This document shows, piece after piece, positions 1-34,809 of a stretch of 34,809 nucleotides of DNA. This stretch comes from Chitinispirillum alkaliphilum (GTDB taxonomy: Bacteria; Fibrobacterota; Chitinivibrionia; Chitinivibrionales; Chitinispirillaceae). The position numbers and the translations under genes are program-made. The notes beneath the pieces are model-generated. The model did no database searches. It had not been told where the DNA came from and saw only the letters and a list, made by a program, of their open reading frames with translations. Each line of letters begins with the position of its first letter. Positions within the stretch are counted from its first letter, which is position 1. The stretch is taken from contig LDWW01000034.1 in NCBI GenBank assembly GCA_001045525.1, positions 1 to 34,809 of the forward strand, read 5' to 3'.

Positions 1-300
1 GTAGTGAGTAAGTGTAAGAATATTCTGGGCGCATGCCGAGGACAGTTCGGCCAGGCTCACTGTAAACTTACCGGTTCTCCTTCAGGCTTCCCGATTGAAA
101 TCGGGATTCCTCCTCGGTGCCTCGTTTGTAGGGCTTCGCGAAGACGCTCCGCCCTTTGAGGTCACTGGCACTTAAGAAAGTGCCACCTTACGTCCCCCCT
201 TGCGCGGTTTACCCGGGCGGTATGTTTTGGCAAAACCCTTCTTTTGTGTTTTAAACTACACTCTTAACATTAGCTAAGGTTTTACATATGATCTTTCACT
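1..300. other. Gene-free stretch with small inverted repeats
   Basis: I see no gene here. It holds several short palindromes: CCCGAT-TGAA-ATCGGG at 90-105 and GGCACTT-AAGA-AAGTGCC at 167-184. The first is nearly the same as a palindrome at 18494-18509 (CCCGAT-TCAA-ATCGGG), which suggests a dispersed extragenic palindromic repeat. The 167-184 hairpin has no following T-run, so it is not a convincing terminator. Confidence 0.45.
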
Positions 301-522
301 CTAAAGGGCTACAATATCGCTTACCTTGACGCCTGCAGTGAGATCATTGTCGAAGTGTACGACCGCATTGAATGGGTAACGGAAGATCCCGATGAGGTCC
401 TCCGAAGAGGGAGCTGCAGCGAGGGAAAGGCTTTTCCCATCCATATTTTCCTGCTTGAAATTATGTATTCTATTCCTCACTGCCCGGTAAAATCCTAAAT
501 CCGGTGACTTCTGTGTTGACAT
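301..522 (-). CDS. Small hypothetical protein (doubtful)
   Basis: This 73-codon frame lies 73 bp downstream of the SpoIIAA-like gene on the same strand. It has an ATG start but no clear ribosome-binding site. The product would be soluble and mixed in composition, with no signal peptide, membrane segment or motif that I recognise. Its orientation and closeness to the gene above are compatible with a second gene of the same transcript. The length is also within what chance allows, so it may not be real. Confidence 0.28.
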   Translation of the reverse strand: MSTQKSPDLGFYRAVRNRIHNFKQENMDGKSLSLAAAPSSEDLIGIFRYPFNAVVHFDNDLTAGVKVSDIVAL

Positions 523-595
523 GCCAGTCTCTGAAATAAATCATTCAGCTTAATTCAATTTTTCCCGTGTGCTCAGTCAATTGCCGGACAAAGAA

Positions 596-961
596 TTATC
601 TGTGAATTGATTCGATCCATGACCTTGCAATCGGCTCATCATCGAGTTTATAATTCCTGAATTCAATACCGGTCAATAAACCCGTTATTGAAGAGACCCA
701 GTCTATCGCTTCTATGTTGCTTACCAGTGCAATCCGTTCAATATCTTTTTTGTGGTCGATGGCAAAACTGAGCCGATCCAGTATGGCAGAAAGCTCAGGG
801 TAAGCTAATTCGGGAAGTTTAACAAACACCCGTATCTTTCCATGCTTTTTTATCACTTCCCTGAGTTCATTAAGCACCTCTAAATTTTCCTCCTTGGAAA
901 ACTTTCCGCTTGCTTCGTATGCCTGTATTGAGTCGTGACTCCAGTCCAGTTTTTTTATCAT
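596..961 (-). CDS. SpoIIAA-like (STAS superfamily, DUF3478) protein
   Basis: This is a soluble protein of about 121 aa. The pattern fits the SpoIIAA-like family: an N-terminal strand region, a helical stretch, 'GKIRVFVKLPE', then 'DIERIALVSNIEAIDWVSS' and a C-terminal 'EPIARSWIES' helix. Family members have an anti-sigma-antagonist-like fold, but their partners are mostly unknown. I chose the ATG at 961 because GGGGA sits six bases before it; an ATG at 967 directly abuts that sequence and a further upstream start at 994 has no site. The gene is divergent from the CPBP protease, so the 962-1124 interval must hold both promoters. No cognate anti-sigma factor or kinase is visible nearby. Confidence 0.68.
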   Translation of the reverse strand: MIKKLDWSHDSIQAYEASGKFSKEENLEVLNELREVIKKHGKIRVFVKLPELAYPELSAILDRLSFAIDHKKDIERIALVSNIEAIDWVSSITGLLTGIEFRNYKLDDEPIARSWIESIHR

Positions 962-1124
962 TATCATTCCCCGGTTATGTTTGATACAGCTCAACGATTC
1001 TTTTAATTTTTATACCGTGCATCAAGTATGCCAAAATTTCAAAGCGGAATGCCAGTCCCTCTTTTTACTGGAAACATATTTGCCTATACATCAGATAGGA
1101 TGTCTACCCGAAAAAGGAATATTA

Positions 1125-1862
1125 ATGAAAAGGGAAAAACTAATCCTCGGAATCGTACTCTTTATCTTAGGTTTTTTGGGCATACTGTCCCTTTTAACCA
1201 TGGACATTCAAGTGCCCCGGGAAATGCTTGAACAATTTACTGCAGCCCAGATCAGACTGATTATTTTGCTCAACCCCACTATACTTTTAATTGTCGCCAT
1301 ACTTGTGGGGGTCATTCTGCACGAAAAAGTTTCTCTGGAGCTGCCTGTCATAAAAGGAATTATCAGGGGAGAAAAGAATCTGCCGATAAAGCCGATTGTG
1401 CAATACGGCATTACTGGCGGAATCATTACAGGAGTACTGCTTTTGCTCACAGGCGCCCTTTACTCTTCTCTGATCCCAATGGAATTCGCACAACTGGATG
1501 AGATACCACAACCCCTCCTTGCCAGATTGCTGTATGGTGGAATCACTGAAGAGATACTGATGCGGTTTGGTCTGATGACTCTCATCGTATGGACAGTCTC
1601 CAAAATTTCCAGGAGGTTAGATTCTTGGATATACTGGGCCGGCATCCTGACCTCTGCACTTCTTTTTGCAATCGGCCACTTTCCCATTGTTTTTCAAACC
1701 GTTGAAAATCCATCCAACATACTTTTGAGCTATATAGTGATTGGAAACTCAGCAGGCGGTGTGATTTTCGGGTGGTTGTACTGGAAAAGGGGGCTTGAAG
1801 CTGCAATTATCGCTCACATGTTTGCCCATCTGGTGATGGTAATCGGTGAGGCAGTTATGTGA
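1125..1862 (+). CDS. CPBP-family intramembrane glutamic endopeptidase (CAAX/Abi protease)
   Basis: This is a 245-aa polytopic membrane protein. The CPBP catalytic motifs are visible: 'TEEILMR' at residues 141-147 (paired Glu, then Arg), 'FAIGH' at 181-185, and His231/His235 in 'HMFAH'. Family members are Rce1-like proteases; bacterial ones act in peptide maturation, surface display or bacteriocin immunity, and the substrate here cannot be told from sequence. Roughly six to eight hydrophobic segments are present. The start at 1125 is preferred because AAGGA lies a proper distance upstream (1114-1118). An in-frame ATG at 981 would overlap the divergent gene and add 48 residues with no membrane or signal character. 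Confidence 0.85.
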   Translation: MKREKLILGIVLFILGFLGILSLLTMDIQVPREMLEQFTAAQIRLIILLNPTILLIVAILVGVILHEKVSLELPVIKGIIRGEKNLPIKPIVQYGITGGIITGVLLLLTGALYSSLIPMEFAQLDEIPQPLLARLLYGGITEEILMRFGLMTLIVWTVSKISRRLDSWIYWAGILTSALLFAIGHFPIVFQTVENPSNILLSYIVIGNSAGGVIFGWLYWKRGLEAAIIAHMFAHLVMVIGEAVM

Positions 1863-1945
1863 GTAATGACTGGCGCCTGGGATAATTTAGCAAACAGACC
1901 GACAGATCTCCATTAAACCAAGTAAGTAAAGGGTTGTGGTTACAT

Positions 1946-2548
1946 ATGAACACCGCAAGCAGATATGACCAGTTTGCACCACTCTATGAATATGGTGAAC
2001 GAATGCTTGAAATCTACCTCAGAAACAAGAGAAAATTGTTACATAAACTGATAAAAGAGAACAGGATTCTTGAGGTTGGAATCGGCAGCGGAAGGAGTAT
2101 CAGCTATTACAAAGCCGGTACCAATCTCTTTGCCGGTGATCTGAGCAGAAAAATGATGCACTACGCTGTCAGGCGTTCTCTTTCCAGAGCAATCTTTTCA
2201 AAATTCTGCTCTTTTGATATTGAAAAACTCCCCTATAAAGATTCCACATTTCCCGCAGTTGTTTCTTCACTGGTATTTTGTACAGTCAATGACCCCCTTA
2301 AAGGTCTGCAGGAGATCCGGCGTGTGCTTGAACCCACAGGCAGTCTCTATATGCTTGAGCATGTAAAGCCTCAGTCAAAGGCAGCGCAAATTGTTTTTGA
2401 TGCACTGAATCCGCTCTCTGTCTCTCTTATAGGTGATCACCTTACCCGAAACACATCTGAGCTGGTTAAAGATGCAGGGTTTCGTACAGTTGAAGAGTAT
2501 AGCTTTGCTTTGGGGGTGTTCAGGATAGTGGTTGCTTCAAAGAAATGA
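1946..2548 (+). CDS. Class I SAM-dependent methyltransferase (UbiE/methyltransferase-11 type)
   Basis: The protein is about 200 aa. Motif I, 'ILEVGIGSGRS', binds S-adenosylmethionine; it is followed by an acidic residue in 'LFAGDLSRKMM'. Later come 'FPAVVSSLVFCTVNDP' and 'LEPTGSLYMLEHV', the usual motifs II and III of small Rossmann methyltransferases. The N-terminal 'YDQFAPLYEYGERM' resembles UbiE-like enzymes acting on quinones or lipids, but the substrate is unknown. I prefer ATG 1946, with AAAGGG at 1928-1933, over an in-frame TTG at 1934 that abuts the ribosome-binding site. The gene follows the CPBP protease by 83 bp on the same strand, so co-transcription is possible. Confidence 0.85.
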   Translation: MNTASRYDQFAPLYEYGERMLEIYLRNKRKLLHKLIKENRILEVGIGSGRSISYYKAGTNLFAGDLSRKMMHYAVRRSLSRAIFSKFCSFDIEKLPYKDSTFPAVVSSLVFCTVNDPLKGLQEIRRVLEPTGSLYMLEHVKPQSKAAQIVFDALNPLSVSLIGDHLTRNTSELVKDAGFRTVEEYSFALGVFRIVVASKK

Positions 2549-2838
2549 TCCGGCAACTGCAATCCATAGAATGTAACATTTCCCCCAAATACTGTTTTTT
2601 TGGGTTTGTGAACCAATGGTTATTAAGATTTGAAAAAGTCAGTTAACATACCTGTGTTTCGCTGGGTAGCAATGGGCGGGTGTTTAGGTGAACCTAAGAC
2701 CGAGTTGTAAACGTGTGATTTTCTCCCCAAACAGGGTGGATATCGTAAACTGAGAAACTTCATGCTTATCCATGATCCAACTGTGCGCGTTTGCCAGCGC
2801 TATACAGAACGTTTCATTAAACCAAGAGACCCGATGAT
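2549..2838. other. Intergenic region between convergent genes
   Basis: The methyltransferase (+) and the alpha-2-macroglobulin locus (-) converge on this stretch. The only structures seen are a weak CCCAAA/TTTGGG hairpin at 2584-2604 and a TTAGGT-GA-ACCTAA palindrome at 2684-2697. Neither has the shape of a strong intrinsic terminator. I see no gene. Confidence 0.4.
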
Positions 2839-5505
2839 TCACCGCACCACCACCCGATCGCTTCCAGACCTTCCAAATGTTTCCGGTGCATACATCTCTT
2901 CTGCTTTTGCCGGTGGAACAACAAACTCTCCGGGAGTGGTGGCCAATGCATAGTACACGTAATTGTAAACACCGCCATAGAGCAGGGTTGAAAACGCCTC
3001 AGCCCGCTCATCACGCAGGTTCTGATGCTCAAACCAGCGTCCCGACCACCAGCTTCCGATTCGGTTCGATGAATCCCGCGGAAGAGTACCTGTTACTGCA
3101 AGCGCCGGATTAAGTGGTTCAAGGCCTGCGGGTATCGGGTCAACAAGCGCTACATGATATCTGCGCCCCTGTGCAACCATTTGTACCGTTACCTTTACGC
3201 GTGCTCCAGCCCTGATCACCCATGTACCATCCTCCATCTGTTCCACATCATCCTCATTATCCACACCCTCATAATGCCTCTCTACACTGAAACCGTGATC
3301 AGCAGGGGCAATTGTGAAGCTCCTGGGTGCATAGTTCATACCTACTCTGTAATAGAGGCGGCCAGTGCCATCCTTCTGAAGAATAAGATTCTGAGCTGTG
3401 TCCGTGTCTGCCAGAAAGTGCATGGGAACAGTAATCTGATGAGTTTCGGTGGTTCGTCCTTCAAAGGAGTGGTCACCCGCATACTGGGATCCAAGCCAGG
3501 CACGTGCTACAAAGTCTGGTGTCTGGGATTCATAGTTCCTGAAGTAGGAGTCCAGAGCAAGGAGCACAAAACAGTTCTCAGAAGTATTTCTCCATCGCCC
3601 TGCTCTTCTGTGTGCAAGCAATCCTCTGACAAGTTTAACGATCAGATCCGATTCCGGTTGCACCTCCATCAATGCCTCCAGTACGATGGCATCGGCGCGC
3701 CGTGAAGAGTGAAACACAAGATGATGATCATCGCCACTGAAAAACGAACGGTTAAACTGCGCAGTGGATGCAGTTTCGTGGACATGATTATTGAGATGTC
3801 TAATGATCTCCTTTACTTCGTCAGACTCGGGAGATCCGGAAAGAGCATACAAAAGCCAGCCCAGAGATTCAATGCTCCACTGTTCCAGAGGTGTGTCTTT
3901 TAGAAGAGTGCGCGCTTTGTTTTCATCGAAATCACCACCCAGAGCACGCACATACAGTGAAAATGCAAGAATGGTTCTTCGCGCGGATTGGGAGTAGTAA
4001 CCGGGAATATTGCGCCTAATATTACTCAAGTAAGAATTAGTCAACTCAATACTTCTCTCCGAAACCTCATACCCTTCATTGTGAGCCCGTGTGAGGGCGT
4101 GTATTGCATGAAGTGATGTGAAAAGGTTTGCGCTCTGTCCAGGCCAGAAAGCAAACCCGCCATTGTTTCGGTTCTGACGACGTGTAAGATCCCAAATATC
4201 AGATTGTATTCTTCTTTTAATCTGCTCTGGGGTTGGTATATCAGGTACATTGAATGCATGGAGCACATCATCTAATGCGGTGGTTGCGATGATGCGTGAT
4301 GCCAGAAGTTCCGAACTGGCGAACGGGTAGTTGTATAAGTAGACAAATGCATCTGTAAGAGCCTGAAGAGCGGTTGAGGACTTGGAGACCTGCACACCCC
4401 CAAACTGTGGCCATATTTCATCCGGACGTCTTATGAGGTAAAATACCGCATTGGTATCAATTGTACCATAGGTTGCAAATGATTCCGTTGTTGCGGGTGT
4501 CCACACAGGGAGTTCAAATGATACCGCATCGGAAAAACCATCTGCTGTTGTTGCCACGACCTGGAACCGTGCAGTGCCGGCAGCAACAGTTGCAGCCGGA
4601 AAATGTACTGCAGCCCGGTCCTCAGCAGGAATAGACACTCTGTAACCCTGTTTCTTCAGATCTGCATTTTGACCTCTGATGACAACATCAACGGTGAGTG
4701 TATCATCTGTTTGATTTTGCAGCACCACCGGCAGCTCAAAGTGATCACCAAAATTGAGAAATCGCGGTGGGCTTGGCCGCATTGTAAGAGGAAGGCGAGC
4801 GGTTAAGCTGTTCTCAGCTGTTCCGAAACGTTTTGGACCATCAGCTGCTACAACCATTATCCGATACCGCGTTACATTGTCCGGGAGTTTTATAATCGGG
4901 GTGAACTCACCGCTGCTGTTTGTACGCCCATTGGGAATGAATGCTGCCAGGGGGCTGAAATCTGAGCGAAAATCAGGGGCACTTACACTTAGTGCACTTC
5001 TCGTTTGCAGACCAAAACCACTGCCAAAACCACGAAGATCAAAAATATTTTCAATGAATGCAAGCCTTATAAAAGTACGGTTGTGAAAACTGCTCACCAA
5101 GGCTGGTTTCTCATTGTAGAAAAGATCAACAGGATTTCTTAATTCATAGTTCGAGAGCGCGAGCACCGCTTCATCCACCACAATCAACGTAACTTCCGCA
5201 TCCGGTACCGCGTTACCCTGCCAATCTTTAACTACGACCCTGACCTCTGTACTGTCACCAGGCTGTAAATATTTTTGCTTAGGTTCTACGCTTACCTGAA
5301 GGGAACGATGTGTTGGTGGGACAGGCAGATTGATTGTACCATTTGCCAGCGCCGGGGCTTTGGGAACTGAATCAATTGTAACCGTTTCCGGTAAACACCT
5401 GTCTACCATACCTGACAGATGAACTTCAACATGAATGTTTGGCGTGTAAGCATCTTTAATAGGTATGGATATCTCCTTAACAGTTGAGTCCATCGAAAAT
5501 GGCAA
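2839..5505 (-). CDS. Alpha-2-macroglobulin family protein, C-terminal part
   Basis: This is the C-terminal half (888 aa from the first ATG; the frame is open back to 5775). It carries the macroglobulin-like domains leading to the bait and thioester region ('VTLIVVDEAVLALSNYELR', 'NVTRYRIMVVAADG'), then an alpha-helical toroid domain and the closing receptor-binding-like region with 'HQNLRDERAEAF'. Bacterial family members trap or inhibit proteases in the periplasm. At the expected thioester site the sequence reads YPFASSEL, so the Cys and Gln of the canonical CxEQ are replaced by Ser and Leu and no thioester can form. The ATG at 5505 has no ribosome-binding site, so independent translation is unlikely. 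Confidence 0.85.
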   Translation of the reverse strand: MPFSMDSTVKEISIPIKDAYTPNIHVEVHLSGMVDRCLPETVTIDSVPKAPALANGTINLPVPPTHRSLQVSVEPKQKYLQPGDSTEVRVVVKDWQGNAVPDAEVTLIVVDEAVLALSNYELRNPVDLFYNEKPALVSSFHNRTFIRLAFIENIFDLRGFGSGFGLQTRSALSVSAPDFRSDFSPLAAFIPNGRTNSSGEFTPIIKLPDNVTRYRIMVVAADGPKRFGTAENSLTARLPLTMRPSPPRFLNFGDHFELPVVLQNQTDDTLTVDVVIRGQNADLKKQGYRVSIPAEDRAAVHFPAATVAAGTARFQVVATTADGFSDAVSFELPVWTPATTESFATYGTIDTNAVFYLIRRPDEIWPQFGGVQVSKSSTALQALTDAFVYLYNYPFASSELLASRIIATTALDDVLHAFNVPDIPTPEQIKRRIQSDIWDLTRRQNRNNGGFAFWPGQSANLFTSLHAIHALTRAHNEGYEVSERSIELTNSYLSNIRRNIPGYYSQSARRTILAFSLYVRALGGDFDENKARTLLKDTPLEQWSIESLGWLLYALSGSPESDEVKEIIRHLNNHVHETASTAQFNRSFFSGDDHHLVFHSSRRADAIVLEALMEVQPESDLIVKLVRGLLAHRRAGRWRNTSENCFVLLALDSYFRNYESQTPDFVARAWLGSQYAGDHSFEGRTTETHQITVPMHFLADTDTAQNLILQKDGTGRLYYRVGMNYAPRSFTIAPADHGFSVERHYEGVDNEDDVEQMEDGTWVIRAGARVKVTVQMVAQGRRYHVALVDPIPAGLEPLNPALAVTGTLPRDSSNRIGSWWSGRWFEHQNLRDERAEAFSTLLYGGVYNYVYYALATTPGEFVVPPAKAEEMYAPETFGRSGSDRVVVR

Positions 5506-5775
5506 GTGCTCCTCAACACCAAATCGCTTTAGTATAACAGCACCCGTTGACGACCCAAAAGGCGCCTGGATCAGAAGAACAGCAGTGTCCCCGGGAGTGT
5601 AGCTGTCTTTATCCGGAACAATTGTTACTGTTTGAGTTCTGACTCTTCGGGAAGTTTGTGTGCATAGGGGCGATTCTGCACGCCTGATTGACCAGATCCA
5701 CGTTCTGACCGAGGAGTAGTTCTGTCTGCCTTTTTCATCTGTTAATATTGCTGAGATTTTCCACAGTCCACTCTG

Positions 5776-8685
5776 TTAAGGTGTAAATTGCCAGGTTGAT
5801 TCTTCTGCTGTTGACATCAGATCTGCTTGATAGTATTCCGGCTCAAAATCAGATCCCTGGGTACTGTCAAGCCTGCTTTTGATTCGCTCTGCCCTGATAG
5901 TGACCGGGATATCTCTAATGAGTTTGCTATTAACATCTGCAACAACCCAATGGACAGAGGCCTCTTTACCCGGATCATTAAACAGCCTGTCTGTTTTTAA
6001 ACCAACATAATACTTAGCAGGGTGAACCAGTGCAGTCGCGTCAGATGAAATCCTCTGTCCATTGAAATCGAGCATTGTTGCACTGAAATTAAGATTGACC
6101 GGTCTGAAACCGGGAAACCCGGAAAGTTTTGCTTTAACAGTGTGCATGCCGGACACATCAGAAACACCAGAAAATTCTTCCCGCACATTTGATTGTATCC
6201 GGTTAGAACAACTGTCCCTGTCCCAAAAAGGCAAGATCTCACCGAACCTGTACTGATTCAAATTGGAAGGCCTGAAAAATGCATTTTCTGTTCTGAGAAT
6301 CCAGTTTACTTCACTGCCGGCCATGGAACCACCTGCATAGTACTTACCTGTCATAGTTGCACTCAGCTCTTCTTCTGCAAAGTGAGGACCTGCGCTTAGC
6401 TCTGTGTGTGCCTCAAACTCCGGAGTTCTGAACTCCTGGATACTGAATCTATGGGTATGAGAGTGCTCTCCAATTTCCATCACGATTCGTGCCTGCCCAA
6501 GATTACATTCTGAAGGTATCGGGAAACTGAGATCAAAGCCACCACTCGGTGACAGGAGTGCTTTCCCGGAAGCAATCTCATTATCTCTTGGGTCGTTAAC
6601 ACTGAAGCTTAGTGTTGAATCACTATCAAGATACTCCAAATCTCCCCCAACCTGCTGTGCTATTTTGCGCACCCATCCTTTTACATAAACAGTGTCCTCC
6701 GGTCGGTAAATACCCCTGACATCAAGAACATGGAACAGTGCCTCATCCTCAGTTGATTGTCGTCCAACTTTCATAGGTAATAAAGCACGGTCATCCTTTT
6801 TCTTTACAACAATGTGTCCGGTAGCCGAATCGGGTAAACTGACAACAGCCATTCCATGGTCATCCGTTACCCCTTTATTTAAACCGGCAAATACCTCAAG
6901 ACCAGAAAGTGGGTTACCTTCATCGAGTGATGTTGCCATAACATAGAGGAACTCCTGATCAGTCCAGGCATCTACTCCGATGTTGGTGGCCTGCAGCCAG
7001 GCAATTCTCTTCGGCAAATCTGAATGCGGTTCAATACCCTGCATGAACTCCACTGGTGTTGCAAACACGAACAGGTGCCCTGTGCCCTGCGGAAGATAGT
7101 CTGAAAGGTCAATGCTCGAATCTATTGTTTCATTAAGTTCACCTGTTATGCGTATAGTATCGTCAATTACAACATCACCAGGCACCCTAGCCATCCATTC
7201 ATCTTTTCTCAAATCTATACTACTGTAAAATGGCCAGTGTTCCGGCTGCATGCGCCATACTCTCATTGCGACTTTTCTATAATTGACAGTACTAATACTA
7301 ACAGTGGGTGGGGCAATCGGATCTACAATCTGTATTCCTGAGGTTACCACAAAACGTGGTGCCAGATTTCCAACATCTACTGTAAAGAGATTGTCTCCGG
7401 TCAGATTCTGACCAAACTCATCCATTATCTCTCTTGAAAATTCAACCGTATATTCTGTATTGGGCTGGGTATTACCACCTATTATTATTGAACGTGCAGA
7501 GAATATTGAGGGCCTTATTGATAAGCTCTCGATTTCAGGTGTAATCTTTACCATTGAGGGATCAAAGTGCACAGTATCAATTAGATTGTTGGTGTCAAAA
7601 GACCAATTATGCCGTGGCGTCCGTCTTCCCTCCGGAAAACGTTCTATCACAAGGGGTTCATACGTTCTGAAGGAAAACGACTGAGTTCGATCTGTTGGAA
7701 TCGGCCCCTCAAGTGAACCCGCACCACTTTTCAGTCTGACTACAATAGTGCTTGAAAGGGGCAGGTTCTGTTCGGGAATGAGAAGAACCCAATAGTTTTC
7801 TCCGGCTTTATCAGCCATGGAGGAGATGGTATATTTATATTCATCTGAAAGCTCTCCAATTTCTCCCGGGCGAAAATCTAAAAGCGTATCGTTTGCCTCA
7901 ATTTCTATTTTTTCGGCTATGCTTTGAGGATCTATTGGTTGATCAAAGGCGATAAAGACCGGTACATCAGCTCTTTTATTGTGCCCCACTGGATACCGGC
8001 CTGTCATTCTCAAAGGCGAAGTAGAGAAGTTAAAATTCCGCTGCCCACCTATCTTTTTACCGCATGTCGAAGAGAGGTTTTCATCTACAGTCAATGTATA
8101 GTGAGTAGCCTGGGGAAGGTTTTTTGCATAGGGCTCGAATATAATTGTACTTGTTCCCACCCATCTCCATGCCCCTTCAGGTTGTGGATAAAGAGAAACT
8201 GGCAGATGATCAGTGATATTATCTATTGATGTTATCTCTACCACAGGGGCACTGAATGTAACGCTTACATGTGAAACCAGATGTCTAACACGGCCTTGAG
8301 GCACTACTCTCAGAACGGTTAAGGAGTCGTTCTCAGTGCCCCTGATTTCGTTTATCTCCGGAGGAGTTAAATCCTTCTCGGATGGGAATTCACTCTTTAT
8401 GACTTCACCGGTGCGGGGAATGGGTTCGGTTTTTCTGCGAACAGAAAAGGTCTCGGTCTCCGGTTCCGGCATCGGTTGAAACAGTACAGAGTGTGTTTTC
8501 ATTTCAGAATCGCTCAACTCAACTATTTCCCGGTCTGCCTGAACAGAGCTTTTATACTCCGTTTCAATCTCATGGACTTCTATAATTAAAGAAGAGGTGT
8601 CTGAACTATAGGCTGTAGCGGTAAAAAGTAACTGCACAGTAAAAAAAGTCAATATACTTGCAACAAACATCCGTATCAAATGCAT
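5776..8685 (-). CDS. Alpha-2-macroglobulin family protein, N-terminal part
   Basis: This 969-aa half starts with a Sec signal peptide (basic start, hydrophobic 'FVASILTFFTVQLLF', cleavage near ATAYSS) and has no lipobox Cys, so it is exported but probably not a lipoprotein. A family hallmark is 'RGIYRPEDTVYVKGWVRK', the MG2-type motif, followed by 'TGKYYAGGSMAGSEVNWILR'. AGAGGA lies about eight bases before the ATG. The frame stops at TAA 5776-5778 in the middle of a domain, immediately after 'STWQFTP'; family proteins normally continue there with a 'G-[LY]-[WY]' strand, as the downstream codons do. A truncated product would lack the bait and toroid domains. No penicillin-binding protein PbpC gene, a frequent neighbour in Proteobacteria, is present. 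Confidence 0.87.
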   Translation of the reverse strand: MHLIRMFVASILTFFTVQLLFTATAYSSDTSSLIIEVHEIETEYKSSVQADREIVELSDSEMKTHSVLFQPMPEPETETFSVRRKTEPIPRTGEVIKSEFPSEKDLTPPEINEIRGTENDSLTVLRVVPQGRVRHLVSHVSVTFSAPVVEITSIDNITDHLPVSLYPQPEGAWRWVGTSTIIFEPYAKNLPQATHYTLTVDENLSSTCGKKIGGQRNFNFSTSPLRMTGRYPVGHNKRADVPVFIAFDQPIDPQSIAEKIEIEANDTLLDFRPGEIGELSDEYKYTISSMADKAGENYWVLLIPEQNLPLSSTIVVRLKSGAGSLEGPIPTDRTQSFSFRTYEPLVIERFPEGRRTPRHNWSFDTNNLIDTVHFDPSMVKITPEIESLSIRPSIFSARSIIIGGNTQPNTEYTVEFSREIMDEFGQNLTGDNLFTVDVGNLAPRFVVTSGIQIVDPIAPPTVSISTVNYRKVAMRVWRMQPEHWPFYSSIDLRKDEWMARVPGDVVIDDTIRITGELNETIDSSIDLSDYLPQGTGHLFVFATPVEFMQGIEPHSDLPKRIAWLQATNIGVDAWTDQEFLYVMATSLDEGNPLSGLEVFAGLNKGVTDDHGMAVVSLPDSATGHIVVKKKDDRALLPMKVGRQSTEDEALFHVLDVRGIYRPEDTVYVKGWVRKIAQQVGGDLEYLDSDSTLSFSVNDPRDNEIASGKALLSPSGGFDLSFPIPSECNLGQARIVMEIGEHSHTHRFSIQEFRTPEFEAHTELSAGPHFAEEELSATMTGKYYAGGSMAGSEVNWILRTENAFFRPSNLNQYRFGEILPFWDRDSCSNRIQSNVREEFSGVSDVSGMHTVKAKLSGFPGFRPVNLNFSATMLDFNGQRISSDATALVHPAKYYVGLKTDRLFNDPGKEASVHWVVADVNSKLIRDIPVTIRAERIKSRLDSTQGSDFEPEYYQADLMSTAEESTWQFTP

Positions 8686-8764
8686 TGGATTTTCCTCTGT
8701 TGAGGTGAAGATCAGTGTATGAGGAAGTTAAATTATTGATCTTGGCATTGTCAATCTATGATGG

Positions 8765-8901
8765 AGCGCTCCGGAAGGGAATTCTCGGCAGCAAGGTTCC
8801 GGTCTACTAATTCCGCTTCTTCAGCACTTAGCAATCGTAATTTGCAGCAGCAATACTCTCAGGAATTAATCTTTTTTTTCTTTAGCCCTGAAGGGGGCGT
8901 G
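8765..8901. repeat. 137-bp direct repeat, left copy
   Basis: The stretch begins AGCGCTCC and runs through 'GGGAATTCTCGGCAGCAAGG' to 'CTTTAGCCCTGAAGGGG'. It recurs at 9756-9894 in the same orientation with only scattered differences. The two copies bracket the 21-bp array. They contain no open frame and are gene-free. The gap before this repeat (8686-8764) holds only the upstream region of the macroglobulin gene. Confidence 0.8.
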
Positions 8902-9030
8902 ATATTACAGCCCTGGGTCGAGTGAGCGTGTGGACCTGGAGCCCTGAAGGGGCGAGATACTCTGAGGTGGATTTGCCGTAATATAAAGAGAGTGGGCAGG
9001 TGAGCTGAAGAGATTTATTAACAAAATTCT
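8902..9030. repeat. REP-like short repeat sequences left of the array
   Basis: No gene is visible. A GCCCTGAAGGGGCG motif at 8941-8954, able to form a small GCCC/GGGC hairpin, repeats the one at the end of the flanking direct repeats (8885-8899 and 9877-9890). 'GGATTTGCCGTAAT' also occurs twice, here and near 9670. These look like members of a dispersed extragenic palindromic family. Confidence 0.45.
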
Positions 9031-9583
9031 ACGCTGACACTGCATATTTGGGCGCTGGCCTTTACAATTATATGCACTGGCACTGGTCGGTTAGGGCGCT
9101 GGATGTACAAAATTCGACGCTGGCACTGCATATTTGGGCGCTGGCCTTACAATTATATGCGCTGGCACTGGTCGGTCAGGGCGCTGGCCTAACAATTATG
9201 TGCGCTGGCATTGGTCGGTCTGGGCGCTGGATGTGCAAAATTTGGCGCTGGCCTTACAATTATATGCGCTGGCACTGGTCGGTCAGAGCGCTGAATGTGC
9301 AAAATTCGACGCTGGCACTGCATATTTGGGCGCTGGCACTGGTCGGTCAGGGCGCTGGATGTACAAATTCGGCGCTGGCACTGCAAATTTAGGCGCTGGC
9401 CTTACAATTATTTGCGCTGGCACTGGTCGGTCTGGGCGCTGGATGTACAAAATTCGACGCTGGCACTGCATATTCTGGCGCTGGCCTTATAATTTTATGC
9501 GCTGGCACTGGTCAGTCTGGGCGCTGGATGTAAAAAATTCGGCGCTGGACCTGCATATTTTGGCGCTGGCCTTACAATTATAT
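9031..9583. repeat. Tandem array of 26 units of 20-22 bp with an 85-bp higher-order period
   Basis: Every unit begins with GCGCTGG (or a one-base variant such as ACGCTGG) followed by 13-15 variable bases. Units fall into four classes by what follows: A (CCTTACAATTATAT), B (CACTGGTCGGTCAGG), C (ATGTACAAAATTCG) and D (CACTGCATATTTGG). Their order is DABC DAB ABC ABCD BCD ABCD ABCD A. Class B is 22 bp long and the others are normally 21, so one ABCD cycle is 85 bp. Because 85 is not a multiple of three, the reading frame rotates each cycle, and the open frames inside it encode no constant peptide. The array is gene-free. A spacing of 21 bp equals two turns of B-DNA. Confidence 0.9.
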
Positions 9584-9755
9584 TGACCTGATGTTTTTTA
9601 TTTCCTTACCTGGGGTTACGCCGGGCTACAGATATGTCGCTCCTGCAGAGCTGGGGAAAATGAGTAGGATGGATTTGCCGTAATTTTGTGTTTAAACCAC
9701 CCGGGGCTGCGCCAGCGGACTGACTTACCCCGGGCTATAATAGGTTCGCGCCTTC
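9584..9755. repeat. Degenerate REP-like elements right of the array
   Basis: Two related stretches occur: around 9612-9650 ('GGGGTTACGCCGGGCTACAG', then 'GTCGCTCCTGCAGAGCT') and around 9703-9762 ('GGGGCTGCGCC', 'CCGGGCTATAATAGG', 'CGCCTTCAGCGCT'). They look like diverged copies of one palindromic element, in the opposite orientation to GCCCTGAAGGGGCGAGATA at 8941. I see no gene. Confidence 0.4.
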
Positions 9756-9894
9756 AGCGCTCCAAAAGGGAATTCTCGGCAGCAAGGTTCAGGTCTACTA
9801 ATTCCGCGTCTTCAGCACTTCGCATTCGTAATTTGTAGCAGCAATACTCTCAGGAATTAATCTTTTTTTTTCTTTAGCCCTGAAGGGGCGTGAG
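9756..9894. repeat. 137-bp direct repeat, right copy
   Basis: This is the partner of 8765-8901, in the same orientation, with near-identical sequence from AGCGCTCC to 'TTTAGCCCTGAAGGGGCGTG'. From here to the SHOCT gene (9895-10138) I see no gene except the upstream region of that gene. Confidence 0.8.
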
Positions 9895-10138
9895 CGCGAC
9901 GGCAACCCTCCCTGGACCACTGACCGCACTTTTGTTGCTGGCCCAAAGGGCGAAATCGGCTACAGGGTATAATGTCGTAAGGCATTCCTTTTGCAGCATG
10001 GATATTCTACACCTGGGGTTATTCTCACTCCGGCACTTGGAGCAGCTTTTATGTTTGCTAAGCACGGTGATAGTGGTAATTAACGCACGACTGCTGAGAT
10101 TTGGGTAAGAGTTAAAACAATAGAGAGGAGATACACTT

Positions 10139-10357
10139 ATGTGGCATGAACATATGAGATGGGGATGGGGTGGTTTTGTAATGATGGTACTGTGGATAGT
10201 GCTGATCGCGGCTATAATATACTGGGTTATCCGGGCAGCTCAAAGAGGTGGCGCTCAGGGTTCGGGACAGGAGTCCGCTATTGACATTCTTAAGAAACGG
10301 TATGCACGCGGGGAAATTTCGAAAGAGGAGTTTGAGGATAGGAAGAGAGACTTGTAG
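10139..10357 (+). CDS. Small membrane protein with C-terminal SHOCT domain
   Basis: The 72-aa product has a His/Trp/Met-rich N-terminus ('MWHEHMRWGWG'), one transmembrane helix (about residues 13-32) and a SHOCT domain, 'AIDILKKRYARGEISKEEFEDRKRDL'. SHOCT is a short, often C-terminal helical module of unclear function, frequent on small membrane proteins in metal-resistance or stress neighbourhoods. GAGAGGAG lies eight bases before the ATG, which makes the start secure. Its 5' end is duplicated as a fragment at 12292-12335, and its last 40 bp are repeated at 11510-11556 and 13531-13576 as part of the IS200-like copies that begin directly after its stop codon. Confidence 0.8.
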   Translation: MWHEHMRWGWGGFVMMVLWIVLIAAIIYWVIRAAQRGGAQGSGQESAIDILKKRYARGEISKEEFEDRKRDL

Positions 10358-10638
10358 TGAAGTTTGTTTTTAGATATCGATTATTATGGCATAGTATTTG
10401 TTCCTCCTCTGATGGCCCTAAAACAACCAAATCCGCATAAAAGGCCTGGAGGGCCTTAATAATTGTAGTAATAGATATCCCATAATTCCATATTCCCAGG
10501 AGGGGAATCATTTGCAGTTTTTTTGAATAATGTTTCCCCTACAGGGAACAATGAAACATCTTTACCATTATCAACAATAATGTAAGCGCTACACGCTTAG
10601 CTTAACAATTTCAAAGGGTTTACAATTCATGCGACAGT
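10358..10638 (+). mobile_element. IS200/IS605-like ends without a transposase gene (MITE-like copy 1)
   Basis: This stretch joins the left-end sequence of the intact element (compare 13577-13727) directly to its right-end sequence (compare 14201-14325), with the transposase gene missing: '...GGGGAATCATT' is followed at once by 'TGCAGTTTTTTTG'. The left-end hairpin AAGGCC-TGGAG-GGCCTT lies at 10441-10457 and the right-end hairpin TAAGCG-CTACA-CGCTTA at 10583-10599. It starts immediately after the SHOCT stop codon. It is probably a non-autonomous derivative that could be moved by the transposase at 13728. The exact ends cannot be fixed from this copy alone. Confidence 0.65.
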
Positions 10639-10688
10639 CCTCAGAGCAACACCACATCATAGCCTAACAGATTCCAATGCAGAATCTC

Positions 10689-10973
10689 TCATTTGATAAG
10701 CCGTGATCCATGTACTATTGCCACAACCTCTATGGAAGTTTTACTGAGTCTGTAAATAATTCTGTAACTTCCGTATATTCTTTCTCTGAGTTCATTAACG
10801 CCATATTCAGGAACGATTCGACCTATTTCAGGATTTTGTGATGTTTCCTCTATTTTATTTATAATACCTCTGGCAAAAATTGATGCATAACGGGGTGAAT
10901 CTTTAGAAATAAATTCACAAATATCCTCAAGATTATGTGCCGCACAGGGAGACCATCTTATTTTTTTAACCAT
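10689..10973 (-). CDS. RelE/ParE-family toxin
   Basis: The 94-aa basic protein has the ParE/RelE pattern: an N-terminal strand and helix ('IRWSPCAAHNLEDICEFIS'), a central 'NPEIGRIVPEYG', 'LRERIYGSYRIIYRL' and a closing 'VEVVAIVHGSR'-like strand. ParE-type members poison DNA gyrase, while RelE-type members cleave mRNA on ribosomes; the sequence resembles the ParE/plasmid-stabilisation branch but does not settle the target. The start overlaps the antitoxin gene by 16 bp, the usual translational coupling. The pair sits between two IS200-like remnants, which fits a mobile or stabilising role for the accessory region. Confidence 0.85.
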   Translation of the reverse strand: MVKKIRWSPCAAHNLEDICEFISKDSPRYASIFARGIINKIEETSQNPEIGRIVPEYGVNELRERIYGSYRIIYRLSKTSIEVVAIVHGSRLIK

Positions 10974-11146
10974 TTTGCCAATCTGTTCTCCACCTCTTCA
11001 TGGGCGATACCTTTTCCTTCATCAAGCTCCTTAAGACCATTATCAACAACAAGCTTGAAATAAAGCTCCTCCATGATATCTTCCACAGAAGAGTCATCCG
11101 GGAGGCTTTGAAGTAACCTGATTGCATTTTCACGAACACTGGCCAT
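10958..11146 (-). CDS. Antitoxin of the RelE/ParE pair
   Basis: This 62-aa acidic protein ('MASVRENAIRLLQSLPDDSS...') precedes and overlaps the toxin gene. It has a helical N-terminal part and a charged C-terminus that would wrap the toxin, as in RelB/ParD-like or addiction-module antitoxins. I chose the ATG at 11146 because GGAAAGGAGAG stands just upstream. An in-frame ATG at 11176 adds ten residues without a site. Antitoxins of this kind usually repress their own promoter. Paired TTACGTT(T)AA repeats at 11161 and 11183 would fit as operator half-sites. Confidence 0.8.
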   Translation of the reverse strand: MASVRENAIRLLQSLPDDSSVEDIMEELYFKLVVDNGLKELDEGKGIAHEEVENRLAKWLKK

Positions 11147-11160
11147 AATCTCTCCTTTCC

Positions 11161-11192
11161 TTACGTTAATATACACCGTGAATTACGTTTAA
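11161..11192. promoter_or_regulatory. Possible toxin-antitoxin operator (direct repeats)
   Basis: TTACGTTAA (11161-11169) and TTACGTTTAA (11183-11192) are repeated 22 bp apart directly upstream of the antitoxin start, around a TATATT-like -10 hexamer on the minus strand. The position suits autoregulation by the toxin-antitoxin complex. This is inference from spacing only. Confidence 0.35.
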
Positions 11193-11290
11193 GGCACTTA
11201 CAAATTAAATGCTCTTGATCAGGCAATTGCCAGATCTATGCATTTTGCCCATTCCAACTATTCCAGACAGCATTATCTGTAACAGAACAA
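11177..11290. other. Upstream region of the toxin-antitoxin pair
   Basis: Nothing beyond the putative operator is recognisable. The sequence from about 11291 onward matches the transposase 3' end. Confidence 0.3.
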
Positions 11291-11687
11291 AAAACAGAAC
11301 ATCATAAGAAGATAACCTTCAGGGACGAGTATATCACATTGTTAGAAAAGTTTGAAATCAAAAATGCAGTTTTTTTGAATAATGTTTCCCCTACAGGGAA
11401 CACAAAACATCTTATTAACCATTATCAACAATAATGTAAGCGCTACACGCTTAGCTTAACACGGCTTTATACAATTCATCCGACAGTATCTTTTTTTATT
11501 GTAAAATCCTTTCGAAAGAGGAGTTTGAGGTGAGGAAAAAAGATTTGCTGTAGTGAAGTGTGCTTTGAGACATCGATTTACTATGGCTAGTATTTGCGCC
11601 TCCTCTGATGACCCTAAAACAACTAAATCCGCTAAAGCCTGTAGGGCTTTAATAATTGTAGTAGTAGATATCCCATGATTCCATCCC
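11291..11687 (+). mobile_element. IS200/IS605-like remnant (copy 2)
   Basis: The order is: a transposase 3' remnant (11291-11361, matching 14090-14155), right-end sequence (11366-about 11509, hairpin TAAGCG-CTACA-CGCTTA at 11437-11453), a copy of the SHOCT gene tail (11510-11556), and left-end sequence (11557-11687). The left-end hairpin here is AAAGCC-TGTAG-GGCTTT (11634-11650). Relative to AAGGCC/GGCCTT in the other copies, both arms changed in a matching way, which supports a functional hairpin. The copy runs straight into a cusA fragment at 11688. Confidence 0.7.
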
Positions 11688-11798
11688 TCCAAAAGCGGGT
11701 ATCGCCATGGGGATCATGATATCGCCTCTTCCGGTGGAGGTAGGATAGGCAGCAGAGCCAGTATGGTCGTGGCAGAAGTCATAAGTCCGGGCCTTACT
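11688..11798 (-). pseudogene. cusA 3'-region fragment
   Basis: About 111 bp match 14621-14735 inside the intact cusA gene, with a few substitutions and 4 bp of deletion. On the minus strand it still encodes 'GLMTSATTILALLPIL' and 'MIPMAIPAFGG', the segment near the last transmembrane helices of the pump. It has no start and no remaining frame, so it cannot be functional. It joins the IS200-like left end on one side and the first unit of the 21-bp array on the other (junction at CCTTACT). Confidence 0.85.
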
Positions 11799-12260
11799 GC
11801 GCGAAAAACCGCACTCACTGCAGGCAAATTGCCCCCCACTGCATCAAAAGTGATACCCACTGCACCAATTTCCCTTGTCACTGCACCAAATATCGCACCC
11901 ACTGCAGGTAAATTGCCCCCCCACTGCATCAAAAGTGGCACCCACTGCACCAATTTTCCTTGTCACTGCGCGAAATATCGCACCCACTGCAGGTAAATTG
12001 ACCCCCCACTGCATCAAAAGTGACACCCACTGCACCAATTTTCCTTGTCACTGCACGAAATATCGCACCCACTGCAGGTAAATTGACCCTCCACTGCATC
12101 AAAAGTGATACCCACTGCACCAATTTTCCTTGACACTGCGCGAAAAATCGCACCCACTGCAGGTAAATTGACCCTCCACTGCACTAAAAGTGATACCCAC
12201 TGCACCAATTTTCCTTGTCAATGCACCCAAAGTGGTACCCACTGCAACGAATTCCCTTGA
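11795..12260. repeat. Tandem array of 22 units of 21-22 bp with an 84-85 bp higher-order period
   Basis: Each unit starts CACTGC(A/G) followed by about 14 bases. Four classes cycle in fixed order: CACTGCAGG-TAAATTG (usually 22 bp), CACTGCATC-AAAAGTG, CACTGCACC-AATTTTCC, and CACTGC(A/G)CG-AAATATCG. The first and last units are the most diverged. The sequence is unrelated to the array at 9031-9583, but the design is the same: a 7-bp anchor, 21-bp spacing, a four-unit period, and one unit longer by a base. Several frames are open on both strands only because stops are absent from the units. I see no gene start or ribosome-binding site, and the 85-bp period shifts frame each cycle. Confidence 0.9.
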
Positions 12261-12280
12261 TTTCTCTATAAATAGACCGG

Positions 12281-12335
12281 AGGTAACTTGCGGCATGAAC
12301 ATATGAGATGGGGAGTCTTCTAATGACATTCTTAG
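12281..12335 (+). pseudogene. SHOCT gene fragment
   Basis: A 23-nt block at 12292-12314 (GGCATGAACATATGAGATGG plus GGA) is identical to codons 2-9 of the SHOCT gene, with an AGG-rich site upstream. After a deletion of roughly 115 bp relative to the parent, TGACATTCTTA (12324-12334) matches the start of its SHOCT domain. It is a decayed second copy and is not translatable into a SHOCT protein. Confidence 0.65.
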
Positions 12336-12363
12336 GTACTATGGGCTACTTTTTTTGGGTAAC

Positions 12364-13266
12364 CTATTCTGTGATATCAATTGCCTCAGCAGAACCTTTG
12401 TCAGGACATTCCCGTTCGATTTGAATAGTTGAAAAATAGACGTTGTATTCGTCTTTAAGCAGCTTATGTACATCGTTTTGAATACGCTGCCCTTGTTGAT
12501 AGTCATCCACCAGAATATGTGCCATAAACACATACATGCTTGAGGTCAGACTCCATAGATGTATATGGTGAACACCTTTTGTGCCTTTCACAGCCATGAT
12601 CTTATCGATAATCTGTGTTAAGTCCAATTCCTCCGGCACATTTTCCATCAATACCGATACGGTTCTCTTAAGCATACGGATTGACATCCAGAACAGTGTC
12701 AGAGCAAATCCTATGGCAAGTATGGGGTCAATTCTTATGAAACCAGTAAAGTAAATTACCACCGCTGATACAATAATAAAAAAGCTCCCTAAGAACGTCT
12801 GAATTACGTGCAGAAACGCACCCTTTACATTTAAGCTAATCTTCTGTTCCCGGTATAAAAGCTTTATAGCGATAGTCTCTGTAATTATTGCTCCTGCAGC
12901 AGCAATCAACATCGGGCCAGCAGGTGGTGCTATTGGTGAAATCAAGCGATATATACCCGTCCCAACTACAATGACAGCCATCAAAAGCAGTAAAAGCCCA
13001 TTGAACAGCGCCCCGATTATCTCTGCACGGTAACGGGAGAAAGTTTGCCTTGGTGTTGCTTCCCCTTTCTGAGAGATGAAAGCGGCGATTAAAGATAACA
13101 CAACACCACCTACGGTTGAAAGACTATGTAAGGCATCGGCAATAACAGCAATAGAACCAGTCCAAAGCCCTATAATAATTTCAAAGATAAAATAAACAGC
13201 CTGAAGCCACGCCACTATCTTCAAGCTCCTGCTGACGTTACTACCCGAGGGGTGGTAATGCTCCAT
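12364..13266 (-). CDS. Cation diffusion facilitator (CDF, CzcD/ZitB-type) with altered metal site
   Basis: The 300-aa protein has six transmembrane segments and a C-terminal cytoplasmic domain ('GVHHIHLWSLTSSMYVFMAHILV'), the classic CDF layout for proton-driven efflux of Zn(II) or similar cations. In TM2 the motif reads D44-A-L-H47-x3-T51, and in TM5 H153-x3-T157; family members usually have Asp at the positions of both threonines. The central transport site thus loses two acidic ligands together, so metal specificity may differ. The N-terminus 'MEHYHP' is His-bearing, but the usual long His-rich loop is missing. The gene lies alone, between array 2 and the intact IS200-like element. Confidence 0.88.
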   Translation of the reverse strand: MEHYHPSGSNVSRSLKIVAWLQAVYFIFEIIIGLWTGSIAVIADALHSLSTVGGVVLSLIAAFISQKGEATPRQTFSRYRAEIIGALFNGLLLLLMAVIVVGTGIYRLISPIAPPAGPMLIAAAGAIITETIAIKLLYREQKISLNVKGAFLHVIQTFLGSFFIIVSAVVIYFTGFIRIDPILAIGFALTLFWMSIRMLKRTVSVLMENVPEELDLTQIIDKIMAVKGTKGVHHIHLWSLTSSMYVFMAHILVDDYQQGQRIQNDVHKLLKDEYNVYFSTIQIERECPDKGSAEAIDITE

Positions 13267-13657
13267 CTCTTTTCCCTTCAGATCCTATTGATTTCTTTGT
13301 TCATTTTTTCTTTAGAAATCGAAACTCCACTTCCATATTCTTTCATTATACTCAGAGCAATATATATGCCATGGCTTTGCAGTTTTTTTGAATAATGTTT
13401 CCCCTACAGGGAACACGAAAACATCTTATTAACCATTATCAACAGTAATGTAAGCGCTACACGCTTAGCTTAACAATTTCAAACAGTTTTATACAATTCA
13501 TCCGACAGTATCTTTTCTTAATGTAAAATCCTTTCGAAAGAGGAGTTTGAGGTGAGGAAAAAAGATTCGCAGTAGTGAAGTGTGCTTTGAGATATCGATT
13601 ATTATGGCATAGTATTTGCGCTTCCTCTGATGACCCTAAAACAACCAAATCCACTTA

Positions 13658-13674
13658 AAGGCCTGTAGGGCCTT
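13658..13674 (+). repeat. Left-end hairpin of the IS200-like element
   Basis: AAGGCC-TGTAG-GGCCTT stands 53 bp before tnpA. The same hairpin is at 10441-10457 (loop TGGAG) and, with a compensatory G-C to A-T pair change, at 11634-11650. The transposase presumably recognises it; it may also hinder translation or transcription from outside. Confidence 0.65.
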
Positions 13675-13727
13675 AATAATTGTAGTAGATATCCCATAAT
13701 TCCATATTCCCTGGAGGGGAATCATTC

Positions 13728-14192
13728 ATGAAACCAGGTGTTTATACACAGTTGTATGTTCAGATTGTTTTTGCGGTAAAAAACAGGCAGTGTTTTTTAC
13801 GAAACAAAGAGCGCAATGAAGAAATTTTCAGGTATATCAGCGGAACTGTCAGTGCTCTTAAAAATAAATCAATTATCGTTAATGGTGCTGAGGATCATGT
13901 TCACATATTCTTAGGTTTACATCATACGGTAAGTATCTCAGAGTTAGCTGGGACAATCAAAAAAAGTTCATCATCATACATAAACGACAGAGGGTGGTTT
14001 TATGGGAAATTTTCCTGGCAGAATGGATATGGCGCGTTTACCTATAGCCGCTCTCATTTAGAAAGAGTGTATAGGTACATTCAAAACCAGGGGGAACATC
14101 ATAAAAAGATAACCTTCAGGGACGAGTATATCACATTATTAGAAAAGTTTGAAATCGAATATGATGAAAAGTATTTGTTTACTTTTTTCTGA
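13728..14192 (+). CDS. tnpA: IS200/IS605-family TnpA (Y1 HUH transposase)
   Basis: The 154-aa single-domain transposase carries the HUH motif H57-V-H59 in 'EDHVHIFLG' and the presumed nucleophile Tyr117 in 'RVYRYIQNQGEHH', followed by the family-typical 'FRDEYITLLEKFEIEYDEKYL'. It would cut and join single-stranded DNA at hairpin-marked ends. The length is full and all motifs are intact, so it may be active. GGAGGGG lies upstream of the ATG. A 3' fragment of the same gene survives at 11291-11361. No TnpB/IscB partner gene accompanies it, so it is IS200-like. Confidence 0.93.
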   Translation: MKPGVYTQLYVQIVFAVKNRQCFLRNKERNEEIFRYISGTVSALKNKSIIVNGAEDHVHIFLGLHHTVSISELAGTIKKSSSSYINDRGWFYGKFSWQNGYGAFTYSRSHLERVYRYIQNQGEHHKKITFRDEYITLLEKFEIEYDEKYLFTFF

Positions 14193-14272
14193 CCGTAAAT
14201 GCAGTTTTTTTGAATAATGTTTCCCCTACTGGGAACACGAAAACATCTTCTTTACAATTATCAACAATAATG

Positions 14273-14289
14273 TAAGCGCTACACGCTTA
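14273..14289 (+). repeat. Right-end hairpin of the IS200-like element
   Basis: TAAGCG-CTACA-CGCTTA occurs here and at 10583-10599, 11437-11453 and 13451-13467. A second small hairpin with nearly the same loop (TTCCC-CTACT-GGGAA; CTACA in the other copies) lies about 50 bp before each. The loop CTACA is the reverse complement of the left-end loop TGTAG. Confidence 0.6.
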
Positions 14290-14494
14290 GCTTAACAATT
14301 TCAAACTGTTTCATACAATTCATCCGACAGTATCTTTTTTAATTGTAAATTCCTTTCCAATATTTTTTTATTTATACACATAATTGAGCACTCATTATAA
14401 CTGGTTAATTTTCCGTCCCCCAGGTCCCGCCCCACACAACCACACACAATTGTGCGGGACACCCGGGAACAGATTAAAAAACCTCCAACATCTA

Positions 14495-17400
14495 TCAGTC
14501 AACGGTATTCGTATCCACTTCAACTTCCTTCATTTTCATCTCCTTCACTACCTCCCTTTCCCTCAGCCAGCTGTACATAACCGGCGACAGGAATATGGTC
14601 GCAATAGCCATGAACATTCCTCCAAAGGCGGGTATTGCCATGGGTATCATGATATCACTCCCCCTTCCGGTGGAGGTAAGGATAGGCAGCAGAGCCAGTA
14701 TGGTAGTGGCAGAAGTCATGAGTGCGGGCCTTACTCTTTTTGCCGCTCCTTCCAAGACACGTTTCCGTACCTCCTCTATGCACCCTGCCTTGCTTTCTGA
14801 AAACTGCTGGTCCAGATAGGTACACATCACCACACCATCATCGGTGGCAATTCCAAACAAGGCCAGAAATCCCACCCAGATTGCAACACTCAGATTAATG
14901 GTTTGCATACTGAAGAGCTGGCGGACATTGGTACCCAGAAATGAGAAATCCATAAACCAAGGCTGTCCCCACAACCAGATGAGAATAAAGCCTCCGGACC
15001 AGGCAATAATAATTCCAAGGAATACCAGAAACGTTGTGGAAACACGCTTGAACTGCAGATAAAGAATCAAAAAGATAAGAGTCAGGGCAAGCGGCAGCAC
15101 CACCATAAGAGTTCTTTCCGAACGCACCTGGTTTTCATAACTTCCGGCAAAGTGATACGAGACACCTGCTGGAATTTCTAAAGTCCCGTCATCGACTTTA
15201 CTCTGAAGATAATCACTGGCAGCATTTACCACTCCCACCTCTGCATGGCCGGGCCTTCTGTCAAAGAGTACATAACCTGTAAGAAAGGTATCTTCTCCCC
15301 TTATCATATCCGGTCCCCGGCGGTAAACAAATTGCCCCAACTGTCCAAGAGGAATCTGTCCGCCTACAGGTGAAGACACCAGTATCCTTTCCATCGATTC
15401 GGGATCCCCGCGCAGCTCCCTTGGATAACGCACTCTCACACCATACCGTTCTCTTCCCTCTATAGTGGATGTAATAGTGCGGCCCCCGACTGCTATTTCA
15501 ATCACTTCCTGAACCTCGGCTATGGAAAGTCCATGTCTGGCAATTGCCTCTCTGTCGATTTCAAATTCCAGATATGGTTTACCGATAATTCTGTCTGCCA
15601 GCACTGCAGCAGGCTGAACTGATGGAACCTCTTTGAGAAGGGTTTCTATCTGGGCTGCGGTCTTTTCTATAGACTCCAGATCCGGCCCGTTTATCTTTAC
15701 CCCCATGGGTGCCCGCATTCCACTCTGAAGCATGACAACCCGCGCAGCAATAGGCTGAAGAAACGGTGCCCCTGTAACACCGGGAAGCGAAGCAGCCTGT
15801 GAAATAGCATCCCAGATATCATCCATGGTCTCTATTTCGGGACGCCATTGTCTGTAGGGCCTACCACGGGAATGTTCTATCAGATCCCCGTTTTCATCCC
15901 GCAGAAATTCTCCCTGTCTTCTGTCATATCTGAAATTCACTCTTCTTCCCGACTCATCGGTTTTGTACTCGGGTTTAATGTTTATCACTGTTTCAAACAT
16001 GGACATTGGAGCTGGATCGAGCGGACTCTCTGCTCTTCCTGCCTTACCCACCACAGACTCAACTTCGGGAATCTGACGGATTGCCACGTTCTGAATGCTC
16101 ATTATGTCAACAGCAGCTCCCTGTGAACCATGTGCCATAATGGTGGGCATGTAAAGAAATGATCCCTCATCCAGTGGCGGCATAAACTCTTTACCCAAAC
16201 CTGGCAGAGCATGAGACAGTGCCACAACAGGAGATGTCTGCTTTACAAAGCCGGGCAGAAAAAAGAACACTCTGGAAAATCCCAGCCATATGGATAAACC
16301 GGTAAGCAGAATAAGAAAAACCGGGATAAGAAAAGCGATTTTCTTTTTCAGCAGACGACTAAGGATACTGACATACTTTCTCTCCAGCAAACGGAAAAAA
16401 GAGAGGATACCACCGGCTGCAATCGCCACAAAGAGAAGGTTTATGAAAGTCGATCTCTGAGCACCAAGTGGAAGCCACTCAGAGGTAAGCAGTAAACCCA
16501 CAATGATTACAAAGAGCGCATTGACAATCCGAGGGACCCATTTCAGTACCTTCTTGGAAGCGAATTCTTCCAGCAGCATTTTGATACCGAATGTAATAAC
16601 GATAAAGCCTGCCCACCAGGCAAAAGCGGCTGAAACATACACACCTGTAAGTGCCAGAATTGAAGCTATGATCACTTTCAGTTTTACCGAAGAGATCGGC
16701 TTTCTGTTTTTGAACATAATGTGTGCCACAGCCGGCAGAATGGTCAGGGCCACTATAATTGAAGCAATCAGGGCAAATGTTTTGGTAAAAGCCAGAGGTC
16801 TGAAAAGTTTTCCTTCAGCAGCTACCATTGTGAATACTGGCAGAAAACTTATAACCGTAGTACTGACAGCTGTCAATATGGCTCCACCGACTTCAGATGC
16901 TGCCCTGTAAATAACATCGAGTGTTTTCTCCCCCTTTTTTGCCTTTTCCAAATGCTTGAGCATGTTTTCTGTTAAGATAATACCCATGTCCACTATGGTA
17001 CCGATGGAAATGGCTATACCGGAGAGGGAGACGATATTGGCATCTATACCGAAATATCTCATTCCGATAAAACTCATCAGTACAGCAATCGGAAGCATAC
17101 CGGATATCAACATCGAACTTCCAAGGTGATTAACCATTACCACAATAACCAGAATGGTGATCAGTATCTGGAGATAGATTGCTTCATTGAGGGTGCCAAG
17201 AGTCTCATTGATCAACTCTGTTCTGTCGTAAAAAGGAACTATAGTCACCCTCGATTCTGTGCCGTCCTCCAGCGTTTTGGTTGGAAGCCCTGCGGAGACG
17301 ATCGCAATCTGATCTTTGACATTATTGATCACCTGCAAGGGGTTTTCGCCATAGCGGGCAACCACAACTCCTCCCACAGCCTCTACTCCCTCTTTATCGA

Positions 17401-18307
17401 GAACTCCGGTTCTGATCGCAGGTCCCTGACCAACGCTGGCAACATCCCTTACCCTGATTGGCACCTGATCCCGTACAGCAACCACCGCAGACTCGATATC
17501 CTCAACAGACTGCAGAAGACCAAGTCCTCTTATCATGTATTCAACCTGGTTTATCTCAACAGTCCGTGCACCCACATCCATGTTGCTTTTTCGCACAGCC
17601 TCATAAACCTGATTGATCGTAATTCCGTGCCCCTTTAAGGCGGCAGGATCAACATCGATCTGGTACTCCTTGACAAATCCTCCGATTGAAGCAACTTCTG
17701 AGACTCCCTCGGCTGAAGCCAGAGCATAGCGGATATTCCAGTCCTGAATTGATCGCAATTCCTGAAGGTCCCATCCGCCTGTGGGGTTGCCCTCTCTGTC
17801 ACGGCCCTCCAGCGTGTACCAGAAAACCTGACCAAGAGCAGTAGCATCCGGACCCAGTGCAGGCCTTACCCCGTCAGGGAGTGTTCCGGGTGCAAGTGAA
17901 GAGAGTTTTTCAAGAATACGGCTTCTTGACCAGTAAAACTCTGCGTCCTCTTCGAATATCACATACACCATGGAAAACCCTGGCATGGAGTAGGAACGGA
18001 CACTCTGTACCTGAGGTATACCCAGAAGGGAAACGGTGAGAGGATAGGTTACCTGGTCTTCCACATCCTGCGGAGAACGCCCCATCCACTCGGTAAATAC
18101 GATCTGCTGATTTTCTCCTATGTCGGGAATGGCATCAACCGCCACAGGGTCTCTGGGAATTATATCGATGTCCCAGTTAAAAGGGGCAACGGCAATACCC
18201 GTAACCAAGATGGTCAGAGCAAGCAGAAACACCACAAGCTTGTTCTCAAGGCAGGACCGTATCTGTTTGTCAAGCAAACTTTTGGGTCTGTTATTATCAT
18301 TAGTCAT
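14495..18307 (-). CDS. cusA: CusA/CzcA-family heavy-metal RND efflux pump (Cu/Ag type)
   Basis: This 1,270-aa inner-membrane pump drives proton-coupled export of metal through a tripartite complex. The N-terminus follows the CusA pattern ('DPVAVDAIPDIGENQQIV', 'VTYPLTVSLLGIP'). Methionines expected for Cu(I)/Ag(I) binding are present: 'FLYMPT' (about residue 719), 'APMSMFE' (about 768) and 'VVMLQSGM' (about 858), equivalent to the E. coli CusA triad. The TM4 Asp is in 'GTIVDMGIILTEN'. The protein is some 200 aa longer than CusA because of extra hydrophobic segments around residues 540-660 and an insert near 785-815. Start: ATG with GGAGAGATAA upstream. It is last in the pump gene set, 300 bp after cusB. 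Confidence 0.93.
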   Translation of the reverse strand: MTNDNNRPKSLLDKQIRSCLENKLVVFLLALTILVTGIAVAPFNWDIDIIPRDPVAVDAIPDIGENQQIVFTEWMGRSPQDVEDQVTYPLTVSLLGIPQVQSVRSYSMPGFSMVYVIFEEDAEFYWSRSRILEKLSSLAPGTLPDGVRPALGPDATALGQVFWYTLEGRDREGNPTGGWDLQELRSIQDWNIRYALASAEGVSEVASIGGFVKEYQIDVDPAALKGHGITINQVYEAVRKSNMDVGARTVEINQVEYMIRGLGLLQSVEDIESAVVAVRDQVPIRVRDVASVGQGPAIRTGVLDKEGVEAVGGVVVARYGENPLQVINNVKDQIAIVSAGLPTKTLEDGTESRVTIVPFYDRTELINETLGTLNEAIYLQILITILVIVVMVNHLGSSMLISGMLPIAVLMSFIGMRYFGIDANIVSLSGIAISIGTIVDMGIILTENMLKHLEKAKKGEKTLDVIYRAASEVGGAILTAVSTTVISFLPVFTMVAAEGKLFRPLAFTKTFALIASIIVALTILPAVAHIMFKNRKPISSVKLKVIIASILALTGVYVSAAFAWWAGFIVITFGIKMLLEEFASKKVLKWVPRIVNALFVIIVGLLLTSEWLPLGAQRSTFINLLFVAIAAGGILSFFRLLERKYVSILSRLLKKKIAFLIPVFLILLTGLSIWLGFSRVFFFLPGFVKQTSPVVALSHALPGLGKEFMPPLDEGSFLYMPTIMAHGSQGAAVDIMSIQNVAIRQIPEVESVVGKAGRAESPLDPAPMSMFETVINIKPEYKTDESGRRVNFRYDRRQGEFLRDENGDLIEHSRGRPYRQWRPEIETMDDIWDAISQAASLPGVTGAPFLQPIAARVVMLQSGMRAPMGVKINGPDLESIEKTAAQIETLLKEVPSVQPAAVLADRIIGKPYLEFEIDREAIARHGLSIAEVQEVIEIAVGGRTITSTIEGRERYGVRVRYPRELRGDPESMERILVSSPVGGQIPLGQLGQFVYRRGPDMIRGEDTFLTGYVLFDRRPGHAEVGVVNAASDYLQSKVDDGTLEIPAGVSYHFAGSYENQVRSERTLMVVLPLALTLIFLILYLQFKRVSTTFLVFLGIIIAWSGGFILIWLWGQPWFMDFSFLGTNVRQLFSMQTINLSVAIWVGFLALFGIATDDGVVMCTYLDQQFSESKAGCIEEVRKRVLEGAAKRVRPALMTSATTILALLPILTSTGRGSDIMIPMAIPAFGGMFMAIATIFLSPVMYSWLREREVVKEMKMKEVEVDTNTVD

Positions 18308-18607
18308 AGTTTATCTCTCCGTTTTAGAACCTGATTTTTTTTAGTACAGGCCAAACATAAGTAAATTCATCTGCACTTTATCCTCTGAGTCTGTACTTGC
18401 TTCTTTTCCTAATTGGTTCCTTTTATTCTTCATCCCGTCACCGGGGGAATGGATAGCAATCTAAGCCTGGTCTAAGCTCCGCTCACCCTGAGTCCCGATT
18501 CAAATCGGGATCGAAGGGTTCCTAATCACCTTTTCCGGCCTTCCCAGGGATTACGAAAATTCTCAAACAACTCTAAGCATTACAAGTACAGACCTCCAAC
18601 CTTGCAA
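18308..18607. other. Gap between cusB and cusA
   Basis: No gene is seen. The gap has a palindrome CCCGAT-TCAA-ATCGGG at 18494-18509, nearly matching one at 90-105. A 300-bp spacer inside an efflux operon is unusual, so cusA may have its own promoter or be separated by an inserted extragenic repeat. Confidence 0.4.
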
Positions 18608-20512
18608 TCACTCGCTGAACGTCTCTTCGATCTCTCCACACCTGAGCATGGAAGCACCGAAATAGGGATTTTTAATCTCTTCCTGGTTCTGAAGCCAGTA
18701 AGCTCCCTGATCATCCAGTGCCATTGGACAAAATGCAAGATAATGGTCTCCTGACACATGACCATAGATTCTCTGCAGCTTAATTATCTGTTCTGAGATG
18801 TCTGAAAAGGCCTTGCGAAGCTCTTCGATTCCAGAAAAGTGCTCACGATGCACAAGTACCGAATTGAGAGCATCTTTTATCTCATTCCATTCATGGTAGT
18901 CACCTTTAACAGAGCCTATCTTTTCCTCAAGATCAGCCATTGAAGAGACCGCACCGTCAGGATCATCACCATCGAGGTTGTTTGCTAATGCGAAATAACT
19001 CTCATACACCGGATCCAGACTCTGCATAAATTCAGCCGAAACATCTGTAATTCTTTCGACTTGCGTTTCCTCTTCCTGGTGTTCGATGTGATCCTGAGCA
19101 GGCATATCTGTCTGGTGATGTGCATGGGCACCACCGGTAGCTCCCCCTTCAGGGTTCATCATACTGGGTCTGGCCCTTATCTGAAGTTCACTGTCGATTC
19201 TGAATGCCCCGTGAACCACAACCCGTTCACCTTCCTCCAGACCACTTTTTACTATATAGTTATCTCCCATCCTTGGCCCCAGAACGATTTCCTTTCCTTC
19301 ATAGACCGAACCGACCTCATCGGACCCTGTCTCGACATAGACTATTGCCCTTTCTCCGGTGAGAAGAGGAGCAGTCACAGGAATAACCAGCGGAGCAGTT
19401 TCATCAGAAATTTCGACATCATCACGGGGAAGAATTCTGGCAGTGAGAAACATCTCCGGTTTGAGCCTCTGATCTGTGTTGCGGACTTCAACACGCACAT
19501 TTGCTGTGCGGGTCGAGGGGTTTATGACCGGATCGATGAAAGAAACGGTGCCGTTGTACGTTTCTCCCGGGATTGCCGCGAGTGTAAATTCAACTTCCTG
19601 TCCGAGTCTTATATGCGGCAGATCTTTTTCATAGGCATCCAGATGCAGCCACACATTGGAGAGATCGGCAATGTGAAAGAGCGGTGTTCCCTCTTTAACA
19701 TAATCTCCCTGATCCACAGCCCTGTGCAGCACAGTTCCCGATTGAGCTGCTCTAACAGTCATGTGCTCGGAAGGTCTGTTCTTTTCAAGAATGTTGTCAA
19801 GCTCTGTATCTGAAAAGCCCAAGAGCCTAAGCTTCTCTTTTGCCGCTCTCAGGTTTGCTTCTGCACTGTTTTTTACAAGTGCACTGGCGCTCTCTCCCAA
19901 ACGATTGACCGTTGATGCAGCACTGATGAGTTCCTGCTGCAAGGACATCAGCTCAGGACTGTAAAGTACCGCCAGAGCAGCACCCCGCCTTACAGCCGTA
20001 CCGGTTTCATTAACCACCAGACGGTCTATTCTGCCGTTGATTCTTGAGCTGATCGCTTCAACCCTGCGCTCATCAGGAACAACCCTTCCGGTCAGCCTTA
20101 CAGTTATATCTCCACCCCGACGCGCCACAGGTGCAGTAACTATTCTGGAAAGCCGTATGGCCGAATTTGAAAGGGTCAGAGATCTTTCACTTTCATCACC
20201 CGAGCCAGGGCCATCGCTTGGCATAGGTATTAAATCCATGTGACAGATCGGGCACTGTCCCGGTTCTTCCATCACGATCTGTGGATGCATAGAGCAGGTC
20301 CATAACCCGTTCTCATCCTGTTCATGTGTATGTTCATGATCGTGTGCGGCATGCTCCGTTTCTTTGGGAGAAAAAGAACCACCAAGGCGAAACGCAAGCA
20401 CTGCAACCAGGAAAATAACTCCAAAGGTTCTTGCTTTCCTGTTGCGGGCCACAGAAGCAATCCGGCCCCATAATTTCAGTGATACATTCTGTAATTTATT
20501 TGTCGTTTTCAT
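18608..20512 (-). CDS. cusB: CusB-like periplasmic adaptor with heavy-metal-binding and DUF3347 domains
   Basis: The 634-aa membrane-fusion protein links the RND pump to the outer-membrane channel. After an N-terminal membrane anchor (about residues 28-43) comes a His-rich stretch and a heavy-metal-binding domain, 'WTCSMHPQIVMEEPGQCPIC' (Cys73, His76, Cys87, Cys90). Then follow barrel-sandwich and alpha-hairpin regions ('INGRIDRLVVNETGTAVRRG', 'AQSGTVLHRAVDQGDYVKEG') and beta-barrel strands. The C-terminal 130 residues are a DUF3347-type domain ending 'AFCPMALDDQGAYWLQ' and 'NPYFGASMLRCGEI', which carries Cys/Met ligands. It overlaps the TolC-like gene by 4 bp (ATGA), so translation is coupled. 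Confidence 0.93.
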   Translation of the reverse strand: MKTTNKLQNVSLKLWGRIASVARNRKARTFGVIFLVAVLAFRLGGSFSPKETEHAAHDHEHTHEQDENGLWTCSMHPQIVMEEPGQCPICHMDLIPMPSDGPGSGDESERSLTLSNSAIRLSRIVTAPVARRGGDITVRLTGRVVPDERRVEAISSRINGRIDRLVVNETGTAVRRGAALAVLYSPELMSLQQELISAASTVNRLGESASALVKNSAEANLRAAKEKLRLLGFSDTELDNILEKNRPSEHMTVRAAQSGTVLHRAVDQGDYVKEGTPLFHIADLSNVWLHLDAYEKDLPHIRLGQEVEFTLAAIPGETYNGTVSFIDPVINPSTRTANVRVEVRNTDQRLKPEMFLTARILPRDDVEISDETAPLVIPVTAPLLTGERAIVYVETGSDEVGSVYEGKEIVLGPRMGDNYIVKSGLEEGERVVVHGAFRIDSELQIRARPSMMNPEGGATGGAHAHHQTDMPAQDHIEHQEEETQVERITDVSAEFMQSLDPVYESYFALANNLDGDDPDGAVSSMADLEEKIGSVKGDYHEWNEIKDALNSVLVHREHFSGIEELRKAFSDISEQIIKLQRIYGHVSGDHYLAFCPMALDDQGAYWLQNQEEIKNPYFGASMLRCGEIEETFSE

Positions 20513-21765
20513 TTATCAACTCCTGTCAGGCGGATGAGTTCTGATTCTGCTTTTTTCACTCTGAGCTGCTCTGCGATAAGTTGCTCCTCAAGCTGGAGCA
20601 GTGTGCGCTGGGAATCGATCAGTTCCATTATCCCTGATGATCCTGTTTGGTAATCGGTTTGTGTTAACTGCACAACCTGAGTAGCCTGAGGTATAAGTAC
20701 ATCTGTGTATAACTTCATTTTTCGTTGTGAATCTCTCAGATCATTGACTGTTGAAACAGCTTCTGCACGTATCTGATTGGCCATATCGTCTCTGATTTTA
20801 CGGACAGACTCCTTAACCTCAGAAGCTTGTTGTACCTCTGCCCGGTTTCTTCTTACCCAAACCGGCAGAGTCATTTTCACCCCAACACTCCAGGAACCAT
20901 CCATTCCTCCACCGCCCATATATTCGGTGCCAACTTCCAGGTCAGGAAGATACTGCTGTCTGGCCAGGCTTACCATGGTTTCTGCAACTTCCAGTTCACT
21001 TTCCATTATTTGAAGTGTAAAGTTTTTCGACAGAATCCTGGCGACAATCTCTTCATCACTGCCAGAAATTCCGGACACATATTCAGATTCTGTATCCACA
21101 CTGATCAACGATACATCTTCCAGGTCAAGAACCGCAGCAAGTTTCTGTCTGTAGGAATCTATTTTTTGTCTGTTACTCTGCAGAGCATCTTCAGCCCTCG
21201 CCATCTCAACCTGAATCCGCACCAGTTGACTTTGCGGTGCACCACCAACAGTGTACCTGATCCTGGCGTTGTCTTCCAGAAATATCAGCAGCTCCAGATT
21301 GTCATTCAGTATGGAATACATCCGTTTGGCATTATAAAGCTTCGAATAGGCCTCGACCACCTCCGAGACTATATCAGCGCGAACTTGCTCACGTCTGGCC
21401 TTCTGGCGCTCCAACATCTGAGTAGCAGCCCTGCGTTCAGTCAAAATTTTGGTGGGAAATGGAATCCTCTGACTTACACCGATGCCATATCCACCTTCAA
21501 TTCCAAAATTGCTCATGGCCATTGGATCGGGAAGGGATGAGGCGATTGTTATTTGGTTTCGCTGTGATTCCAGATCACTGTCTGCTGCAGATATTCTGGG
21601 ATTATTCTGCAACGCAAATTGTATATAATCTCCAAGTGAATTCCCGGCAGGCAACTCAGAAAACGCCACCTTGTTGTTTTCCGAATAAACCGGGGAAAGA
21701 GTCAGAGCCATTGTCAGGATCATTACCGGCAAAACAGCTCTGAATCCATTTTTAAGTGCTGACAT
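20509..21765 (-). CDS. TolC-family outer-membrane channel (CusC/CzcC type)
   Basis: The 418-aa protein has a Sec signal peptide (cleavage near PVYSE) and long amphipathic helices rich in Glu/Gln/Arg, the outer-membrane-efflux-protein fold with two repeated halves (one begins 'LGDYIQFALQNNPRISAAD', the other 'EEIVARILSKNFTLQIMES'). There is no lipobox Cys, unlike E. coli CusC. It is the first gene of the pump operon. AAAGGAGG precedes the ATG. A motif shared with the YHS lipoprotein promoter lies at 21806-21827, so the operon is probably under common metal control. Confidence 0.92.
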   Translation of the reverse strand: MSALKNGFRAVLPVMILTMALTLSPVYSENNKVAFSELPAGNSLGDYIQFALQNNPRISAADSDLESQRNQITIASSLPDPMAMSNFGIEGGYGIGVSQRIPFPTKILTERRAATQMLERQKARREQVRADIVSEVVEAYSKLYNAKRMYSILNDNLELLIFLEDNARIRYTVGGAPQSQLVRIQVEMARAEDALQSNRQKIDSYRQKLAAVLDLEDVSLISVDTESEYVSGISGSDEEIVARILSKNFTLQIMESELEVAETMVSLARQQYLPDLEVGTEYMGGGGMDGSWSVGVKMTLPVWVRRNRAEVQQASEVKESVRKIRDDMANQIRAEAVSTVNDLRDSQRKMKLYTDVLIPQATQVVQLTQTDYQTGSSGIMELIDSQRTLLQLEEQLIAEQLRVKKAESELIRLTGVDK

Positions 21766-21805
21766 TTCAGCCTCCTTTACCTATTTAATATTGTAGTCTG
21801 TATAG

Positions 21806-21827
21806 GACAAATATATAGATAATCTGC
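21806..21827 (-). promoter_or_regulatory. Promoter-region motif shared with the YHS lipoprotein gene
   Basis: On the minus strand the region upstream of the pump operon reads GCAGATTATC-TATATATTTGTC and continues towards ATACAG. The same pattern, GCAGAATAAT-TATATTTGTA, stands at 23786-23805 upstream of the single-YHS lipoprotein gene. It could be a regulator site or an activator-dependent promoter. A consensus -35 at 17 bp is not evident. Confidence 0.4.
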
Positions 21828-21841
21828 TTTTAAAAAGCAGA
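21823..21841. terminator. Short palindrome, possible terminator of the Cys-rich gene
   Basis: TCTGCTTTT-A-AAAAGCAGA is a perfect palindrome 11 bp past the stop of the Cys-rich gene. Its T-tract lies inside the stem. It may end transcription before the pump operon, or act as an operator, since it overlaps the shared motif. Confidence 0.35.
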
Positions 21842-21851
21842 GACGGAAATA

Positions 21852-22259
21852 TCAATTCAGAAAGACGGGCGATGGCGGGGGTAATTGAAAGGTAAGATCA
21901 AGATCAGAACTGACTCTTTTTTCGTGGATTGCAGATACATCCGAAAATCTGTAAATAAATATTACCGGAATACGGTGATCTGCCAGGTGCTCAATAACCT
22001 TTGAAGGGGCGCTATTGCGCCCCGAAGATGAAACCTGATCATCTATTTTGCAAACTTCACATTCACTGCATTGTTTGCAATTTTCATGACCGGAAAGATT
22101 TTTGAAGGAAAAACAACAGGTATGATCACTCTCTGCGAAATGCCCATTTAACCCATGAGATACATTGACTTCCTTACTGCACAGTGAAGATGCAATAAGG
22201 GCCTGTACCTGGAAAACAAGCATAAAAATGCATAGTAGTGAAAATACCCTTTTTAACAT
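21852..22259 (-). CDS. Small exported Cys-rich protein with CxxCxxCxxC motif (paralogue 1)
   Basis: The 135-aa product has a Sec signal (hydrophobic residues 5-24). After it come Cys27, the pair Cys48-Cys49 and 'CKQCSECEVC' at 61-70, four cysteines spaced exactly three apart. The C-terminus ends 'LPPPSPVFLN'. The gene at 22861 encodes a paralogue with the same signal, CC pair, CxxCxxCxxC and 'LPPPAPVYLN' end, while the regions between are divergent. I do not recognise a named family. The motif and the setting (between metal efflux and YHS lipoproteins) suggest periplasmic thiolate binding of Cu(I) or another soft metal; an Fe-S role is less likely outside the cytoplasm. AAGGAT precedes the ATG. 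Confidence 0.8.
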   Translation of the reverse strand: MLKRVFSLLCIFMLVFQVQALIASSLCSKEVNVSHGLNGHFAESDHTCCFSFKNLSGHENCKQCSECEVCKIDDQVSSSGRNSAPSKVIEHLADHRIPVIFIYRFSDVSAIHEKRVSSDLDLTFQLPPPSPVFLN

Positions 22260-22314
22260 AAACCATCCTTAAAAGATTTGGCAAACAGTGATACGTTTAT
22301 TAATTGACTAAATT

Positions 22315-22785
22315 TCATCTCACCATTTCTAAATACTTTTCAGGATCTCCCTGAACGATGTCTATACATCCCTGACAGCAGACATAAATTTTCTGCCCGT
22401 CGTGCTCTACATACAGGTCCTTAGTTATCTCTCTTGCTGGCATTACAGGACACATTGCCTGTTCTGCAGTTTCCCCCAAAACTTCAGGCTTCTGCCCTGA
22501 TTCTTTGAGAATATTCACATGCTTCTGGAAGTTTTGCTCTATAGTCTCAATACAGCCTGGACAACAGACATAGATTCTTTTTCCATCCTGTTCAGCATAC
22601 ATCTCCCTGTTTATCTCTCCTCCCATAACAGGACAGGTTTGCTGAGCTGAATAGGTTTTCCCTTCAGCCACATGCTGGTGACCCCCATGGTCATGACCCG
22701 AATACGAATCACTATGATTCTGACAAGCTAAGATAATCACGACCGGCAATAAAACAATCAAAAAAATCAATCCGAACTTTTTCAT
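22315..22785 (-). CDS. Lipoprotein with two YHS/TRASH-like metal-binding domains
   Basis: The 156-aa product starts 'MKKFGLIFLIVLL' and has a lipobox ending at Cys21 (IILAC), then a His-rich linker ('HSDSYSGHDHGGHQH') and two domains with the pattern CPVM-x-(G/A)-x-E/I...Y-x-E-x-DG-(K/Q)-x-IYVCC-x-GC. These 'YHS-like' domains bind heavy metals through the CPVM and CC-x2-C cysteines. It is anchored in a membrane and faces the periplasm. I chose the start at 22785 because GAGAGGAA precedes it and it yields a clean lipoprotein signal; the in-frame start at 22830 does not. It lies 55 bp upstream of Cys-rich paralogue 1, probably in one transcript. Confidence 0.87.
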   Translation of the reverse strand: MKKFGLIFLIVLLPVVIILACQNHSDSYSGHDHGGHQHVAEGKTYSAQQTCPVMGGEINREMYAEQDGKRIYVCCPGCIETIEQNFQKHVNILKESGQKPEVLGETAEQAMCPVMPAREITKDLYVEHDGQKIYVCCQGCIDIVQGDPEKYLEMVR

Positions 22786-22860
22786 TTTAGATTCCTCTCT
22801 CAATAAAAAGACTTTGTAAATCAATCCCAAAATCGACTATCAGCTAAACAGAGGAAGATA

Positions 22861-23250
22861 TCAATTCAGATAAACCGGAGCAGGGGGAGGAAGCTTGAAT
22901 TGGATAATCAGATCGCTGTCAATATTCTTGTCATTAAACGTTATATCAGCAGAACTGAATAGCCATTCTAAGTGAAGGTGGTTATTGGATAGGTATTCAA
23001 CTAATTTTACAGCAGTGTTATTGCTTTCCGCTGAAGAGGCTTGTTCATCACCAGTGCACACATCACAGCTGTTACACTGATCGCAATTCTCACTGGCAGA
23101 ACCGGAAATACAGCAATTGTGATTTTTTTCAACAGAGTGTGCGCCAAGCCCTTCTGTACCAACCATAGGGCAAGGTGCTGATGCTGCAGAAAGTTGCACC
23201 TGCAAAACCAGACTAAAAACGCAAACTATTGTAAAAATCCGATTCACCAT
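22861..23250 (-). CDS. Small exported Cys-rich protein with CxxCxxCxxC motif (paralogue 2)
   Basis: The 129-aa exported protein shares with the gene at 21852 the signal peptide ('VLQVQLSAASA'), a Cys-Cys pair ('HNCCISG'), 'CDQCNSCDVC' and the 'LPPPAPVYLN' C-terminus. AAGGTG sits six bases before ATG 23250, so I prefer this start to an upstream in-frame GTG at 23259. It lies 75 bp upstream of the two-domain YHS lipoprotein on the same strand and has the terminator hairpin 23323-23359 on its upstream side, so it probably heads the transcript running down to paralogue 1. Its role is unknown; metal sequestration or transfer to the efflux complex is the natural hypothesis. Confidence 0.8.
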   Translation of the reverse strand: MVNRIFTIVCVFSLVLQVQLSAASAPCPMVGTEGLGAHSVEKNHNCCISGSASENCDQCNSCDVCTGDEQASSAESNNTAVKLVEYLSNNHLHLEWLFSSADITFNDKNIDSDLIIQFKLPPPAPVYLN

Positions 23251-23322
23251 ACTTATCACCTTATAATAATCAACTCTATGTTCGGCTTTCTCAGCATTTT
23301 ATTAACCCGAATTTTCTTATCG

Positions 23323-23359
23323 TTTTTTGACTGCACCGCTAAGCAGTGCAGTCAAAAAA
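23323..23359. terminator. Bidirectional intrinsic terminator
   Basis: A perfect 14-bp stem (TTTTTTGACTGCAC and its complement) closes a 9-nt loop, with A/T tracts on the outside, 28 bp past the stop of the single-YHS lipoprotein gene. It reads as a terminator on both strands and separates the lipoprotein transcript from the Cys-rich gene that follows. Confidence 0.85.
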
Positions 23360-23386
23360 CATATGCTTTTCAACCAATAAGGCCCG

Positions 23387-23746
23387 TTACCTCCGCACGG
23401 GGCAGCAGCCTGCACTTTTATGCTCTTTTGCCGCATGTGCAGTTTCGATAACCTCTACTTCCTCATCGCTCTCTTTTATGACCTCCAGATATTTTTCGAA
23501 ATCATTTTCGACAATCTCTACACAACTCTGACAGCAAACATAGATTCGCTTGCCATCCTGTTCAACATAGAGGTCCTTATCGATTTCTCTGTCCATAACC
23601 GGGCAGGTTTGCTGTCCGATTTCACTCTTTTCTGCAAGCTGCTGTGCTACAACCTCACTTGAAGCACCATCATGGTGACAGGCCATTAAGCCATAACCTA
23701 CAAATGAGACAGCTATCAGAGCTAATACTAAGGCGATCTTTCTCAT
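23387..23746 (-). CDS. Lipoprotein with one YHS/TRASH-like metal-binding domain
   Basis: The 119-aa product has a lipoprotein signal (LMAC, Cys23), a short linker and one YHS-like domain, 'QTCPVMDREIDKDLYVEQDG' then 'IYVCCQSCVEIV', closely related to the two domains of the lipoprotein at 22315. It ends with a His/Cys tail ('AKEHKSAGCCPVRR'), an extra possible metal site. The protein is probably periplasmic and membrane-anchored. AAGGGG precedes the ATG. Its promoter region carries an inverted repeat (23763-23793) and a motif shared with the efflux operon, and a strong terminator follows at 23323-23359, so it is a single-gene transcript. Confidence 0.87.
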   Translation of the reverse strand: MRKIALVLALIAVSFVGYGLMACHHDGASSEVVAQQLAEKSEIGQQTCPVMDREIDKDLYVEQDGKRIYVCCQSCVEIVENDFEKYLEVIKESDEEVEVIETAHAAKEHKSAGCCPVRR

Positions 23747-23762
23747 TGTGTACCCCTTTCGG

Positions 23763-23793
23763 TATTTGTAAAAAAACTGTTATTCTACAAATA
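23763..23793. promoter_or_regulatory. Operator-like inverted repeat before the YHS lipoprotein gene
   Basis: TATTTGTA (23763-23770) and TACAAATA (23786-23793) form a perfect 8-bp inverted repeat with a 15-bp centre, 17-47 bp upstream of the start codon. The right arm belongs to the motif shared with the efflux operon promoter. A metal-sensing repressor or activator site is plausible, but no regulator gene lies in the window. Confidence 0.45.
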
Positions 23794-23807
23794 TAATTAT
23801 TCTGCAG

Positions 23808-25091
23808 CTATAACACCTCTTTCAACGCTTCTATAAGGTCATCAGGATGCTCAAGACCAACAGAGAGACGTATCAGATCGGGAGTAAGTCCGCCTGCCTT
23901 CTGCTGCTCTTCTGTGAGCTGTGAATGACTTGTACTTGCCGGATGAAGTACCAGACTTTTTGCATCACCCACATTTGCCAGATGAGAAAAAAGTTTGATG
24001 TTATCTATCAGTTTTACCGCTGCTTCATATCCGCCCTTTATCCCAAAGACAACCATCCCTCCAAATCCACTCTTAAGATACTTACTTGACAGTGAATATG
24101 CAGGATCATCCTCCAGACCCGGATATCTCACCCACGAAACAGAATCATGCCCCTGCAGAAATTGGGCTATTTTCATGGCATTTGAACTGTGTCGGTCCAT
24201 ACGCACGTGCAGTGTTTCAAGCCCCTGCATAAATATCCAGGCATTATCGGGAGAAATACAGGCACCAAGGTTACGAAGCGGTACAGTTCTTAAACGCAGT
24301 GCAAACGCAATAGGTGCAAGTGGCTCCGGAAGATCTTTTGCCCAGCGCAAACCATGGTAGTTTTTGTCGGGTTCTGTAAACAGCGGGTGACGTCCTCCAC
24401 CCCAGTTGAATTTACCACTGTCAGTTATGATCCCACCGATTGCAGACCCATGCCCACCCATCCATTTGGTGAGAGAGTTGACCACAATATCGGCACCGTG
24501 ATCGATTGCCTTCAACAAGTAAGGGGTGGTAAATGTTCCGTCCACTATAAGGGGGAGCCCGTTTTCGTGAGCGATCTTCGCCACAGCTTCAATGTCTGTA
24601 AAGTCAAGAACCGGGTTTCCGATAGTCTCAATAAAAACCGCTCTTGTCTTATCGGTAATGGCACTTTTGAAACTTTGAGGATCCTGTGAGTTCACAAAGC
24701 GGGTAGTGATACCAAGCTGAGGAAGAATAGCATCAAACATGGTGTAAGTTCCACCATAGAGGTTGCTTGCGGAGACAATCTCATCACCTGCGGAAGCGAG
24801 GGTAATAATGACATTAAAAATCGCAGATGTCCCTGATGCCAGTGCTACCGATGCGGCTCCGCCTTCAAGCTGACTAACCCGCTGCTCCAGCATATCGTGG
24901 GTGGGGTTCATAAGCCTGGTATATATGTTCCCCAACTCCTTAAGGGCAAACAGATTTGCTGCATGCTCAGTATTTTTGAACAGATAAGAACTGGTCCTGT
25001 AAACCGGAACACCCCTTGACATAGTTTCATCAGTCTGCTGCCCGGCATGAAGAGCCAGTGTCTCAAAACGGTAATCCTTTCCTGCCCCCAT
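23808..25091 (-). CDS. metY: O-acetylhomoserine aminocarboxypropyltransferase (sulfhydrylase)
   Basis: This is a 427-aa PLP enzyme of the Cys/Met metabolism family that makes homocysteine from O-acetylhomoserine and sulfide. The PLP lysine is Lys209 in 'NSLTKWMGGHG'. Other hallmarks are 'ETLALHAGQQTDETMSRGVP', 'YTRLMNPTHDMLEQRVSQLE' and 'LASGTSAIFN'. The insert 'NWGGGRHPLFTEPDKNYHGL' and the length separate MetY from cystathionine gamma-synthase and beta-lyase, which are about 380-400 aa. It lies 33 bp downstream of cysK on the same strand, so the two use sulfide in one operon for Met and Cys. AGGAGG precedes the ATG. Confidence 0.93.
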   Translation of the reverse strand: MGAGKDYRFETLALHAGQQTDETMSRGVPVYRTSSYLFKNTEHAANLFALKELGNIYTRLMNPTHDMLEQRVSQLEGGAASVALASGTSAIFNVIITLASAGDEIVSASNLYGGTYTMFDAILPQLGITTRFVNSQDPQSFKSAITDKTRAVFIETIGNPVLDFTDIEAVAKIAHENGLPLIVDGTFTTPYLLKAIDHGADIVVNSLTKWMGGHGSAIGGIITDSGKFNWGGGRHPLFTEPDKNYHGLRWAKDLPEPLAPIAFALRLRTVPLRNLGACISPDNAWIFMQGLETLHVRMDRHSSNAMKIAQFLQGHDSVSWVRYPGLEDDPAYSLSSKYLKSGFGGMVVFGIKGGYEAAVKLIDNIKLFSHLANVGDAKSLVLHPASTSHSQLTEEQQKAGGLTPDLIRLSVGLEHPDDLIEALKEVL

Positions 25092-25124
25092 AAAAACCTC
25101 CTATTCAAAAATTTTCGCTGTGTA

Positions 25125-26054
25125 TTATTTCACATCTCCATCAAATAACCATGTACTCAGGTACCTCTCACCGCTATCGGGTAAAACAACCACAATTTTT
25201 TTCCCTCTGTTCTCCTCCCGCAGAGAAACCTGAAGTGCGGCCCAAAGCGCAGCACCCGATGATACCCCTACCAATACGCCTTCCTCTTTGGCCAGAGCTC
25301 TGGAAACAGATGCCGCATCATTTTCATCCACTTCGATTATCTCATCTACCATATCTGACTTAAAAACATCCGGGATGAAACCTGCCCCTATGCCCTGGAT
25401 TTTGTGAGGCCCCGGTGAACCACCAGAGAGCACAGGAGACCCTTTGGGCTCAACCGCAATTGACTTCAAAGATGGATTGCGTTCCTTGAGCACCTTTGAA
25501 ACACCCGTTATTGTCCCCCCCGTACCAACGCCGGCAATAAATATATCAACACTCCCATCCGTATCGTTCCAGATCTCCTCTGCTGTGGTTTTTTCGTGAA
25601 CCGAAGGATTTGCCGGATTGCTGAACTGCTGAAGCATAACAGCATTTGGAATAGAATCCACAAGCTCTTCTGCTTTACTTATTGCACCCTTCATACCCTT
25701 AGGACCTTCGGTCAACACCAGCTCAGCACCCAGCGCCTTCAAAAGCTTGCGTCTTTCGATAGACATAGTTTCAGGCATGGTCAGTATAAGCCTGTATCCT
25801 TTGGATGCCGAAATATAAGCAAGAGCAATACCGGTGTTTCCACTTGTGGGCTCCACAAGAACAGACCCCTCCTTTATAACCCCACGCCTTTCACCATCCT
25901 CTATCATCGCCAGGCCGATACGATCCTTAACACTTGAAAGAGGGTTAAACATTTCCAGCTTTGCAAATATTTCAGCACCGCCCCTGTTGAGTTTTTTTAT
26001 CTTAACCAATGGAGTGTTCCCAATCAATTCCCCAATATTGTTCGCTACTCTCAT
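25125..26054 (-). CDS. cysK: Cysteine synthase A (O-acetylserine sulfhydrylase)
   Basis: The 309-aa PLP enzyme makes cysteine from O-acetylserine and sulfide. The PLP lysine is Lys43 in '[11 protein letters not shown]'. The substrate loop '[12 protein letters not shown]' is at 68-79, the phosphate-binding '[10 protein letters not shown]' is central, and '[12 protein letters not shown]' is near the C-terminus. The length and motifs are normal for CysK. It is the first gene of a cysK-metY operon with a good sigma-70-type promoter at 26131-26159. AAAGGAGAA lies before the ATG. Confidence 0.95.
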
Positions 26055-26130
26055 AACCTGTTCTCCTTTAACTTAACTGAGCATGCGTGCTACTAAAGGT
26101 TATTCGGCCAATAAATCAGTCCCTACATTT

Positions 26131-26159
26131 AATATAACATACTTTATCAACATGGTCAA
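26131..26159 (-). promoter_or_regulatory. cysK-metY promoter
   Basis: On the minus strand TTGACC (26159-26154) and TATATT (26136-26131) are separated by exactly 17 bp, a near-consensus sigma-70 promoter. It leaves a leader of roughly 70 nt before the cysK start. I see no SAM riboswitch or T-box in that leader. Confidence 0.65.
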
Positions 26160-26441
26160 CATTAATATTGCAATTTCCATTCCTGCTTTTCTGGCTCTTT
26201 TGCCTGACACAATTATTGTGCCCCAAACTTTACCTTACAGTGGATGTGGCATTATAATCTTTGCAGACTATTGCCCTTTTAGCTTATCAACAATAATCAG
26301 CCACTACAGTTTATTCTCGTTTAAATGCTGGAGGTATTCGGTTAAGAATCAGAACTACCTCACAGTTTTGAGGTATGAATCAAGCCGGTAGGTTACTAAA
26401 CGCAATTGGGATAATTTTTAAATGTCAAACGACCCTGTTAA

Positions 26442-26470
26442 CTGCAGCCGCCGGTGTAACGGGGCTGCAG
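26442..26470 (-). terminator. Hairpin downstream of proS
   Basis: CTGCAGCC pairs with GGCTGCAG across a 13-nt loop, 20 bp past the proS stop. It lacks a U-tract on the minus strand, so it is at best a weak or factor-assisted terminator. Confidence 0.35.
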
Positions 26471-26490
26471 AGATTTAGAAATATTACAAC

Positions 26491-28011
26491 TCAATAGGAT
26501 TTTCCAAAAACGACTCTTCTTTTGGAAGGTTCACCGGTAATAATGCACTTGCCCTCCTCTTCCGGAGCATCATTTGGAATACAGCGAATCGTAACATTGA
26601 GATCTTTCTTTATAATATCTTCCACTTCAGCTGAACCATTCCAGTGACAGAGCGCAAACCCCCCATGGATTTCCGGCTTGCCCTTGTTCTTAGGAGTAAA
26701 AAAGGAATAGAACTCTTCTTTGGAGTCTATCTTTCTTGTGTTTGCCTTTCTGTGCTCTTCAGCCCGCTCGAACAACTTATTCTGTATATCATCGAGAAGT
26801 TCAGGAACCGAAGCTACAAACTCTTCTCTTGACTGACCATATCGCTCCCTGCGACTGCGATCCCTTCTTCCTACAAATACAGATTCGGAAGCGATATCTC
26901 TTGGACCGATTTCAAGATATACCGGTATACCTTTTCTGATCCATGACCATACTTTCTCTCCCCCTCTGCCCTCTCTTCTATCAACTTCCACTTCCACAAG
27001 TTTTCCATCATAGATTACCTCCCTGAGTTGAGCGGCGAGCCGGTCACAATACTCCATAACATCTGATGCGGTGTCATCCCCATGAATAACAGGCAGTATA
27101 ACTATATGTGAAGGTGCCAGACGAGGCGGAACCATCAGCCCGTCATCATCCCCGTGAGTCATGATAAGTCCGCCTACGAGCCTTGTTGAAACACCCCATG
27201 AAGTGGTCCATGCAAACTCTTCCTTACCCGCAGAATCCTGAAAGCGAATATCTGAAGCCTTTGAGAAGTTTTGTCCAAGGAAATGTGAAGTACCAGCCTG
27301 AAGAGCTTTACGATCCTGCATCATCGCCTCTATACAATAGGTAGTTACGGCCCCGGGAAAACGCTCAGAAGCAGTTTTCTCACCCTTTATTACCGGCATT
27401 GCCATATAGTTTTGAGCAAAGTCAGCGTACACATCAAGCATTTTGATCGTTTCCTCTACAGCTTCCCCGGGAGTGGAATGTGCCGTGTGACCTTCCTGCC
27501 AAAGGAATTCGGCGGTTCGAAGAAATAAGCGGGTTCTCATTTCCCACCTTACAACATTTGCCCATTGATTAATAAGAAGCGGAAGATCTCTGTAGGATTG
27601 AATCCATTTGGAAAACATAGCCCCTATGATAGTTTCCGATGTGGGCCTTACAATCAGAGGCTCTTCGAGTTCACCGGCAGGTACAAGCTTTCCCCCTTCG
27701 CCGGCCTCAAGACGGTGATGGGTAACAACAGCACACTCCTTTGCAAAACCCTCCACATGCTCAGCCTCCTTCTCCAGAAAACTTTTGGGAATAAAGAGGG
27801 GAAAGTATGCATTTCTGTGACCCGTCTCCTTGAACTTTTTGTCAAGAACACGCTGGATATTTTCCCAAAGCGCATACCCCCATGGCTTTATTACCATACA
27901 CCCCCGCACCGGGGAATTTTCCGCCAGGTCCGCGCCCTTTATAACCTGCTGATACCACTCAGGATAGTCCTGCTCTCTGGTTGGAGAAATCGCAGTTTTT
28001 TTCTGTGCCAT
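26491..28011 (-). CDS. proS: Prolyl-tRNA synthetase (short, eukaryote/archaeal-type ProS)
   Basis: This 506-aa cytoplasmic class II synthetase charges tRNA-Pro. It lacks the INS editing insert of the long bacterial type. It has 'VRPTSETIIGAMFSKWI' (class II motif 2 region), 'WEMRTRLFLRTAEFLWQEGH', 'TSWGVSTRLVGGLIMTHGDD' (motif 3 region), an anticodon-binding domain, and the extra C-terminal domain ending in the family's terminal Tyr ('VVFGKSY'). The C-terminal zinc site of archaeal members is only partly kept. Length is normal for this type. It is a stand-alone housekeeping gene between lysA and cysK. Confidence 0.95.
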   Translation of the reverse strand: MAQKKTAISPTREQDYPEWYQQVIKGADLAENSPVRGCMVIKPWGYALWENIQRVLDKKFKETGHRNAYFPLFIPKSFLEKEAEHVEGFAKECAVVTHHRLEAGEGGKLVPAGELEEPLIVRPTSETIIGAMFSKWIQSYRDLPLLINQWANVVRWEMRTRLFLRTAEFLWQEGHTAHSTPGEAVEETIKMLDVYADFAQNYMAMPVIKGEKTASERFPGAVTTYCIEAMMQDRKALQAGTSHFLGQNFSKASDIRFQDSAGKEEFAWTTSWGVSTRLVGGLIMTHGDDDGLMVPPRLAPSHIVILPVIHGDDTASDVMEYCDRLAAQLREVIYDGKLVEVEVDRREGRGGEKVWSWIRKGIPVYLEIGPRDIASESVFVGRRDRSRRERYGQSREEFVASVPELLDDIQNKLFERAEEHRKANTRKIDSKEEFYSFFTPKNKGKPEIHGGFALCHWNGSAEVEDIIKKDLNVTIRCIPNDAPEEEGKCIITGEPSKRRVVFGKSY

Positions 28012-28123
28012 TCCTTTTTTTCGCCTCTCGTTTTAATCTGATTGAAATGCCAACATTCAAAACAACCCCATTGCCGTAAACCCGGCAGCTCTTCCTTCTG
28101 CCTTCAGGGAATTAAAGGCCGGT

Positions 28124-29386
28124 TCAGCTGAAATTTGCCAGGTAACCGAAGTCCAGTGTGGCAAAATAATCATCAAGTGTTTCTGCCCTGCGGATCTTTA
28201 CCACTTCGCCACTCTCCCTTAATAACAGCTCTGCACACCGAAGTTTTCCGTTATAGTTAAAACCCATTGCGTGGCCATGAGCACCGGTATCATGGATCAC
28301 AATCAGATCCCCGGGTTGTATCTCAGGCAGTTTTCTGTCAATTGCAAATTTATCATTGTTTTCGCACAACGAACCGGTTACATCGTAAACATGCTCCTGG
28401 GGTTTGTCCTCTTTACCGGGTACTGTGATATGATGATATGCGCCATACATACCGGGACGCATAAGATCAGCCATACTGGAGTCAAGACCCACATAGTTTT
28501 TATAGATATTCTTTTTGTGAAGAACTCTTGACACAAGATACCCATACGGTCCGGTAACCATCCTGCCGCATTCCATAAACAGCTTTATCGGAGGAAGTTG
28601 AGAAGCGACGATTTCCTTTTCATAGGCATTTTTCACTCCTGCAGAAACTTTCTCCAGGTCCACCGGTTTTTGATCCGGACGATACGGAATACCTATCCCA
28701 CCCCCGATATTGATAAACTCAAAAGTGATCCCCACAGTCTGGGATATTTCCTTTACCAGCCGATAAAGCATCTGAGCAGTCTCGATAAAAAACTTCTCAT
28801 CAAGTTCGTTTGAAGCAACCATGGAATGGAGCCCGAATCTCTTTACACCCTTACTTTTCAGTATACGATAGCCTTCGAAAAGCTGCTCCCGTGTAAAACC
28901 ATATTTAGCCTCCCCTGGATTTCCGATAATCTCATTTCCCTTGCGCATTGGTCCGGGATTGTATCTGAAACTTACCAGTTCAGGTAAGCCTGCATGCTCC
29001 TCGAGATAGGATATGTGAGTTATGTCATCCAGATTTATAACTGCCCCAAGTTCTCTGGCAAATTTGTATTCACTTGCGGGGGTATCATTTGAAGTGAACA
29101 TGATATCCTCACCTGTTATACCACACCTTTTTGAAAGCTCAAGCTCAGCCATTGAACTGCAGTCAGCTCCTACACCCTCCTTTTTTAACAATTTCATGAT
29201 AAAGGGGTTCGGGTTAGCCTTAACTGCAAAATACTCCTTAAATCCCGGAGCCCAGGAAAACGCAGATATCAGATTGCGGATATTTTCGCGTATGCCCTTT
29301 TCATCATAGATATGAAAAGGTGTTGGGTGGTTCTCAATTACTTTTTCGATTTCAGCTTTAGTAAATGGCAATTTTTTTATACTCAT
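28124..29386 (-). CDS. lysA: Diaminopimelate decarboxylase
   Basis: The 420-aa fold-III PLP enzyme converts meso-diaminopimelate to lysine and CO2. The PLP lysine is Lys56 in 'EYFAVKANPNPF'. 'FEFINIGGGIGIPYRPDQKP' is the glycine-rich phosphate site, and 'GSLCENNDKFAIDR' supplies the active-site Cys from the partner subunit. 'MECGRMVTGPYGY' replaces the more common EPGR with ECGR, as in a distinct clade of LysA-like proteins. I chose ATG 29386, where GGAG lies upstream and the homology begins; the 53 additional codons upstream in frame run through two hairpins and look like leader. A related decarboxylase specificity cannot be excluded. Confidence 0.88.
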   Translation of the reverse strand: MSIKKLPFTKAEIEKVIENHPTPFHIYDEKGIRENIRNLISAFSWAPGFKEYFAVKANPNPFIMKLLKKEGVGADCSSMAELELSKRCGITGEDIMFTSNDTPASEYKFARELGAVINLDDITHISYLEEHAGLPELVSFRYNPGPMRKGNEIIGNPGEAKYGFTREQLFEGYRILKSKGVKRFGLHSMVASNELDEKFFIETAQMLYRLVKEISQTVGITFEFINIGGGIGIPYRPDQKPVDLEKVSAGVKNAYEKEIVASQLPPIKLFMECGRMVTGPYGYLVSRVLHKKNIYKNYVGLDSSMADLMRPGMYGAYHHITVPGKEDKPQEHVYDVTGSLCENNDKFAIDRKLPEIQPGDLIVIHDTGAHGHAMGFNYNGKLRCAELLLRESGEVVKIRRAETLDDYFATLDFGYLANFS

Positions 29387-29412
29387 GAGATCACTCCACA
29401 AATAAATGAAAA

Positions 29413-29441
29413 AAGTCTGCATGATTTTAATCCACAGACTT
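29413..29441 (-). terminator. Terminator-like hairpin in the lysA leader
   Basis: On the minus strand AAGTCTG (29441-29435) pairs with CAGACTT (29419-29413) and runs into a U-tract, 27-55 nt before the lysA start codon. It could end the nitroreductase transcript or act as an attenuator for lysA. A second inverted repeat (GCACCC/GGGTGC) lies just upstream. Confidence 0.45.
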
Positions 29442-29457
29442 CTAAAAATACGAATTT

Positions 29458-29501
29458 GCACCCTTACTGTCACCCTATTGCTTTGTTCGGGTGCTTTTTT
29501 T
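29458..29501. terminator. Second hairpin upstream of lysA
   Basis: GCACCC (29458-29463) and GGGTGC (29489-29494) are followed on the plus strand by seven Ts, a terminator shape for that strand, although no plus-strand gene is upstream. On the minus strand it stands before the lysA terminator-like hairpin, as an antiterminator or sensor element would. Confidence 0.35.
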
Positions 29502-29585
29502 ATTGAACGCAGCCCATGGATTAGCCCTAATGTTACCACCGGCATTGATTATCTAAACAGCGCAATATTATTGCCCTTGACAATT

Positions 29586-30101
29586 CTATTTATCGAACTT
29601 TTCCCAGCACACAATATCTTCAAGCGATTTTCTACCCTTTTTGGCTGGTAGCTGATCGGGATATCCAAGCGGAGTGAATGCCAAAGGCTCCACATGTGAA
29701 GGAAGGTTAAGGGCCTCAGAAGCCTTGTCTGCATAAAAATTGCCTATCCAGCAGGTACCCAATCCAAGCTCTGCAGCCTGAAGAGTCATGTGATCGAGTG
29801 CAATAGCGGCATCAACATCACCGTAATCTTTTCCGTCTTTTCTTTTCCAGCTCACTTCCCTGTCTATGCACACGGCGATTATTACCGGAGCAGCCACAAA
29901 CCACTCTCTGTCATAAACGTGTCGTAACTTCGCCTTTGTCTCCTCTTTACTGCACACAATAAAAAACCAAGGCTGATTGTTAACAGCGGAAGGAGCTCTT
30001 CTGCCTGCATCCAGAACCTTGAGAAGTTTTTCCTCTTCAACATCATCTGACTTATAAGATCTTACAGAATATCTTTTGTCTAACAACTCAGAAAATTCCA
30101 C
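29586..30101 (-). CDS. Nitroreductase-family FMN oxidoreductase
   Basis: The 171-aa flavoprotein has the compact nitroreductase fold. 'DKRYSVRSYKSDDV' and 'RRAPSAVNNQPWFFIV' supply FMN-phosphate contacts, 'DVDAAIALDHMTLQAAELGLGTCWIGNF' the dimer helix, and 'TPLGYPDQLPAKKGRKSLEDIVCWEKF' the typical C-terminus. Substrates of this short subgroup are usually unknown (nitro compounds, quinones or flavin). The start is GTG at 30101, fixed by a perfect AGGAGGTT five to six bases upstream; no in-frame ATG matches it. Confidence 0.9.
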   Translation of the reverse strand: MEFSELLDKRYSVRSYKSDDVEEEKLLKVLDAGRRAPSAVNNQPWFFIVCSKEETKAKLRHVYDREWFVAAPVIIAVCIDREVSWKRKDGKDYGDVDAAIALDHMTLQAAELGLGTCWIGNFYADKASEALNLPSHVEPLAFTPLGYPDQLPAKKGRKSLEDIVCWEKFDK

Positions 30102-30198
30102 CTGTAACCTCCTGTCGACATTGCGAATTTTTGTATTCTCCGATTGTATTCTATCTCAAACACATTTGTTTCAGGCGAACCTGGCCGCTGATGAGTAA

Positions 30199-30609
30199 TT
30201 ATTCCCAGGCGCTCTGATACTCTAAATCGAAAGTTCCTCTATCTTTGATAATTAGCTGATTTCCATCCCATTTGCTTCTAAGATAGTAACCTGTTGCTAA
30301 AATGAAATCTCTGTCCGCAGATACAATAAAAATTTTAAGACTGTTCCCATAACCTGCATTATCGTAAAAATCGATAAACAGAAGTTGTGCCCCACCATAT
30401 CTTGCAGGATAACAATAGGTTAGTGTTTCTGTATCATACTCCAAATCATCCAGGACAAAAGAGGCCATACCGGTCTCATCTAAAGTAAACTGTATATCAT
30501 GACTTCCCCTGATTGAACGATATGTACCGAAAATATCCTCCAAATTGGTGGAACTAACCTGGATGGTTATAAAGAGCAAAAGCAATGCTATGACTTTGAA
30601 CTTATGCAT
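30199..30609 (-). CDS. Small exported protein of unknown function
   Basis: The 136-aa product has a Sec signal peptide (hydrophobic residues 6-17, cleavage near VSST) and a beta-rich mature part with 'FGTYRSIRGSHDIQFTLDETGMASF' spacing, reminiscent of small periplasmic beta-barrel or lipocalin-like folds, but I do not recognise a family. There is a single Cys, so no disulfide is expected. The ribosome-binding site is weak. It lies between the nitroreductase and the outer-membrane protein on the same strand, 52 bp after the latter. Confidence 0.65.
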   Translation of the reverse strand: MHKFKVIALLLLFITIQVSSTNLEDIFGTYRSIRGSHDIQFTLDETGMASFVLDDLEYDTETLTYCYPARYGGAQLLFIDFYDNAGYGNSLKIFIVSADRDFILATGYYLRSKWDGNQLIIKDRGTFDLEYQSAWE

Positions 30610-30661
30610 AAAAGAATCTCATATTGTAAGTTTATTTATACGATTTAATCCGGTTACATAT

Positions 30662-31846
30662 CTAAAACGTTGCGCTTAAAATCAATTCAGGCCTGTTCTC
30701 CATCAGAACTGTAACACTACTCCCATCTGGATTAATGGTTGTAAAATTTCTGATTCTCGGTGTAAGCATATAATTGGGATGAAAATTCCAGGAGTACATA
30801 AGATCACCAAACAGGTAATTAAATTCAGAATTTTCCGCTCTCCTGTCATCAGCATAACTGTACTTGAAATCTATAACCAAGGTACCTGGTCCGATTCCTA
30901 TCCTTGAACCTAATCCCGCTATAAATCCCCTGTTCTCATACTGAGGGCTAAGTTGAGGAGACGAGACAAGAGCGGTCCTTTCTTCGATATGATTACGACT
31001 GCCCAGATTGTTTACCTCTGCATAGGCAGCATAAGTCGAAATCGATATTCTTTCCGTTACATTGAAAAATGCACTCATACCCCCAGAATACTCATGATCC
31101 CCCTCTTCCCTGAACTGATTATAGTTTCGGTTAACAATTCCGACCACCTGTGGTGTAAAAGTGATTCTGCCCACTGTAAAAGGTGCATCAAAAACAAACA
31201 TAACAGATGAGGGGTTGCGGTTTGGAGTTTCGATCAGAGAATCATTATCAGTTAACTGTCTCAGCCTCGAATCAATTACGGTAGAGAAAAGGTTAAAATC
31301 CAGCCTCATAGTTTCATCAGAAACAACCGGTAATCCAAACTTAAGTCCCATAAAACTGTTGTTGGTTATGACAGGCCAGGTAAAAAATGCTGCCGTCTCA
31401 TAGGTACCGGTGCTTATAGAACGCTCGATCAGGTCAAGAGGGCCATGGCTAACTAACGGAACCACACCAGCGGTGAAGTTAAAAGTCCCGGCATCATAAT
31501 GTGCAAATGCCAGATGAAAATGAGGAACTATACCGGGAGGGAATTGTCTTTGCGGCACTACCGGGTTGTTGTTCAGGTAATTTACATCTTCTGTAAATAT
31601 CCAGTCATTTCCTATTTGAAACTGAAAGGTGAGTCTGGGGCCAACAGTTGCAGTAAATCCGGCGTAGTAGGCAATATTATTTACATAATCGAAAACTGTC
31701 GACTGGGCATCATCGGTAAACGCAGAACGTATACGTGTACGCAACCGGTAATGGGCCAAACCGTAAGGAGTTACATTTATGCCGTTTTCGGCAAAAACCT
31801 GCGAACAAAGCAAAACTATCATAGAAACAAATAAAACCCTACGCAT
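30662..31846 (-). CDS. Outer-membrane beta-barrel protein (porin-like)
   Basis: The 394-aa product starts 'MRRVLFVSMIVLLCSQVFAEN', a Sec signal with cleavage after VFA. The mature part has alternating amphipathic strands with aromatic girdles ('YGLAHYRLRTRIRSAFTDD', 'FKYSYADDRRAENSEFNYLF') and ends in a terminal Phe ('ELILSATF'), the Bam-recognised outer-membrane signal. Roughly 16 strands would fit the length. The transported substrate is unknown. I chose ATG 31846 because GGGGAGAGG lies upstream; 11 more in-frame residues would spoil the signal peptide. Confidence 0.8.
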   Translation of the reverse strand: MRRVLFVSMIVLLCSQVFAENGINVTPYGLAHYRLRTRIRSAFTDDAQSTVFDYVNNIAYYAGFTATVGPRLTFQFQIGNDWIFTEDVNYLNNNPVVPQRQFPPGIVPHFHLAFAHYDAGTFNFTAGVVPLVSHGPLDLIERSISTGTYETAAFFTWPVITNNSFMGLKFGLPVVSDETMRLDFNLFSTVIDSRLRQLTDNDSLIETPNRNPSSVMFVFDAPFTVGRITFTPQVVGIVNRNYNQFREEGDHEYSGGMSAFFNVTERISISTYAAYAEVNNLGSRNHIEERTALVSSPQLSPQYENRGFIAGLGSRIGIGPGTLVIDFKYSYADDRRAENSEFNYLFGDLMYSWNFHPNYMLTPRIRNFTTINPDGSSVTVLMENRPELILSATF

Positions 31847-32092
31847 ACCTCTCCCCTTTAGAGAATATTGGAAATCCAAAACTTATATAGCGATTTTAAA
31901 ACAAAATAGTGTATAAGAAAATAAAAAGATAGGTAATTTCCACTATTTCCAAATTCCCCAGCCTGCCTTGAAAAACAGAAAGTGCATGAGAATGTTATAT
32001 AGCCTGAAAAATCTTATTGTTTAAAGGGCATAACATTTATATTCCTGAGAAGTTTGTAAATGTCACTTCAGCCCCAGTGAGATACATACATT
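31847..32092. other. Divergent promoter interval
   Basis: This A/T-rich stretch lies between the barrel gene (-) and the secreted-protein pseudogene (+). I see no RNA gene and no clear operator. Confidence 0.3.
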
Positions 32093-33484
32093 ATGAGACG
32101 AAAATCGGCACATTTCGTTTTGTTAATAAGCAGCCTGATAATTTTGTTTCATTCAGGGATAAGCTCCCGGGTAAATCTTGCCGATAAATGCTTTGCCTTA
32201 TATGGCTTGTATGTAGATGGATTGAATAATACTCTTGGGGATGAAAGCGCCGAAAACGAAATCCTTTCATTTGCAAAAAAAATGGAATGAACTATCTGCT
32301 ATTATATGAATTACTCTTAATAATGCCTTCTGAAACAAAACCTACTCGCATCAATTATTTACAAGGCTAAAACTCAGTACAACATAGAACAGGTTGCTGC
32401 AATTGTTGAATCGGGCCTGAACATTGACGACTATGTCAACTAAAACAATTCCCGTGCGCAGAGGAAAAATTTGACGTGTTTAATCTGGAATTTGAATTTT
32501 GGTCACATGACTTAGATGGTTTGGGCTACTGTTATTATCTGTCTGAGTATGGTGAATGTAACCGGGAAAATGCCTTTGCTTTCTATATTGAACAACTGAA
32601 TATTTTAAGAGCTGCAGCGCATCCTATAAATGTTGAAACAGAAATTCACATTGGATGGATTACTGAAACCGAAGCCGCCCAGATTGCCAATGCAGTAGAC
32701 CGTGTGCTGGTTCATTACTACAGGCAAAATGACTACGATATTGTTAATTATGGAATCGACAGACTGATCGATCTTGCCGGTGCAGGCGGTAATATACGTG
32801 TTGCACCAATTTTTTCTTCCGAAGGGACTGATAATACTGATGATCTGCCATTTATGGGAGACTGGCTGTTTACACACCCTGTAGATCAGGCGTTTGAGAG
32901 CTGGTATAATCAATACAGTACACTTGCTGGTCAGTGGAAAGAAAATATCAATATACTGGGTGCTGTATGGTTTACCTATGGCCGATTCAATCAAAACCAC
33001 CCAAATCATATCACCTTACAACCAGACAATCAAACCGTATCAAAAGGTCAAACCACAGTTTTTAAGCAACAAGTACTACTGGTCGAAGAATGGAATCTGT
33101 TTGAACGACACAAGAAACATTACCGGAAGTAAAACCCCTGCACTGACTATTCACAACGTCAGCTATTCCGATACCGGACTGTATAGCTGCAGGATCGTAA
33201 GCTATTACAGCGAAAACCCCGGCAGTCTCAGCTCTACAGAAGCTTCATTAAGCATAGATGAAAATACCGGTTTGCGGTTTCATGACAACAGCTTATCAGC
33301 ATCACCAATTCACACAATCCGATCTAATGGAAAAACAGTCATCCAACTAAATGAAAAAATCAGCAAAGGCGAAGTGTATAACTTGACGGGGAAAAGAATT
33401 ATGGAGTTACGGAATACCCGAACCCTGGATCTTACTGGCCAACCTGATGGGGTTTATTTTATCCTGACTCCCGACAGGACGTAA
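32093..33484 (+). pseudogene. Decayed secreted protein with Ig-like domain and C-terminal sorting tail
   Basis: A signal peptide ('FVLLISSLIILFHSGISS') opens at 32093, but the frame breaks at a poly-A run near 32278. A segment in another frame (about 32343-32440, 'YNIEQVAAIVESGLNIDDYV') ends at a stop, a third frame carries the body (32460-33065, 'FNLEFEFWSHDLDG', 'IRVAPIFSSEG'), and a fourth break near 33060-33090 leads to an Ig-like domain ('YYWSKNGICLNDTRN', 'LTIHNVSYSDTGLYSCRI') and a C-terminal tail ('KGEVYNLTGKRIMEL', 'LTGQPDGVYFILT') of the FCB secretion-signal type. With at least three frameshifts it is not functional. The stop codon lies in the first bases of the IS66 element. Confidence 0.78.
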
Positions 33485-33571
33485 GCCTTCGGTAATCCCC
33501 GTCTTGCAGCGATAAATATATAATACGATATTATCTCCTGTATACTTTCCCTACAAATACAGGAGGCAGTA

Positions 33572-33919
33572 ATGGCAAAGGTATTCAGAAGCAAATCGGA
33601 AGTCGAGCAGATTCTTTCAGACTATTCTCAAAGTGAACTGAGCCGCAGAGAGTTCTGCAACTCAAAGGGTATTAAACTTGGTACCTTTCAGTGGTGGATG
33701 AAAAGGCAACGGGAAAATACCTGCAATGCCCCCCCAAACGATGCATTCATCAAATTTACACCTCCGTATACACCAGCATCTCGAAGAATCGAACCGGAAT
33801 CTGAACTGACAATTGACTTTTGCTCTGGGACCCGGCTAAAGTGGCGGGGCAGAGAAGTTCCATCTTCAGTTTATCAGCTTATTGCTGCCCTGAACTCAGA
33901 GGCCGGAGTAGAAAGATGA
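33572..33919 (+). CDS. tnpA: IS66-family TnpA (accessory HTH protein)
   Basis: The 115-aa protein has a helix-turn-helix region, 'SEVEQILSDYSQSELSRREF' then 'CNSKGIKLGTFQWWMKRQR', as in IS66 OrfA, which binds DNA for transposition. AGGAGG stands seven bases before the ATG. Its stop overlaps the expected tnpB start (ATGA at 33916-33919), the usual translational coupling. Confidence 0.88.
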   Translation: MAKVFRSKSEVEQILSDYSQSELSRREFCNSKGIKLGTFQWWMKRQRENTCNAPPNDAFIKFTPPYTPASRRIEPESELTIDFCSGTRLKWRGREVPSSVYQLIAALNSEAGVER

Positions 33920-34264
33920 TAGGAATAAGCCCTTCAGCTCAGATATACCTCTGTACAGTTCTGTGATATGCGTAAATCATTTGATGGACTGTGCGGGCTT
34001 GTTCATGATTACATGGGCAAGCAGTCCCTTTCGGGAAATTTCTTCGTCTTCGTTAACAGGTTCCGTAATCGGATGAAGATACTGCACTGGGACAGGCACG
34101 GTTTTTGGCTGCACTACAAGAGACTTGAACAGGGCAGCTTCCAGATGCCTTCGGTTTCAGAGCATCAGCACCCGGACATCCCGATTTCCTACGATCAGTT
34201 GTTAATGATCATTGAGGGAATAGATTTTACTTCCGTAAAAAGAAGAAAACGTTTTACACTGTAA
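33916..34264 (+). pseudogene. tnpB: IS66-family TnpB with 5' frameshift
   Basis: The ATG at 33916 opens 'MIGISPSAQIYLCTV', the normal TnpB N-terminus, but hits TGA at 33964. The rest continues one frame over from 33968: 'MRKSFDGLCGLVHDYMGKQS', 'KILHWDRHGFWLHYKRLE', 'ISYDQLLMIIEGIDF'. One extra base near 33958-33963 accounts for it. The body (98 aa from 33968) is otherwise full length and typical; IS66 TnpB is an essential accessory protein of unclear biochemistry. Either this copy is broken or the frame is bridged by slippage. The sequence there has no evident slippery run, so damage is likelier. Confidence 0.8.
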
Positions 34265-34809
34265 CCCCCAGTAATTATATTAAGTCAAGATGAAACAGCC
34301 GAAGAAAAATTCGTTCCTCTCTCCACCTACCGTGAACTTGAAGCCAAGTACGAAAATATCTTTCATGAGCTGCAGTGGCTTAAACGCCAGCTTTTCGGTA
34401 CAAAGTCAGAACGTTTTATCCCCAATGACCAACAGACAGAACTGAATTTCGGGATTGAAAAGAATACTGTGCAGGTCCAGCAACAGGAGATTAACTATAC
34501 ACGTAAAACAGTTAAGAAAACCTCTGGGCACGGCAGGCAGGAGATGCCTTCACATCTGCCCTACGAAGATATACTGATTGAACCGCAGGAAGAGGTTAAA
34601 GACTCCGAGAAAATAGGTGATGAGATAACCTGGGAGTACGAGTACAATCCGGGGACTCTTTTTGTAAGACGGTATATTCGTCCCAAGTATTCACTGAAAG
34701 CAACAGGTCAGATAATAATCGGAACACTTCCGGAACGTCCTGTTGACAAGGATAATTTCGGTCCCGGTATTATGAGCACAGTGACAACCGACAAATACCT
34801 CTATCACCT
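34265..34809 (+). CDS. tnpC: IS66-family TnpC transposase, 5' part
   Basis: The open frame follows the tnpB stop in the same frame and reads 'SQDETAEEKFVPLSTYRELE', 'WLKRQLFGTKSERFIPND', 'TSGHGRQEMPSHLPYEDI', 'IEPQEEVKDSEKIGDEITWE', 'LFVRRYIRPKYS' and 'STVTTDKYLYH', the N-terminal part of an IS66 DDE transposase. The family's leucine-rich 'LKRQLFGTKSER' is clear, while the CxxC zinc finger of some members is absent, as in Bacteroidetes-like IS66. No ATG, GTG or TTG lies at the expected start (only ATT/ATA/GTA codons), so translation may depend on an unusual start or the gene may be decayed. The catalytic domain is beyond the window. Confidence 0.82.

Follow-up and report, generated by a model that had tools for sequence, protein, structure and literature searches.

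We describe what is probably a new class of bacterial locus (we put its probability at about 0.6), present in at least two phyla, in which a gene for a helical scaffold protein would have its own array of repeats about two helical turns apart, with the spacing selected, the sequence replaced wholesale and each copy forming a separate protein-DNA pair. The genes of one family are associated with such arrays: a tandem array of 20–22 bp period (21-type array), detected with one TRF criterion within 700 bp downstream of the stop codon, followed 39/68 family genes and 1/136 control ORFs (p 4e-22), the controls being ORFs of at least 200 aa other than the family at the same loci, and the counts being unweighted for the relatedness of paralogs. 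In a second phylum, sampled afterwards, 7/9 family genes had a downstream array by the same criterion (p 1e-9).

Two arrays of one geometry in the window

The window, that is, the whole stretch of 34,809 nucleotides analysed, is contig C34 of a Chitinispirillum alkaliphilum genome (G000, 4.43 Mb, 160 contigs). The features that concern us are the following.

8987..9037, + strand: putative gene-family remnant of 16 codons, REWAGELKRFINKILR then stop, directly upstream of array 1
9032..9583, + strand: array 1, CGCTGG-anchored units in an 85-bp cycle, with copies at G000 C4, C16, C27, C37 and C60
11682..11790, no strand assigned: left flank of array 2, a duplicated cusA-like gene fragment, 88% to 14615-14727
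11795..12260, + strand: array 2, 22 units of 21–22 bp, anchor CACTGC[AG], 85-bp four-unit cycle, best read as an orphan
Homologs of array 2: G000:C6:123326-123775, G000:C55:1-179, G006:C1:81640 and G006:C28:25084

A scripted anchor count found exactly 22 anchors in array 2, from 11795 to 12240, separated by 21 bp (17 times) or 22 bp (4 times), and the units fall into four classes which recur every 84–85 bp. The sequence-only reading had reported CACTGCA-anchored units in an 84–85 bp cycle, with one class longer by a base, and most of this stands: the number, spacing and classes of the units were recovered, the extra base is in the GGTAAATTGACCCCC class, and both anchors and TRF (period 85, 5.3 copies, 91%) gave the cycle, the first cycle being 84 bp. 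Two units depart from the anchor, however, as unit 1 has TACTGCG and unit 21 CAATGCA. Self-identity at lag 85 was 0.84 versus 0.27 in shuffled sequences (maximum 0.34), and 0.51 at lag 21; 20 of the 28 occurrences of CACTGC[AG] in the window lie inside the array. Array 1 has 23 anchors, mostly 21 or 22 bp apart, with a period of 85, and its local score against array 2 was 20, compared to 16.8 ± 2.1 (maximum 23) in a null model keeping the periodicity. The two arrays thus have no sequence likeness above chance, as had been claimed for them together with their common geometry. The repeats were rejected as coding sequence, since periods of 85, 43, 20 and 22 bp disrupt every reading frame, and searches with Rfam and for tRNAs gave no matches.

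Both arrays appear to be separated from an intact gene of the family. The putative remnant directly upstream of array 1 resembles the interior of the array-linked gene, in a tblastn match which is short and weak alone (8987-9025, 13 aa, 69%, E 0.92), and its reading as a remnant is supported by the C27 copy of array 1, which is preceded by a C-terminal remnant of the gene (EKAKYVSDFVRRQRNKAIRS...); array 1 is therefore also read as an orphan, following a short and weak trace of the gene. A 138-bp duplication (94%) flanks array 1 at 8765-8902 and 9756-9893, within palindromic repeats of the AGCCCTGAAGGGGC type, with partial copies at other places in G000 and in G006, a genome of another genus. 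Approximately 980 bp next to array 1 are 97% identical between its copies on C4 and C27, and an IS91-type transposase end lies beside each (L035:10754-11368 and L036:137-751). Neither flank of array 2 contains a cognate gene or gene remnant: the left flank is the duplicated cusA fragment, and the right neighbour is a CDF transporter gene. Further left, fragments at ~11297-11690 are copies (78–91%) of the flanks of an IS200/IS605-type Y1 transposase gene, itself present as a separate IS copy at 13728-14192. By analogy with the C6 and G006:C28 loci, the cognate gene strand of array 2 would be the minus strand (TGCAGTG), and array 2 is best read as an orphan from a locus with two parts, gene and array.

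All relatives of array 1 in G000 have the 85-bp unit, and the homologous arrays in G000 and G006 show that two genera have the array-2 cycle of 85 bp in common. In G006 one anchor of the cycle is missing and plain 21-bp repeats come next, and this genome has further CACTGCA arrays of different sequence, after each of which comes an array built from a second unit. The C55 array is adjoined by a Fibrobacter-type TIGR02147 gene, which suggests Fibrobacterota as the host phylum. The array at G006:C28 directly adjoins the final repeat of a CRISPR-like array (GTCTGAAGGATTCCATGACTAAGAATGGATTAAGAC, L090:1500-9780) with a cas2 gene at 6738-7013. A scan of all genomes and viral contigs for CRCTGS arrays mostly matched short 21-bp repeats of other sequence. 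Across loci the cycle takes forms of 21, 42/43, 63–65 and 85 bp, so that the geometry, far from being confined to the two arrays of the window, is seen at many loci; the four units of 21 bp plus one base that had been singled out do occur, but as one higher-order form of a general rule, the 20–22 bp period.

A gene family upstream of arrays with a 20–22 bp period

The sequences flanking the arrays at C6 and G006:C28 have 747 bp in common at 72% identity, corresponding to a gene for a protein of approximately 280 aa with its 3′ end facing the array, so that each array is located directly downstream of a homologous family gene. This is the linked conserved gene for which a search had been suggested from the sequence. 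A first search for the family, covering 41 genomes, gave 46 matches, most of which were adjoined, according to TRF, by arrays of 21-bp period and many different sequences. A profile of 29 members matched 19/168 genomes of the host phylum and, strongly, 4/296 genomes of the second phylum (that of Treponema record L114). The family was found in 0/289 genomes of the Verrucomicrobiota sample, while the Planctomycetota and Bacteroidota samples gave short or weak matches alone, which were taken as negatives and none of which had an array downstream. No matches to the protein were found in PHROGs, PADLOC, phages, plasmids or viral contigs. The fetched loci contain 87 family genes or fragments, with up to ~15 copies per genome. 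The two orientations are about equally frequent among neighbouring genes, and no partner gene common to the loci was noticed when neighbours were judged by eye.

The arrays downstream of family genes are mostly unrelated in sequence to one another, and contain up to ~39 repeats. Among loci with any array, the 21-type was present in 39/41 family loci and 1/11 control loci, with an array of another period alone at two and ten loci, respectively. The best autocorrelation lags downstream of 64 family genes cluster at 20–22 and 41–44, and lag 21 passed the threshold in 31% of the downstream regions versus 4% of the upstream regions of these genes. Within 440 kb of unselected G000 sequence there was one array of the 21-type, with 2 copies. 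At three G002 loci an array was found upstream of the gene, and about 43% of family genes are without a TRF array, some of these being near-identical copies. Five gene copies in G000 (on C2, C12, C38, C40 and C44) are ~93–95% identical over 1.0–1.6 kb and are located in different surroundings, without a TRF array downstream but with a weak 22-bp periodicity left. A broken family gene in L083 (4392-5472, also 1405-2124) runs into an array of 166-bp period consisting of TTTCGTG/CACGAAA repeats, which are also found nearby.

Arrays are swapped wholesale while the period is kept. For most of the gene, the DNA of the L083 and L372 loci is 90–98% identical, and identity drops to 28% over the final 60 bases of the gene and the sequence that follows. 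The G039 loci L434 and L435 have the gene and a tail element in common with unrelated arrays in between. Arrays were unrelated for L434/L435 and L083/L373, with protein identities of 80% and 81%, and common to L433/L434, L457/L458 and L083/L090, with protein identities of 65%, 67% and 73%. Since proteins that are 80% identical can be followed by unrelated arrays, the spacing persists as the sequence is replaced. The C-terminal tail of the protein was an attractive candidate for a specificity module, as it tracked the array in a few single pairs, but was rejected because the overall test was not significant (p 0.25).

Possible roles of the protein and its array

The protein is confidently predicted to have a helical fold, as two AlphaFold2 models (pLDDT 88.5 and 95.2) are all-helical and combine a coiled coil of long helices with a C-terminal helix. 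The 24 residues that run from a conserved tyrosine to the end of the chain are basic in 40/47 proteins. No fitting Pfam family was found, the IVP family also being without a match, and the 29 members did not match a transposase, recombinase or nuclease family, or Rep (Pfam and NCBIfam); matches to endoribonucleases of the ToxN/CptN/TenpN type and to Y1 were likewise absent from the linked gene. The NCBIfam PQLLE family protein (NF052641) was matched by 13/29 members (best E 3e-12), with the C6 protein scoring 22 bits against a curated cut-off of 80, and may thus be a weak relative; our searches showed neither a function nor an array connected with that name. Fold searches gave no Foldseek E below 0.001, no Z above the helical background and no match to a fold with known DNA binding. 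The S23/IVP (Avd-like) four-helix bundle 2rld was at or near the top of both lists (Z 7.6 and 7.7, rmsd 3.0 and 2.9, 91 residues aligned each), yet within the background of helical proteins.

Between the stop codon and the array, 26/39 family loci have a terminator-like hairpin by a strict rule, and most of the twelve G039 paralogs show the order of stop codon, hairpin and array, the latter often with about seven units of 20–22 bp. Some loci, several with two tandem genes, have inverted arrays with a common anchor, for example TTCCTCAC or TGTTCCAAG. There was no RNA-fold signal on either strand of the arrays, and no array-like operator upstream of family genes. The element TTTAGGGTGNGTAGTG is conserved in G039 (C177, C184, C211, C218 and C226), where it follows four arrays, once doubled, and occurs once on C177; it was absent from seven other genomes searched.

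The hairpin before the array, the inverted arrays within a locus, the missing RNA-fold signal and the two-turn period lead us to favour a role as DNA rather than RNA, and to propose, at about even odds, that the neighbouring protein uses the array as a binding platform. The locus would then consist of a stand-alone gene for an all-helical protein of ~250–280 aa, usually a terminator-like hairpin, and the 20–22 bp period array, on which the protein would bind an anchor of 7–10 bp, always on one face of the helix and possibly via its basic C-terminal helix. The long coiled coils would link adjacent sites into a compact nucleoprotein complex, which might hold or bridge DNA at its own locus and at orphan arrays, although bridging is a guess prompted by the orphan arrays and the modelled coiled coils. 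The helical phase would be maintained by selection, and the sequence would change through slippage, unequal exchange and wholesale replacement. Counting against the platform are the ~43% of family genes without a TRF array, the lack of a significant overall link between C-terminal tail and array, the mixed curvature of the arrays (high in some, very low in others), and the absence of an array-like operator upstream and of a match to a fold with known DNA binding. The sequence-only reading had suggested a common mechanism or protein scaffold which fixes the geometry as the sequence drifts; the many loci and the linked gene support this, and suggest a protein working on evenly spaced DNA sites, while binding, bridging and a benefit to the cell are what we infer.

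Alternatively, the array could be transcribed and its repeat RNA bind or neutralise the protein, as in a type III toxin-antitoxin-like system, which we consider unlikely. Type III systems do have a terminator between gene and repeats, keep repeat length as sequence diverges, and show co-evolution of toxin and antitoxin (PMC5086642), but their repeats precede the toxin gene instead of following it, and measure 34–36 nt in 2.8–5.5 copies (three cases, PMC5086642), compared to 20–22 bp and up to ~39 copies here. The lack of RNA-fold signal on both strands, the inverted arrays within a locus and a predicted coiled-coil protein with no match to an endoribonuclease family also argue against this reading.

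Quite unlikely, in our view, is a mobile-DNA system like REPIN-RAYT, in which the protein spreads arrays and the orphans are non-autonomous progeny. It would account for arrays dispersed without an intact gene (array 1 on six G000 contigs, array 2 in the window, on C55 and on G006 C1) and for close paralogs of the gene in different surroundings, but is at odds with the lack of family matches to mobility enzymes among the 29 members and of any fold match, and, given the IS91-type end next to two array-1 copies (C4 and C27), part of the copying can be put down to ordinary IS elements. Neutral minisatellites, with slippage making 21-bp arrays in any non-coding DNA and the links to gene and geometry incidental, would fit the variable copy number and cycle length (21, 42, 63–65 and 85 bp), and the position of both window arrays as orphans amid IS and palindromic debris; the excess over control ORFs (39/68 versus 1/136), its repetition in the second phylum, and the near-exclusive 21-type at array-bearing family loci (39/41 versus 1/11) make this very unlikely. 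Least probable is a curved-DNA element with two-turn repeats bending in phase, and the protein or nucleoid reading the bend and not the letters, which would explain geometry kept while sequence is replaced. In curvature predicted from wedge values, ~10/28 arrays rank at or above 0.96 against permuted units, but several (L423, L441 and L472) rank at or near zero and the mean rank is 0.67.

Comparison with known systems

We found no description of a system of a gene with a two-turn array in the literature searched, and the family of a gene with a spacing-conserved array, seen in two bacterial phyla, is apparently undescribed. Together with the many loci and the linked gene, this supports the earlier suggestion of an undescribed class of DNA element. 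If our preferred reading of a protein with its own array is correct, such an element is defined by spacing and not by sequence, and is invisible to ordinary homology searches. It raises the questions of how the period of an array survives a change of all its letters, and how protein-DNA specificity follows such changes, while the link to one uncharacterised gene family offers a direct route to asking what the protein does.

Plasmid iterons, such as those of P1 incA and F incC, are direct repeats with a spacing of roughly two helical turns, next to the gene for a Rep protein, and iteron blocks are sometimes located downstream of the rep gene. The repeats described here were likewise found to be spaced by about two helical turns; however, neither a Rep nor a winged-helix match was obtained for the protein, its models are all-helical, and the loci are stand-alone, have no match in the plasmid collection searched and differ in sequence from one another. 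The type III toxin-antitoxin systems ToxIN and AbiQ (PMC5086642) also combine one gene and one tandem array with a terminator in between, and keep the length of a repeat that diverges in sequence, but here a unit of 20–22 bp is repeated downstream of the gene, and there is neither an endoribonuclease family match nor an RNA-fold signal. REPINs, pairs of inverted REPs that fold into hairpins, go together with a transposase (PMC3116915); the REPIN-RAYT system is similar in having a gene with its own family of short repeats and dispersed copies elsewhere in the genome, and differs from the long direct arrays found here next to a gene without a transposase match. Finally, the TAACTGA heptamer repeats are also short intergenic direct repeats in bacteria, but they are copies of one heptamer, most of which immediately precede start codons in the genome studied best (PMC4679880), whereas the arrays described here have units of 20–22 bp and a locus-specific sequence, and follow the stop codons of one gene family.
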